Positions 1 through 51,609 of a stretch of 51,609 bases of DNA are shown here, piece by piece (within the stretch, counting starts at the first letter, position 1; each line of letters opens with the position of its first letter). Origin of the DNA: Verrucomicrobiota bacterium (GTDB taxonomy: Bacteria > Verrucomicrobiota > Verrucomicrobiia > Chthoniobacterales > UBA10450). The DNA is taken from positions 1-51,609 of the forward strand of contig QHNR01000006.1 of NCBI GenBank assembly GCA_003218475.1, given 5' to 3'. Under the pieces are notes generated by a model. That model searched no databases. It saw only the letters and a program-made list of their open reading frames with translations, and was not told the origin of the DNA. A program made the position numbers and the translations under genes.

Positions 1-745
1 GCCAGGGATGCCGAAATTTCAGACTTCGTTGCCACGGCGTAGTAAATCGCTCTTCTCTTTCTACACCCACCATTTCTCCCGGTTGCGCACTGAGTTCGAT
101 CGCCTCGGCTTCAAATAACATCTGACCGCGCAAGAGGCCGAGTAGTCGTCCCGTTTTATCGCAAACCGGATAGACCGGATAATGCCGAACCAGCACCGCT
201 CTCATTGCTTCGGGCAGCGACATCTCCGGCGTGAGATAGAACGGATGGGTGAGCATGATTTCCTCGAGGCGCTGACTGCTTTGTGCCAGCAGCATGTCGC
301 GCATGACAACGACCCCCAGGAGTTTCTCCTGCTCGTCTGTGACAAAGGCGTAGGTGATAATGGTTTTTCTCGCGAGACGCCGAATCTGTTCGGTTGCCTG
401 GGCAACCGTTGTTTGCGGACTGAAGACTGCCAATGGTGGCTGGATTAATCGTCCGATGGTACGCTCCGGGTACGTTTGATTCCGCATCCATTGCTGATTC
501 GTTTCAGGCGAAGCGGTGGCCAGAACGGTTTGCCGCCGCGACGGATCGAAGCGTTGAAGTATCTTCAGTGCCGAGGCGGGATTTAGCAGCTCCAGCATTT
601 GAACAATAAACTCGTCTGGATACGGCTCCAGCATCCGGGCCGCCTCGCGCGGATCGCGTTCCACTACCTTTGTAAACAGCGTCCTTACCTCCGGCTCAAT
701 TTCCCGGATAGCTCCGGATTCAAGTTCTTTTGCGGTGTGATTCAT
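1..745 (-). CDS. mgtE: Magnesium transporter MgtE, N-terminal and CBS part (3' end outside window)
   Basis: This reading frame is open from an ATG at 743-745 to the window edge, giving about 248 visible residues with no stop. Residues 1-90 form the helical MgtE intracellular N domain (DPREAARMLEPYPDEFIVQMLE, LNPASALKIL). From about residue 95 onward lie paired CBS domains (AFVTDEQEKLLGVVVMRDML, YPVYPVCDKTGRLLGLLRG). The last visible residues (EERFTTPWQRSLKFRHPW) match the linker just before the first membrane helix of MgtE. In this family the cytosolic domains sense Mg2+ and gate a homodimeric inner-membrane Mg2+ channel. The membrane domain lies beyond position 1, so whether the gene is intact cannot be judged. 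Transcription runs out of the window; the sirtuin gene starts divergently 79 bases away. Confidence 0.88.
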   Translation of the reverse strand, partial: MNHTAKELESGAIREIEPEVRTLFTKVVERDPREAARMLEPYPDEFIVQMLELLNPASALKILQRFDPSRRQTVLATASPETNQQWMRNQTYPERTIGRLIQPPLAVFSPQTTVAQATEQIRRLARKTIITYAFVTDEQEKLLGVVVMRDMLLAQSSQRLEEIMLTHPFYLTPEMSLPEAMRAVLVRHYPVYPVCDKTGRLLGLLRGQMLFEAEAIELSAQPGEMVGVEREERFTTPWQRSLKFRHPW

Positions 746-824
746 GGGAGCGAGTCTGGCAAGCCAACACGGCAATTGGCAACATTAAGTATCGAAACGA
801 CGCCAGTATTGTGTAGCGGCTGAC

Positions 825-1610
825 TTGGAAATCGCCGCCGTCTATCGATCTTATGTTGTGCGTGTTCTCGGTCTCACCGGCGCGGGCGTTTCGGCTGAAA
901 GCGGAATTCCGACCTTTCGTGGAAAGGACGGCTACTGGCGAAACCTCGATCCGGCACGGCTAGCAACACCGGAAGCATTTGCGCGAGATCCGAAACTTGT
1001 TTGGGAATGGTATCGCGAGCGCCGGCACCGCATCCGGAACGCACAACCGAATGCAGCGCACGCCGCGATCACGAAACTGGCCCAACGCGCAGACGAGTTC
1101 CTGCTCGTTACTCAGAACGTGGACGACCTGCACGCGCGTGCAGGACTCCCGAAGGAGAAGATGGTGCAGATTCACGGCGACATTTTCGTTACGACGTGCT
1201 CGCGTTGTGATTTCGGTTTCACCGAGCGGAAGCACGATCACGAGCAGGAGCAGGAGCAGGAGGAAGAGGAAGAGGTAGAGGAACAAAATGTCGTTCCAAG
1301 ATGCGCGAAGTGCGATGCCCTCATGCGGCCCGGCGTTGTCTGGTTTGGCGAGCAACTCCCGTGGACCGAAGTGCAACGAGTTGAAACTTATCTCGATCGC
1401 GGAGTTTGCGATCTTGTGATTGTCGCCGGAACCACTACGACTTTTGGATATATCGTCGATTGGGCGCTGCGGGCCAGCCGTCGCGGCGGTGAACTTATCG
1501 AAGTAAATCCCGAGGAGACACCGCTCTCACGATTCGGAACCCGACTAGTTCGCGAGCCGGCTGCGATTACATTGCCGCGGTTGGTTGATCGTTTTATTCG
1601 AAGTCGCTGA
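825..1610 (+). CDS. cobB: Sir2-family NAD-dependent protein deacylase (sirtuin)
   Basis: The 261-residue product has the sirtuin signatures in order: NAD-binding GAGVSAESGIPTFR (residues 19-32), QNVD (97-100), catalytic H118 in IHGD, and a zinc knuckle of two CxxC pairs (C125/C128 and C160/C163). Y63 and R66 (WYRER) match the Tyr-x-x-Arg pair of class III sirtuins, which in SIRT5 and CobB accept acidic acyl lysines such as succinyl-lysine; that preference is inferred here. Between the two zinc CxxC pairs is an unusual acidic low-complexity tract (about 137-154, almost all Glu/Gln). The start is a TTG with no clear Shine-Dalgarno; no ATG precedes the NAD motif in frame, so the N-terminus is uncertain by a few residues. 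It is convergent with the MBL gene and followed at once by a palindromic repeat. Confidence 0.9.
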   Translation: MEIAAVYRSYVVRVLGLTGAGVSAESGIPTFRGKDGYWRNLDPARLATPEAFARDPKLVWEWYRERRHRIRNAQPNAAHAAITKLAQRADEFLLVTQNVDDLHARAGLPKEKMVQIHGDIFVTTCSRCDFGFTERKHDHEQEQEQEEEEEVEEQNVVPRCAKCDALMRPGVVWFGEQLPWTEVQRVETYLDRGVCDLVIVAGTTTTFGYIVDWALRASRRGGELIEVNPEETPLSRFGTRLVREPAAITLPRLVDRFIRSR

Positions 1611-1620
1611 TGTGTTGTCT

Positions 1621-1741
1621 GGGGAGCACAGGCTGCCAGCCTGTAGTTCGCGGCAACTTGCCGCGAACCGCGCCGTTAACACGATCACTTTTGCGGCCAT
1701 GCAATCGGCAAGCTGCCGAATGCTACAGGCCTCTGCTCCCC
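1621..1741. repeat. Nested palindromic repeat element between convergent genes
   Basis: The outer arms are 1621-1646 and 1723-1741 (GGGGAGCA / TGCTCCCC with CTGTAG / CTACAG inside). Within them lie at least three further hairpins: 1630-1642 (AGGCTGCCAGCCT), 1647-1667 (a near-perfect stem TTCGCGGCAA / TTGCCGCGAA) and 1706-1718 (CGGCAAGCTGCCG). The element begins about 10 bases after the sirtuin stop. It may serve as a bidirectional terminator, but its length and nesting look like a dispersed palindromic element rather than a simple terminator. Confidence 0.75.
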
Positions 1742-1830
1742 GGAAACAGGCGCAGCAACGACGAATTGGCAGGAGCCGGTGAGTAGCGGCGTGGCTTGCG
1801 GTCTTGATTACCGTTGGTTTGAAATCAGTT

Positions 1831-2694
1831 CTACACAGCGATCCAGCGCAGATAACGCTCGGCAGATCGCGCGACTGCTGCTTTTGCATCTGCGAGCACG
1901 TTGGCTTTCCACCAACCGCCGTAGATCTGCTCGAATGAGAACGGTTCAATTCTTTCGAGAATGCGATGAATCGCAGCGGCGCCGAGCGGAATCAAATTTG
2001 GATAACTTCGCATAAAACTGACGTAACGGTGGTCCTGCACTACGGTAATAATGTCGCCGGTGAGCAATGCGCCCTGCCCATTTGCACCGGCTGGCCAATG
2101 CAACACCGTGCCGCCTTCAAAATGACCGCCGCAATTGATGAGTGTTAGTCCATCCCAGAGCGGAAGCGTTGTGCCTTCCCAGAATTGAATGCGTCGACTC
2201 TTGCGCATGATCCACTCGCGATCAGCGGCATGCAAAAATATTTGTGCGTCGAACCGCTCGGCCCATTCAGTCATCGACGAGTAGAAATGCGGATGCGAAA
2301 TGGCAATGACGCGGATACCGCCGCGCGCGTTCACCTCGGCAATAGTTTCGTTGTCCAGCAAAGAGATGCAATCCCAGAGCAGATTTCCTCCGGGCGATTG
2401 CAGGAGCAAAGCACGCTGGCCTATCGCAAACTCCGGCTTGGTGTCGATCCCGAGAAGGCGTGGCGCTTCTTCTTCGAGGCGGTTGTGATGATCAGTCGCC
2501 AGCCATTTGAGCGTCGTCCATTTCTGGCCAGCGTGACGAACAAATTGCCGTTCATCTTCGCAAATTGGGCAGCTTGGCGGCGGTTGCGCGCTTTCAGCGA
2601 ACTGCGTCCCGCATTGCATGCAGATAAAATTTTCGATGATTATACTTTCTAGCGCGATCTCTGATAGTTTCAGGCAATCGATTGTCCGCCGCAT
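1831..2694 (-). CDS. MBL-fold metallo-hydrolase with N-terminal zinc ribbon
   Basis: The core is a metallo-beta-lactamase fold: SHPHFYSSM replaces the usual HxHxDH (two His kept), followed by GGHFEG and TGD further on, the pattern of the divergent 'hydrolase glyoxylase' subfamily. The N-terminus holds a small zinc ribbon, CMQCGTQF then CPIC. The start is uncertain: an ATG at 2617-2619 would cut off the first zinc cysteine, so translation must begin upstream. ATGs at 2692-2694 (given here, 287 residues) and 2734-2736 are in frame, and the stretch between them does not look like conserved protein, so an alternative start codon close to the ribbon is also possible. The substrate is not known. 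The gene lies 72 bases downstream of sucA on the same strand and might be co-transcribed with it. Confidence 0.75.
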   Translation of the reverse strand: MRRTIDCLKLSEIALESIIIENFICMQCGTQFAESAQPPPSCPICEDERQFVRHAGQKWTTLKWLATDHHNRLEEEAPRLLGIDTKPEFAIGQRALLLQSPGGNLLWDCISLLDNETIAEVNARGGIRVIAISHPHFYSSMTEWAERFDAQIFLHAADREWIMRKSRRIQFWEGTTLPLWDGLTLINCGGHFEGGTVLHWPAGANGQGALLTGDIITVVQDHRYVSFMRSYPNLIPLGAAAIHRILERIEPFSFEQIYGGWWKANVLADAKAAVARSAERYLRWIAV

Positions 2695-2766
2695 TGTCGA
2701 TGCGGTCGCGATTGTCGCCCGGCGCACGACCTCCATCGGATGCGGATCAGGCGGCGCAAAATCAGC

Positions 2767-5508
2767 TCAAACCGAAAACGCGTCGGCAACCAGGCGGGCT
2801 TGCTCGCGTTTGTGGCGGGCTAGTGCGCCGACAGCGGGACTGGCGCCGGCGTCGTGTCCCGCGTACGCGATTTCGCTGCAAAAAAGAGTGCGCAATCGTG
2901 GCTCGATGAAAGTCCAAGCCCCCATGTTTTGCGGTTCTTCCTGGCACCACACGAGCTTCGCGCTTTTTGGAAATGGCTTGAGCATTTCGCGCAGCCTTTT
3001 TTCGGCTAGTGGATACAGCTGCTCGATGCGAATGATCGCTGCGTCATCAACCTTGCGCTCAGTGCGATATTTCAGCAGATCGTAATACACTTTACCTGAG
3101 CAAAAGATGATCCGCTTTACGTTGTCGGCGGGACCAGCCTCTGGGGCGCCGAGAATTTCTTCGAACCGGCCATGGATAAATTCTTCCGCAGGCGACGACG
3201 CGAACTTGGCGCGCAATAGACTCTTTGGAGTCATAATGATGAGCGGTTTGATGAAGTCGCGTTTCATCTGGCGTCGCAACACATGAAAATACTGCGCGGA
3301 GGTGGTGAGATTGGACACTTGGATGTTGTCCTCGGCGCATGCTTGCAGAAAGCGCTCGAGTCGCGCGCTCGAGTGTTCCGCGCCCTGGCCTTCGTAGCCG
3401 TGCGGGAGTAGTAGCACAATGCCGCTGGGCCGCTGCCATTTCGATTCTGCTGAGACGATGAACTGATCGATGATCGTTTGCGCGGCATTCGCAAAATCGC
3501 CGAATTGCGCTTCCCACAAGCAGAGCATTTTTGGGTAATCCAGCGAGTAGCCGTAATCAAATCCAAGCACGGCAGCTTCTGAGAGCGGGCTATTGTAAAT
3601 GCAAATGCGCGCCTGTTTTTCGGCCAGGTGCATGAGTGGGACGTAGGGCCTGCCCGTCTGCGCGTCGTAAAGGACCGAGTGCCGTGTGCTGAACGTGCCG
3701 CGCGAACTATCCTGTCCCGACAATCGAACCGGAATTCCTTCCAACAACAATGATCCAAAGGCGAGGGCTTCGGCATAATGCCATTCATAGGGGCCGCCCT
3801 CTTCAAAGACCTTGCGCTGGTGATCGAGGACGATGCGTTTTATCTTCGGCTGAACCTCGAAACCTTCTGGTATGCGGGTAAGACCATCGACAATGATCTT
3901 GAGCGTCTTCTCGCTAATCGCCGTCGGCTCCGAGGTCCTTGTGTATTCCGGTTGGAATATTGCAGTCGATTCCTTGAACCTGGCCTTTTCACTGGCCTTC
4001 CGCTTTTCGATGGCGCTGACTTCGTCTCGCGTCATCTCCAACCGCAGAGCGAACTCGGTTTCCAGCGAGGCAGCGTCGTCTTCGCTTAGTGTTCCAGCTT
4101 CCAGTAGCTCGCGTTTGTAAAGCTGCGTGACCGAAGGTCGTTTCTCGATCTTTGCGTAAAGATCGGGCTGGGTAAACGAGGGTTCGTCACCTTCGTTGTG
4201 GCCATAGCGGCGATAGGAATACATGTCGATCACCACGTCTCGCCCAAATTGCTGTCGAAAATCGAACGCCAGATCGCTAACAAACTTAATGGCCAGCGGA
4301 TCATCTCCATTCACATGGAAAATCGGTGCCTCAATCATCTTGGCAACATCCGTGGCATACGGAGATGATCGCGCATCTTTGGGAAGCGTAGTGAAGCCGA
4401 TTTGATTGTTCACCACGATGTGAATGGTGCCGCCGGTGCTGTAACCGTGCAGTTGAGACAGGTTAAGTGTCTCGGCTACGATTCCCTGTGCAATGAAAGC
4501 CGCGTCGCCGTGCACCAGCAGTGGTAAAACTTTTCGCCGGTGCTCGGTATCCCCACGAATCCGTTGTCGCGCGCGAGCGTTTCCTTCGACCACGGGATCG
4601 ACAGCTTCCAAGTGACTTGGATTCGAGGAGAGGCGAATCTCGACCTCGGCTCCTGAAGCAAGTCTGCGGACCGCGCGATAACCGAGATGGTATTTCACGT
4701 CGCCATCGCCGGCCACCAAATCAGGAATGTAATTCTCGCTAAATTCCGTAAAGACGACCTTCAGTGATTTGCGCAAGAAATTCGCGAGCACGTTGAGGCG
4801 CCCCCGATGCGCCATGCCCATGCAAATTTCCTCGACGCCACCCTCCGGGCACCTGTGCAGGACCGTGTCGAGAATCACCATGAGCGATTCCGAGCCTTGA
4901 AGGGAAAACCGTTTTTGACCCACGTAGCGCGTGTGCAGGAAGGTCTCGAACGATTCGGCTTCGAGCAGCGCGCGCAACAGCGCTACCTGAACCTCGCGCG
5001 GTGTCGAATGCTTTTGGGGCCGCCTCTCCAACCGCATCCGCACCCACTCGCGAATGCGCGGGTCCTGGATATGCATGAATTCCGAGCCGATGGAATCGGC
5101 ATAAATTCTCTCGAGACCGGCGATCATTTCGCGCAAGGTCATTGGCCGATTGTCGAGGAAAAATTTCGACGAAATGCGAAGATCAAGATCTGATTCGCTA
5201 AATCCGAACTCGCTCAAACTGAGCAACGGATTTTGCGGTCGCGACTCTGCCAGTGGATCGACGCGTGCAATAGTGTGCCCCAGCGAACAATAGGCATACA
5301 CAAGACCATCGACACGTGTCTGCAACGCTGCCTCGCGCGCCTCGGCTTCCGCCACCGTCGCCCCGTCACGTTGCGGCAGATTTCCCAGTGCGAATCCTTC
5401 GAAAAACGCAGACCATCCTGAATCGACTGACTCAGGATTTTTCTGCCAGCGACGGTAGTTCTCCTCGATCAGGTCGATATTTGCGCGAGCATCCATTGAT
5501 GTACGCAT
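2767..5508 (-). CDS. sucA: 2-oxoglutarate dehydrogenase E1 component
   Basis: The 913-residue protein is full length for the thiamine-diphosphate-dependent E1 of the 2-oxoglutarate dehydrogenase complex (TCA cycle; 2-oxoglutarate to succinyl-dihydrolipoyl-E2 plus CO2). The N-terminus has the short E2-binding segment (LIEENYRRWQKNPE). The thiamine-diphosphate domain holds HGDAAF and NNQIGFTT, and the transketolase-type pyrimidine domain and C-terminal domain follow (LLPHGYEGQGAEHSSARLER, WCQEEPQNMGAW). Two ATGs, 5508 and 5496, are both plausible starts. Genes for E2 (sucB) and E3 are not next to it: the neighbours are an MBL protein downstream and a divergent HtrA protease 75 bases upstream, so the complex is encoded at split loci. 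Confidence 0.97.
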   Translation of the reverse strand: MRTSMDARANIDLIEENYRRWQKNPESVDSGWSAFFEGFALGNLPQRDGATVAEAEAREAALQTRVDGLVYAYCSLGHTIARVDPLAESRPQNPLLSLSEFGFSESDLDLRISSKFFLDNRPMTLREMIAGLERIYADSIGSEFMHIQDPRIREWVRMRLERRPQKHSTPREVQVALLRALLEAESFETFLHTRYVGQKRFSLQGSESLMVILDTVLHRCPEGGVEEICMGMAHRGRLNVLANFLRKSLKVVFTEFSENYIPDLVAGDGDVKYHLGYRAVRRLASGAEVEIRLSSNPSHLEAVDPVVEGNARARQRIRGDTEHRRKVLPLLVHGDAAFIAQGIVAETLNLSQLHGYSTGGTIHIVVNNQIGFTTLPKDARSSPYATDVAKMIEAPIFHVNGDDPLAIKFVSDLAFDFRQQFGRDVVIDMYSYRRYGHNEGDEPSFTQPDLYAKIEKRPSVTQLYKRELLEAGTLSEDDAASLETEFALRLEMTRDEVSAIEKRKASEKARFKESTAIFQPEYTRTSEPTAISEKTLKIIVDGLTRIPEGFEVQPKIKRIVLDHQRKVFEEGGPYEWHYAEALAFGSLLLEGIPVRLSGQDSSRGTFSTRHSVLYDAQTGRPYVPLMHLAEKQARICIYNSPLSEAAVLGFDYGYSLDYPKMLCLWEAQFGDFANAAQTIIDQFIVSAESKWQRPSGIVLLLPHGYEGQGAEHSSARLERFLQACAEDNIQVSNLTTSAQYFHVLRRQMKRDFIKPLIIMTPKSLLRAKFASSPAEEFIHGRFEEILGAPEAGPADNVKRIIFCSGKVYYDLLKYRTERKVDDAAIIRIEQLYPLAEKRLREMLKPFPKSAKLVWCQEEPQNMGAWTFIEPRLRTLFCSEIAYAGHDAGASPAVGALARHKREQARLVADAFSV

Positions 5509-5583
5509 AGCGATTTAATCTCCGATGATTGGGCGGCGCGGCAAGTTGACAGTGCGGAGGCCGCTTCGTTACTTGGGTGCGCG

Positions 5584-6915
5584 ATGACTGACGAAAATCG
5601 TCGTGCAATGACATCGGCAGCTCGGGGTAGCGCGCGCGTCCCGCGTGCTGGTTTCGGCGTCGCGCCGAAACAATTTTTCCTTCGACTCTCGCTGCCGCTG
5701 AAGAGAGGCGACTCCAACGTAAAGTCCGCGATCGCGAGGACGTGCTCGCCAGCACGCGGGACGCGTGCGCTACCCAAGCACGCAATCTGCGCGCTTGCTG
5801 CCGTGTTGATCTTCGCGCTCTCGGCGTCCTCTTTTGCACAAGCCGACCCGGCTTCGGAACCGGCCGTTTTGGCTGTAGCCAAGGTGTTGCCGGCGGTGGT
5901 AAACATCAATACCGAGCGTGTAGTTCGACGCACCGTGCGCGATCCATTTGAGGATGTGTATGCGCAGTTCTTCGGCTATAACCGGATCCGGCCCCGCCAA
6001 ATTCGCCAGACATTGCAAAGTCTCGGCTCCGGTTTCATTATCGATCCGGGTGGCTACATCGTTACCAACCAGCACGTGGTCGAGCGCGCCGCGGACTTGA
6101 AAATTCACGTGACGACAAACGACGGCAAAACTTATAACGCTCACTACATTGCCGGCGATGACAAAACCGATCTGGCATTCATTAAAATCGACGCGCAAAG
6201 CGCATTTCCCTTCATTAGCCTCGATAACATCTCTCCGAACTTGCTTGGCCAGACAGTGATTGTAGTAGGCAATGCCGTTGGCTACGGCAGTTCCATCAGC
6301 CGGGGCGTCCTTAGCGCTGCGAAGCGCAATATCACAGTGGACGATACCGAATACAAAGACCTCGTGCAGACCGATGCGGCGATTAACCCCGGTAACAGCG
6401 GTGGGCCGGTGATCGATGTCTCCGGTCGGCTGGTCGGCATCGCGTCGGCAAAGATGGCGTTCACGCCGCAAGGGGTTCCCACGCAGGGCCTCGGTTTCGC
6501 CATTCCGGCGCAGGTCGTGCGTGAAAGCGTGAATCGATTCAAGAAAACGGCGCGCATACAGCCCACGACAAGACCCGCGCCTGTTACCGAAGAAACATCG
6601 ATTTCGAACGCGGAGAAGTTATTTGGAATGCAGCTGCAAAACTTGAGTCAGGAATTAAGTGATGCGCTCGGCTATGCGAAGGGGCGGGGCGTGTTAATTG
6701 CTGCGGTGGAACCGGGCAGCCCGGTAGATGAAGCGGGCGCTGAGCGTGGGTTGGTGATTTATCGTGTAGGGAAATATGATGTTAGCTCTGTTAAACAGGT
6801 CGAGGAACTGCTTCGATCGGTAGACAGCGGCGCGGACGTGGAATTCACCGTCGGCGTAATCGGGGCCGATGGGAAAAACCGACAACTTGCGAACGTGAGC
6901 CTAAAGGCGCGCTAA
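5584..6915 (+). CDS. HtrA/Deg-type periplasmic serine protease with one PDZ domain
   Basis: The 443-residue protein is a trypsin-like protease of envelope quality control. The catalytic triad is visible as H164 (TNQHVV), D196 (KTDLAF) and S272 (NPGNSGGP). One PDZ domain covers about 345-440, so it is DegS-like in layout rather than the two-PDZ DegP. The signal peptide is KHAICALAAVLIFALSASSF (65-84) with cleavage probably after AQA (residue 87). Residues 14-64, ahead of that hydrophobic core, are encoded by a large inverted repeat inserted in frame; removing it would leave a conventional n-region (MTDENRRAMTSA followed by KHAICALAA). Translation could instead begin within or after the element, but no ATG lies between codon 9 and the signal peptide core, so the insertion is probably translated. 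Confidence 0.92.
   Translation: MTDENRRAMTSAARGSARVPRAGFGVAPKQFFLRLSLPLKRGDSNVKSAIARTCSPARGTRALPKHAICALAAVLIFALSASSFAQADPASEPAVLAVAKVLPAVVNINTERVVRRTVRDPFEDVYAQFFGYNRIRPRQIRQTLQSLGSGFIIDPGGYIVTNQHVVERAADLKIHVTTNDGKTYNAHYIAGDDKTDLAFIKIDAQSAFPFISLDNISPNLLGQTVIVVGNAVGYGSSISRGVLSAAKRNITVDDTEYKDLVQTDAAINPGNSGGPVIDVSGRLVGIASAKMAFTPQGVPTQGLGFAIPAQVVRESVNRFKKTARIQPTTRPAPVTEETSISNAEKLFGMQLQNLSQELSDALGYAKGRGVLIAAVEPGSPVDEAGAERGLVIYRVGKYDVSSVKQVEELLRSVDSGADVEFTVGVIGADGKNRQLANVSLKAR
5625..5775. repeat. 151-bp nested palindromic element, in frame inside the htrA-type gene
   Basis: The arms are 5625-5651 and 5749-5775, 27 bases each, matching as reverse complements at 26 of 27 positions. The 97-base interior contains a second perfect hairpin at 5652-5670 (TTTCGGCG / CGCCGAAA) and an imperfect one near 5724-5741. 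The element has no stop codon in the frame of the protease and spans codons 14-64, coding for the mirrored peptides GSARVPRAG and PARGTRALP. No flanking target duplication is obvious. Confidence 0.85.
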
Positions 6916-6966
6916 AAAATTTGGCAACGCAATCGCGCCTCAGTTGTCTCATCGAAATATCGCACA

Positions 6967-7902
6967 ATGATTAAGGTTGAAAATCTGACAAAACGTTACG
7001 CCGGCCAGCCTGCCATTCAGGATTTGAGTTTCGAGGTCAGCCGGGGCGAAATCATGGGATTTCTGGGGCCAAACGGCGCAGGTAAAACGACGACCATGCG
7101 CATTCTCGCTGGCTTTATGCCGCCTAGTTCGGGGCGCGCTACCGTCGCCGGATACGACGTTTTTGAGCAATCGCTCCAAGCGCGGGCGCACCTCGGCTAC
7201 ATGCCGGAAAATGTGCCGCTCTACAGCGACATGCGGGTCACGGAGTACCTCAATTATCGCGCGGCGCTCAAGGGAGTGCAGCATCGGCGCATTACGGAGC
7301 GTGTCGGCGATGTAGAGGAATTATGTGGTCTCAAGGACGTCAAAAAGAAGCTGATCGGCACTCTCTCCAAAGGCTATCGACAACGCGTCGGTCTGGCGGA
7401 CGCGCTGTTAGCAGAGCCTGACCTTCTCATTCTCGATGAACCCACGATCGGTCTCGATCCAAATCAAATCCGGCAGGTGCGCGAGCTGATCAAGAACCTG
7501 GGCAAGCACCACACAATTTTGCTTTCGACGCACATTTTGCCGGAGGTAGAGATGACATGCAGCCGGGTGATCATCATTCACAAGGGTCGAATTGAGGCGT
7601 GCGATACGCCGGATAATTTGCTCGGAAAAATCAGGCAAGCTGGCGGCGTAGTGCTTGAAGCAAAAGTCGGAAAGGATAATGCCGCGGAGGAACTAAAGAA
7701 GATTTCAGGTGTGCGAGACGTGGTTACCGACGGGGAGGATGAATGGAAGAGGTTTTCCCTGCGGGTGGAGTCGGGGGCAGATGTGCGCGAAGAGGTCTTT
7801 CGGCTGGCTGCCGATCGCCAATGGGCGGTGCGCGAATTAACCCAGCGCCGAGCGACGCTCGAGGATGTGTTCGTCGAGCTCACGCATCCCGACCAGATCT
7901 GA
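6967..7902 (+). CDS. ABC transporter ATP-binding protein (GldA-like)
   Basis: This is a 311-residue ABC-2 type ATPase. Walker A is GPNGAGKT (34-41), the signature is LSKGYRQ (133-139), Walker B is LLILDE (153-158), and the H-loop is STHIL. The C-terminal about 90 residues are the extra domain seen in GldA/NosF-like ATPases. It heads an operon with a permease (8424), a GldG-like protein (9183) and a DUF4340 protein (10690). In Bacteroidetes gliding systems GldA, GldF and GldG form one ABC complex, and in other phyla the same trio is found without gliding, substrate unknown. An S23 gene within an inverted repeat separates this gene from its permease; the first repeat unit starts 3 bases after the stop. 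Confidence 0.93.
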   Translation: MIKVENLTKRYAGQPAIQDLSFEVSRGEIMGFLGPNGAGKTTTMRILAGFMPPSSGRATVAGYDVFEQSLQARAHLGYMPENVPLYSDMRVTEYLNYRAALKGVQHRRITERVGDVEELCGLKDVKKKLIGTLSKGYRQRVGLADALLAEPDLLILDEPTIGLDPNQIRQVRELIKNLGKHHTILLSTHILPEVEMTCSRVIIIHKGRIEACDTPDNLLGKIRQAGGVVLEAKVGKDNAAEELKKISGVRDVVTDGEDEWKRFSLRVESGADVREEVFRLAADRQWAVRELTQRRATLEDVFVELTHPDQI

Positions 7903-7905
7903 ACG

Positions 7906-7944
7906 GGAGTAGCGGAGTGTGGAGTAATGGAGTGTTGGAGTTAT
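7906..7944 (+). repeat. Left arm of GGAGTNNT 8-bp-unit repeat (S23 element)
   Basis: Five consecutive units begin GGAGT (7906, 7914, 7921, 7929, 7937), spaced 7-8 bases apart. The segment 7921-7945 is the reverse complement of about 8386-8410 at 23 of 25 positions. The ATG of the S23 gene (7943-7945) lies at the inner end of the arm. Confidence 0.85.
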
Positions 7945-8431
7945 GAATTACGAAACTGAACTTCGGAACAAAAATCGCGGCTACATGAAACTGATTTTTT
8001 GGCAAAAAGCCATGGAGTTATTCGAATTCGTCTGGGCGATCGTTTTCACGGAGAACAAGATTGATTTCAAACTCCGCTCACAGCTAGCCGATGCGGCACA
8101 ATCAGTGTCCGCAAACATTTCCGAAGGCTACGGCCGACGCTCGCTTAACGAATATATTCAATTTTTGTATTACGCGCTCGGTTCATTGGCCGAGACAATG
8201 ACGCGCGCGATCGGTCTCAGCCAAACCAGGCAAATTACAGAAGCGCGTTTCCACGATGTGGACGTTCTGCACTATGAAGTCGAGAACCGTTTGCTGCACC
8301 TGCTTGATAAGCTGGAGCAAAAACGTGGAGACGAAAACTGGATAGCCCGTATTGCTGAAGATCCTGAGGAGTACGTCACTACTCCATCACTCCAACACTC
8401 CATCACTCCAGTGCTTCGCACCCATGCGTAA
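7943..8431 (+). CDS. Four-helix-bundle protein, S23 / 23S rRNA intervening-sequence family
   Basis: The 162-residue product carries the hallmark of the S23 (IVP) four-helix-bundle family: IFWQKAMELFEFVW (18-31), QLADAAQSVSANISEGYGRR (47-66), then EYIQFLYYALGSLAET (70-85). Family members were first found inside intervening sequences of 23S rRNA genes, and relatives occur with diversity-generating retroelements; the biochemical role is unknown. Here the gene sits outside rRNA, between the ATPase and permease genes of an ABC operon. Both ends are made of the 8-bp repeat: the ATG lies in the left arm, and residues 146-156 (TTPSLQHSITP) are encoded by the right arm. The stop overlaps the next gene's start by 8 bases, so the operon downstream stays translatable. 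A real start a few codons later (M15) is possible. Confidence 0.88.
   Translation: MNYETELRNKNRGYMKLIFWQKAMELFEFVWAIVFTENKIDFKLRSQLADAAQSVSANISEGYGRRSLNEYIQFLYYALGSLAETMTRAIGLSQTRQITEARFHDVDVLHYEVENRLLHLLDKLEQKRGDENWIARIAEDPEEYVTTPSLQHSITPVLRTHA
8378..8410 (-). repeat. Right arm of GGAGTNNT 8-bp-unit repeat (S23 element)
   Basis: Read on the minus strand this gives four consecutive GGAGTNNT units (on the plus strand ACTCCATC, ACTCCAAC, ACTCCATC, ACTCCAGT). It faces the arm at 7906-7944, and the two arms enclose the S23 gene almost exactly. It codes for the S23 C-terminus and ends 14 bases before the permease ATG. Confidence 0.85.
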
Positions 8432-9179
8432 ATTTTACACTCTGCTCTCGCGCGAGGTGCGCGGCTATTTCCATTCCCCGATAGCGTACATCGTACTGAT
8501 CTTTTTCCTCATCGTCAGCGGGATTGATTTTTACTTTCAGGTCTCCTTCATGAACCAGCGCCAGGTGCAGTACACGGTGCAGGAAGCGTTTTTCAATTCG
8601 GTCTTCTTTTGGTTCGCATTCGTTCTGATTTTTCCCCTGATCACGATGCGCCTGTTCGCCGAAGAATTTAAGCTCGGCACCATTGAGCCGCTTACTACTG
8701 CGCCGGTGCGCGACTGGCAGGTGGTACTCTCGAAGTTTTTCGGTGCACTGTTTTTTTACCTCATTCTCTGGATCCCGACACTGCTTTACTTTTGGATTTT
8801 TGCGAGAATAGCAAACCAGCCAGCCGCGCACTCTGCCGGAGCATACTTTGGCTCTTACTTGATGCTTTTATTGCTAGGAATGTTTTATCTCTCTATTGGC
8901 TGTCTCACGTCTGTTCTGACCAGGAACCAAATCATCGCTGCGGTTATTTCTTTCTGCGCAATTACCCTGTTATTTTTTCTCGGCCTGGTTCAGTTCATCC
9001 TTCTGGATGTTACTTCTACAACGCGCGATTTGCTGGGTTATTTCTCCGCGATCGAACACATGGGGACATTTTCTCGGGGCGTAATCGATACCCGGCCGAT
9101 CGTGCTCTATCTGAGCATAACCGTTGTGATGCTGACGCTCACATATCAGGCATTCCAATCCCGCAAATGGAGGCTCTAA
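8424..9179 (+). CDS. ABC transporter permease (GldF-like, ABC-2 family)
   Basis: The 251-residue integral membrane protein begins MRKFYTLLSREVRGYFHSPI, typical of ABC-2/GldF permeases. It shows about six hydrophobic helices, for example AYIVLIFFLIVSGIDFYF and LMLLLLGMFYLSIGC. The start at 8424 is chosen because the longer frame upstream only encodes the repeat arm. It pairs with the ATPase at 6967 and the GldG-like protein at 9183, 3 bases downstream. It overlaps the S23 stop by 8 bases, so translation may be coupled to that gene. The transported substrate is unknown. Confidence 0.92.
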   Translation: MRKFYTLLSREVRGYFHSPIAYIVLIFFLIVSGIDFYFQVSFMNQRQVQYTVQEAFFNSVFFWFAFVLIFPLITMRLFAEEFKLGTIEPLTTAPVRDWQVVLSKFFGALFFYLILWIPTLLYFWIFARIANQPAAHSAGAYFGSYLMLLLLGMFYLSIGCLTSVLTRNQIIAAVISFCAITLLFFLGLVQFILLDVTSTTRDLLGYFSAIEHMGTFSRGVIDTRPIVLYLSITVVMLTLTYQAFQSRKWRL

Positions 9180-9182
9180 CAA

Positions 9183-10688
9183 ATGCCTGACAAGACCAAA
9201 AAGCCTCGGACGCTCTCAGAGAAGAAAATTGGCCGGATTCGCATCGGCTTCAACGTTCTGGTCCAGATCGTGCTGATCTTGTTTGTCGTTGCAATGGTGA
9301 ATTCCTTCGCCTTCAAGCACTACGCGCGTTGGGATTTTTCCCGGGATCAAAAATATGCGCTCTCAGATAAAACGAAGCGTTTTCTCGATACCCTCAAGAG
9401 CAAGATGCGCATCACGGTTTTCTTTGCGCCGAATACGCCGATTACTGCGGACGTTCAGAATTTGCTCACGGAATATCAATACGCCGGTAAGGGAAAGGTC
9501 GACGTCGAGCATATCGATCCTGAGCGGAATCTTTCCCGCGCCAAAGAGTTGTTCGACAAATACAAGGTTGTCACGGACGAAAGCCTTTTGGTGCTCGATT
9601 ACGAGGGTCGCAATAAGACCGTTAAGGCATCGGAGATGGCCGATTTCGACCAGAGCGGAATGGCGTTCGGCGAAGGCCCTCGTGTGACTGCATTCAAAGG
9701 CGAGCAATCCATCACGAGCGCAATGATGGATCTTGTCGAAGGGAAAAAGAAGACCCTTGGTTATGTCACCGGTCACAAGGAACCGTCGCTTTCGGAAACC
9801 AGCAGCCCGATCACCGTGTTGAAAACGTTTATCGAAAACGAAAACATCAAGTTTCAGGAACTGAACCTGCTCGATCTCGATGCAATTCCAGCTGACGTGA
9901 AAGCCGTGATGATTGTCGGACCGCAATACGATTTTTCCGATCGCGAAATGAAACTGTTGCGCGACTTCTGGGATAAACAAGGGCGGGTACTACTTTTACT
10001 GGATCCAGCGTGGAAAACGCCGAAGCTCCGCGGCTTTGTCAACGAACTGGGTGTCAAAATGAATGACGACAGACTGATGGTTTTCTTGCGGACCGGTATC
10101 CAGGAGTTGGCATTAACGCGAGACGTGCAAGCGCGTTTCCTAGGCGACAGTCCAATCACAAAGCGGCTGGCCGATGCGCGGGCGCTCTTCTTAGGAGGCA
10201 CATCTTCGCTTACCCCTGAGCAGGACCGGGTTCGCGCCGCCAACATACGGGTGGAGCCGCTGATCCAGGCAGAAAAAGGCTATTTTGCAGAAACCGATTA
10301 CAACACGGACGACCAGGCAAAACTACAGGCCGATGCGAAGCAAAATAGTGATGTGCCGCTCACAATCGGAGCGGCAGTCGAAAAAGGAGGCAGTGCAGAT
10401 CAGCGAGTCCAGGTAAATTCGTCGCGGTTGGTTGTAGTTAGTAACGCAACCTTCGTTCAGGACAACGCAATTACGCAAGATCAGCAAGGCCTCGATTTCA
10501 TGTCGGGCAGTGTGAACTGGCTGCTTAGTCGGGAACAGCTTATCGGTATCGCGCCGAAGGTCCCGAAGCCTCTCACCTTCAGTCTTAACGAAGAGGCGTT
10601 GCGGCGGTTGCGCTGGATTCTTTTGGTGTTCATACCGCTGGTGCCCGCGGTGATCGGAACGATGGTGTGGTGGCAGCGCCGCGTTTAG
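9183..10688 (+). CDS. GldG-family protein (ABC transporter auxiliary component)
   Basis: The 501-residue protein has an N-terminal membrane helix (about 27-46, VLVQIVLILFVVAMVNSFAF), a large extracytoplasmic domain, and a C-terminal helix (about 474-494) before a short basic tail. The region after the first helix (SRDQKYALSDKTKRFLDTL, then MRITVFF) matches the GldG / 'ABC-type uncharacterized transport system' domain. In gliding Bacteroidetes GldG works with GldA and GldF. Here it is the third component of the same operon, 3 bases after the permease and 1 base before the DUF4340 gene, so the four proteins probably act as one envelope complex. Confidence 0.9.
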   Translation: MPDKTKKPRTLSEKKIGRIRIGFNVLVQIVLILFVVAMVNSFAFKHYARWDFSRDQKYALSDKTKRFLDTLKSKMRITVFFAPNTPITADVQNLLTEYQYAGKGKVDVEHIDPERNLSRAKELFDKYKVVTDESLLVLDYEGRNKTVKASEMADFDQSGMAFGEGPRVTAFKGEQSITSAMMDLVEGKKKTLGYVTGHKEPSLSETSSPITVLKTFIENENIKFQELNLLDLDAIPADVKAVMIVGPQYDFSDREMKLLRDFWDKQGRVLLLLDPAWKTPKLRGFVNELGVKMNDDRLMVFLRTGIQELALTRDVQARFLGDSPITKRLADARALFLGGTSSLTPEQDRVRAANIRVEPLIQAEKGYFAETDYNTDDQAKLQADAKQNSDVPLTIGAAVEKGGSADQRVQVNSSRLVVVSNATFVQDNAITQDQQGLDFMSGSVNWLLSREQLIGIAPKVPKPLTFSLNEEALRRLRWILLVFIPLVPAVIGTMVWWQRRV

Positions 10689-10689
10689 T

Positions 10690-12579
10690 ATGAAATGGAG
10701 GAATACCCTCATCCTGGCGGTCATTGCGCTCGCTGGCGTCGCTTACTTCAGGTTCTTTGAAATGAAGCGGCCGAGCACCGAAGAGGCAAGACGGCAGGCC
10801 CAGAACGTTGTCAATTTCGACAGAAGCAAAATCGACGGCATCGTCATTCAAAATGGCGACCAAAAGATCGAAATACGCCGCCGCGAGAACAAGTGGCGAC
10901 TTGAAACGCCGATCAAAGATCAGGCAGATGGCGCTCTTGTCGAAAATTTGTTGTCGGACTTGGAGACGTGGCAGAAGGAGGGGACCATCCCCGCCAAAGA
11001 TATTGACGCTGATAAGAGCAAACTGACCGAGTATGGCCTGAACAATCCGAAGCTAAAGCTCAAGCTGCTCGGCCGGGATAAACCGCCGGAAATTTTGTTT
11101 GGCAAAGACGCCGCGTTGGAAGCCAAAATGTATGTGCGCTTCCAGAACTCAAAGGAAACGTTTCTCGCGACGCAGTCGGTCAAGAAAGATATCGACAAAA
11201 AGCCGGAGGAATTTCGCGACAGAAAACTTACAGATGTGACGGCTGCGCGGGTACGCCGCCTCACATTGAAAACGTCCGCTGGTGAAATGGAGCTGGAAAA
11301 GAAGGGCGAGCACTGGGATATCCTCAAGCCGCTCCGCGCCCGGGCCGATGACGGGAAAGTAAGCGACTTGATTTCACAGATCACCTCGGCGCGCATTCAA
11401 CAATTTATAGCCGATGATCGTGGTGACCTGCGCCCTTATGGTTTGGCGGAGCCCCGCGGATCGATCACGCTATACGATCAGGAGCAAAAGAAAGATCAGA
11501 AGGTAGAGCTCGGTGATTCGATCAAGGTGTTCGGGCGGGAGGACAAAGGTCAAACGTTGCAGATTGGCACCATTCCAGAGAAAGAAAAAGACCAAGTATA
11601 TGTGCGGTTCGCCCCTCGCGGATCCGTTTACACCCTGCCGAAAAAGATCGAAGAGATACTTAACACAAAGCCGTCCGATTTGCGGGACTCTCATTTGGTT
11701 CGGATCGATACGAACATTCTCGATCGGATCACCATCGACGCTCCAGGCAAAGGCAAAACCGTTCTCGCGCGCAAAGATGGAAATTGGACACTCGTTACGC
11801 GAAACAATGCGCCGGCGGATCCAGGCGCGGTTCGGCGCTTGATCGACACGCTGCAAAATGAGCGGGTAACACGATTCGTAGAAGACGTCGCTTCCAATCT
11901 GCCGAAATACGGCCTCGATAGGCCGCAGATTGAATTGACGTTCAGTTCATTTGCTTCTGAAAACACGGCTGAAACCAAGGCGGGTGAGCAGTCGTTTGCG
12001 GGGATCGCCTTTGGAAAAGGAGAAGGCGATAACGTTTACGCGCGGCTGACCGATGAGCCTTTCGTCGTGGCAGTGCGCCGTGGTTTGCCGGATCAGATTT
12101 CAGCTGATCCCCTGCAATGGCAGGAGTTGTCGATCCTTAAGCTTAAGCCCGAGCAAATTCATCGTTTAAGCATCACAGCTGAGAAGGAGCTGTCACTTGA
12201 GCGCGACCAGACAAACCAGTGGCAGTGGTTGAAAGGAAGCGGCCAAATCAACGAAGCTAACCTGCAATCACTACTCAAGACATTGTCGGCCTTGCATGCA
12301 GTGCGCTGGCTAGGCCCAACTACGCCGCAACACGGCCTCGAAAAGCCAAAGCTGGTTTTCGCCCTCACTACTTCACCCGACAACAAAGAATCACACAAGT
12401 TGACCATCGGGGCTCAAAACAATGACGGCACGTGGTGCGCGCGCGTGGACGGGGGCGAAGGCACGTTTGAGATCAGCAATTCGGACTTGAACACCTTGAA
12501 ATTGCCAGTGGCCAGCCAAGCCATTGCGCCGCCGAGCGTCTCAGCGACAGCAATTGCATCTCCTAGTCCCAAGCAATAA
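10690..12579 (+). CDS. DUF4340 domain-containing membrane-anchored protein
   Basis: The 629-residue protein has one N-terminal helix (TLILAVIALAGVAYFRFFEM). It is followed by repeated DUF4340-type modules: WRLETPIKDQADGALVENLL (near residue 70), then similar WDILKPLRARADDGKVSDLI, WTLVTRNNAPADPGAVRRLI and WQWLKGSGQINEANLQSLLK segments. The modules each end in a stretch around LxxYGLxxP. DUF4340 proteins are regular partners of GldG-like ABC modules. The role is not known; the tandem extracytoplasmic modules suggest scaffolding or binding. It closes the operon, and the next gene (ubiE) is convergent. Confidence 0.88.
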   Translation: MKWRNTLILAVIALAGVAYFRFFEMKRPSTEEARRQAQNVVNFDRSKIDGIVIQNGDQKIEIRRRENKWRLETPIKDQADGALVENLLSDLETWQKEGTIPAKDIDADKSKLTEYGLNNPKLKLKLLGRDKPPEILFGKDAALEAKMYVRFQNSKETFLATQSVKKDIDKKPEEFRDRKLTDVTAARVRRLTLKTSAGEMELEKKGEHWDILKPLRARADDGKVSDLISQITSARIQQFIADDRGDLRPYGLAEPRGSITLYDQEQKKDQKVELGDSIKVFGREDKGQTLQIGTIPEKEKDQVYVRFAPRGSVYTLPKKIEEILNTKPSDLRDSHLVRIDTNILDRITIDAPGKGKTVLARKDGNWTLVTRNNAPADPGAVRRLIDTLQNERVTRFVEDVASNLPKYGLDRPQIELTFSSFASENTAETKAGEQSFAGIAFGKGEGDNVYARLTDEPFVVAVRRGLPDQISADPLQWQELSILKLKPEQIHRLSITAEKELSLERDQTNQWQWLKGSGQINEANLQSLLKTLSALHAVRWLGPTTPQHGLEKPKLVFALTTSPDNKESHKLTIGAQNNDGTWCARVDGGEGTFEISNSDLNTLKLPVASQAIAPPSVSATAIASPSPKQ

Positions 12580-12659
12580 AGGCCAGTGGCTGCGGGCCAA
12601 CTCTGAATAGTTTCGGAATTGCTGAAGGATCGGGATCGCCCAGCCACTCCTTTCTGCAG

Positions 12660-13340
12660 TTACTGCTTCGTAGCCGTATAAATCGTGACGATTCCACCAG
12701 TGAGCGGTTCGAACGTCGGGGACGTGAAACTGTTCTCTACCATCATCTGACACATGGCATCGCCACTTGGAAATTCCTCGATCGAATCGCCAAGATAGTC
12801 GTAGGCATTTTTTTCGCCTGTTAAGGAAGAACCAAGTAAGGGCAAGCAGCGATGTAGATAGAAACGATAGAGTGCGCGTAAGATTGGTGTTGTTGGCAGT
12901 GAGAACTCTAGCACGAGCAAGTGACCGTTGCTCTTAATTACGCGCGACATCTCGCCAAGCGCGGCTGCGCAGTTTTCCAAATTGCGCAACCCAAACGCGA
13001 TCGTGATACAATCAAAAGAACTATCGCCAAATGGCAGGTTCATCGCATCAGCAAGTACAGGTTGGCGCAGCCCCTTTTGCTTCGCGAGTTCCAGCATCTC
13101 CGGCAGGAAATCGACACCCGCGATTTCGGCATCTGGCAATTTCTTTTGCAGCGCCAGCGCCAAATCGCCAGTGCCGGTCGCAAGATCGGCAACACTATGA
13201 GGGTGCCAGTCCGTGACGATTTTAGCCGCGCGTTCTCGCCAGGAGAAATCTATCCCGCAGCTAAGTAAGTGATTTGCGATGTCGTAGCGTGCGGCAATGG
13301 ACCCGAACATCTTTCGAACCCGTCCAACTTCCGTAGTCAT
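12660..13340 (-). CDS. ubiE: Demethylmenaquinone / demethylubiquinone C-methyltransferase
   Basis: The 226-residue SAM-dependent methyltransferase carries UbiE/MenG signatures. These are the YDIANHLLSCGIDFSWRERA entry segment (19-38), motif I VADLATGTGDLALAL, VDFLPEMLELAK, and FGLRNLENC. It methylates the quinone head group in the last steps of menaquinone or ubiquinone biosynthesis. Which quinone cannot be told from this gene, and no other men or ubi biosynthesis gene is adjacent. A UbiD-type decarboxylase lies 11 kb away. It is transcribed alone and convergent with the DUF4340 gene. Confidence 0.93.
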   Translation of the reverse strand: MTTEVGRVRKMFGSIAARYDIANHLLSCGIDFSWRERAAKIVTDWHPHSVADLATGTGDLALALQKKLPDAEIAGVDFLPEMLELAKQKGLRQPVLADAMNLPFGDSSFDCITIAFGLRNLENCAAALGEMSRVIKSNGHLLVLEFSLPTTPILRALYRFYLHRCLPLLGSSLTGEKNAYDYLGDSIEEFPSGDAMCQMMVENSFTSPTFEPLTGGIVTIYTATKQ

Positions 13341-13500
13341 TTCAGGATTTGATAGAACACCGGCTCGCAGTTTTAGGACAGCTAATTTTACTGGTTATTA
13401 CATGTTAATTACCAGGCAAGGCCAGCCAAGGCTCATCACCCATTAACTTGTTATAAAAAATAGGGATTGCTATCCGGTCAACTCCGGCTATCTAACAAGC

Positions 13501-13932
13501 ATGGATACATCTGTTAAAGCTCTAGAAGAAGCGATTTCAATTCGCCGACAAATTGATACTCTGGAAAGACGCCTTTCCTCAATTCTGGGAGGACGTGCTC
13601 TTCCGACGACGGCTACGACAACGCGCCCGGCGCGTGCCCGTTATTTTTCGCCTTCGACTCGGGCGAAGCTTTCGGCTGCCGCCAGAGCTCGTTGGGCAAG
13701 ACTAAGGGGCCCGGCTCCCACGACTCCTGCAAAGAAGAAAGGCCAGCTCACGCCTGCCGGACGAAGAAAGCTTTCCCAGCTAATGAAGGCTCGCTGGGCG
13801 GCGCGGAGGAAATCCGTGGGCAAGAAAGCAGCTCCTGCCAAGAAAAGAGGCACACTCACGCCTGCCGGGAGAAGGAAGCTTTCTGAGCTAATGAAAGCAC
13901 GTTGGGCAGCCAGAAGGAAAGCTGCGAAGTAG
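13501..13932 (+). CDS. Small basic repeat protein, probable nucleic-acid-binding
   Basis: The 143-residue, strongly cationic protein begins with a short helical segment (ALEEAISIRRQIDTLERRLS, possibly a coiled coil). It is followed by three copies of a basic helix motif: FSPSTRAKLSAAARARWA (49-66), LTPAGRRKLSQLMKARWAAR (83-102) and LTPAGRRKLSELMKARWAAR (119-138). The copies are joined by AAPAKK-type linkers like those of histone H1 tails. The R-x-K-[IL]-S...ARWA pattern is reminiscent of NUMOD3-like or plant-style DNA-binding repeats, but no exact family is claimed. It is monocistronic with a roughly 160-base AT-richer upstream region. A chromatin or RNA-binding role is inferred from composition only. 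Confidence 0.75.
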   Translation: MDTSVKALEEAISIRRQIDTLERRLSSILGGRALPTTATTTRPARARYFSPSTRAKLSAAARARWARLRGPAPTTPAKKKGQLTPAGRRKLSQLMKARWAARRKSVGKKAAPAKKRGTLTPAGRRKLSELMKARWAARRKAAK

Positions 13933-13992
13933 CTTTTCATTAACCGCCGCGTTTGTGTATCCTCCTTATGGCAGGTAGGACAGGGCTCTTAA

Positions 13993-14074
13993 TGCTCGCG
14001 AGAGGACTCGAACCTCCACGGGTTTCCCCATACGGTCCTGAGCCGTACGCGTCTGCCGATTCCGCCACGCGAGC
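13993..14074 (-). tRNA. tRNA-Leu (anticodon CAG)
   Basis: The acceptor stem GCTCGCG / CGCGAGC with discriminator A closes the molecule. The anticodon arm is TACGG-CTCAGGA-CCGTA with CAG at positions 34-36. A long variable arm (class II) precedes the T arm containing GGTTCGAGTCC. The 82-nt length suits tRNA-Leu. CCA is not encoded: the genomic bases after the discriminator are TTA. Confidence 0.95.
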
Positions 14075-14172
14075 AAAAGCCAGCAGCAGTAAAATGTGCG
14101 TTCACCAGGCGGCCTGCAAGGTAAAATACGGGGCGTCACCATGGGGATGAAAGCGAGGAACGTCTGGTTGAA

Positions 14173-15054
14173 TCAGCCCGAGCGCTTCTTACGGGCGCGA
14201 ACCTCTAACTGGTGCGCTTTGCGTACCTGGCCAATGGAACGCAAAAGGTCGGCATAATTCGAAACCACGATATCGTAATCCTTCGAGGGCTTCTCTGGTA
14301 CCTGCTCCCACGCTTTTAGCGAAGACTGATAAAGTTCCGCGGCTTTTGCGTAATCACCGCGAGAATGATAGACGACCGCCAGGTTGCATTTTGATTGCGC
14401 AATGTCGGCAAGCGGAGGTGGATTCAATTTCTGCCGGATGTCCAATGCGCGAAGATGTATCTTCTCCGCTTCAGTGTAACGGCGTTCGTTCGTATAGAAC
14501 ACCGCCAGGTTATTTAGAACCGATGCCACATCAGGGTGGTCGGGGCCAAGTTGTTTCTCATAAATCTCCAAAGCACGCACATAGCATGGCTCGGCCGCCT
14601 TTTGCCGTCCAGATTTGCGCAGAATCAGCGCAATGTTGTTTAACATCGTCCCGATATCTGAATAGGGAACGTCGTCGATTTGGGTACCGGCGGCTATTGC
14701 TTTCTGATAAAAATTGATCGCCTCCTCAGATTGGCCAAGACTATCGCATAAGGATGCTAGCCGCCGCGCTGAGCGGTAGATGGCACGCTGATCGGGTGGT
14801 TTCCCCTTTTCGAGGATTGTATGCGCCTTCAGCAAGTTTGCCTCGGCGGCAGTGTAATCTCCCTTTTGTTCGAGTAGCTGGCCTAGTTTTTCGAAGCTCG
14901 TGGCAAGTGGAGTCTCGTTTCCTTTGAAAGCGCGCTTGGCGATTTCAAGCGCAGTTTCGGCAACCCGAATCGCTTCAGGTAGCTGATTTGTGGCACGGAG
15001 AGTATCAAGTTTATCGTTGAGGATAATCCAAAGTCTTTCTTCCCCCTTCATCAC
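14173..15054 (-). CDS. Tetratricopeptide-repeat protein (kinesin-light-chain-like TPR)
   Basis: The 293-residue protein consists of about six TPRs of the 42-residue type, for example YSDIGTMLNNIALILRKSGR, HPDVASVLNNLAVFYTNERR and LADIAQSKCNLAVVYHSRGD, each with AAEPCYVRALEI-like second helices. No signal peptide or catalytic domain is seen, so it is probably a cytosolic protein-interaction scaffold. It begins 3 bases after the lptE stop and may be the last gene of the bamD-lptE operon. That proximity suggests, but does not prove, a link to envelope assembly. Confidence 0.85.
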   Translation of the reverse strand: MMKGEERLWIILNDKLDTLRATNQLPEAIRVAETALEIAKRAFKGNETPLATSFEKLGQLLEQKGDYTAAEANLLKAHTILEKGKPPDQRAIYRSARRLASLCDSLGQSEEAINFYQKAIAAGTQIDDVPYSDIGTMLNNIALILRKSGRQKAAEPCYVRALEIYEKQLGPDHPDVASVLNNLAVFYTNERRYTEAEKIHLRALDIRQKLNPPPLADIAQSKCNLAVVYHSRGDYAKAAELYQSSLKAWEQVPEKPSKDYDIVVSNYADLLRSIGQVRKAHQLEVRARKKRSG

Positions 15055-15057
15055 TCA

Positions 15058-15561
15058 TCACCAGCCCTCGCTTATTTGGCTGACTAGTCGCGTGGCGAGA
15101 TCCTCAGTAGCCAGTGGCAAGGCTTGTCGTTCATCAGTGGTTACGTCGCTACTCACGAAGAAGCTTGTCGTTCCGATCGCTTCATTCGCAGCCGCAAGCT
15201 GTTCGCCATTTTTTCCGGTTAGCGAGTACTTTACGCCTAGTGTCAGAGCGAACTCGGTTGTCGCCAATACGTTGCCACGCACCGAGCGTGCCGGCGTGCG
15301 GGTGATCCGGAATACCTCACCATTCAAAGTAGCGTCCGCTTCGTTCCCGCTGGCAATCTGAAACGTCCCATCCTGTTGCAACTGCTTGATTACAGTATCA
15401 GTGATCAAAACTTCGATGCGTGGGACGAGGGTGCGGTTTTTAAAAGTCGGGACTGCGATGCTGTGAACATCCCGTAGATAATACGGTTTTACCGGCCCAA
15501 TGTGATAGCCAAGGCAAGCACTCAAGGCCAGGCAGAATACTGTCGCAAGTGAGGCTTTCAA
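15058..15561 (-). CDS. lptE: LPS-assembly lipoprotein LptE-like
   Basis: The 167-residue product has a lipobox LSAC with C16 as the predicted lipidated residue. The body starts with GYHIGP and has VHSIAVPTFKNRT followed by ADATLNGEVFRITRTPARS, the pattern of the LptE/RlpB family seen in Verrucomicrobiota and Bacteroidetes. LptE plugs the LptD barrel that inserts lipopolysaccharide into the outer membrane. The start codon overlaps the bamD stop by 4 bases (ATGA), indicating translational coupling within an outer-membrane biogenesis operon. No lptD is visible in the window. Confidence 0.8.
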   Translation of the reverse strand: MKASLATVFCLALSACLGYHIGPVKPYYLRDVHSIAVPTFKNRTLVPRIEVLITDTVIKQLQQDGTFQIASGNEADATLNGEVFRITRTPARSVRGNVLATTEFALTLGVKYSLTGKNGEQLAAANEAIGTTSFFVSSDVTTDERQALPLATEDLATRLVSQISEGW

Positions 15562-16814
15562 GGCGCCGGTGAGGCGGATGCGTCGGGAGAGGCCGAGGGG
15601 CCTGCACCGGGAGACGTATCCGAACCTGTACTCGTGCCCGGCAGAGGCAGCAGTGGCTCAGGCGCAGTCGTGGTGTCGGGCGCTAGCGAAGCCGGAGGCG
15701 GAAGCGAAGAATCAGTCTCCGGTGCAGGTAACGGCGCGTCGTTATTTGGCGCACCCGGCTTTGCGGAGCCGGTTTCGGCAGTCCGCGTGCCATGCGCTTC
15801 GCCCTTTTTCTTGCCAGTTTGTGAGACGGGCAAAGCCGGCTGAAGCGCAGCGTCCCCAAACTTTGCGCGCAACTGATCGATCCGCTTCTTGGCCTCGTTG
15901 CTTTCCTCTGATCCTGGCTGCTGACGAATGACCTCGTTGTAGTAGATGACGGCCGCGCGATAATATTTCTGTTTATCGTAGAATTTCGCGACCTTGTACG
16001 AGTTGGCCGTTTGCTTGTGTTCGAGAATGTCGAGGTTAGCGCGCGCCTGCGCTGCTTTCTCGCTCTTCGGATAATGGAAGAGGAAATCCTGGAACGCAGT
16101 TTTGGCGTTGCTTGCGGCCGCGGCGTCCTTTGTGCCGGTTTGGGCCGCTGTAAACCAGATGTAACCGATTTGATACTGCGCATCCACTGCCACCGGTTCA
16201 TTCGGAAACTTGTCCGCTACTGCCTGGTAAGCTTGTAGGGCCGCATCGTTCGCGCCTTGTTTCTCGCGCGCAAGCCCAATATCAAACTGCGCACGGGCTG
16301 TGTACTTTCCGTACGGCGCGGTGCGAACAACATTGGCGAAAATAGTCACCGCGCGATCCAACGCAGATGCAACCGGAATACCGAGAACTTTCAATTTCTT
16401 TCCGTTTAGATAAATCTCGCCGACACGAAACTGAGCCTCGATCGCTTCCTCGAAATGCGGACTGCCGGGATATTTTTCCACCAGCTGGCTAAATGATTCG
16501 GCAGCCGGTGCGTATTCGTGGAGCTGTTCCTGCAATTGAGCGCTGCGATAAAGCGCGCCGGCTGCCAGTGTGTCCTTGGGGTGATGTTTGACGAGACTTT
16601 TGTAAGCTTTGATTGCGCGTTTAATGTTGCCTTCTTTTTCCGCAGTTTGCGCGATTTGAAACAGCTCCGCAGCATTGCCGCTTATTTCTTCTTCGCCGGG
16701 CGCTACGTATTTCGCTTTTTGTCCCGGCTTGAAAACGACAGAGGCCTTGCCGGATTCGGGTAAAAGAAACGCAGCAACCGCGAAAATTAAAAAGGCGCGA
16801 ATAATGAATTGCAT
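15558..16814 (-). CDS. bamD: Outer-membrane assembly factor BamD-like TPR protein
   Basis: The 418-residue protein has a signal sequence (1-24, no clear lipobox, unlike E. coli BamD). Next comes a row of BamD/YfiO-type TPRs, such as GNIKRAIKAYKSLVKHHPKD, AAESFSQLVEKYPGSPHFEE and ALQAYQAVADKFPNEPVAVD. The C-terminal about 75 residues (345-418) are a low-complexity Pro/Ala/Ser/Thr tail that looks disordered and is not part of the usual family. BamD helps BamA fold beta-barrel proteins. The overlap with lptE supports an envelope-assembly operon. The missing lipobox leaves membrane anchoring unexplained, so a related periplasmic TPR role is possible. Confidence 0.82.
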   Translation of the reverse strand: MQFIIRAFLIFAVAAFLLPESGKASVVFKPGQKAKYVAPGEEEISGNAAELFQIAQTAEKEGNIKRAIKAYKSLVKHHPKDTLAAGALYRSAQLQEQLHEYAPAAESFSQLVEKYPGSPHFEEAIEAQFRVGEIYLNGKKLKVLGIPVASALDRAVTIFANVVRTAPYGKYTARAQFDIGLAREKQGANDAALQAYQAVADKFPNEPVAVDAQYQIGYIWFTAAQTGTKDAAAASNAKTAFQDFLFHYPKSEKAAQARANLDILEHKQTANSYKVAKFYDKQKYYRAAVIYYNEVIRQQPGSEESNEAKKRIDQLRAKFGDAALQPALPVSQTGKKKGEAHGTRTAETGSAKPGAPNNDAPLPAPETDSSLPPPASLAPDTTTAPEPLLPLPGTSTGSDTSPGAGPSASPDASASPAP

Positions 16815-16961
16815 TCGGCTGTGGCAGGGTAGTTAACTTATCTGGCCAGTCAAGTTTTCAGCAGTCGCGGCCATCGCGCAGCCGGCGTGCCGGAGTACTC
16901 GTCGCATTCTGCACTATGAAGGCTTTTCCAAAGGGACAAACTGACTAATCTTTCACTTCCT

Positions 16962-17837
16962 TTGAATCTGACTGATCAGCAAAAAATTCGCATAGGCACG
17001 TGCGCATGGAGCTTTCAAGATTGGCGTGGCGTTTTTTATCCCGCGGATCTACCGGAGTCTCGCTGGCTGGAATTTTACGCCAACTATTTCCCCGCAATTG
17101 AAGTGGACTCCACCTTTCATGCTGCTCCTGCGGAAGACACTGTTCGTCGCTGGGTCGAAATGACCCCCGCGGCTTTTCGCTTCACCTGCAAGCTCCCCCG
17201 TCAGATCACACACACGTGCCGGCTGCATAATTGCGCCGTCGAATTAAGCTCGTTTCTCCGCGCCATCGAGCCGCTAGGACCAAAGCTCCAGATAATCCTC
17301 ATTCAGCTCCCGCCTTCTTTGGCCCCAAAGGATGGCAAACCGGCGCTTCGCAGATTTCTTGCGCAACTGTCGCGAGATTTCCGGTTTGCGATTGAATTTC
17401 GTCACCCCGGCTGGCATCGGCCACAGTTCATTGGGCTCTTGGAAAAATATCGCATTTGCTGGGTCTGGGCCGACACCACTCCACTCAATCAACGAAATCT
17501 TGCTCCCTTTGAATTCCTGCCGTGCACTACAGATTCTCTCTATCTGCGTTTGCTTGGTGATTACGCAACGAAATACGACGTTGACGGTGGCCACGTTCAT
17601 CGCTACGAAAAACTGCTCTGGAAACGCGAAGCCGCACTGGAAAGCTGGTCCCTTAAGATCGAACGGCATTTTCCAGAGGTGCGCAACGTCTGGGCATTTG
17701 CCAGCAATCACTTCGAAGGATTTGCACCTGAAACGTGCCAACGTCTTGCCGAGCGTCTCGGCTTTATGTTATCGCTGCCCGCACAAGCAGAGAACGCATT
17801 TTCGGCAGAGAAACCGCAGCTCGACCTGCAGCTATAA
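16962..17837 (+). CDS. DUF72 domain-containing protein (YecE-like)
   Basis: The 291-residue protein matches the DUF72/YecE family. It has IRIGTCAWSFQDWRGVFYP near the start, then YANYFPAIEVDSTFHAAP, FRFTCKLPRQITH, FAIEFRHPGWH, YLRLLGDYATKY and a closing NVWAFASNHFEGFAPETC. Members adopt a TIM-barrel fold; the biochemical function is unestablished. ATG 16962 is followed by the conserved strand within 10 residues, so the start is reasonable. Its 3' end overlaps the end of the convergent PHP gene by 6 bases. Confidence 0.9.
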   Translation: MNLTDQQKIRIGTCAWSFQDWRGVFYPADLPESRWLEFYANYFPAIEVDSTFHAAPAEDTVRRWVEMTPAAFRFTCKLPRQITHTCRLHNCAVELSSFLRAIEPLGPKLQIILIQLPPSLAPKDGKPALRRFLAQLSRDFRFAIEFRHPGWHRPQFIGLLEKYRICWVWADTTPLNQRNLAPFEFLPCTTDSLYLRLLGDYATKYDVDGGHVHRYEKLLWKREAALESWSLKIERHFPEVRNVWAFASNHFEGFAPETCQRLAERLGFMLSLPAQAENAFSAEKPQLDLQL

Positions 17838-18659
17838 AAGCAGCTGGGTGCGCTTGTGCCCTTGGAAAACGCAGACCTCCTGAATTCCAAAACTCGCCAT
17901 TCTTTGCGCCAGGGTCGCAAATTTATCCCCAAGTTGCGCGTGTGAGTGCGCGTCGGACGCAGTGGTGAAAGGAATACCTTTCTCAATTGCGAGCTCAATG
18001 ATCCGGTTCCCTGGGTAAGATTCGTTCACCGGCTTGCGCCATCCGGCGGTGGAAAGCTCGATCGCGAGATTCTGCGCACGAATAAGATCAAGTGTTTCAT
18101 TGACTAACCCCCCGATCTCTGCACTCGGCCGATGACCATGGATTTTGATGAGATCGAGATGGGCGAGGCAATCGATCAAACCCGTAGCTGCTATTTCTCG
18201 GACACGACTAAAATAATTGGCGTACATCGCGTCGACATTGCGGCCTTCGAATTGCGTCGCTCCATCCGGCACGCTATCGAACATCTGATCGGGGCGATCG
18301 AGGAAATGAATCGAGCCCAAAACAAAATCAAGTTTGTCCCAGTGTTTCTCAATCCAGTTTCGGCCAGCCGCCGAGTGAATGGGATCGTTATCGAGCTCGA
18401 TGCCGGCGCGGATTCGCAAATCGGGGTTTCTTTCCCGCAAACAATCGATCTCATCGAAATCGATTCCGGCATGGTAACGATCGTGATCGGTAAAAGCGAT
18501 ATCGGTCAAACCTAAGCTACGTGCTGAATCCGCCCAGGGCTGAAGTAACGTCTGGGTGTACCGTTGCACCCGATGTCCCTGCGGATGCGTGTGATAGTCA
18601 GAGAACAGGAGTATTGGAGTATTGTAGTGTTGGCGTATTGGCAGCGCCTCAGAAACCAT
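17832..18659 (-). CDS. PHP-domain phosphatase, histidinol-phosphatase-like
   Basis: The 275-residue frame encodes a PHP-family metal-dependent phosphoesterase with SDYHTHPQG (H23, H25), AFTDHD, IRAGIELDN, VLGSIHFL, LAHLDLIKIHG and TTASDAHSH, in the order of the HisK/HisJ-type histidinol phosphatase fold. No other his gene is nearby, so the substrate is uncertain. The first about 18 residues before SDYH come from a repeat (18608-18690), including the only in-frame ATG at 18657-18659. The native start was probably a non-ATG codon near 18605, or the repeat now supplies the start. Confidence 0.85.
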   Translation of the reverse strand: MVSEALPIRQHYNTPILLFSDYHTHPQGHRVQRYTQTLLQPWADSARSLGLTDIAFTDHDRYHAGIDFDEIDCLRERNPDLRIRAGIELDNDPIHSAAGRNWIEKHWDKLDFVLGSIHFLDRPDQMFDSVPDGATQFEGRNVDAMYANYFSRVREIAATGLIDCLAHLDLIKIHGHRPSAEIGGLVNETLDLIRAQNLAIELSTAGWRKPVNESYPGNRIIELAIEKGIPFTTASDAHSHAQLGDKFATLAQRMASFGIQEVCVFQGHKRTQLLL

Positions 18660-18683
18660 TACTTTATTGCTCCATCACTCCAC
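18608..18683. repeat. GGAGTNNT 8-bp-unit inverted repeat, empty copy
   Basis: The left arm (18608-18640) has units GGAGTATT, GGAGTATT, GTAGTGTT and GGCGTATT. The facing right arm (about 18657-18683) reads on the minus strand as GGAGTGAT, GGAGCAAT and AAAGTAAT. This is the same unit and periodicity as the arms around the S23 gene at 7906-8410, with only a few bases between the arms. It overlaps the 5' end of the PHP gene. Confidence 0.75.
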
Positions 18684-18688
18684 CTGCC

Positions 18689-19222
18689 CTACGGCACAGC
18701 GAGGAATTTTTGCCGGATCCGCAGCTCCGGGTATTGGGGAAAGAAGACTTCCGCGATAAAAACCTTGTTTGGTGTGAGCTCGCGCGTGGCGATTGTCTCG
18801 TTGTACTCGACCCGCTCTTGAGGATTAATCAAAATCGTGGCCGGCTTTTCCGCGATCGCGTGGTTGTCAGACCACTTTGCGAGGACGTCTCCCGCTGAAT
18901 CCATCAGGTAAATCTCGATCCGCTGATTGGTGGGAAAGTCGAGGGGCACAGGACGCTTGGATAGATTTGCCAGCGTCACTTTCACTCCAAGCTGACGAAC
19001 CTCAGACAGCTTCACCGTCTGCGGTGTGATTTGGAGGTCAAGAGCGAGCCCACGCAACCTTGGATCTTTGTAATGCGGGACCACCTCGGGCGAAAATGGA
19101 TGAAGGATTCGGCTCAACCAGCCGCGCCTTCGCCCCGGAGTGGAGGTCGGCGCGCTATCCTGGCCAAAGATGTTCCCGGCCATTAAAAGCAATAAGAGAA
19201 GCAAAATTATCCGGCGCGTCAT
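18689..19222 (-). CDS. Secreted protein with BsuPI-like domain
   Basis: The start chosen is the ATG at 19220-19222, which opens a clear signal peptide (MTRRIILLLLLLLMAGNIFG); the longer frame upstream is antisense to another gene. The 177-residue product has a basic linker and then a beta-sandwich domain (LGVKVTLANLSKRPVPLDFP, IEIYLMDSAGDVLAKWSDN, ATILINPQERVEYNETI). This resembles the BsuPI intracellular proteinase inhibitor domain, which in practice occurs in many secreted proteins without proven inhibitor activity. It is divergent from the gene at 19290, 67 bases away. Confidence 0.7.
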   Translation of the reverse strand: MTRRIILLLLLLLMAGNIFGQDSAPTSTPGRRRGWLSRILHPFSPEVVPHYKDPRLRGLALDLQITPQTVKLSEVRQLGVKVTLANLSKRPVPLDFPTNQRIEIYLMDSAGDVLAKWSDNHAIAEKPATILINPQERVEYNETIATRELTPNKVFIAEVFFPQYPELRIRQKFLAVP

Positions 19223-19289
19223 GAGCAGGCTAAACAGCCCAAAAGTTTTCGGAGTTGCAAAATTCGTGTCAAACCCTTTATCAAGCGGC

Positions 19290-19757
19290 ATGAAGACTCT
19301 CTGTGTATTCGCGATTTGCCTGGCTTTTGCGCTGGCTGACGGCATCGCAAAACAACGACATTGCACGTTCCGGGTGCACGCACAAGCCAACCCGCGGGAT
19401 ACAGAGGTGTTCGCAACTTCTGTTCGCGCCCAGATCTCGGGAAAAGATGTGGCTATCGAAAAGATGCCGTGGATTTCGGAGCACGATGTCATCGGGTTCA
19501 CTCCTTATCCGGCCCAGAACGGAACCTATGGCGCGCTGATTCAACTCGACGACCACGGACGCGTGGTGCTCGACACGTTGAGCGTTGAGCGCCGCGGCGG
19601 TTTCCTCTTTGTGTTCGTCAATGGAAGGGCGATAACCGAACTTCAAGTCGACAAGCGTGTCTCAGATGGAAAGATCTACATTCCTTCCGGATTGAGCGCA
19701 GCCGACATTGACTTGATGAAAAAAGACTGGCGCTTAATCGGCGAACGAAAACGTTAA
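19290..19757 (+). CDS. Secreted protein with SecD-P1-head-like domain
   Basis: ATG 19290 starts a signal peptide (MKTLCVFAICLAFALADGIA). The 155-residue product ends in YGALIQLDDHGRVVLDTLSV, then GGFLFVFVNGRAITELQVD and GKIYIPSGLSAADIDLMKKD. This run resembles the P1-head subdomain found in SecD, here on its own without the SecDF membrane part. That similarity is read by eye. The function is unknown. It is followed 15 bases later by an M23 peptidase and may be co-transcribed with it. Confidence 0.7.
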   Translation: MKTLCVFAICLAFALADGIAKQRHCTFRVHAQANPRDTEVFATSVRAQISGKDVAIEKMPWISEHDVIGFTPYPAQNGTYGALIQLDDHGRVVLDTLSVERRGGFLFVFVNGRAITELQVDKRVSDGKIYIPSGLSAADIDLMKKDWRLIGERKR

Positions 19758-19772
19758 TCTCGTCAATCGACC

Positions 19773-20813
19773 ATGCGATCATTCGCTGCTGCTGTTCTCG
19801 CTATTTTTTCCCAAGCCTCCATGACGGGTCACGCCGCGCAAAATCAGGCGCTTGATCTTGTCCTGCCAACGGACAATGACGCCATTTTCTCCGGCGATGG
19901 TCCAGGCTTTTACCAGTATGTGGAACGCAATTACAAGGGCGCGAAATCGACGCCGTGGGAGGGCGGCCAATATGGTTTTGTGCGCGATCCCACCGACACT
20001 GCAGGTGGTCTTGTTTATACCCGCTTTCACGAAGGCATCGATATTCGTCCTTTGCACCGCGATGCAAATGGCGACCCGCTCGACGAAGTGCGCGCGATCG
20101 CCGATGGAAAAGTCGTCCACACTAATCTCGTGCCCGGCTATTCGAATTACGGAAGATACGTCGTGATCGAACACCGCTGGGACGGCTCCAATTACTACAG
20201 CCTGTACGGACACCTTAGCTCGATTGCAGTGCAGTCCGGCGAGATGGTGAAACGGGGCCAGCGCATCGCAGTAATGGGTTACACCGGAACGGGGCTAAAT
20301 CGAGAACGTGCGCATCTCCATTTGGAATTGGACCTGATGTTCAGCCGTCAATTCGAAGCGTGGTACAACACATTTTTTAGAAGCGATCCAAATCAGCATG
20401 GCATTTACAACGGCATGAACCTCGCAGGTCTCGATGTCGCGCGCCTCTTTTTGGCGCTCCGGAAAAATCCGGCGTTGACGATTCCCGAGTTTGTCAACGA
20501 CGAAGAGATCTTCTACAAGGTTGCTTTGCCGAAAGCTCGGCATTTCGATTTGCTAAAACTTTATCCGTGGATGCTCGCGGGAGGCAAACGAAGCGAAGGA
20601 TCGTCGTGGGAAGTTTCGTTCGCCCGCTCCGGTGTGCCTCTGACAATCGCGCGCAGCGACAGACACGTGACCCAGCCAGAACTAAGCTATGTCAAGAAGG
20701 GCTCGATCGAATATTCCTATCTGACTCGCGACGTAGTTTCAGGTCACGAAAATAACGCGCACCTGACAAACTATGGCAGCCAGCTCATGCGACTCCTGGT
20801 TTGGCCTGACTGA
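19773..20813 (+). CDS. M23-family metallopeptidase (peptidoglycan endopeptidase)
   Basis: The 346-residue secreted protein has an N-terminal signal peptide (MRSFAAAVLAIFSQASMTGH) and an M23/LytM domain. The zinc ligands are visible as H86 and D90 (HEGIDI) and the HLHLEL motif (H181, H183), with YGHLSS between. M23 enzymes cut peptide cross-links of peptidoglycan, often activated for cell division or wall remodelling. All four motif residues are kept, so it is predicted active. The C-terminal about 150 residues do not match a domain I recognise. Its first 8 codons lie just after the SecD-like gene. Confidence 0.88.
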   Translation: MRSFAAAVLAIFSQASMTGHAAQNQALDLVLPTDNDAIFSGDGPGFYQYVERNYKGAKSTPWEGGQYGFVRDPTDTAGGLVYTRFHEGIDIRPLHRDANGDPLDEVRAIADGKVVHTNLVPGYSNYGRYVVIEHRWDGSNYYSLYGHLSSIAVQSGEMVKRGQRIAVMGYTGTGLNRERAHLHLELDLMFSRQFEAWYNTFFRSDPNQHGIYNGMNLAGLDVARLFLALRKNPALTIPEFVNDEEIFYKVALPKARHFDLLKLYPWMLAGGKRSEGSSWEVSFARSGVPLTIARSDRHVTQPELSYVKKGSIEYSYLTRDVVSGHENNAHLTNYGSQLMRLLVWPD

Positions 20814-20854
20814 AAGGTGATAAAAAAGCGATAGAGACTGCCGCACTCCAAGCA

Positions 20855-21337
20855 TCAGCATGATGTGGGCGTCCCTTGCGCTAGCGCGACGCCATGCGGG
20901 ATTGCGCCTTGCACGAAACCGAGACATTCCACAGCGCCACTCGGTTTTCCGGGCAGCGCAATGACCAATGCATGATCAACAATGGCCGCCAAACTGCGCG
21001 AGAGAATTGAGTTGGGCGTGATCTTCATGGATTCCGCCCGCATCACTTCTCCGAAGCCGGGCAGCTCGACACGCATGATCCCGCGGATCGCTTCCGGGGT
21101 GACATCGCGCGGTCCGATTCCTGTGCCACCGGTCATCAAAATTAATCCGCAACCCTGCTGGGCGAACGAGCGAATTGTTTCTTGGATGCGTTTCAAATCA
21201 TCCGGCACAATCGCTTCCGCGAGAAGCTGCCAGCCCGCCTTGTGCGCCTCGTCTTTCAGCGCGGGCCCGCCGAGATCTTTGTAATCGCCGGCGCTGGCGC
21301 GATCCGAAATCGTGATGATGCCAACTTGTATTTGCAT
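20855..21337 (-). CDS. mog: Molybdenum cofactor biosynthesis protein, MogA/MoaB family
   Basis: The 160-residue protein has the MogA/MoaB fold: VGIITISDRASAGDYKDLGG near the N-terminus, LILMTGGTGIGPRDVTPEA in the middle, and ALPGKPSGAVECLGF near the end. It adenylylates molybdopterin ahead of molybdate insertion (MogA role), or may be the MoaB paralogue. It is the last of three moco genes on the minus strand (moaA remnant, moaC, mog), 17 bases after moaC. Confidence 0.92.
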   Translation of the reverse strand: MQIQVGIITISDRASAGDYKDLGGPALKDEAHKAGWQLLAEAIVPDDLKRIQETIRSFAQQGCGLILMTGGTGIGPRDVTPEAIRGIMRVELPGFGEVMRAESMKITPNSILSRSLAAIVDHALVIALPGKPSGAVECLGFVQGAIPHGVALAQGTPTSC

Positions 21338-21354
21338 TTTCTGTCGTGGTGTCT

Positions 21355-21849
21355 CTATGAGCGCCGGGATTTTTGATTTCGGCGGTCATAGACCGCCGCT
21401 ATAGCGCTCTTCGTCTTTTCGACCAAGTGCACTTCGCTGATGACCATCTGCTTATCCACGGCTTTGCACATGTCGTAAATGGTCAGCAACGCGACGGTGA
21501 CGCCAACGAGCGCTTCCATCTCGACTCCGGTCTGCGCGATCGTCTGCGCAGTGCATTTCACCTCTACGCCTTGGTTCGATGTGACAACGTCGATCTTAAC
21601 TTCCGTGAGCGGCAAAGTGTGGCACAGCGGGATGAGCTGCGCCGTCTGCTTCGCGGTTTGGATCCCGGCGATCCTTGCAGTCGCAAAGACATTCCCCTTG
21701 GCGGTTTGATCTTTTGAAATCAGATCGAGTGTGTCGCGTTGGAGCCGAATCTTCCCTGTAGCAACAGCTTTACGCGTGCTCATGGGCTTGGCCGAGACGT
21801 CAACCATTAGCGCGCGACCATCGGAACTGATGTGAGTAAGCCGCTTCAT
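21355..21849 (-). CDS. moaC: Cyclic pyranopterin monophosphate synthase MoaC
   Basis: The 164-residue protein is a standard MoaC, forming cyclic pyranopterin monophosphate from the 3',8-cyclo-GTP made by MoaA. Conserved segments are LIPLCHTLPLTEV, KCTAQTIAQTGVEMEALVG and TIYDMCKAVDKQM. The C-terminal about 15 residues (AAVYDRRNQKSRRS) run through a hairpin at 21381-21397 (GGCGGTC / GACCGCC), so the end of the gene has been replaced or extended by repeat sequence. The core is intact and predicted active. Its partner moaA upstream is broken. Confidence 0.95.
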   Translation of the reverse strand: MKRLTHISSDGRALMVDVSAKPMSTRKAVATGKIRLQRDTLDLISKDQTAKGNVFATARIAGIQTAKQTAQLIPLCHTLPLTEVKIDVVTSNQGVEVKCTAQTIAQTGVEMEALVGVTVALLTIYDMCKAVDKQMVISEVHLVEKTKSAIAAVYDRRNQKSRRS

Positions 21850-21859
21850 TTTTAGATCG

Positions 21860-21943
21860 TGTCATTCTGAGCGAAGCGAAGAATCTCTGATCATTTATTC
21901 CTGAAGGAGCAATCAGAGATGTTTCGCTTCGCTCAACATGACA
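21860..21943. repeat. Palindromic intergenic repeat, TGTCATTCTGAGCGAAGCG type
   Basis: Arms 21860-21891 and 21911-21943 are reverse complements at most positions (TGAGCGAAGCGAA facing TTCGCTTCGCTCA, with AATCTCTGAT facing ATCAGAGAT). It lies between the moaC start and the moaA end. Related single copies are at 29628-29668 and 31527-31599. This type of repeat is common in bacterial genomes, and its role is unknown. Confidence 0.85.
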
Positions 21944-21966
21944 GGAAAGAGCCGTCCATCGCCAGC

Positions 21967-22913
21967 TCAGCCGCCGATCGCGATCATCTTACGATTCGGC
22001 TGGTAATTGTCTCGGAAATCGTGCTGTGCAGGTTTGCGCTCGACCACATCGAGAAAGAATTGCTTGAGCTCCTCGTCAGTCGCGCCGGCCCGAAGCGGCT
22101 TCATGATGTCGAACTCAAGATAGCTGCCAAGGCACGGACGCAATTTACCATCGCATGTGAGGCGAAGTTTGTTGCAGCTTTCGCAGAAATGCAGGTTTGT
22201 CATCGCCCCGATGAAGCCAATGCGCTGTTTCCGACCGGGAATTTGGTAGTACGCGGCCGGACCGTTCGTCCGGAATCCCGTCTCCGGCATCAAACTCCCG
22301 TAAAACGATTCGATTGTCCGTTTCGCCTCAAGGATCGACATGAAATTGTCTTCGTCGAGAACGTCGGTCGTGCTCACCGGCATCAGCTCGATGAAACGCA
22401 AAATCAGATCGCGCGCTCCGGCGAATTCTATCAGCGGTATCAATTGGTCTTCGTTGCGGCCCCGCATCAGGAAAGAACTTGTTCATGAAAATCCCGGCCG
22501 GTAATCTGTGAGTATGTCTCTCGGTCCAGTGTATCGAGAGAAATGTTGACCGAATTCACACCGGCGTCGTGCAACGCTGCTGCCATTGTCTCGCCTGGTG
22601 TGATTTCGCGTGCAAGCAGTGTCCCGTTTGTGGAAAGACCAATGCTCTTGATGCCAGAAATTTCGGGGATTCGCCGAACGAAATTGATCACATCGCGGCG
22701 CGTCAATGGTTCGCCGCCCGTCACTCGCACTTTCGAAACGCCCAGGTCCGCCGCGATGCGAATGAGCCGCAGCGTTTCCTCGAAAGTCAAAATTCCCTCG
22801 CGCGGCAACCACTCCTGCAATTCCTGTGGCATGCAATAACCGCAGCGTTCATTGCAGCGGTCGGTGATCGAGACGCGCAAGTAAGAGATCCGATGGCCGT
22901 GACGATCCTGCAT
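21967..22913 (-). pseudogene. moaA: GTP 3',8-cyclase MoaA, frame broken by internal deletion
   Basis: Two adjoining frames together make almost a whole MoaA. The N-terminal part (22467-22913, 148 residues) has the radical-SAM motif CNERCGYC and VRVTGGEPLTRRDV, and ends in DTLDRETYSQITGRDFHEQV followed by L-S and a TGA. The C-terminal part (21967-22467, 166 residues) starts MRGRNEDQL and has the second cluster motif CESCNKLRLTCDG...C and the terminal GG. In intact MoaA about 18 residues (the GIDAA...GF...KxNTV strand and helix) lie between these points; here they are absent and the frame shifts. The overlap TGATG could allow restart, but a missing barrel strand makes a working split enzyme doubtful. 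A sequence error is possible, though a plain base-call slip would not remove about 50 bases. Confidence 0.85.
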
Positions 22914-23000
22914 TCGCCGACACGATACGGGGAACGCGGTGGTGAATCAACCAGCCGCATCAATTGACTCGATAGAGCGGAGACGTATGATCGTCACGCT

Positions 23001-23417
23001 ATGCAGCGTCGAGTTTTGTCTGTCGCGCTGATATTCGGGATAGCAGCCGGGACGTTGATTTTGACTGGTTGTGCAACGACAGAAGCGCGCATTTCGCAAC
23101 ATCCCGAAATGTATCAGCGTCTCTCGCCTGGAGAACAGGCACTGGTAAGCCAGGGACAGATTCGCCCAGGTATGACGATGGACGCGGTGTGGCTGGCCTG
23201 GGGCACACCGGATCAAAAGATCCCTGGCCGTGTGCGTGGCGACCGCACTGAAACGTGGGTCTATCTGCGCTACGAAACACCTCCTAGTTATGGCGGGCCG
23301 TACTATTACGGCCCATTCGATTGGTCGTACATCCCGCCAAGGTTCGTTTACCCGGCAAAAGGGGTCACTTTCTCTAACGGCAGCGTCGTATTCTTCCGAT
23401 ACCTGGCGCCGCCGTAA
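23001..23417 (+). CDS. Lipoprotein with SmpA/BamE-like motif (tandem copy 1)
   Basis: The 138-residue product has a lipoprotein signal with lipobox LTGC (C24). Its conserved core is LSPGEQALVSQGQIRPGMT, then DAVWLAWGTPDQK, resembling the SmpA/OmlA/BamE 'I-x-x-G-M-[ST]...V...lG-x-P' fold. A Tyr/Pro/Gly-rich tail follows. It is probably periplasm-facing. The gene is tandem with a close paralogue 36 bases downstream (23453-23911), which is a local duplication. It is divergent from moaA. Specific function unknown. Confidence 0.8.
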   Translation: MQRRVLSVALIFGIAAGTLILTGCATTEARISQHPEMYQRLSPGEQALVSQGQIRPGMTMDAVWLAWGTPDQKIPGRVRGDRTETWVYLRYETPPSYGGPYYYGPFDWSYIPPRFVYPAKGVTFSNGSVVFFRYLAPP

Positions 23418-23452
23418 CGGGCCGAGTTTGGCTTGCCAGGTTGGTACACGGT

Positions 23453-23911
23453 ATGATTTCCTCACGGCATGAAGCGTCGGTTTTCCTTCGCGCATCGGCG
23501 CTCGTGCTCGCGACGGGCGCGCTCATTCTCACCAGTTGTTCAACGCCGCAAACACGAATTTCTGAGCACCCGGATCTCTACCAGAGTCTTTCGCCCAGAG
23601 ACCAGGCACTAGTTAGCCAGGGACAAATTCGCGCCGGCATGTCACCAACCGCTGTGTGGCTGACGTGGGGTTCGCCCGATCGAAAAATTGTACGTAACTT
23701 GGGCGCCAGTCGAACGGAGACTTGGGTTTACATTTATTACGCGACGTACCCGTATTACCCATGCTATGGGCCGTGGGACCCATATTTCGGGGCTCCTTTG
23801 TACTATCCGTTTTATTATTCGGACATTCCGCCAAGTATCCCGTATCCTGGCAAGGTCGTGACTTTTGCCAAGGGCAGAGTTATGGCTTTCCAGTACCTGG
23901 CTTCGCACTAG
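23453..23911 (+). CDS. Lipoprotein with SmpA/BamE-like motif (tandem copy 2)
   Basis: Paralogue of the gene just upstream, sharing LSPRDQALVSQGQIRAGMS, VWLTWGSPDRK and the TETWVYIYYA strand. The lipobox is LTSC (C29). A TTG at 23441 would extend it by four residues; the ATG at 23453 is preferred. The Tyr/Pro tail (YPYYPCYGPWDPYFGAPLYY) has diverged most from copy 1. The duplication suggests two specialised versions of one envelope lipoprotein. Confidence 0.78.
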   Translation: MISSRHEASVFLRASALVLATGALILTSCSTPQTRISEHPDLYQSLSPRDQALVSQGQIRAGMSPTAVWLTWGSPDRKIVRNLGASRTETWVYIYYATYPYYPCYGPWDPYFGAPLYYPFYYSDIPPSIPYPGKVVTFAKGRVMAFQYLASH

Positions 23912-23975
23912 AGCCGATCAAAAATTCTGTCGCATTGTGCCGCCGGAGGAGTCAGTATTCCGGTGCCTTTGACCA

Positions 23976-25445
23976 ATGGCTTACCGCTCATTTCGGGAAT
24001 TCCTTAACGCGCTTGAAAAAGAGGGCGAGCTGAAACGCGTCGCAATCCCTGTCGACACAGATCTGCTCATCGCCGAGTGGGCGGATCGCGAGATGAAATC
24101 GCCCAGCGGCGGAAAAGCTCTTTTGTTCGAACAACCGATTGTCGATGGAGAAAAATCGGAATTCCCGGTCGCAATTAACACGATGGGATCGCGCCGGCGC
24201 ATGGCGCTTGCGCTGCAGGTGGCGGACATCGCAGACATCGCTCAGGAAATTCAATTGATTCTAAAGGCCAAACCGCCAACTGACCTGCGTGAAGGTTGGA
24301 CCTTGCTCAAACAAGGAATTCACCTGCTGCATGCGCGTCCAAAATCAGTGCGCGAAGCGCCCTGCCAGGAAATCTTGCACAAAATCGGCAATAGAGACAC
24401 TGTTTCGTTGCACGATCTTCCCATCCTCAAATGCTGGCCAAAAGACGGCGGGCGCTTCATCACCCTGGCAAATGTGCACACGCGCGATCCAGAAACAGGC
24501 ACACGCAACGTCGGCATTTACCGAATGCAACTTTATGACGAGCGCACGACTGGAATGCACTGGCAACTTCACAAAGTTAGTGCGCGCCACGGCAAGCGCT
24601 ATTACGACCGCGGTGAACGCATGCCAGTCGCAGTTACCCTGGGCGGCGACCCCGTTTACACATTCGCGGCAACTGCGCCGTTGCCGGACGGTTTAGATGA
24701 ATTGTTTTTTGCCGGCTTCCTGCGAAAAAAATCAATCGAGCTTGTTCGCTGCAAAACCATCGAGCTCGATGTGCCCGCAGACGTGGACTTTGTTCTGGAG
24801 GGGTATGTGCAGCCGGGTGAAATGCGCCCGGAGGGACCCTTTGGCGACCATACCGGGTTTTATACCGCGATCGAAGACTACCCAGTTTTCCATTTGACCG
24901 CGATTACGCACCGCCATGATGCAGTTTACCCGACGACAATTGTCGGCATCCCGCCAATGGAGGATTACTACATCGGCGACGCCTGCGTCCAAATTTTCCT
25001 GCCGGTGTTCAAGATGAATTTCCCCGAAATTGTGGACATGACTTTGCCGCCAGAAGGCGTGTTTCACAATCTGGTTTTTGTCAGCATTCGGAAACAGTAT
25101 CCGTATCAAGCCTTCAAGGTGATGCACGGTCTCTGGGGCATGGGGCAGATGATGTTTCGCAAGTATATCGTGGCGGTAGACGAAGATTGTGACGTGCACA
25201 ACACCAGCGAAGTGATTTTTCGTTTGTGCGCGAACACAGATCCGGCGCGCGACACAACCATCATCAAAAATCCAAGCGACTCACTGGATCATGCGCCGAG
25301 CGAACAGAACATCGGCTCGCACATGGGATTTGACGCGACGCGAAAATTGCCGGGTGAAAACTATCAACGTCCGTGGCCGGAGTTGCTGAAAATGACCGAC
25401 GAAGCGCGAGCGCTGGTGGATGCGCTCCAGGCACAGGCGCGCTGA
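23976..25445 (+). CDS. UbiD-family decarboxylase
   Basis: The 489-residue protein is a full-length UbiD-type enzyme, the family that uses prenylated FMN to decarboxylate aromatic or alpha,beta-unsaturated acids. Conserved stretches include FREFLNALEKEGELKRVA at the N-terminus, LPILKCWPKDGGRFITLA, the central EMRPEGPFGDHTGFYT (with the R-E-D type acid residues) and YPTTIVGIPPMEDYYIGDA. A typical partner UbiX is not in the window. In this organism it could act in quinone biosynthesis (ubiE is 11 kb away) or in aromatic acid metabolism. It stands alone between the lipoprotein pair and a convergent glycine-zipper gene. Confidence 0.93.
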   Translation: MAYRSFREFLNALEKEGELKRVAIPVDTDLLIAEWADREMKSPSGGKALLFEQPIVDGEKSEFPVAINTMGSRRRMALALQVADIADIAQEIQLILKAKPPTDLREGWTLLKQGIHLLHARPKSVREAPCQEILHKIGNRDTVSLHDLPILKCWPKDGGRFITLANVHTRDPETGTRNVGIYRMQLYDERTTGMHWQLHKVSARHGKRYYDRGERMPVAVTLGGDPVYTFAATAPLPDGLDELFFAGFLRKKSIELVRCKTIELDVPADVDFVLEGYVQPGEMRPEGPFGDHTGFYTAIEDYPVFHLTAITHRHDAVYPTTIVGIPPMEDYYIGDACVQIFLPVFKMNFPEIVDMTLPPEGVFHNLVFVSIRKQYPYQAFKVMHGLWGMGQMMFRKYIVAVDEDCDVHNTSEVIFRLCANTDPARDTTIIKNPSDSLDHAPSEQNIGSHMGFDATRKLPGENYQRPWPELLKMTDEARALVDALQAQAR

Positions 25446-25459
25446 TTCGGCGCTGGCAG

Positions 25460-25849
25460 TTACGGTTTGCGGAAAAGCCGGCCGGTATCAACGTCGCGAG
25501 TAAGGCCACCCGGCGGTACTCCACGCAGATCGTAAACGCGGCCGGTGTAAGGACTGTAGTAAAATCCCGGCGTTCCGGCCCACCGCGCGTAAGGATAGCC
25601 GCCCGGCGGCGGCGGACCATAACGTGCAGCTTGATCCTGCTGAATAGCTGCACCGGTTAACGCGCCGGCTGCGGCGCCTGCAGCTGCGCCAATTGACGCG
25701 CCGCGAACATGACCCGTCGCCGCGCCGCCGATGATCGCGCCGGTGGCAGCGCCCCATGCTGCGCCTTGGCCGACCGGGGTGTCACACGAACTAAAAATCA
25801 AAGAAGATAACGTGGCGAGTAAAACAGCTACGAAAATATTCCCTCTCAT
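25460..25849 (-). CDS. Glycine-zipper lipoprotein
   Basis: The ATG at 25847-25849 opens a lipoprotein signal with lipobox FSSC (C22). The 129-residue product contains a glycine-zipper block (GAAWGAATGAIIGGAATG, then GASIGAAAGAAAGALTGAAI) typical of 2TM outer-membrane-associated lipoproteins. A Pro/Gly/Tyr-rich tail ends in YDLRGVPPGGLTRDVDTGRL. The longer frame upstream is not protein-like and is rejected. It is probably an envelope structural protein; exact role unknown. Confidence 0.8.
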   Translation of the reverse strand: MRGNIFVAVLLATLSSLIFSSCDTPVGQGAAWGAATGAIIGGAATGHVRGASIGAAAGAAAGALTGAAIQQDQAARYGPPPPGGYPYARWAGTPGFYYSPYTGRVYDLRGVPPGGLTRDVDTGRLFRKP

Positions 25850-25935
25850 GATGCAACCTTCGCCACCCCGATTGAACCGCCTACTTTCGCGGAGGTTGCA
25901 CGAGCCAGTGTCGAAATGATCTATGCTGAAAAGCG

Positions 25936-26268
25936 CTACGGCCTGACGAACACTTTGTTGGCGGTCGTATCCAGCACTAGTCCGCCGTACGCAATCTTCG
26001 AACAATTGAATTTTTGATGCGGCGGATACGGGCTGGTGACGACATAAGGCGCGTCGTGGGGATCGCGTTCCCCGGTCGGGTATCCCCCGGAACGTGGCGG
26101 CGGATATTTTTTCTCAGCCTCCACTTTGCTGATCGCCTTTCCCTCGATCACGGGGCGGGCTCTGCCGGAATCAATTCCTGCTTGGCTGTGTTGCGCGTAA
26201 GCCGTCGTGCCGAGCGCAAATAAGGCAATCACGATTGCCGAGACAATTTTCAGAGATTTCGTTTTCAT
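25936..26268 (-). CDS. Small secreted protein of unknown function
   Basis: The start at 26266-26268 opens a signal peptide (MKTKSLKIVSAIVIALFALG, cleavage probably after AYA). The mature part of the 110-residue product has no domain I recognise. It is Pro/Tyr-rich and ends in IAYGGLVLDTTANKVFVRP, similar in style to the end of the glycine-zipper protein beside it. The two genes may be related in role. It is followed upstream by the squalene/phytoene synthase on the same strand. Confidence 0.68.
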   Translation of the reverse strand: MKTKSLKIVSAIVIALFALGTTAYAQHSQAGIDSGRARPVIEGKAISKVEAEKKYPPPRSGGYPTGERDPHDAPYVVTSPYPPHQKFNCSKIAYGGLVLDTTANKVFVRP

Positions 26269-26302
26269 ACGTTTTCCTTCGTAAGATTTCGCAGCCGGCA
26301 AC

Positions 26303-27151
26303 TCAGACGGATGTTCGCGGCGGCAAATTCAAAAAAGATTTGAGGAGTTGCTTCGCGATCCGGCCTGCTTTCTCCAGCTTGCTTAGCCGATATTCTTTTT
26401 CGAAAACGCGAAATTTGTCCAGCTCCATTTGACGCAATAGACCGCGGTAAATCGAGGCCATGATTTCGGCGGGCGCCATCGCTCGACGGTCTTCACCAGG
26501 TAGTGCGGCCGCGGCGCGGGCGAAAAACTGCCGCGCACGCGCTGCTTCGAATTCCATTACGTGGAGAAAGCGTTCGTTATATTGCCGGTCTTGCAGGTCT
26601 GCTTCGGAATACCTGAACCGCGCAAGGTCTTCCTGCGGGAGATAAATTCGGCCATCCTGCCAATCTTTTCCCACATCACGGATTATGTTCGTCATTTGTA
26701 AAGCCAACCCAAGCTCGATTGCATACTGTTTGCAGCCTGCATTTCGATAGCCAAAGATTTCGATGCTTACCAGTCCAACTGTACTGGCGACCCGATAGCA
26801 ATAGACCCGGAGCTCTTCAAACGTGGCATAGCGCCGAATGCTCAAGTCCATTTGTACTCCGGCGATAATTTCTTCGAACATCCCGACCGGCAGTGAATAT
26901 TTCTCAATCAAACCTCTTATGTCTCGGGCAAGGGGCGACTCGTCCGGAGCGGCGGCTTGGAGCATGTGGCGCCATTTCACCAAACGCAGTTGCTTCTCTG
27001 CCGGCGTTAACTCCGCGGAATCGGCAATATCATCAATCACTCGACAGAATGCGTAGAAAATAATGATGTCGCGTTTGCGCTCACGGCCTAAAGAAATGAA
27101 TGCCAGTGCCAAATTCGATTTGCTCTGACGCGTAATGGTCGCGGCATTCAC
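26303..27151 (-). CDS. Squalene/phytoene synthase family protein
   Basis: The 282-residue prenyl synthase has both aspartate-rich Mg2+-diphosphate motifs: DDIAD (40-44) and NIIRDVGKDWQDGRIYLP (155-172). It joins two prenyl diphosphates head to head. The length and motif context suit HpnD/HpnC-type enzymes of the squalene (hopanoid) route, but phytoene synthase (CrtB) cannot be excluded. No other hpn or crt gene is next to it. It lies 25 bases downstream of a membrane protein gene on the same strand. Confidence 0.9.
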   Translation of the reverse strand: MNAATITRQSKSNLALAFISLGRERKRDIIIFYAFCRVIDDIADSAELTPAEKQLRLVKWRHMLQAAAPDESPLARDIRGLIEKYSLPVGMFEEIIAGVQMDLSIRRYATFEELRVYCYRVASTVGLVSIEIFGYRNAGCKQYAIELGLALQMTNIIRDVGKDWQDGRIYLPQEDLARFRYSEADLQDRQYNERFLHVMEFEAARARQFFARAAAALPGEDRRAMAPAEIMASIYRGLLRQMELDKFRVFEKEYRLSKLEKAGRIAKQLLKSFLNLPPRTSV

Positions 27152-27176
27152 ATCCGTGCTCTTGCAAGTTAGCTTC

Positions 27177-28364
27177 TTAGTACTGGATCCACTTCTCCTG
27201 ATTAATGCGGCGGTTTTCGCATTGGCGAAATAGACAGACCCACGACGCCAGCAGCCATCCGGTAATCATGCCGCGGAGAAAAGCAAAACTGAATTTCCAC
27301 AGAAAGAGTGCGCCCAGGCGATCGGCAATGGCGCTGCGTATGACGGCGTCGCAGATCATGATGCCAAGAAAATGCAATCCACAAATGGTCAAGAACCACC
27401 CGAGGCGCCCTGCGTTTTGGCGCACGAACTGAACGTGGGCGCGCATCGCTTCGATCAATGTTTCATTGTGGAGCGCCAGCGAGATTTGGACCGAACAAAA
27501 GGCAATGATCAAACCGCTCATGAGCACCCTTGCAACCGGCAGGTAATCGAGCACGCCGGGAATATTCGTGAAGTATGCAAGGACGAGCGGTAACCGGACA
27601 ATCAACGTGCTGACTGCGACGACAATGCCCGCCCATTCCAACACATAACTAAAGCGCCGCATAGCGAAGCGGAATAGTTCTCCTTCTTCAAAGCTAACGC
27701 CTTTGATCCAGGCCAGACACACAGTAATGAGATAGACTTGGATATAGACTCCCAGCAGGTATTCGAAAATGAATGCCGCCGCATCCACAGTGGCCGAGAT
27801 TCGCAGGAGGCCGGCAGCCGGGATCAGACCACTCCACTCCGGTAATCGCCAGAATACAATCGGTTTCAAGAGCGACGCGAGTGCGCTCAGCAAGAGAATT
27901 AAGTAAACAAGATAACCCCAGAAACCGTACCGTTTTCGCAACGCGCGAACCAGCGCTCCATGCAGCCCACGCCAGTTGACGAGCATGAACACGGCGGCTA
28001 CGACAGAGAGGGGGTAGGTGGTGGTAGCGTTGTCGAAAATTCCTGCCACCCCTTCCAGCGCAGGCAACGGCGTTTCCCTCCAAATCTCCGTGAATCGTGG
28101 CCAGTACCATTGAGATAATGAGGCGATCTGGGCGAGATCCAGATCAGACCAGTTTCGAATTGGCGTGAACGTGACGAACTGAAAAACGAAATAGCCAAAC
28201 CCCAGCAGGGAAAACGTGATCCAGATGCGCTTGTAGCGCCCGATACAGCGAAAACCATCGGCCAGTGCACGCCGCACTGGATTGAAAAACATCACCAGCG
28301 CATAGCCGGCGCAGATCCCCAGCAAGCCATACAACCCGTAGAGGCGGGGCACGCTTTGCCACAT
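27177..28364 (-). CDS. Multi-pass integral membrane protein, unknown function
   Basis: The 395-residue product, from the ATG at 28362-28364, has about eight hydrophobic helices, such as LYGLYGLLGICAGYALVMFF, IWITFSLLGFGYFVFQFVTF and FWGYLVYLILLLSALASLL. It has no domain I can name. The longer frame starting at 28424 adds residues encoded by the GGAGTNNT repeat (28392-28449), so the internal ATG is preferred. It sits between lepB and the squalene/phytoene synthase on the same strand. Confidence 0.75.
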   Translation of the reverse strand: MWQSVPRLYGLYGLLGICAGYALVMFFNPVRRALADGFRCIGRYKRIWITFSLLGFGYFVFQFVTFTPIRNWSDLDLAQIASLSQWYWPRFTEIWRETPLPALEGVAGIFDNATTTYPLSVVAAVFMLVNWRGLHGALVRALRKRYGFWGYLVYLILLLSALASLLKPIVFWRLPEWSGLIPAAGLLRISATVDAAAFIFEYLLGVYIQVYLITVCLAWIKGVSFEEGELFRFAMRRFSYVLEWAGIVVAVSTLIVRLPLVLAYFTNIPGVLDYLPVARVLMSGLIIAFCSVQISLALHNETLIEAMRAHVQFVRQNAGRLGWFLTICGLHFLGIMICDAVIRSAIADRLGALFLWKFSFAFLRGMITGWLLASWVCLFRQCENRRINQEKWIQY

Positions 28365-28391
28365 CTCAGCAAGAACGAGGACAGCAATATT

Positions 28392-28449
28392 GGAGGGGTG
28401 GAGTATCGGAGTATGAGGGATCACTTCGTCGCATCATTCCAGTACTCCA
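28392..28449. repeat. GGAGTNNT 8-bp-unit inverted repeat, empty copy
   Basis: The left arm (28392-28419) has units GGAGGGGT, GGAGTATC and GGAGTATG. The facing right arm (28432-28449) reads on the minus strand as GGAGTACT and GGAATGAT. Only about 12 bases separate the arms. It lies between lepB and the membrane protein gene and matches the arms of the S23 element. Confidence 0.7.
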
Positions 28450-28457
28450 TCGTTTGA

Positions 28458-29549
28458 CTAGCGAATCAGGCCCCAGTGCGGATAGAACGGCCAGTAAACT
28501 AACAAACCGCGCCCGACGACATTTACGTCCGGAACCGGGCCCCAGTAACGGCTGTCGTAGCTGTTATAACTGTTATCGCCCAAGGCAAAATAGCCGTTCC
28601 GCGGCACCGTATACGATTGATCAGACTTAGACAGATAATCATGGCCCATGGCATAACCGCGGTATGGAGGTTTTGCTGACATTACGCGCTCAAACCCATA
28701 ACCTTCCGCTTTCTTGCCATTCACATAGAGAAATGGCGGGTCGATCCGCAGTGTATCGCCCGGCAATCCGGCCAGACGTTTAATGTAAAATGGCGCGCCT
28801 GCCTCGGGATCTTCCCGAATCCCTGGAATATGATTCGTTCTAAAGACAAAAACATCGCCGCAGTGCGGCTTAACAAAATTGTAGGTAAATTTGTCAACGA
28901 ACACCTGGTCGCCTGTGTCAATTGCGCCTCTAGCAATGATTTCACCGCGATGGTAAATGCGACCCGGGAAAACGTTGAAGTCATGACTCAGGGTGTCGGG
29001 CGGCGCATACACAAGAAAGTTTTGCCGCTGGCAGATCAGTCGCGAAAAGGTAAAAAAGAAGAGGATCTTTTTTGGCACAATTTCAGAAATCTGATCATCC
29101 TCGCGTGAGACCACGTTGATGTAATTGCGACCCTGCGCAACGAACTCGCCGACCTGTCGCAGAATATTTGGAGCCGGATCGGTGCTGGGGTGACCGATAA
29201 TCCCGTTTAATGTCGGTTGCATCGAACCGGTGGGAATTTTAAACGGCTGCAAGAAATAGGAGCGAATGCCTACTGCCACAACGATCGCCACCAAAATCAC
29301 CTCGCAATTCTCTCGCCAATGCGATTCCCAGGTCACAGGCGTTAATCTGTGTAGCGTCTTATCAAGCGTATCCGCCGCGCTGTGAATTCTCTCGCGGTCT
29401 CTATCATGTAACGCTTCGCCGAGGCTCTTCATATCAGCGACGATCTGTTCGCGGTCCGACGTACTGAGCCGGTCATCCTTGTAGCGCAGGTACTTCCGTG
29501 CATGCCGCAGGAGCAATCTGCTGTGTTTAACGTGACGCGATGTGAGCAT
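28458..29549 (-). CDS. lepB: Signal peptidase I
   Basis: The 363-residue S26 peptidase removes Sec/Tat signal peptides at the inner membrane. The catalytic Ser is S109 in PTGSMQPTL, and the general base Lys is K257 in YIKRLAGLPGD. GDNSYNSYDSRYWG near the C-terminus is the conserved box E. The transmembrane anchor is about 83-100. An N-terminal cytosolic extension of about 80 residues, charged and helix-like (DREQIVADMKSLGEALHDRD), precedes the anchor. Such extensions occur in some Verrucomicrobiota and Bacteroidetes lepB genes. It is downstream of lepA on the same strand, a common pairing. Confidence 0.95.
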   Translation of the reverse strand: MLTSRHVKHSRLLLRHARKYLRYKDDRLSTSDREQIVADMKSLGEALHDRDRERIHSAADTLDKTLHRLTPVTWESHWRENCEVILVAIVVAVGIRSYFLQPFKIPTGSMQPTLNGIIGHPSTDPAPNILRQVGEFVAQGRNYINVVSREDDQISEIVPKKILFFFTFSRLICQRQNFLVYAPPDTLSHDFNVFPGRIYHRGEIIARGAIDTGDQVFVDKFTYNFVKPHCGDVFVFRTNHIPGIREDPEAGAPFYIKRLAGLPGDTLRIDPPFLYVNGKKAEGYGFERVMSAKPPYRGYAMGHDYLSKSDQSYTVPRNGYFALGDNSYNSYDSRYWGPVPDVNVVGRGLLVYWPFYPHWGLIR

Positions 29550-29557
29550 GATTCAAA

Positions 29558-29608
29558 AAATGACGAAGCTCGAATGTCGCATGACGAAACAATGACGAGG
29601 CACGAATG
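29558..29608. repeat. Short direct-repeat tract with ATGACGA core
   Basis: Three near copies of ATGACGAAGC / ATGACGAAAC / ATGACGAGGC, two followed by (T)CGAATG, occupy the gap upstream of lepB. No gene function is indicated. Confidence 0.5.
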
Positions 29609-29627
29609 ACCGAACCCGCAGCCCATT

Positions 29628-29668
29628 GTCGTTCCGAGCGGAGCGAAGCGCAGTCGAGGAATCTCTCA
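29628..29668. repeat. Single-arm copy of TGTCATTC..GAGCGAAGCG repeat
   Basis: TGTCGTTCCGAGCGGAGCG followed by GAATCTCTC resembles one arm of the palindrome at 21860-21943. The opposite arm is absent or eroded. It lies directly before the lepA 3' end, between lepA and lepB. Confidence 0.6.
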
Positions 29669-29677
29669 TCGCAAGAG

Positions 29678-31474
29678 TCATTGCGCCTTTAACACCTCGA
29701 TAAACGCTTCCTGAGGAATGTTGATTTTCCCGATGCTTTTCATCCGTTTTTTTCCTTCTTTTTGTTTCTCCAGCAATTTCCGTTTACGAGTGATGTCTCC
29801 ACCGTAGCATTTCGCGGTCACATTTTTTCGTAACGCCGAAACACTCTCTCGCGCAATAATTTTCCCGCCAATGGCCGCTTGAATCGCTACTTGGTAAAGC
29901 TGCCGCGGGATCACTTCCTTCAATTTGGCTGCGAGCTGGCGTCCGCGTGCCTCGGCGCGATCTTTGTGTACGATTGTCGAAAAAGCATCCACTGGTTCGC
30001 CGTTCACGAGCAGGTCCAGTTTCACCAACTTCGCGACCCGATATCCGGCGTGCTCATAATCCATCGAACCATAACCGCGCGTAATGCTTTTAATCTTGTC
30101 GTTAAAATCGACGAGAATTTCGTTGAGCGGCAATTCGCAGTGCAACATCACCCGGCGCGTATCGAGCGACTCGGTGCGTTCCATCTGGCCGCGTTTCTCC
30201 AGAATCAGTTGCAGTATGTCACCTATGTTTTCATTTGGACAGAGCACGTATGCCTTAACAATCGGTTCCCGGATCTCGAGGATCATGCTTGGGTTGGGCA
30301 GGTGAGAGGGGTTATCGATCAAGAGTTTTTCTTCGCGTGTGGTCAGCACTTCGTACACCACGCTGGGACTGGTAGCGATGATGTCCATGTTGTATTCGCG
30401 CCGGAGCCGTTCCTGGATGATTTCCATGTGAAGTAGCCCGAGGAAGCCGCAACGAAATCCAAACCCGAGCGCGACGGAGCTTTCCGGTTGGTACACAAAC
30501 GCGGCGTCATTCAGGCGTAGCTTTCCGATTGCGGTCTTCAAATGTTCGAAGTCACCGGTGTTAATCGGATAGATGCCGCTGAAGACCATGGGATGAATTT
30601 CCTGAAAGCCGAGAAGCGGGGCGCGTGCCGGATGCCGCTGGTCAGTGATGGTGTCGCCGATCTTTATGTCGGCAGTTGATTTAATATTGGCAATGAAATA
30701 GCCGACGTCGCCGGCATTCAGCTTTTCCTGCACGCGCATCTTCGGCGTAAACACGCCCACTTCCTTGATCTCGTAGCGCGCGTTGTTTCTCATTAACATA
30801 ACCGGGCGACTCGCTTCCATTGTTCCCGAAACGACGCGCACATAGCCGACCACGCCGCGGTAAACATCGAACACAGAATCAAAAACCAGCGCACGCAGCG
30901 TTTCGTCTGCCGGCGGTTCCGGTGCCGGAATTCGCGTCACGATGGCCTCGAGAATTTCGTCGATGCCAATTCCCATCTTGGCGCTCGCCTCAATCGATTC
31001 CTCTGCAGGGATGGCAAGAATTTCTTCCAACTGGCGTTTCACTGAGGCCACGTCGGCGTTCGGCAGATCGATCTTGTTGATAATCGGAACAATTGTGAGC
31101 CCCTGTTTGTGAGCTAGGTGAACGTTCGCCACGGTTTGCGCTTCCACTCCTTGCGCCGCGTCCACGACTAATAGGGCGCCTTCGCATGCGGCGAGGCTTC
31201 GCGAAACTTCATAGGCGAAATCGACATGGCCCGGGGTGTCGAGCAGGTTCAGCCGATAACTTTGGCCGGATTTGCTCGTGTAACGCATCGCCACCGGATG
31301 CGCTTTAATCGTGATTCCTCGCTCACGTTCCAAATCCATTGAATCAAGGAGCTGGTCCTGCTTTTCCCGTTCGTGGATCGTGCCCGTGCTCTCAAGCAAC
31401 CGGTCCGACAATGTTGTCTTGCCGTGATCGATATGTGCGATGATGCAGAAGTTGCGCGTGAACTCAATCGCCAT
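29678..31474 (-). CDS. lepA: Elongation factor 4 (LepA)
   Basis: The 598-residue translational GTPase begins at the ATG 31472-31474 (MAIEFTRNF); an in-frame GTG four codons upstream is a weaker choice. The G domain shows G1 AHIDHGKTT, G3 DTPGHVDF and G4 NKIDLPNADV. The LepA-specific C-terminal domain ends in GKINIPQEAFIEVLKAQ, with the KCYGGDITRKRKLLEKQKEG signature. LepA acts on the ribosome, affecting initiation or back-translocation. It forms the usual lepA-lepB arrangement, with only repeats between. Confidence 0.97.
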   Translation of the reverse strand: MAIEFTRNFCIIAHIDHGKTTLSDRLLESTGTIHEREKQDQLLDSMDLERERGITIKAHPVAMRYTSKSGQSYRLNLLDTPGHVDFAYEVSRSLAACEGALLVVDAAQGVEAQTVANVHLAHKQGLTIVPIINKIDLPNADVASVKRQLEEILAIPAEESIEASAKMGIGIDEILEAIVTRIPAPEPPADETLRALVFDSVFDVYRGVVGYVRVVSGTMEASRPVMLMRNNARYEIKEVGVFTPKMRVQEKLNAGDVGYFIANIKSTADIKIGDTITDQRHPARAPLLGFQEIHPMVFSGIYPINTGDFEHLKTAIGKLRLNDAAFVYQPESSVALGFGFRCGFLGLLHMEIIQERLRREYNMDIIATSPSVVYEVLTTREEKLLIDNPSHLPNPSMILEIREPIVKAYVLCPNENIGDILQLILEKRGQMERTESLDTRRVMLHCELPLNEILVDFNDKIKSITRGYGSMDYEHAGYRVAKLVKLDLLVNGEPVDAFSTIVHKDRAEARGRQLAAKLKEVIPRQLYQVAIQAAIGGKIIARESVSALRKNVTAKCYGGDITRKRKLLEKQKEGKKRMKSIGKINIPQEAFIEVLKAQ

Positions 31475-31526
31475 GAGAAGCGGCACTATGCGAGTGCGCC
31501 GCTATCGGGTCAATTGGCTACGCTAT

Positions 31527-31599
31527 TGTCATTCCGGGCGGGACGAAGAACTCTAAACGTTGACAACTGGAGATATGTCGAGTTCGCTCGGCATGACAA
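31527..31599. repeat. Palindromic intergenic repeat, TTGTCATTCCGGGCG type
   Basis: The arms 31527-31555 and 31571-31599 face each other, ending TTGTCAT / ATGACAA with GAGCG / CGCTC-like centres. It is a diverged relative of the palindrome at 21860-21943. It lies in the divergent gap upstream of lepA and ends 6 bases before the next small gene. Confidence 0.65.
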
Positions 31600-31605
31600 C
31601 TTGGT

Positions 31606-31809
31606 ATGCCAAAGGTCCCTATTTCAGAAGCTGCGAACGCGGACTTAAACGGTGCGTCCGCTGGGTTTAGCAACGTGTCGCGGTACCGGCATCAAAGAGG
31701 GGAGGCCGACCCGGTTCGCAATGGAATTTTTATCGGCCTGGCAATTGTGCTGCTCGTCTTTCTCGGCAGCATGATCGCGGTGCTGACGATGCACGCTCCG
31801 GCTTTGTAA
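31606..31809 (+). CDS. Possible small single-span membrane protein
   Basis: This 67-residue frame has one strong transmembrane helix (IFIGLAIVLLVFLGSMIAVL) near the C-terminus and a polar N-terminal half. No family is recognised. It sits just upstream of the HAD hydrolase, with no visible Shine-Dalgarno. The helix supports a real gene, but the small size leaves doubt. Confidence 0.4.
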   Translation: MPKVPISEAANADLNGASAGFSNVSRYRHQRGEADPVRNGIFIGLAIVLLVFLGSMIAVLTMHAPAL

Positions 31810-31929
31810 TCTGTAGCGGCGGTCTTTACCCCAACACGTTCCGAGTCCAAACTGTCGATTTTGAAAATGCGGAGCCCGCAAAATCAGATCACTTTACAAC
31901 GGCCTGGCAGGCAGAGCGCCGCTAGAGAA

Positions 31930-32652
31930 ATGCAAGCTCAATCCGCAATCCGCAGCCGACGATCCGTGATCGGAAAGCGTCTCCTCCTTTTTGATATCGA
32001 CGGCACATTGATCCATTCGGGTGGCGCGGGCGTTCGAGCACTCAAATGCGCCTTCAAAGAGCGTTTCGGTATCGATGATGATCTGCACGACGTCGAGATT
32101 GCTGGCATGACGGATTCTGGAATTGTTGTCAGCATCCTGAACAAACATAACATTCCTACGACCAACGAGAACGTGAGCGCGTTCCTTGATAGCTACGTGC
32201 ATTTTCTTTCGCTGGAACTACCGCGCCGGAAAGGCAAACTGCTTCCAGGAGTGCTCAAGTTGCTCGAAAAGCTAAAGTCACGGCCGCATGTGGTTCTCGC
32301 GCTTCTCACAGGAAATGTCTCCCGCGGAGCGCGGCTCAAGCTTGAGCATTATGGCGTCTGGCACTTTTTTGAATTTGGCGCTTTTGCCGATGATCATCAC
32401 GACCGCAACCAGCTCGGGCGCTTCGCTCGCGCCCGTGCAAAAGAGAAGCATCGGCGGGAATTCGCCGCATCCGAGATCGACGTTATTGGCGATACTCCAC
32501 GCGATATTGCCTGCGGCAAGGCGCTTGGCGCACGCACTGTTGCCGTGGCGACCGGCAGGTGGAGCCGTGATGAACTCGCAAAATATCAGCCGGATTTCCT
32601 GATTGATGATCTCTCAGATGTGGAAACCATTATCGATACGCTCGGATGGTGA
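31930..32652 (+). CDS. HAD-superfamily hydrolase, phosphoglycolate-phosphatase-like
   Basis: The haloacid-dehalogenase motifs are in order: motif I LLFDIDGTL, cap region after FGIDDDLHDVEIAGMTDSGI, motif II LLTGN, and motif IV VIGDTPRDIACGKALGA. It is probably a phosphatase acting on small phosphorylated metabolites (Gph-like). The given start (ATG at 31930, 240 residues) lies 17 residues before motif I; in-frame TTG 31861 and ATG 31867 would add a stretch that looks non-conserved. The STAS gene follows 23 bases later. Confidence 0.87.
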   Translation: MQAQSAIRSRRSVIGKRLLLFDIDGTLIHSGGAGVRALKCAFKERFGIDDDLHDVEIAGMTDSGIVVSILNKHNIPTTNENVSAFLDSYVHFLSLELPRRKGKLLPGVLKLLEKLKSRPHVVLALLTGNVSRGARLKLEHYGVWHFFEFGAFADDHHDRNQLGRFARARAKEKHRREFAASEIDVIGDTPRDIACGKALGARTVAVATGRWSRDELAKYQPDFLIDDLSDVETIIDTLGW

Positions 32653-32675
32653 TCCGTTGACGATTGGAGGATGAA

Positions 32676-33023
32676 ATGAACAAAAATGCTTTCGGGGCTG
32701 ACCCGACGCCAGAACGAGACCGTTCCAATGTACTGCCGCTTAAAGGCGAAATTGATCTCCACGTTTCTCCTTCTGTCACGGCGTCACTCAACAGCATGAT
32801 CGAGAAAAAACCGCAACGTTTGGTGGTCGATCTTTCAGACGTTACTTACATCGACAGCGCTGGGTTGGCGGCATTGATTGGAGCGATGCAGAAAGTGGAA
32901 GGCTACGGAGGCAAATTTCTGCTCGCGGGATTACAGGAAACCGTGCGCTCGATTTTCGAAATCTCGCGGCTCGATCAGGTATTTCAGATTTTTCCAGACG
33001 CGGATGCTGCGCTGGCTGGATGA
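32676..33023 (+). CDS. STAS-domain protein, anti-sigma factor antagonist-like
   Basis: The ATG at 32676 is preceded by GGAGG at 32666-32670, a good ribosome binding site with 5-base spacing, which decides against the upstream TTG. The 115-residue product is a SpoIIAA/RsbV-type STAS domain. The phosphorylatable serine lies in VTYIDSAGLAAL, and QRLVVDLSD precedes it. Such proteins bind anti-sigma factors or kinases when dephosphorylated. No partner kinase or anti-sigma gene is adjacent. Confidence 0.9.
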   Translation: MNKNAFGADPTPERDRSNVLPLKGEIDLHVSPSVTASLNSMIEKKPQRLVVDLSDVTYIDSAGLAALIGAMQKVEGYGGKFLLAGLQETVRSIFEISRLDQVFQIFPDADAALAG

Positions 33024-33058
33024 TATATTTTAGGTCAATCCGCAGAGAACAGCGGAGG

Positions 33059-34180
33059 CTACAACGCGAAGGCCATCAAAACCTTGAGGGTTTGCTCAAC
33101 GTTCGTTGAAATGTCGAACTCTGACGCACGCTCGATGTTCCACGAACGAGCTGCTGCGCGGCGCGATGGATCGGACCAGAACCGAATTGCGTCCCGCAAA
33201 CCAACCAGATTGCCTGCGTGATCGACAATTGATCCGTGAAGTTTGTCTTCGATGATTTCGTTAAAGCCGTTTGAACGCGTTGTGATTACCGGCAATCCGC
33301 AGGCAAGTGCTTCCAAACACGCATTGGAAAATGGATCATAAATTGTAGGCAAAATGAAGATGTCTGCAGCCGCGTAAAGACGCGCAACCTCAGCAACTTC
33401 GCCGAGAAACCGCACGGGTTCCTCGCGCCAAAAGCGCAACCGTGTCGTTCTGTAAAGCCTTTCATTTCCGCGGCCGGCAACGAGCAGACGCAGTTTTTTG
33501 TTCTTGCAGAGTGCCATGGCCTGGATTGCAAAAAGTAACCCTTTACGCTCCCAGCCAGAGCCTGCAAATAACAGCGCAATCTGGTCTGGCCTCAATTTCA
33601 AATCCTCGCGCGCTTTTTCGCGAAGCTCCAGATCGAACCGGAACCTATCGACTGGAACGCCGTTGCGAACGATGTCGATGTTGCCTGCGGGATAGGCATA
33701 AAGATCTACGATCTCATCTTTGACCATTTTTGAGGCAACGATCACGCGCGCAGCTTTGCGATCGGCAAGCAGCGATTCCTCCAGCTGCAACAGATCGCGG
33801 TGCTTGCGGTTAAGTGCGCGAACAAATTGCTTCAGGGGAAGCTCAAAATTCCTTCTGCGCATCAGCCACGCGCGATGGACCCCATCGCCGGCGCGATACA
33901 CATCGCAACTCCAGACGCGCTCAAGGCTGAACAAAGCATCGTAGTGGAGCTGCGGCCGGATTTCTTCCAGCTCGTCCGCAAAACCGAGGACTGATTCTGC
34001 GCGCAGGCGGGTGACCGATCCAAATCCCCATTGATCCTCCGGCCATTCATTCGTGGCGATAAGTTGGACGTCGTGTCCGGCTTCGGTGACTCCACTCGCG
34101 AGCCGTTTTAGATAACCTTCCGCGCCACCACTGGCAGAATAGCCGCGCCGGACAAGGGCGATCCTGAGTCTTTGCTTCAT
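33059..34180 (-). CDS. Glycosyltransferase family 4 (WaaG-like)
   Basis: The 373-residue GT-B glycosyltransferase begins at the ATG 34178-34180 (MKQRLRIALVRRGYSASGG). Family-4 features are IDIVRNGVPVDRFRF, AGSGWERKGLLFAIQAMALC and the donor-binding IYDPFSNACLEALACGLPVI, followed by TTRSNGFNEII. The closest named type is WaaG, which adds glucose to the LPS core. It is divergent from a second GT4 gene (34267). The cluster 33059-38451 reads as LPS core or O-glycan assembly plus export. Confidence 0.9.
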   Translation of the reverse strand: MKQRLRIALVRRGYSASGGAEGYLKRLASGVTEAGHDVQLIATNEWPEDQWGFGSVTRLRAESVLGFADELEEIRPQLHYDALFSLERVWSCDVYRAGDGVHRAWLMRRRNFELPLKQFVRALNRKHRDLLQLEESLLADRKAARVIVASKMVKDEIVDLYAYPAGNIDIVRNGVPVDRFRFDLELREKAREDLKLRPDQIALLFAGSGWERKGLLFAIQAMALCKNKKLRLLVAGRGNERLYRTTRLRFWREEPVRFLGEVAEVARLYAAADIFILPTIYDPFSNACLEALACGLPVITTRSNGFNEIIEDKLHGSIVDHAGNLVGLRDAIRFWSDPSRRAAARSWNIERASEFDISTNVEQTLKVLMAFAL

Positions 34181-34266
34181 GTATAGCGGAATAGAGAGAC
34201 CTGATCTGTTCCGGTCAGAGAAGGACACTTTACTTGCGGCATGTTCGCCAGAATACTTCTAACCCG

Positions 34267-35490
34267 ATGCCGGGTGAAACTTTAAACGCTCCTGCACTGT
34301 CGCGGCCCGTCGCATCTGCGGAGCACAGCCTGCCGAGGCACATGCTTTATTCCATTTTCGCCCGAATCGGCGGCTCAGGCCTGGATACGGATGCATTTGA
34401 GACCCTGCGCGCATCATATCGCGGCGGATTCCTTGGCAAAGCAATCGCTTACGATAACCGGCAGAACGAAATTCCCGGATCACTGATCCGTTCTCTACGC
34501 TGGCATCCAGTGCGTCTCATTTCGTTTCTCGATCGACCGTATTACTATGGCGCGAAGAAGAAATACCTAGACTGGATCGCGTCGCGGCATCTGGAGACTG
34601 GGCACTACGATCTGTTCCATAGTTGGTCGGGGGACTGTTTGCGCTCGCTGAAAGTAGCAAAACGACGTCGCATCCCCTCGGTGCTCGAGATTCCCACCTG
34701 GCATCGCGACGGCGGCAAGGAGAAAGTGGGGCGGCCGAAAATTGCCCAACCGGCAGCCAGCACTTCGACCTTTCAGAGGTGGAAAAACAGACTGTTGCTT
34801 CAAAGAAAGCGTTTCATACAAGAGTACGCCCATGCTGACCTCCTGCTCGTTTTATCCGAGAAGGCGGCCCACACCTTTCGCGTCCGGGGATTCCCGGAGG
34901 AAAAGCTTTTTTATTTGCCCAGAGGCGTGGATGTCGAACGCTTCAAACCCGGGAAACGGCCACAAAGATTTCGCGCAGTTTTTGCCGGTGCATTGATTAG
35001 GCGCAAGGGCATTCAACATGTGCTGGAAGCATGGCACCGCCTGAATCTGACTGATGCCGAGCTCTGGCTCGTTGGTTTTGTGCACGACGAGGCGAAGCCG
35101 TATCTGAAGGAATTCTGGCGCGATAACATCCGTGTCTTAGGATTTGTGCGGGATCCGGAGAATTATCTCAGCCAGGGCACGGTTCACGTTTTTCCGTCGC
35201 AATGGGAGGGGAGCGCCAAGGTTACGTATGAAGCAGCGGCGTGCGCGTTGCCTCAAATCACGACGCGCGAGGCAGGCGACGTGGTGCGCAGTGGCATCGA
35301 AGGAATCCTTGTGAAGCCGGGAGATGTGAACGCGATCGCAGCAGCGCTTGAGCATTTGTATGGGCATCCGGAAATCGTTGAACAAATGGGAACGGCAGCG
35401 AGACGTCGCGTGGTTGAGAATTTCACCTGGGACCATTTTCGAACACGATTACTCGACGCGTACGAAACCGCGATGCGAATGGCGCGATGA
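34267..35490 (+). CDS. Glycosyltransferase family 4
   Basis: The 407-residue GT-B enzyme has LPRGVDVERFKPG, VFAGALIRRKGIQHVLEAWH, and the donor-site acidic pair in WEGSAKVTYEAAACALPQI. Sugar and acceptor are unknown. Starts at 34234 (TTG), 34267 (ATG, used) and 34342 (ATG, MLYSIFARIGGSG) are all possible; the last lies nearest to the first conserved strand. It leads a plus-strand run with a heptosyltransferase (35564) and MsbA (36583). Confidence 0.9.
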   Translation: MPGETLNAPALSRPVASAEHSLPRHMLYSIFARIGGSGLDTDAFETLRASYRGGFLGKAIAYDNRQNEIPGSLIRSLRWHPVRLISFLDRPYYYGAKKKYLDWIASRHLETGHYDLFHSWSGDCLRSLKVAKRRRIPSVLEIPTWHRDGGKEKVGRPKIAQPAASTSTFQRWKNRLLLQRKRFIQEYAHADLLLVLSEKAAHTFRVRGFPEEKLFYLPRGVDVERFKPGKRPQRFRAVFAGALIRRKGIQHVLEAWHRLNLTDAELWLVGFVHDEAKPYLKEFWRDNIRVLGFVRDPENYLSQGTVHVFPSQWEGSAKVTYEAAACALPQITTREAGDVVRSGIEGILVKPGDVNAIAAALEHLYGHPEIVEQMGTAARRRVVENFTWDHFRTRLLDAYETAMRMAR

Positions 35491-35563
35491 TTTCTGTCGA
35501 CCGAAGGGCGATTTCCAGATCGCCCTCGGTGGTTTGGAAACCGGCGTTCCTCATTAGAAGCCT

Positions 35564-36586
35564 GTGAAAATTCTTCTCCTGCAACTCAAGCGAATCGGCG
35601 ACGTGATTTTGACTACGCCTGCGATCGCAGCTTTGCGTGAAAGGTTCCCAGAAGCGCAACTCACTCTCGTCGCTTCGAACGAATGTGGCGACCTTCTGCC
35701 AGCCATCTCAAATGTCGATCGCATTTTGATCGCGCGACGCAATCTGCGCGACCTCGGTCTGTTTTTTACTGTCGGAGTCAGGAAATTTGCTTACTGCGTC
35801 GACTTCACACGGAACGATCGCTCGGCGTCTCTGGCGCTTTTGTCCGGCGCGCGCAGACGCGTGGTGTCTTACCGGGTGCGTGAACAGTCTAGAACGCGCG
35901 CCCGCGCTTATACGGATTTTGTTAACGTTCGTATGCGGGACGTGCACACGATCGACTACAATCTGGCTTTAGTTAAGCCACTCGGCGCACAGGATGATTT
36001 GACCGCGCCACATCTGGATGTGCCACAGAGTGCCTACGAAAAAGCCGATGTGCTTCGGAGCAAATGGAAGATTACCAAGCCGTACGTCGTCTTGCATCCT
36101 GGCTCGGCCCGTCAGGAGAAGCTTTGGGAGCCGCGGCGCTGGGCAGAGATAATTGATTGTTTCGGCCGAAATGACCGTGTCGATCTTCTTCTGACGAGTG
36201 GACCATCTCGTGACGAGCAAGCGCATGTCGCGGCAATTAAGAAAAACACGCGGAGAAAAATCATCGATCTCTCCGGAAAGACAGATTTGCTTACCCTGGC
36301 AGCGTTGATTGGCCAGGCGCGGCTTCTTGTCACCGTCGATTCCGCTCCCGTGCATCTGGCAGCGGCCACACGCACGCCGCAAGTGATCCTCTTCGGGCCG
36401 ACCAATCCATTTCATTGGCGACCCAGGGAAAGTCCAGCCGCCGTTTTACATGGAAAATCAACTGCGCCAGTCACCGAGTTTTCGCCGCTGCGGCCGCGCT
36501 TGCCCATGACTGAAATCTCGACGGACGCGGTGATTGGTGCTATGGATTTGCTGCTGTCGCTGCATGCGGCGGCGCAAACTTCATGA
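35564..36586 (+). CDS. Glycosyltransferase family 9 (heptosyltransferase)
   Basis: The 340-residue protein starts with GTG at 35564 and MKILLLQLKRIGDVILTTPA, the hallmark of WaaC/WaaF/WaaQ-type heptosyltransferases. The C-terminal half has VLHPGSARQEKLWEPRRWAE, VTVDSAPVHLAAA and LFGPTNPFHW, the nucleotide-sugar site. It transfers heptose to the LPS inner core. The stop overlaps the MsbA start by 4 bases (ATGA), so the two are translationally coupled. Confidence 0.93.
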   Translation: MKILLLQLKRIGDVILTTPAIAALRERFPEAQLTLVASNECGDLLPAISNVDRILIARRNLRDLGLFFTVGVRKFAYCVDFTRNDRSASLALLSGARRRVVSYRVREQSRTRARAYTDFVNVRMRDVHTIDYNLALVKPLGAQDDLTAPHLDVPQSAYEKADVLRSKWKITKPYVVLHPGSARQEKLWEPRRWAEIIDCFGRNDRVDLLLTSGPSRDEQAHVAAIKKNTRRKIIDLSGKTDLLTLAALIGQARLLVTVDSAPVHLAAATRTPQVILFGPTNPFHWRPRESPAAVLHGKSTAPVTEFSPLRPRLPMTEISTDAVIGAMDLLLSLHAAAQTS

Positions 36587-38451
36587 GCGGCGCAAAACCG
36601 GCTAGGAAAAGGCAGTCCGTCTGGCAAACGTTACGTGCGGCTTCCGGGTCGTACCGGCGGCTCTATGGTTACCTTAAGCCGTATAAAACGCGTTTCATCA
36701 TGGGACTGGCGCTGGGTCTCGCTTACGGCGGAGTCAATTCTCTTTTCCCACTAGCGATTGCCCGCGTCACCAGCACAATTTTCCACGGCGCGGCGCCAAA
36801 TGCCATGGCCTTGCGCTCCAATCTGGATACAGGCCCGAAGATCAATTCTATTATTCTCATCTGTCTGGCCATTCCGGCGATCATGACAGTGCGCAGTCTC
36901 TGTTCCTATGGAAGCACCTACTGCATGCAATGGGTGAGCAACAGGGTGGTCTCCGACATCCGAGTCCAGCTTTTCAGCAAGATGGTTCGCCATTCCATGG
37001 ATTTCTTTAACAAGATGCGGTCGGGATTTTTGATGTCCCGCATCACCAATGACACCCGCGTCATGCAGATGGCTTTGACCAGCGTCAGCAGCGACGTTTT
37101 CAAGCAACCGATCACCATCATCGGTGCAATCACAGTGCTCCTTCTGATGGATTGGAAATTCACTGTTGTGACGCTGATTCTGTTTCCAACGTGTTTGCTG
37201 CCTCTCCGCGTTTACGGCCGTCGCGCCAAGAAAGCACTGCAAGACGAACAGGTAGGCATGGCCCAAATGGTTGTGACCATGCAGGAGACGTTTGCAGGCA
37301 TTCGCGTAATCAAATCCTTTGCCCGCGAATCGTACCAGGAAAAGGAATTCAAACGCAGCAACCAAATGCAGTTTTCGCAGATGATGCGCATGATCCGGTC
37401 GATGGAAGCAGTTGGCCCGCTGGTCGAAATCATCGCCGCGATTGGTGTGGGAATGGCGTTGCTTTACGTTTACGCTGCGAACCTGAGCGTCGGTCGTTTC
37501 TTTGGACTGATCTCAGGGATTTTCATTCTATACGACCCGATCAAGACGCTTAGCAGGATCCATATCGTGATGCAGCGATCCATCGCGGCTACGACTGCTA
37601 TTTTCTCGATCCTCGACTCGAAGCCCACGGTGGAGGATGCGCCGAATGCCGCCGTGCTGACTTCGTCCCAAGGTCGAATTGATTTTGAAAACGTCACTTT
37701 CCGCTACGTAAACACGATCCGAGACGCTCTCAGGAATGTGACCCTGCACACTGAACCCGGGAAAACCTATGCCCTGGTCGGTGCTAGCGGTGCGGGTAAA
37801 AGCACTATTCTCTCGCTGATCCTGCGCTTGTACGACCCGACTTCCGGGGCTGTCAAAATCGATGCTCAGGATCTGCGCTCGGTCACGCAAAAATCGTTGC
37901 GTGAACGGATGGGGCTCGTCACACAAGAGACGTTCCTGTTCCACGATACAATCTTTAACAATATCCAGTTCGGCAGGCTGGGCGCTACGCCAGAGGAGAT
38001 TTACGAGGCCGCTAAAGCCGCTTACGCGCACGAGTTCATCATGGCGCAGCCAAAGGGCTATCAAACAGTCATTGGCGACAAAGGATGCCTGCTTTCCGGT
38101 GGGCAACAGCAACGCCTCGCCATTGCACGCGCTATTCTCAAAAACGCGCCAATTTTGCTACTCGACGAAGCCACGTCGTCGCTGGATTCGGAATCGGAAC
38201 AGGAAATTCAAAAGGCGCTCGCTAAGCTGGCTGCTGGACGCACCGTAATCGCAATCGCCCATCGGCTCTCCACAATTTTATCTGCCGATCAAATCATTGT
38301 GATGGATTCTGGCCGAATTAAGGAGATCGGCACACATGCCGAGCTGCTCGAAAAATCCGGTTATTATCGCCGGTTGTACGATCACCAATTCAATCGCGTT
38401 CAGAAGGAACCCGAAGCCGAAGCAGGCATTCTTGTTGAAGAGCTCGTGTAG
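36583..38451 (+). CDS. msbA: ABC transporter, fused permease/ATPase (MsbA-like)
   Basis: The 622-residue protein has an exporter membrane domain (about 45-340, six helices) and an ATPase domain. The latter holds Walker A GASGAGKST, signature LSGGQQQRLAIARA, Walker B ILLLDEAT and the H-loop AHRLST. It is the type that flips lipid A/LPS across the inner membrane. The linked heptosyltransferase and glycosyltransferases support an LPS or similar glycolipid substrate. Confidence 0.92.
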   Translation: MSGAKPARKRQSVWQTLRAASGSYRRLYGYLKPYKTRFIMGLALGLAYGGVNSLFPLAIARVTSTIFHGAAPNAMALRSNLDTGPKINSIILICLAIPAIMTVRSLCSYGSTYCMQWVSNRVVSDIRVQLFSKMVRHSMDFFNKMRSGFLMSRITNDTRVMQMALTSVSSDVFKQPITIIGAITVLLLMDWKFTVVTLILFPTCLLPLRVYGRRAKKALQDEQVGMAQMVVTMQETFAGIRVIKSFARESYQEKEFKRSNQMQFSQMMRMIRSMEAVGPLVEIIAAIGVGMALLYVYAANLSVGRFFGLISGIFILYDPIKTLSRIHIVMQRSIAATTAIFSILDSKPTVEDAPNAAVLTSSQGRIDFENVTFRYVNTIRDALRNVTLHTEPGKTYALVGASGAGKSTILSLILRLYDPTSGAVKIDAQDLRSVTQKSLRERMGLVTQETFLFHDTIFNNIQFGRLGATPEEIYEAAKAAYAHEFIMAQPKGYQTVIGDKGCLLSGGQQQRLAIARAILKNAPILLLDEATSSLDSESEQEIQKALAKLAAGRTVIAIAHRLSTILSADQIIVMDSGRIKEIGTHAELLEKSGYYRRLYDHQFNRVQKEPEAEAGILVEELV

Positions 38452-38484
38452 CCACTGGGTAAGCAATGGCCATAGCCTCTCGCC

Positions 38485-39213
38485 ATGCCGTTTAATATCG
38501 ACCTGCACACGCACTCTTTTTTTTCCGGAGACGGTATTTCCAGCCCGGAAGATTTGATTGCGGCCGCGCGCGCCAAAGGTCTGAACGGCATCGCCATTAC
38601 CGACCACAATACATGCGATGCTGTGAATTATCTGCTTCAGAAAGGCCTGATGCGACTCGACGGGTTGCCGGTAAATGATTTTCTAGTACTTCCGGGAGTT
38701 GAGGTTACGACTGCCGATGGCCATCTTCTCTGTATCGGTGCCGAGCTGCCCTACCTGAAGGGAAAACCGGCGCGCGAAGTCTGCGACATGATTCATGAAC
38801 GCGGCGGTCTAGCCATTCCTCCACATCCATACGATTTGTTTCGCGCCGGAATCCGTTTCTCCACTCTGGAAACGCTGCCAGTAGATGCGATTGAGGTTTT
38901 CAACGCAGCCACCACGCTCCGCCGCTACAATCGCTACGCTTTCAAGTACGCTCAGATTCGCGGTTTGCCCATGACTGCGGCCAGCGACGCGCATCATGCC
39001 GCCGCTGTTGGGACCGCTTACACCATCGTTAACACCGACGATTTTTCGGTGAGAGGAATTCTCGCGCAGATACTAAAGAGCAACGACCTTAACCAAAAAT
39101 ACCAGACCCCGCGCGATAGCCTGCGCAAAACCTGGAACAACTGGTTGCGACTGCGGCGCCGAAAAAAAATCCCAGAGCTCGCTGCAAAGGACCGCAGCCA
39201 CAACGGCGGCTGA
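38485..39213 (+). CDS. PHP-domain metal-dependent phosphoesterase
   Basis: The 242-residue protein shows the PHP motifs DLHTHSFFSGDG (7-18), AITDHNT, LPGVEVTTADGH, IPPHPYD and AASDAHHAAAVGTAYT. These are metal-binding sites of a phosphoesterase of the YciV/RNase AM-like type, substrate unknown. It starts 33 bases after the MsbA gene and may be co-transcribed. It is distinct from the HisK-like PHP protein at 17832-18659. Confidence 0.9.
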   Translation: MPFNIDLHTHSFFSGDGISSPEDLIAAARAKGLNGIAITDHNTCDAVNYLLQKGLMRLDGLPVNDFLVLPGVEVTTADGHLLCIGAELPYLKGKPAREVCDMIHERGGLAIPPHPYDLFRAGIRFSTLETLPVDAIEVFNAATTLRRYNRYAFKYAQIRGLPMTAASDAHHAAAVGTAYTIVNTDDFSVRGILAQILKSNDLNQKYQTPRDSLRKTWNNWLRLRRRKKIPELAAKDRSHNGG

Positions 39214-39223
39214 GCTTTGATTG

Positions 39224-39255
39224 GTGACCTCTGACCTCTGACTTCTACCTTCTAC
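39224..39255. repeat. TGACCTC-type short tandem repeat
   Basis: Consecutive 7-base units TGACCTC, TGACCTC, TGACTTC, TACCTTC, TAC fill the gap between the PHP and DUF1330 genes and end just before the DUF1330 start. No function indicated. Confidence 0.6.
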
Positions 39256-39258
39256 GCA

Positions 39259-39546
39259 ATGCCTGCTTACATCATCGTTGAAATCGACGTTCTCGATCCA
39301 GTCGGTTACGAAGAATATAAAAAGCTCGCAGGCGCGACGGTGGAGAAGTATGGTGGGAAATACATCGTCCGCGGCGGCAAAACCGAAGTGCTGGAAGGCA
39401 ATTGGAAACCGAAGCGTATCGTTGTGCTTCAATTCGAATCAGCCGAGCGTGCCAAAGCCTGGCTGAATTGCGAAGAATATCGCGAACCGCGCAAAATGCG
39501 GCACCGCACGGCGAGGACAAACATGATCCTCGTCAAGGGGATGTAG
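39259..39546 (+). CDS. DUF1330 domain-containing protein
   Basis: The 95-residue protein is a complete DUF1330 ferredoxin-like-fold domain: MPAYIIVEIDVLDPVGYEEY, then GGKYIVRGGKTEVLEGNWKP, RIVVLQFESAERAKAWLN and NMILVKGM. The family has no settled role. It is short, intact and probably monocistronic. Confidence 0.9.
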   Translation: MPAYIIVEIDVLDPVGYEEYKKLAGATVEKYGGKYIVRGGKTEVLEGNWKPKRIVVLQFESAERAKAWLNCEEYREPRKMRHRTARTNMILVKGM

Positions 39547-39642
39547 GCTGTACCGGCTGTAGATACGGCCCTGCGGGTCGTCTCGGCATGTAACAAGAAG
39601 CCACGAGCACCGACAACGGCACCCGCGCGTCGGATTGCGCGC

Positions 39643-40188
39643 TTATTGAGTAATCTCGCGTCTTTTGATTTCGCGCGCGGGATTTCCGATAACAATGCTC
39701 CAGGGTCCGACGTCCTTCACCGCTACCGCTCTTGCACCAACGATCGCTCCTTCGCCGATTGTCACGCCCGGCCCGACGAATGCATCCGCACAAATCCATG
39801 CCTCCGAGCTGATCATGATCGGCGGACGCAGCAGCGGGAAATCCGGCTTTGTGTGATCGTGCGTTCCTGCGCAAAGATGAGCGCGGTGGGAGATCGTTAC
39901 CCGCGCTCCGAGCGTCACCCGGCCGAGATTGTAAATGAGGGCATGCTCGCCGATCGCGCTTTCGTCTCCCGCCTCGAGGTTCCATGGTAGGTAAATTGTC
40001 GCCGAAGGATACACATGAACGCTCCGACCGATCTTCGCTCCGAAACAACGGAGCAGAAATCGCCTCCAGCCGAAACAGGGCCTGGGGCTGAAGCGAAACA
40101 GTGGCTGCGCGAGGGTCCACAACACTCGGCGAGTGAGCTCACCTGAAGAGTATTTCCGGGCGCGGCGATTTTGTTCAACGTTCAGCAT
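39643..40188 (-). CDS. Putative acyltransferase, WcaF-like left-handed beta-helix
   Basis: The 181-residue protein is built of hexapeptide repeats (IGRSVHVYPSATIYLPWNLE, RVTLGARVTISHRAHLCAG, FVGPGVTIGEGAIVGARAV, IVIGNPAREIKRR), the colanic-acid-acetyltransferase WcaF/WcaB type. The family uses acetyl-CoA to O-acetylate sugars. Catalytic His is likely in AHLCAGTHDH. It fits the polysaccharide cluster next door, though it is on the opposite strand and separated by the PHP and DUF1330 genes. Confidence 0.88.
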   Translation of the reverse strand: MLNVEQNRRARKYSSGELTRRVLWTLAQPLFRFSPRPCFGWRRFLLRCFGAKIGRSVHVYPSATIYLPWNLEAGDESAIGEHALIYNLGRVTLGARVTISHRAHLCAGTHDHTKPDFPLLRPPIMISSEAWICADAFVGPGVTIGEGAIVGARAVAVKDVGPWSIVIGNPAREIKRREITQ

Positions 40189-40452
40189 GGAAAGCCGAGT
40201 GGCGACAAACTAAACGACTACGAGACTGCAGGCTTATAGTCCAGTTGTCTTGTCGTCGTCCAGTTTTTGAACACCTATTGAGGCGCCCTTTAACGGCTGA
40301 AAAAAGATTGAACAGCATACGTCCACGGGTTGTCACAGATTCGAATATTTAACCTTGTTAAATACTTCCTAGGATGCTACAACGCGTGATCGACAAGGCA
40401 TCGACGAATACAATTTACAGGACGTTGTCGATCCGAACCCCCCAAGAATTTG

Positions 40453-41322
40453 ATGAAAAAGAGTTATATGGCTGCTGAAGATAGCGATACTGGAATTAAG
40501 ATTTACCTGCGCGAGATCGGGCAGATTCCCCTGTTGACTCCGGACCAGGAGATCGAGTTGGCCGCGAAAATCAAGAAGGGCGATCGCGAGGCCCGGGCGC
40601 TCATGATCCGGTCTAATCTGCGCTTGGTCGTCAAGATCGCGCATGACTACGCGAATCTCGGCCTGCCGCTTCTCGACCTCATCTCCGAAGGCAACATCGG
40701 TCTGATGAAGGCCGTGGAACGTTTTGATCCTGCTAAAGGCGGAAAGCTCAGCACCTACGCCGCATGGTGGATCAAGCAATCCATCAAGCGCGCGCTGGCC
40801 AATCAGAGCAAGACCATCCGCCTGCCCGTGCATCTAGTGGACAAGATCTCCAAGATGCGCCGGGTTTCGCTGCAAATGAGCGAGGAACTGGGGCGCGAAC
40901 CGACGGACGAAGAACTTGGTGATGAGATCGGAATCGCGAGCGGAAAAGTTTCGCAACTCAAGACCGTGTCGATCCGTCCGGCTTCACTCGATGCGCCAAT
41001 CAGCGATGATGATTCCACGGAGTTCGGTGAGATTGTCGGCGACGAGGAGGCTCAAACCCCCTTCGAACTTTTGCGTGACAAAAATCTCCGCAATGAAGTC
41101 GGCGGTTTGCTCGACGTGTTGGATGATCGTGAGAAGAAGATCATTTTCCAACGCTTTGGCCTGGACGGCGGCAAGCCAAAGACGCTCGAGGAAGTCGGCA
41201 AGAAATTCGGCGTAACGCGGGAGCGCATTCGGCAATTGCAGAACATCGCGCTGTCGAAACTTCGCCGCGCTCTTAGCAAGAAAGAGCGACCGGTGGACGT
41301 CGAATTGCCGGTCGAAGCGTAA
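40453..41322 (+). CDS. RNA polymerase sigma factor, RpoD/SigA-type, lacking region 1.1
   Basis: The 289-residue sigma-70 factor has region 1.2 (IKIYLREIGQIPLLTPDQEI), region 2 (SNLRLVVKIAHDYANLGLPL, STYAAWWIKQSIKRALANQS), region 3 (LGREPTDEELGDEIGI) and region 4 (TLEEVGKKFGVTRERIRQLQ). It has neither region 1.1 nor the large non-conserved insert of typical RpoD. Group 1 (primary) or group 2 cannot be separated by eye. ATG 40453 follows an in-frame TTG; either works. The stop codon lies in a large inverted repeat shared with the convergent pyruvate kinase. Confidence 0.93.
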   Translation: MKKSYMAAEDSDTGIKIYLREIGQIPLLTPDQEIELAAKIKKGDREARALMIRSNLRLVVKIAHDYANLGLPLLDLISEGNIGLMKAVERFDPAKGGKLSTYAAWWIKQSIKRALANQSKTIRLPVHLVDKISKMRRVSLQMSEELGREPTDEELGDEIGIASGKVSQLKTVSIRPASLDAPISDDDSTEFGEIVGDEEAQTPFELLRDKNLRNEVGGLLDVLDDREKKIIFQRFGLDGGKPKTLEEVGKKFGVTRERIRQLQNIALSKLRRALSKKERPVDVELPVEA

Positions 41323-41417
41323 AATGACGTGGCGCAGGCAATCCTGCCTGCGTTCCATAGGTTTCATTGCGCGCGCGGAACACTTGCAGGCAGGATTTGC
41401 CTGCATCACGTCATTTT
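41321..41417. repeat. Long inverted repeat between convergent genes, terminator-like
   Basis: Arms 41321-41356 and 41377-41417 are near-perfect reverse complements (AAAATGACGTG facing CACGTCATTTT, with GCAGGC / GCCTGC hairpins nested in each arm). The rpoD-type TAA lies in the left arm and the pyk TGA in the right arm. A stem flanked by A- and T-runs in both directions would suit a bidirectional terminator, but the nested structure also fits a dispersed palindrome. Confidence 0.85.
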
Positions 41418-42814
41418 ACCACGCGCAGCTGAATGGAATCGATCATAGCGTGGCCCATGCGCACGTCGCTGATGATCACCATGCGATTACCGGGCGCAGC
41501 GAGTTTTTTCCCGCGCAGAAATTTCTCCGCTGACGCAATCGTCTTGTCCGGATCTCTGGTGAAATCGATGCGAACGGGAAATGTTCCCCAATAAAGTGCC
41601 AACTGCTGATAAACTTGTTCGCTTGGGGTGAACGCAAAGATCGGCGCACGCTGCGGACGCAAATTCGAAGCATAACGCGCCATCCTCCCGTGAACGGTAA
41701 AGACGACCAATTTCGAATCTTCCAGCGAGTTCGCCAGCGCGACGGCTGAAGCAACGGTCTTTTGCCGAATGTTTTCCAGCAGCGCATCTTTGGCATAATC
41801 TGCACCGCCGCTGCGCTCGATCCGCGTTGCCACTCGGTGGAGGACTTCAACGCATTCGACTGGATAGCGGCCAAGCGTTGTTTCTGCGCTGAGCATGAGA
41901 GCATCGGCTTGTTCGAAGACGGCGTTTGCCACGTCAGTGACCTCTGCGCGGGTGGGAAGTCGGTTTGTGATCATGGATTCTAGTAACTGGGTGGCAATTA
42001 TCACCGGTTTACCGAGGCGAATGCATTTCTTGACAATTCGGCGTTGAATAATCGGCAGTTCCTCCATTGGACATTCGATGCCCAAATCGCCGCGTGCGAC
42101 CATGATCACGTCAGCGCTTTCGATCATCTTGTCGATTGAGCGCACTGCCAATTGGTCCTCAATCTTTGCGACGATCTGCGCCTTACTCTTTTTCCTGGAC
42201 AGGAGTTGGCGCAGCTGTTCGATGTCGCTTTTCTCCCGCACGAAGCTCAAGGCCACAAAATCCACTCCCAGTTCCGTGCCAAGCGCAACATCGGCAATGT
42301 CCTTTTTAGTAAGCGGCGGCAGATTCACGTGAACCCGCGGCAGATTAATATGACGCCGCGAGCCGAGCACAGCAGGAGTCAATACTCTGGTGCGCACCCG
42401 ATCTTTCCCCTTTTCCAGTACGGTTAATTTGATCAAGCCGTTATCGACCAAAATCTTGTCGCCGACCGCAATGTCCTTCACAAATCCGGGGTAATTCACG
42501 TCGACCGAATATTGCTCTTTGTTTTTTGCGCCGCGCACAGTGAACTCCAGAATGTCGCCTGGTTTTAGATACAGATCGGTCTCAAGGTCGCCGGTGCGAA
42601 TGGCGGGCCCTTGCGTATCAAGCAGAACCGCGATGGGGCGGCCGGCTGCCTCCGCGAGCTTGCGAATGCGTGGCACAATTTCGCGGACCCACTCATGGGT
42701 CGCGTGACTCATGTTCAGTCGGAAGAGGTCAGCCCCTTGCTGAATTAACCTTCGCAGTGCCTCTGTCTTTTCTGTGGCCGGCCCGAGCGTGCAAATGATT
42801 TTGGTTTTGCGCAC
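41411..42814 (-). CDS. pyk: Pyruvate kinase
   Basis: The 467-residue protein has the pyruvate kinase order: KIICTLGPATEK (4-15), LFRLNMSHATHEW, VLLDTQGPAIRTGD, VAKIEDQL (active-site Lys), VARGDLGIECP, PVIIATQLLESM and TRAEVTDVANAVFEQADALM. It makes pyruvate and ATP from phosphoenolpyruvate and ADP. At the site corresponding to the 'TKGPEIR' block, where Glu (K+-dependent) or Lys (K+-independent) is usual, this protein has Gln-Gly-Pro-Ala, lacking both. It is convergent with the sigma factor gene. Confidence 0.95.
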   Translation of the reverse strand: MRKTKIICTLGPATEKTEALRRLIQQGADLFRLNMSHATHEWVREIVPRIRKLAEAAGRPIAVLLDTQGPAIRTGDLETDLYLKPGDILEFTVRGAKNKEQYSVDVNYPGFVKDIAVGDKILVDNGLIKLTVLEKGKDRVRTRVLTPAVLGSRRHINLPRVHVNLPPLTKKDIADVALGTELGVDFVALSFVREKSDIEQLRQLLSRKKSKAQIVAKIEDQLAVRSIDKMIESADVIMVARGDLGIECPMEELPIIQRRIVKKCIRLGKPVIIATQLLESMITNRLPTRAEVTDVANAVFEQADALMLSAETTLGRYPVECVEVLHRVATRIERSGGADYAKDALLENIRQKTVASAVALANSLEDSKLVVFTVHGRMARYASNLRPQRAPIFAFTPSEQVYQQLALYWGTFPVRIDFTRDPDKTIASAEKFLRGKKLAAPGNRMVIISDVRMGHAMIDSIQLRVVK

Positions 42815-42840
42815 GAATCAAAAGAATTGAATTCCATTAA

Positions 42841-42963
42841 CACTGGGCTTCAGCCCAGTGCAAATCTGGAAAATCCAATTTAGCCGTCCAAGGGCTTCTC
42901 TTCCCGAGCGGTTAACACGGCTTCATCAGTGTGATCTTATTCCCACCGGGCTGAAGCCACGGT
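42841..42963. repeat. Inverted repeat with GGGCTTCAGCCC hairpins
   Basis: 42841-42860 is a hairpin (CACTGGGCT / AGCCCAGTG). An inverted, slightly diverged copy lies at 42944-42963 (CACCGGGCTGAAGCC). Together they bracket about 80 bases upstream of the pyruvate kinase start. This stretch of about 215 bases holds no gene. Confidence 0.75.
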
Positions 42964-43030
42964 CTCGAGAATCTTCCACGAAGATGCGCTACGCCGTTCG
43001 AACCGTGCCGCGTCGCGCAGCAGGCTCTTT

Positions 43031-43546
43031 TTATTTCAGCTTGCTTTGGGTCTGCTTGGCAAGGTCAAGATGCTCTTGAACCATCTTGGCAGTGTCGTCC
43101 GCAAACTTTTTCACGTCGGGATCACCGCCGCTTTTTGCTTCTTCCTGGAACTCGGCGAGGTCCTTTTCGTGATCCTTGACCATCGCATCCATGTAAGCTT
43201 TATCCGAAGTCCAGCCTACGGTTGGCTCTTTCGTCGGCAATTTTGCCTTCTTTTGCGCCGCAATCTTTTTCAACTCATCGTTGGCCTTACTGTGATCGGC
43301 GACCATTCGTTTGCCGAATGATTTCACGTCTTCGCTTTGGCCCTTCTCGTCAGCCAATTTTCCCATCGCGACTTCCATCATTCCGCCCTTCGCGGCTTTC
43401 TTCATGAACATCTTGTCCTTTACGCTTAATCCGGAACTCCCGCCGGCTGGAGTGTCTTGCGCTGCGGCTACTCCGGCTACGCTGAGCGCCGCGATTATTA
43501 GCGGAAGAATGCAAAACTTCGAGATAACTGTCATTTTGATTTTCAT
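43031..43546 (-). CDS. DUF4142 domain-containing secreted protein
   Basis: From the ATG at 43544-43546, the 171-residue product has a signal peptide (to about GVAAAQ) and a DUF4142 four-helix (ferritin-like) domain: DKMFMKKAAKGGMMEVAMGK, VKSFGKRMVADHSKANDELK, MDAMVKDHEKDLAEFQEEAK and VKKFADDTAKMVQEHLDLAK. The family is secreted and its role is unknown. It is monocistronic on the minus strand. Confidence 0.92.
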   Translation of the reverse strand: MKIKMTVISKFCILPLIIAALSVAGVAAAQDTPAGGSSGLSVKDKMFMKKAAKGGMMEVAMGKLADEKGQSEDVKSFGKRMVADHSKANDELKKIAAQKKAKLPTKEPTVGWTSDKAYMDAMVKDHEKDLAEFQEEAKSGGDPDVKKFADDTAKMVQEHLDLAKQTQSKLK

Positions 43547-43736
43547 GGCTTTTGTAAGATTGAAACACACCGGAACACCCGGGCAATTAAGAAATCGAAA
43601 ACTGGCGGCTCGTTGGACGCGAATGAATTTCGGTTTGCTGATTTTTAATTGCCCTTATGTGCTGTCGCGATCGATGGTTGCACCCAGCCGGCCCGGCATG
43701 CGGTAGCTGAGCGAAGGCAGAATTTCGGAAAACCGG

Positions 43737-45152
43737 TCAGGGCCCGGGAACATTCCGGGCATACGAGCTCTCCACGCGTTTCGCGACGTCCTTGTAGCCG
43801 TAGTCAACTTCATAAATCTGTTTCATACAGGCGACCGATTTTTCCTGTTCACCCATTCGCTCGTAAACGAGGCCGAGATTGTACACCATCTCCTTCTTCG
43901 TAGCGTCCATCGATAAAATTTCCTTCGAGGCTTCCTCGAGTTGTTTGACCGCAAGATCCAACATCTCAAGTTCGCGATAGCAGCAGCCAAGCAGGTTCAT
44001 GGCTTTCAAACGAGCATATGGATTTTGGCGCGCTCGCTGCAACTCGGGCAGGGCATCCCGGAAACGGCCGGCATTGAAAAGGTTTTCTCCTAATTCAAAG
44101 CGAAGCTGGAGATCTGTGGGATTCCGTGCGACGCGCTCTTGCGCATGGGCGATGACGATTTCTGCAAGCTTCGCTTTGGCGGCCTTTAATTCTTCAGACC
44201 TTGTCGCATACAATTCGGTTGCTGCGTCATGCGTAGAAAGAAACTCCTCATGAGCAGCAATCTCCCGCTCGAGGCATTTCATTTTCAAATCCGAAGCCTT
44301 TCGAACCAATCCGGTGTCCGCGCCTGTGGTCAGATCTGCAGCATACTCATACCAGCCAATGGCTGCCTCGAAATCTTCCTTTTGCTCGTTCAATCCGCCC
44401 AGGCGCCGCGCGAGATCGACGTTTGCCGGTTCCGCCTGGTGAAGCGCGTAAGCTTCGGCAATCTGTTGATCGAGCGATTCGCCGGTCAAGTGCATCCGGC
44501 TTTGTTGTTCGAGTGAAATCGCTACCTCTTTGTCTTTGATGAGGTCCCGGTAACTTTCAGCCTGCGTCCAGCCGCCCCTTTTCATGGACCCACGTGCCGA
44601 AGCGTCTTTGCCCAGACGAAGCGCTTCAGCATCAAGCGGATTTATCGCAGTGATTCGGTTATAGATTTCCACCTCCTGCTCGTGGTCTCCCTGTTGGCGA
44701 TACAAGCGCCCAAGCTCGTGCAGGACCTTCACGTCACGGGGATTTTCTTCGAGCAACGTTTGCAGCGCGAACACCGCGGTTTCCGGCGAGCCAGCCGCCA
44801 GTGCGGCATCTTTCAAAGCCAGATTTGCCTGCCGATTGTAAGGCTCATCTTCCAAGACTCTCTCCAATATCTCAACTGCGCGCTGCGGGTGCTTCTTAAT
44901 TTCGCGTTGCGCTTTCATCACCCCGATCGGGGCAGTCGAGATGTTAAAAAAACTCTTTTTTGCCGACTTGCTTCTCGTTACCTCAGCCCGCCGTAGCAAT
45001 TGACGTCCGGTGAGAAATTGTGGCTCCTGTTTGAGAATCTCCTGCAAGAGCGAAATTGCGTAGCCGAAATTGCGCAATTCGATGGCAGCGACTGCCTTGA
45101 GCCAAAGCGCTCGTAGCGCTTCGCTTAATTCCTTCTCGGTTTTAACCGTCAT
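43737..45152 (-). CDS. Tetratricopeptide-repeat protein
   Basis: The 471-residue protein, from the ATG at 45150-45152, is almost wholly TPR. Examples are NFGYAISLLQEILKQEPQFL, AVEILERVLEDEPYNRQANL, GSPETAVFALQTLLEENPRD and EMVYNLGLVYERMGEQEKSV. The middle (about 190-320) is a longer coiled stretch (REIAAHEEFLSTHDAATEL). No signal peptide is seen, so it is probably cytosolic. It is divergent from the radical-SAM gene. Function unknown. Confidence 0.85.
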   Translation of the reverse strand: MTVKTEKELSEALRALWLKAVAAIELRNFGYAISLLQEILKQEPQFLTGRQLLRRAEVTRSKSAKKSFFNISTAPIGVMKAQREIKKHPQRAVEILERVLEDEPYNRQANLALKDAALAAGSPETAVFALQTLLEENPRDVKVLHELGRLYRQQGDHEQEVEIYNRITAINPLDAEALRLGKDASARGSMKRGGWTQAESYRDLIKDKEVAISLEQQSRMHLTGESLDQQIAEAYALHQAEPANVDLARRLGGLNEQKEDFEAAIGWYEYAADLTTGADTGLVRKASDLKMKCLEREIAAHEEFLSTHDAATELYATRSEELKAAKAKLAEIVIAHAQERVARNPTDLQLRFELGENLFNAGRFRDALPELQRARQNPYARLKAMNLLGCCYRELEMLDLAVKQLEEASKEILSMDATKKEMVYNLGLVYERMGEQEKSVACMKQIYEVDYGYKDVAKRVESSYARNVPGP

Positions 45153-45242
45153 ATTCGCGGGATAGCTTATCACAAAAACGCCACTGATGCGTCAGCACCG
45201 GATGGCGCTTCGCGCTGAGATGAATAAGTTAATCGAGCTATC

Positions 45243-46312
45243 ATGCGCATCTTCAATGGTAAGGTGAATGACCGCTCAGGCCCGGATGAGCTAAACGGCG
45301 GCGGGCGCTTTGTCATGTCGCGCAAAGACTTTGTTCCTGCGTATGTGAGAGCGTTTAAGGACGGCGTCCTTCAGGAACGCGCCGAGCAAGCGATCGAATC
45401 CCTGCGGTCATGTTGCGTTTGTCCGCGCGACTGCGAGATCGACCGCTTCAACAACAAGATCGGCGTGTGCAAGAGCGGACGCCTGGCGCGCGTGGCCAGC
45501 GCCTTTCCGCATTTCGGCGAGGAAGATTGCCTGCGCGGTTGGAACGGCTCAGGCACGATTTTTTTCGGCTGGTGCAATCTGCGCTGCGTGTTTTGTCAAA
45601 ACTTCGAGACCAGCCAGTTCGGTGAAGGCGCAGAAGTAACCGCAGCAGAGCTTGCACAAATCATGCTCGATTTGCAAAAGACCGGCTGCCACAACATCAA
45701 CTTCGTGACGCCGGAGCACGTGGTGCCGCAGGTCTTGGAAGCGCTGGTAATCGCGGTCGAAGGCGGTTTGCGTCTCCACTCGTGTATAACACATCGGCTT
45801 ACGACAGCCTGGAAAGTATTCAGTGGATGGACGGAATTGTGGACATCTACATGCCGGATTTCAAACTCTGGGACGCCGAGCATTGCCGAAAATATCTTGT
45901 CGCCAGCGATTACGCCGAAGCCGCGCGCGCAGTGATTGCAGCCATGCACGCGCAAGTCGGCGAGTTAAAAGTGGACGAGAACGGTCTGGCATTGCGCGGC
46001 GTCGTCGTTAGGCATCTGGTCATGCCTGGTCTTCTCGACGACACTCGCGAGATCATGCGTTGGATCGCCGAGAACATGTCGCGCGACACCTACGTCAACG
46101 TGATGGATCAATATTATCCCGCGCACAAAGCCGAAACCGAACTGCGCTTCGGCGAAATCAACCGGGGAATTTCTGCCGACGAATTCTGTTCTGCACTCGA
46201 GCACGCTCGCGCCGCTGGCCTCTGGCGCTTCGACACCCGCTGGCGCCGCGTGATTCCCCACGGCTCTCCAGTCTGGTTGCCGCATATGCAAAGGCTGGCG
46301 AATTCAGCCTAA
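45243..46312 (+). pseudogene. Radical-SAM protein (PflX/PflA-like), single-base frameshift
   Basis: Two overlapping frames make one radical-SAM protein. The first (45243-45935) has an N-terminal cysteine cluster (CCVCPRDCEIDRF...C) and the SAM motif CNLRCVFC. The second (45782-46312) continues VYNTSAYDSLESIQWMDGIV, then DIYMPDFKLWD to the end. The joint is at 45771-45784: the frame reads CGTCTCCACTCGTG where CGTCTCCCACTCGTG would give RLPLVYN and keep one frame. So one C is missing from a run of Cs. Intact relatives are uncharacterised Fe-S enzymes of the pyruvate-formate-lyase activase type. A sequencing slip in a homopolymer is as likely as true inactivation. Confidence 0.85.
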
Positions 46313-48867
46313 AGCAGGTCCAACTGCGGTTTATCAGAGCTTTTCGCAGATTTTCTCCTGCGCCGCGGTTCGCCGACAGCGGTCGTTTCGATTGCGCTAT
46401 CCGGTTTCTCCAAACGCGCAAGAATCTCCTTCGCGCGATCGAGAATCTCTTTGGGCAAACCTGCCAGGCGCGCGACGTGGATGCCGTAGCTTTTGTCCGC
46501 ACCGCCTGGGATGATTTTGCGCAGGAAAATGATTTGCTCGTTCCACTCGCGCACCGCGACATTGAAATTGCAGATGCCAGGACGGTCCTCAGCGAGTTTG
46601 GTCAGCTCGTGGTAGTGCGTCGCGAATAGCGTTCGCGCTTTAATTTTGTCGTGGAGAAACTCGGCGACACTCCACGCGATCGATAATCCGTCGAAGGTGG
46701 ACGTGCCGCGGCCGATCTCATCGAGAATCACCAGGCTGCGTTCGGTGGCGTTGTTGATGATGTTTGAAGTCTCGTTCATCTCGACCATAAATGTTGATTG
46801 GCCGCGCGCGAGATCGTCGCTTGCACCTACGCGCGTGAAAATGCGATCGGCGAGTCCGATCTCCGCGCTCTCCGCGGGGACGAAGCTGCCTATCTGCGCC
46901 ATCAACACGATCAGCGCAACCTGTCGGATGTAAGTTGATTTCCCAGCCATGTTCGGTCCCGTGATAATCGCGAGCCGCGGATTTTCGCCATCGAGCGACG
47001 TATCATTCGGCACGAACTTCTCTTCTACCAGAGTTTGATCCAGAACGGGGTGTCGGCCATCCTTGATCACCAGGCGCAGCGTTTCGTTCAGAGTCGGCCG
47101 GCAATATCGGAAGAGACGCGCGGTTTCCGCGAACGCGCAGATCACGTCGAGGACGCCGATTGCCTCCGCAGTTTGCTGGATTGGCGCGAGCTCGCGTAAG
47201 GTTTCGTCGCGCAGTTTTTGAAAGAGCTGGTATTCGAGCTGGCGGGCGCGTTCGTCTGCGCCGAGGATTTTCGCCTCCATTTCCTTAAGTTCAGGCGTGA
47301 TGAATCGTTCGCCGCCTACGGTCGTTTGCTTGCGGGTGTAATGCGCAGGCACATTCGCAAGGTGCGATTTGGTCACTTCAATGAAATAACCGAACACGGA
47401 ATTGTAACGCACTTTGAGCGACTTGATTCCGGTGGCTGCAATCTCGCGCTCCTGTAGATGGCTGATCCAGTTTTTCCCTTCCCGCGACGCCTGCCGCAAC
47501 GCGTCAAGGTCTGCATCGTAACCGTCACGGAAAATGCCGCCTTCCTTCAGCGCGAACGGCGGATCATCGATAAGGGCTTTGGCCAGCTTGTCCGCCAGCG
47601 CCGGCATTTCATGGATCCCGTTTTGCAGGTTTTGCTGTAGCGGCAGGCGTGTCGGCTGCTCCGTTGAAGAATTTGCAGCCGACACGGCTGCCTCTACAGA
47701 ATTCTTCGACGAGGCCTCCATCCCAAAGCTGGCTCGCTCAATCAGCTCTTGTAGTTCTCGCTTCAATCTCGGGATTTCTTGCAGCGAAGTCTTCAGCGCG
47801 ACCAGATCACGCGCGTTGCCCGAAGCCTGGCTCAAACGCCCGGTAGCGCGTTCGATGTCGCGAATCGATTTCAAGTTGCCGCGAATAGCCGCGAGCAAGT
47901 CCGGCTCCTCGAGTAAATCGGCGATCATCTGTTGGCGACGTTGAAGCTCTGGCAGATTGCGCAGCGGTTGCAAAATCCAGGCGCGTAGTTTGCGTCCGCC
48001 CATCGGTGTGGCCGTCCGATCAAGCACTGCGAGCAGACTTGTGTCGCGCACACTGCGGGAATCCACTAGTTCGAGATGAGCCTGCGTGGCAGCATCGAGC
48101 AGGACGTAATCCGCAGGCGCATCGCTGCGCAGCGAGGTCAGATGATCGATCGTGCGCCGGAGCTGGTGTTTCAAGTAATGGACGATCGCGCCGGCAGCCG
48201 CTACGCCCTGAGGCATTTGGGCGCAGCCAAATCCGTCCAGCGATTTGACCTTGAAATGTTCGCACAACGTGAAGACTGCTTGCTCTGGCAGAAACGCATA
48301 GCTGTCGTAATCGAGCGCGTGATCGATTTCGCCGATCTGCTCCTTCTGTTCCGAGGTGATTAATAATTCGGCTGGCGAAACGCGCGCGACTTGGTCGAGC
48401 AACGATTGTCGATCTTGCAATTGAGTGATCCGAAACTCGCCCGTGCTGAGGTCCGCGTAAGCAAAGCCAAAAATGCCCGAATCTGCGTAGACGGCGCCGA
48501 TATAATTCGCGCGCTTCGCCTCGAGCAGATCGAGATCGCTGACCGTGCCCGCGCTAACAATCTGAGTAATGTCGCGTGAAACAATTTTTCCTGGTTGCGG
48601 CTCGCTGGTTTGATCGCAGATGGCCACGCGCCGTCCAGCCTTGATTAGCTTTGCGATGTAAGTTTGCGCTGCGTGATACGGCACCCCACACATAGGGACG
48701 CCGTTGCGCTTCGTCAGGGCGACGTTCAAGAGTCCGGACGCTTCCTTCGCGTCTTCGAAAAACAGCTCATAAAAATCGCCAAGGCGAAAGAGCAGGAGCG
48801 TGTCGGCCGGGATGCTGCCCCGCAGACGCCGGTACTGCTGCATCATTGGTGTGAGTGCGTCCCGCAT
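46309..48867 (-). CDS. mutS: DNA mismatch repair protein MutS
   Basis: The 852-residue protein has all MutS domains: mismatch-recognition N-terminus (MMQQYRRLRGSIPADTLLLF then RLGDFYELFFEDA), connector, lever and clamp, and the ATPase domain with Walker A GPNMAGKST, DEIGRGTST and the HYHELT switch. Residues about 390-411 (VEAAVSAANSSTEQPTRLPL and two more) are encoded by a 65-base palindrome, lying between two lever helices where length varies naturally. The frame is kept, so the protein is probably functional. Its 3' end overlaps the radical-SAM gene by 4 bases on the opposite strand; mutL is not in the window. Confidence 0.96.
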   Translation of the reverse strand: MRDALTPMMQQYRRLRGSIPADTLLLFRLGDFYELFFEDAKEASGLLNVALTKRNGVPMCGVPYHAAQTYIAKLIKAGRRVAICDQTSEPQPGKIVSRDITQIVSAGTVSDLDLLEAKRANYIGAVYADSGIFGFAYADLSTGEFRITQLQDRQSLLDQVARVSPAELLITSEQKEQIGEIDHALDYDSYAFLPEQAVFTLCEHFKVKSLDGFGCAQMPQGVAAAGAIVHYLKHQLRRTIDHLTSLRSDAPADYVLLDAATQAHLELVDSRSVRDTSLLAVLDRTATPMGGRKLRAWILQPLRNLPELQRRQQMIADLLEEPDLLAAIRGNLKSIRDIERATGRLSQASGNARDLVALKTSLQEIPRLKRELQELIERASFGMEASSKNSVEAAVSAANSSTEQPTRLPLQQNLQNGIHEMPALADKLAKALIDDPPFALKEGGIFRDGYDADLDALRQASREGKNWISHLQEREIAATGIKSLKVRYNSVFGYFIEVTKSHLANVPAHYTRKQTTVGGERFITPELKEMEAKILGADERARQLEYQLFQKLRDETLRELAPIQQTAEAIGVLDVICAFAETARLFRYCRPTLNETLRLVIKDGRHPVLDQTLVEEKFVPNDTSLDGENPRLAIITGPNMAGKSTYIRQVALIVLMAQIGSFVPAESAEIGLADRIFTRVGASDDLARGQSTFMVEMNETSNIINNATERSLVILDEIGRGTSTFDGLSIAWSVAEFLHDKIKARTLFATHYHELTKLAEDRPGICNFNVAVREWNEQIIFLRKIIPGGADKSYGIHVARLAGLPKEILDRAKEILARLEKPDSAIETTAVGEPRRRRKSAKSSDKPQLDLL
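47635..47699. repeat. 65-bp palindromic element, in frame inside mutS
   Basis: Arms 47635-47659 and 47675-47699, 25 bases each, match as reverse complements at 23 of 25 positions around a 15-base loop. They begin CTGTAGCGGCAGG and end CCTCTACAG. The element contributes about 22 codons without a stop. The motif CTGTAGCGGC also appears at 31811 and in related form (CTATAGCGGC) at the moaC 3' end (read on the minus strand). Confidence 0.85.
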
Positions 48868-49561
48868 TATTTCAGGATTAAATCACGCCACGCGAATTGC
48901 GAGTTTGGAATGGAGGATTAGCAAAAATTCCTTGCCCCTTGGAGAACGTTGGCCTCGAATCGACGCGGCTTTCATGCATTTGATGCTTGCTTCCTTTGTC
49001 AATCGGCTCTTCGTCTTTCCCATCATTCCCGCAACGCTCAACGTTCCTCGCGATTACCATGGTTGAAAAACGCAAACCCGAACGGCCGACCGCAGCTTTG
49101 GAGCGAATGGCTCAAGTCTGATGCGCAGGGAGTGTGCGAGCGCTCGGAAAAGCTTCAAAAGTGACGCCGAGCGAACTCACGCCCATGAGCCGGTCTTTAG
49201 ATAACGTTCAAAACTGCAAGCTTTAGCTTCAGATCGGAATGCGACTGCAGTTTCAATTCTCCAGGGGCCCGTGTTTCGATGTGTGGGAGCACTTTCCTCG
49301 ATTGTGCCCGATGAGCCGGGACTTGAGATCGCGGGTTATACCGCTGTAATGCAACTCATCATCCGTTTCGCTGACGAGTATGTAAACGTAATGGAAGCCT
49401 TTCATCGAATCGTCCCCTTTGCGAAACGATCATGGGTGAAGAAAGCTGGCCTGCCAAGCCGTAGTCTCGCAGTGCCTACACAGTGCGATCGCAGTTGGCC
49501 CGCCTACGCTTTGCTCCGGCGTGGCAGCCCTTCGCTCTCGCTGCGCTGCGAGCGAAGGCTG
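48868..49561. other. Gene-poor stretch upstream of mutS
   Basis: This roughly 700-base stretch holds no open frame that looks like protein on either strand. It ends in a segment rich in AGCGAAGG / CGCTCGCAG inverted motifs (about 49527-49561). It may be decayed accessory DNA next to the possible insertion site at 49562. Confidence 0.5.
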
Positions 49562-49590
49562 GAGGCGAGGGGAGTTGAACCCTCAAGCCA
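49562..49590 (-). other. RNA-gene 3'-end-like fragment, possible integration site
   Basis: Read on the minus strand this gives GAGGGTTCAACTCCCCTCGC then CTCC: a T-loop (TTCAACT) with flanking stem and a CGCCTCC acceptor-like end, as at the 3' end of a tmRNA or tRNA. No matching 5' half, D arm or anticodon arm is present upstream in that strand, so it is not a complete RNA gene. Such fragments are left where integrative elements insert into RNA genes. The stem has one mismatch. Confidence 0.4.
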
Positions 49591-49727
49591 CTCCTAGCAA
49601 AACGGTCATTTTGTTCCTCCGTATACAACTTCTATACAACAAAACCAAGAATCGGACGGCACATAGAATGCCTTCTTCGCAACCCTCAGATTGATCCCTG
49701 ACAAGCTGTCTCAAAAATCCTGATTTG

Positions 49728-49743
49728 CCTCGTATAATCGAGG
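49728..49743 (+). promoter_or_regulatory. Palindrome with embedded TATAAT, possible promoter
   Basis: CCTCG-TATAAT-CGAGG is a 16-base perfect inverted repeat with a consensus -10 box in its centre, about 97 bases before the small gene at 49840. No strong -35 box is visible at the usual distance. It could be an operator-overlapped promoter, or chance. Confidence 0.35.
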
Positions 49744-49839
49744 CTTGGAAGCGGAGTTACGCACAAATACGCACACAAAAAATCCTGCGTTCTATCCGGC
49801 ATTCCCAAAACTGAAACTGGAATTTCGTCTTTAGTAGTT

Positions 49840-50061
49840 ATGAAAACATTCATAATTGAACTCATTCCAGCGCAAGATGAGCCAAGCCAGAGCGAAGGCG
49901 TTTACCATGTCACCGTAGATGGCCATCCAGTCATCTGCTTGAGCGATTCGGAGGCAAACGCCGCTTTACCGTTCAATAATTCGCAACAGAGAACGCACCT
50001 GCTTCAGACACTCGACGCGGAAAGACTCGTGAAATTCAGAGAAGCTCTGGAGGGAGATTAA
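49840..50061 (+). CDS. Hypothetical small protein
   Basis: A 73-residue frame from ATG 49840: MKTFIIELIPAQDEPSQSEG, then YHVTVDGHPVICLSDSEANA and a helical C-terminus ending LEGD. No family is recognised; the alternating pattern near the start fits a small beta-alpha fold. It stands alone downstream of the palindromic promoter-like site. Composition is protein-like, but support is limited to that. Confidence 0.45.
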   Translation: MKTFIIELIPAQDEPSQSEGVYHVTVDGHPVICLSDSEANAALPFNNSQQRTHLLQTLDAERLVKFREALEGD

Positions 50062-50170
50062 TTCTCCTCTCCGACCACAGCGCAGGTCTTGCACCGGAGC
50101 CCTCTACAGTCGCGTATGTTTGGCGAAAATTCGGTTCGGAAACATATACTTGTCCTCTGCTTTCGGAACA

Positions 50171-50428
50171 TTATGCGAACTCTCGAAATACAACTGTCTG
50201 CGTGCTCATGTTTGGATGGGCTGTCTGAACTTGAACATAGCGAAGGTCCCTATTGTTAATCAAGGCTGCGACTCGATCCTTGTGCGCGTTTGCCATTCTA
50301 TGGCCGCAAATGATTCGATGCGCGTCCACAATCCAGATCGTTCGCCCATTGGAGTCAATCGCTGAGACGTAACCCAAACTCCAACCGCGTTTCTTGATAT
50401 TACGGGCGATTATCTCCCAGTCCTTCAT
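50171..50428 (-). CDS. Hypothetical small protein, MKDWEIIARN type
   Basis: The 85-residue product starts MKDWEIIARNIKKRGWSLGY, followed by VSAIDSNGRTIWIVDAHR, a pattern of small conserved bacterial proteins of unknown role. The C-terminal half may be diverged or altered. The ATG overlaps the stop of the upstream PH-like gene by 4 bases (ATGA), so the two are translationally coupled. Confidence 0.65.
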   Translation of the reverse strand: MKDWEIIARNIKKRGWSLGYVSAIDSNGRTIWIVDAHRIICGHRMANAHKDRVAALINNRDLRYVQVQTAHPNMSTQTVVFREFA

Positions 50429-51375
50429 TGTAGACTGGGAATTTCAATCTTATCAGCGGAAAAGTTCGAAGGGTCAGTTACCTTGGGAGCCCACCGGATG
50501 ATAAGGGTTGCAATCACGGAGTTGGGCACTTCGAAAGCCATCGCCTTCTGGCGACCTTCAACCGAAACCACAATTGCGGTAAGGTTTGGATCGACCGAAA
50601 TTACTTTATCAAGCGGGAAAGCTCTTTCCTCTTTCGTGCCGACAAATACCACCCGTTTGTTTGTGATGGTCAGGCATCTCGCATCCAGTTTCGCCCATTG
50701 CTGTGTGCTTAACGACCGACCACTTGTCCCGCCGATATAAACGCCTTTGGCAACTCGGACCCCGCTGTGGACTGCGCGGTATTCTCGGACTGCGCGTGTC
50801 TCATATAAAGCTGATGGACTTGAATAAAAGGCACTTTCACCGGGCTTCAGCATGATGTCTGTCGGAGCAACCGGCAAAGCGCGATTTTGCGCGATGGTGG
50901 CAGTGAAGTCACCAGCCTCATTGAACAAGCGGGTTTGTAGTTCACGCCGTCGCTTGGCTCGAACAGCAGTCACGCTGGCGATAATCACACCGACGATAAT
51001 TGTGATAACGACTGCTGTCGGAAACAGAAAGCCTAGGTCTGGAGCAGTGGTTGCTGCGTGTAGTTCTCGATGCTCCTCGTCGGCGCGACGGGCTTCCGCG
51101 TTTGCCCGCGCCATCTGCTCGGGCTTAGGCTGTGCAGCGGCGGTGGCAGCTTGCGCGGGTTTGGAACGAAAGCGTTCCTGAAGGTCATTGGGTAACTCAC
51201 TGAAATAGACCTTTGAAATTCCCGTTTTATCCCTCACTACAATGCCGTCAGCTTCGACACGACTCACCGTCACGTTTTTGTATTCCTTGCCCTTAATCGT
51301 TTTGAAGTCTTCGGCGAGCGCGATTGATGCGGACAGCGCCGCTATGATTGCCAGTGAGATTTGCCAGTGCTTCAC
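50425..51375 (-). CDS. Secreted/membrane protein with PH-like C-terminal domain
   Basis: A GTG start at 51373-51375 opens a signal peptide (MKHWQISLAIIAALSASIAL). The 316-residue product has an N-terminal KTIKGKEYKNVTVSRVEADG then GIVVRDKTGISKVYFSELP module, which I associate with Verrucomicrobiota secreted proteins. An Ala/Gln/Arg-rich linker follows, then a membrane helix (FLFPTAVVITIIVGVIIASV), and a C-terminal domain (LTITNKRVVFVGTKEERAFP, then ISVDPNLTAIVVSVEGRQ) of bacterial PH-like type. Longer frames upstream add non-conserved residues and are rejected. It is coupled to the small gene downstream. Function unknown. Confidence 0.7.
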   Translation of the reverse strand: MKHWQISLAIIAALSASIALAEDFKTIKGKEYKNVTVSRVEADGIVVRDKTGISKVYFSELPNDLQERFRSKPAQAATAAAQPKPEQMARANAEARRADEEHRELHAATTAPDLGFLFPTAVVITIIVGVIIASVTAVRAKRRRELQTRLFNEAGDFTATIAQNRALPVAPTDIMLKPGESAFYSSPSALYETRAVREYRAVHSGVRVAKGVYIGGTSGRSLSTQQWAKLDARCLTITNKRVVFVGTKEERAFPLDKVISVDPNLTAIVVSVEGRQKAMAFEVPNSVIATLIIRWAPKVTDPSNFSADKIEIPSLQ

Positions 51376-51525
51376 GCGCGATCCGATACTGCCTCTTTTG
51401 CTCTCCACACGGCAACGACAAAATGATATGAACGGGCGCGATGACGCGGACGACACCACTCATCATTGCCGCGATTGCGCTCGTTTAGCGTGACTCCTCG
51501 GGGATTCCCCCTACGCTGATCCACG

Positions 51526-51609
51526 ATGAAAGCAATGTTCTGCGCATTGTATTTTGGCGCCTTTACCTGTGTGACATTGGCGGGTGATCTAACTAAGTAC
51601 CGTTCTCCC
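51526..51609 (+). CDS. N-terminus of a probable secreted protein (3' end outside window)
   Basis: From an ATG at 51526 the frame is open to the window edge: MKAMFCALYFGAFTCVTLAG followed by DLTKYRSP, 28 residues. The basic start and hydrophobic core look like a signal peptide, with cleavage probably after LAG. Identity cannot be judged from this fragment. Confidence 0.5.
   Translation, partial: MKAMFCALYFGAFTCVTLAGDLTKYRSP

Follow-up and report, generated by a model that had tools for sequence, protein, structure and literature searches.

The S23 gene of the window (i.e., the whole stretch of 51,609 nt that was analysed, which is one entire contig, C39, of a genome of 3.16 Mb in 195 contigs that is 83% complete) and the facing tandem-repeat arms around it probably form a compact element, which has the arms as its ends, lies between genes and is usually placed in sense orientation behind the stop codon of the upstream gene. 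The best reading is that of an S23 element that resembles the 23S rRNA intervening sequences (IVS) but has copy-specific repeats as its ends and is located in protein operons. Its recurrence across several bacterial phyla suggests a small mobile element outside rRNA genes. The arms, their changing repeat unit, their recurrence around S23 genes, the agreement between arms and gene, and the presence, absence and deleted forms at shared junctions are all computational observations. The initial annotation, which had proposed a possible mobile element with cargo from the window alone, was right in outline; the scope is wider than it supposed, the element has no fixed unit, and mobility is putative.

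The link between S23 genes and arms joins three questions: the function of PF05635, the origin and role of rRNA IVS (as treated in the available parts of PMC4990558) and the source of heptamer repeats (likewise for PMC4679880). Given that most S23 genes carry both arms, the ends of the element can be drawn by computer. The questions are testable: sites in full, deleted and empty form are available from relatives, and sequenced plasmids of named cyanobacterial strains provide examples. A broader proposal, which is advanced tentatively and seems to us quite possible, is that S23 is the signature gene of widespread minimal mobile elements whose ends are a structure (i.e., facing tandem arms with a drifting unit), S23 being a helper that binds nucleic acid and reads the shape of the hairpin rather than its sequence. 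If this is true, this class of S23 elements would include 23S rRNA IVS and the cyanobacterial heptamer hairpins, as special cases or as relics. In the literature, titles and abstracts among the matches listed, drawn mostly from outside subscription journals, never tie S23 genes to facing tandem-repeat arms.

The S23 gene and its arms in the window

The S23 protein of the window matches PF05635 with an E-value of 8.4e-22 (77.8 bits against a curated cut-off of 33.8) and TIGR02436 with an E-value of 4.6e-21 (75.1 bits against a curated cut-off of 24), and therefore belongs to the S23 / 23S_rRNA_IVP family. Its GldA-like and GldF-like neighbours both score under the NCBIfam equivalog cut-offs, and the S23 stop codon overlaps the gldF start ATGCGTAA. 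The initial annotation had described a complete S23 gene between an ATPase and a permease gene, with inverted arms at both gene ends, the ATG lying in the 5' arm and the C-terminus being coded by the 3' arm. Both descriptions were borne out (Table 1).

The arms agree at 24 of 26 positions when 7920-7945 is compared with 8385-8410, which yields a score of 42, against a best facing-arm score of 29 among random intervals of the same size in the window (n=2902). The element measures 505 bp from arm to arm, and the period of its arms is 8 bp.

Table 1. Features of the window at the S23 locus and at two gene-free repeat pairs.
Feature	Position	Strand	Basis
S23 / 23S_rRNA_IVP four-helix-bundle gene, 162 aa	7943..8431	+	ORF and profile matches
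5' arm, GGAGTNNT tandem units, directly 3' of the gldA stop, contains the S23 start codon	7906..7945	+	
3' arm, ANNACTCC units facing the 5' arm, encodes the S23 C-terminal tail	8370..8410	+	
GldA-like ABC ATPase, upstream neighbour	6967..7902	+	
GldF-like ABC permease, downstream neighbour	8424..9179	+	
Short facing pair of GGAGTNNT unit, gene-free, degenerate	18608..18683	.	
Short facing pair of GGAGTNNT unit, gene-free, degenerate	28392..28449	.	

Arms of the same unit had also been reported empty at two other places of the window. Both pairs are present, though degenerate, and both were missed by the two de novo scans of the window. When GGAGTNNTGGAGTNNT is searched with at most two mismatches, the window holds 17 matches where 1.75 are expected, and none of 100 shuffles reaches 17. 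Genome-wide, the doubled unit with at most one mismatch has 28+30 matches, against 4+1 for the reversed control pattern, and this match list includes nine more short facing pairs outside the window. Thirteen genomic places of the unit were read: seven are gene-free facing pairs, one is the S23 pair of the window, and those remaining have repeats on one side only, are unclear or fall outside the stretch that was read.

A de novo scan for facing tandem pairs of any unit was applied, with a lowered threshold and four mostly-N pieces excluded, to 467 kb of the genome including the window. It found eight pairs at six places, against no pairs in the shuffled control. One place is the S23 pair, one brackets an ORF that is not S23-like, and the others are short and, judged by loop length, gene-free. 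At L254 6996-7852, CACAGAG repeats face each other around an ORF unlike S23, which indicates such arms are not exclusive to S23. Elsewhere in the window, at 13724-13920, a 108-bp near-duplicate lies in a basic, repeat-rich small ORF (13501-13932).

Facing arms at S23 loci in other genomes

Arms were detected by aligning the upstream flank of each gene with the reverse complement of its downstream flank. The score threshold of 27 is the 99th percentile of the first shifted-window null, and was fixed after that null and before the later sample. The survey comprised 79 S23 loci: 10 from the window's own genome, 29 from relatives, 27 from other genomes, 10 from plasmids and 3 from named records. 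The own genome has 12 PF05635 matches in about ten genes, two split genes being merged to give the 10 loci. PF05635 matches occur in 31 of 38 relatives, and one locus was tested in each of 29. The search of other genomes gave 35 matches at 30 loci, of which 28 were entered (L137 and L153 excluded); L146 was removed afterwards, being at the same place as L056. Three of the 13 plasmid records did not enter the count: H13, and H2 and H4, which nearly duplicate H1 and H3. The named records counted are L048, L052 and L054; L043-L046 are orthologs of the window site and were excluded, and the remaining ones recur among the other genomes or, for L056, among the plasmids.

A score of at least 27 was obtained at 57 of the 79 loci, with 22 below the threshold. 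By source, the passing loci are 6/10 in the own genome, 23/29 in relatives, 18/27 in other genomes, 7/10 on plasmids and 3/3 in named records. The other genomes divide into Omnitrophota (11/15), Stahlbacteria (5/6), a Calothrix genome (1/4), Bipolaricaulota (0/1) and a contig filed as Woesearchaeota (1/1), and the plasmids into cyanobacterial (6/9) and Gemmatimonadota (1/1). Across the phylum, PF05635 is matched in 100 of 145 genomes; of the 30 S23 loci in a later sample taken there, 22 passed, all 22 with tandem arms. Since the loci of the relatives and of the later sample are the best match per genome, these two samples lean to well-conserved S23 genes. Several sub-threshold loci have facing repeats by eye (e.g., L132, L121 and L122), and none are visible by eye at L142, L131 and L320.

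The threshold score is reached by 1-2% of shifted windows. The 99th percentile is 27 and the maximum 28 for the relatives (n=267), and 26 and 41, respectively, for the other genomes (n=270); in the later sample, 6 of 267 shifted windows score at least 27, with a maximum of 33. Mismatched flanks of different S23 loci (812 pairs) have a median of 18, a 95th percentile of 30, a 99th of 38.8 and a maximum of 49, which is above the other nulls because related elements share units. As a gene control, the flanks of PIN-domain genes in the same relatives never reached 27 (0/29, maximum 23; 29 of 30 loci, L220 excluded). Chance or a simple repeat expansion unrelated to S23 could be argued from the facing tandem arms that occur without S23, once around another ORF; given 0/29 for PIN controls against 23/29 for the S23 loci of relatives and 22/30 in the later sample, we find it extremely improbable. 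The search of genome and relatives called for by the initial annotation thus found facing arms to be usual around S23 genes, and its own counter-case, arms unrelated to S23 gene positions, failed.

The arm score alone is not specific, however, since 20 of 29 Y1-transposase loci (29 of 30, L290 excluded) also reach it. Tandemness separates S23 arms from the ends of Y1 transposases: a value of at least 0.75 is found in 52 of the 57 passing S23 loci, against 3 of 20 Y1-transposase ends and 3.3% of random pieces.

The period of the arms is 7 bp, the length of the cyanobacterial STRR heptamers, in 87 of 114 arms, 8 in 17, 6 in 9 and 9 in 1 (7 in 37 of 44 arms of the later sample), but 8 at the window copy. 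Other S23 copies of the own genome have arm units such as AAGCGNTG, CTGCTC/CATGAT, CTCGTC, GATTTAGC and GGATTGC. One point of the initial annotation needs correction: GGAGTNNT is the unit of this lineage only, and the units of other copies differ and are mostly of 7 bp. The 5' arm is the G-rich one in 47 loci versus 9, and in 19 versus 3 in the later sample. Given that a facing pair is identical from either strand, this reflects a polarity of the hairpin rather than of the gene.

Arm similarity follows S23 similarity. For 57 pairs of S23 genes (65 loci, arm score of at least 24) with at least 60% identity and no flank similarity, mean arm similarity is 0.51, in a set whose pairs share loci and are thus not independent. 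In 2000 permutations of the arm labels of these pairs, the mean is 0.28 and the maximum 0.38, and none reaches 0.51. Where the flanks are dissimilar, the median arm similarity increases with S23 identity, from 0.25 (<45%) through 0.29 (45-55%) and 0.33 (55-65%) to 0.53 (>65%), although some pairs, e.g., L003 with L118, may be ancient same-site pairs with diverged flanks. The agreement of the two arms within an element (0.94) is unused, because arms picked by mutual alignment inflate it. Similar S23 genes thus have similar arms even where their flanks show no similarity, so that the arms seem to travel with the gene.

These results bear on a reading in which S23 is an ordinary accessory gene, lost or kept normally, and slippage and hairpin-templated copying extend its arms in place, perhaps because S23 binds or protects the hairpins. 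Many high-identity S23 pairs are same-site orthologs, the unit and copy number of the arms vary and short facing pairs exist without S23, all of which agree with such growth. However, we regard growth in place as unlikely, because the arm units go with S23 even at loci whose flanks are dissimilar and because the arms start at the stop codon of the upstream gene.

Genomic setting and the same junctions in relatives

Neighbour genes were defined by a simple rule, as the longest ORFs. An upstream gene was identified at 77 loci, and at 67 of them it is co-directional with S23; the two neighbours both lie in the S23 sense at 53 loci versus both opposite at 5 (p 3.5e-11). PIN controls show 10 versus 8, from which S23 differs (Fisher p 0.0015), and Y1 genes 11 versus 4, from which it does not clearly differ (Fisher p 0.079). 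The later sample has a weaker sense bias (14 versus 4), with a divergent upstream gene in 7 of 30. Where the upstream gene is co-directional and the arms pass, the upstream stop and the start of the 5' arm are at most 30 bp apart in 36 of 46 loci (median 4.5 bp), and in 8 of 11 in the later sample.

Host junctions include gldA-gldF, gap-pgk, the position before an ATP synthase gene (L050), cas6-cas4 and the 3' side of tRNA-Sec. On plasmid pANA02 of Anabaena sp. 90 (L060), at 1516-1884, an S23 gene with long heptamer runs is flanked by cas6 and cas4 in a type I-D CRISPR operon. In contig C7 of the own genome (L006), an S23 element at 710-1262 is placed directly 3' of the tRNA-Sec gene, and just upstream of it a separate CAACGCTC run faces GTTGGACG-like units. 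The S23 protein of L050, a 3.3-kb contig filed under Woesearchaeota, shares 84% identity with an Omnitrophota S23 over 77 residues. Archaeal spread was considered and rejected for L050: the neighbouring F-type ATP synthase alpha/beta family gene reads as bacterial, hence the contig is probably mis-binned and no claim is made for archaea.

The states of three junctions were read by eye. Among 22 same-genus gldA-gldF loci, 2 have S23, 13 a short spacer (in 2 of them containing just two GGAGTNNT-like units), 6 tandem-repeat runs without S23 and 1 another state. A protein search of 35 genomes of the genus, including the own genome, found the S23 gene in 4, each time at this junction; it is thus not the case that relatives always carry the gene here, which the initial annotation had named as evidence against its view. 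Four named assemblies of the window's lineage have the gldA-gldF S23 with GGAGTNNT arms, one of them being identical to a congener in all three proteins. At L067, L071 and L075 the gldA-gldF junction is clean, and by eye a mini-ORF stop overlaps the gldF start like the S23 stop of the window.

At gap-pgk, 29 of 30 loci were readable. Nine are full and share one kind of 6-bp arm; PF05635 was confirmed at five of these, and the others were called by length and start. Two are internally deleted forms, which keep both arms and the S23 start, one of them also the S23 end. The others comprise 8 one-armed or short sites, 1 gene-free GGAGTNNT pair, 2 with an unrelated gene and 7 clean junctions. Seven Nostoc plasmid traM junctions were read: 2 full, 1 gene-free hairpin, 2 clean and 2 with other sequence. 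The gene-free hairpin has related heptamers, its flanks are 96% and 98% identical to those of a full site, and no gene is annotated there.

These differences are gains and losses whose direction is often unclear, and several absences look like decay, which as losses would not demonstrate insertion. The filled sites are spread over the gldA/gldF tree, in part on branches with weak support. A tree-conflict test of S23 against this tree, as a sign of independent insertion at gldA-gldF, gave an indecisive AU p of 0.047 for protein and 0.159 for DNA, for a group named after seeing the identities. Many orthologous S23 loci stay at the same site within the genus, like settled genes, and S23 copies within one genome are at most 57% identical at the loci examined, so there has been no recent burst. 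The sole near-identical pair met (99.7%; L058 and L189) is on plasmids 1 and 2 of Calothrix brevissima, where both copies share the same neighbours, which points to a larger shared segment and not to movement of the element alone.

The proposal of a mobile element with cargo thus stands in part. The arms recur around S23, the element is present or absent at the same junctions, deleted forms keep both arms, and the arms accompany the gene at loci whose flanks are dissimilar. As for movement itself, no target-site duplication was recognised by eye at the gldA-gldF, gap-pgk and Nostoc traM junctions, and no transposase was found inside the S23 element, the gene between the arms being S23, unlike in an insertion sequence.

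Known systems and a proposed mechanism

According to the available passages of PMC4990558, the ends of S23-containing IVS in 23S rRNA are paired, and such IVS have been suggested to be mobile elements or transposition remnants. The Coxiella IVS described there is 428-444 nt long and has a 28-bp terminal stem with cuts mapped within it. The S23 elements resemble these IVS in having an S23 ORF in a segment with pairing ends, a sporadic distribution and a similar size (505 bp in the window). They differ in that the window element lies in a protein operon with gldA- and gldF-like genes, not in 23S rRNA, and in that its ends are copy-specific short tandem repeats. The predicted RNA fold of 7890-8425 has the arms as its outer stem (z -5.4, with none of 100 shuffles as good), i.e., base-paired ends that enclose the ORF, as in 23S rRNA IVS.

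One alternative places the element at the RNA level: RNase III would cut the arms, paired within the operon transcript, and free the S23 mRNA, or the stem would hide a GGAG ribosome site, with S23 controlling its own translation. The predicted fold, the mostly sense orientation of S23 and the cuts mapped in the Coxiella stem are consistent with it. However, DNA inverted repeats would fold identically, and the arm mismatches have no clear excess of G-U-compatible changes (58 versus 48, p 0.38), a wobble test which lends no support to RNA-level pair selection of the arms. We consider this alternative doubtful.

The facing heptamers also have precedents. STRR of cyanobacteria are reportedly the subject of Mazel 1990, STRR in rnpB are said to be treated in Vioque 1997, and small dispersed repeats reportedly in Elhai 2008. 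In the P6b region of the cyanobacterial tRNA-Leu intron, degenerate heptanucleotides face each other and fold into a hairpin, as described in the available passages of PMC3488679, which make no mention of an S23 gene. The likeness lies in the degenerate facing heptamers, by which several cyanobacterial plasmid S23 genes are bracketed. Heptamer direct repeats are reported in Beggiatoaceae, and heptamers are said to be common in bacteria, in PMC4679880, the main text of which, as far as available, is without the term S23.

REPINs are inverted doublets proposed to be moved by RAYTs (PMC3116915, in the parts available). They share with S23 elements a small size, an inverted pair, an intergenic position and a link to a small gene family. 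The REP ends are conserved palindromes, whereas those of S23 elements are tandem repeats of changing unit around a gene that is not a transposase; no conserved REP sequence is common to the S23 copies and to the flanks of RAYT-type genes. A REPIN-like arrangement, in which Y1 (RAYT-type) transposases of the host move both the short hairpins and the S23 elements in trans, would agree with the Y1_Tnp matches, which occur in 8 of the 9 genomes with S23 and number as many as 23 in a single genome, and with the movement proposed for REPINs. Against this, there is no conserved sequence common to S23 arms across elements, and one genome (G043) has five S23 matches and zero Y1 matches. The Y1_Tnp genes studied (L267-L296) have inverted ends that are mostly palindromic and tandem in just 3 of 20. 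Given this difference in arm type, Y1/RAYT was rejected as the driver of S23 elements, and the arrangement appears very unlikely.

Under the preferred reading of a compact S23 element with the arms as its ends, gene and arms would move or be copied as one unit. The element would ride in host transcripts, with S23 expressed from the host operon, and the arms would fold into a hairpin. The S23 protein, an Avd relative with a four-helix bundle, may act as a helper that binds this hairpin. Host enzymes would then cut and join the element, while slippage and hairpin-templated copying could keep both arms alike.

Avd of diversity-generating retroelements is a protein related to S23 (PF22296; PMC10053308, in the parts available), and one bracketed S23 protein matches PF22296 (bAvd-like) with an E-value of 2.8e-6, under the model cut-off. 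Unlike in the Avd system, 8 of the 9 S23 genomes tested have no RVT_1 match; matches occur only in the Calothrix genome, and reverse transcriptase help was thus rejected. The 83% complete genome G000 has no RVT_1 match, in contrast to a diversity-generating retroelement with Avd. Rfam at the gathering threshold gave no match in 7 loci, and PADLOC none for 3 S23 proteins.

The S23 core has an omega of 0.03-0.10 in the 5 of 10 ortholog pairs (five orthologs) with computable dS, which is near saturation (1.4-3.3); dS is saturated in the other five pairs, including all four with the window's copy, so that these values exclude the window copy. The arm-coded tail of S23 has higher omega ratios than the core, on 17 codons. 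Among the sequence relatives of S23, 2GSC and 2RLD are solved structures.
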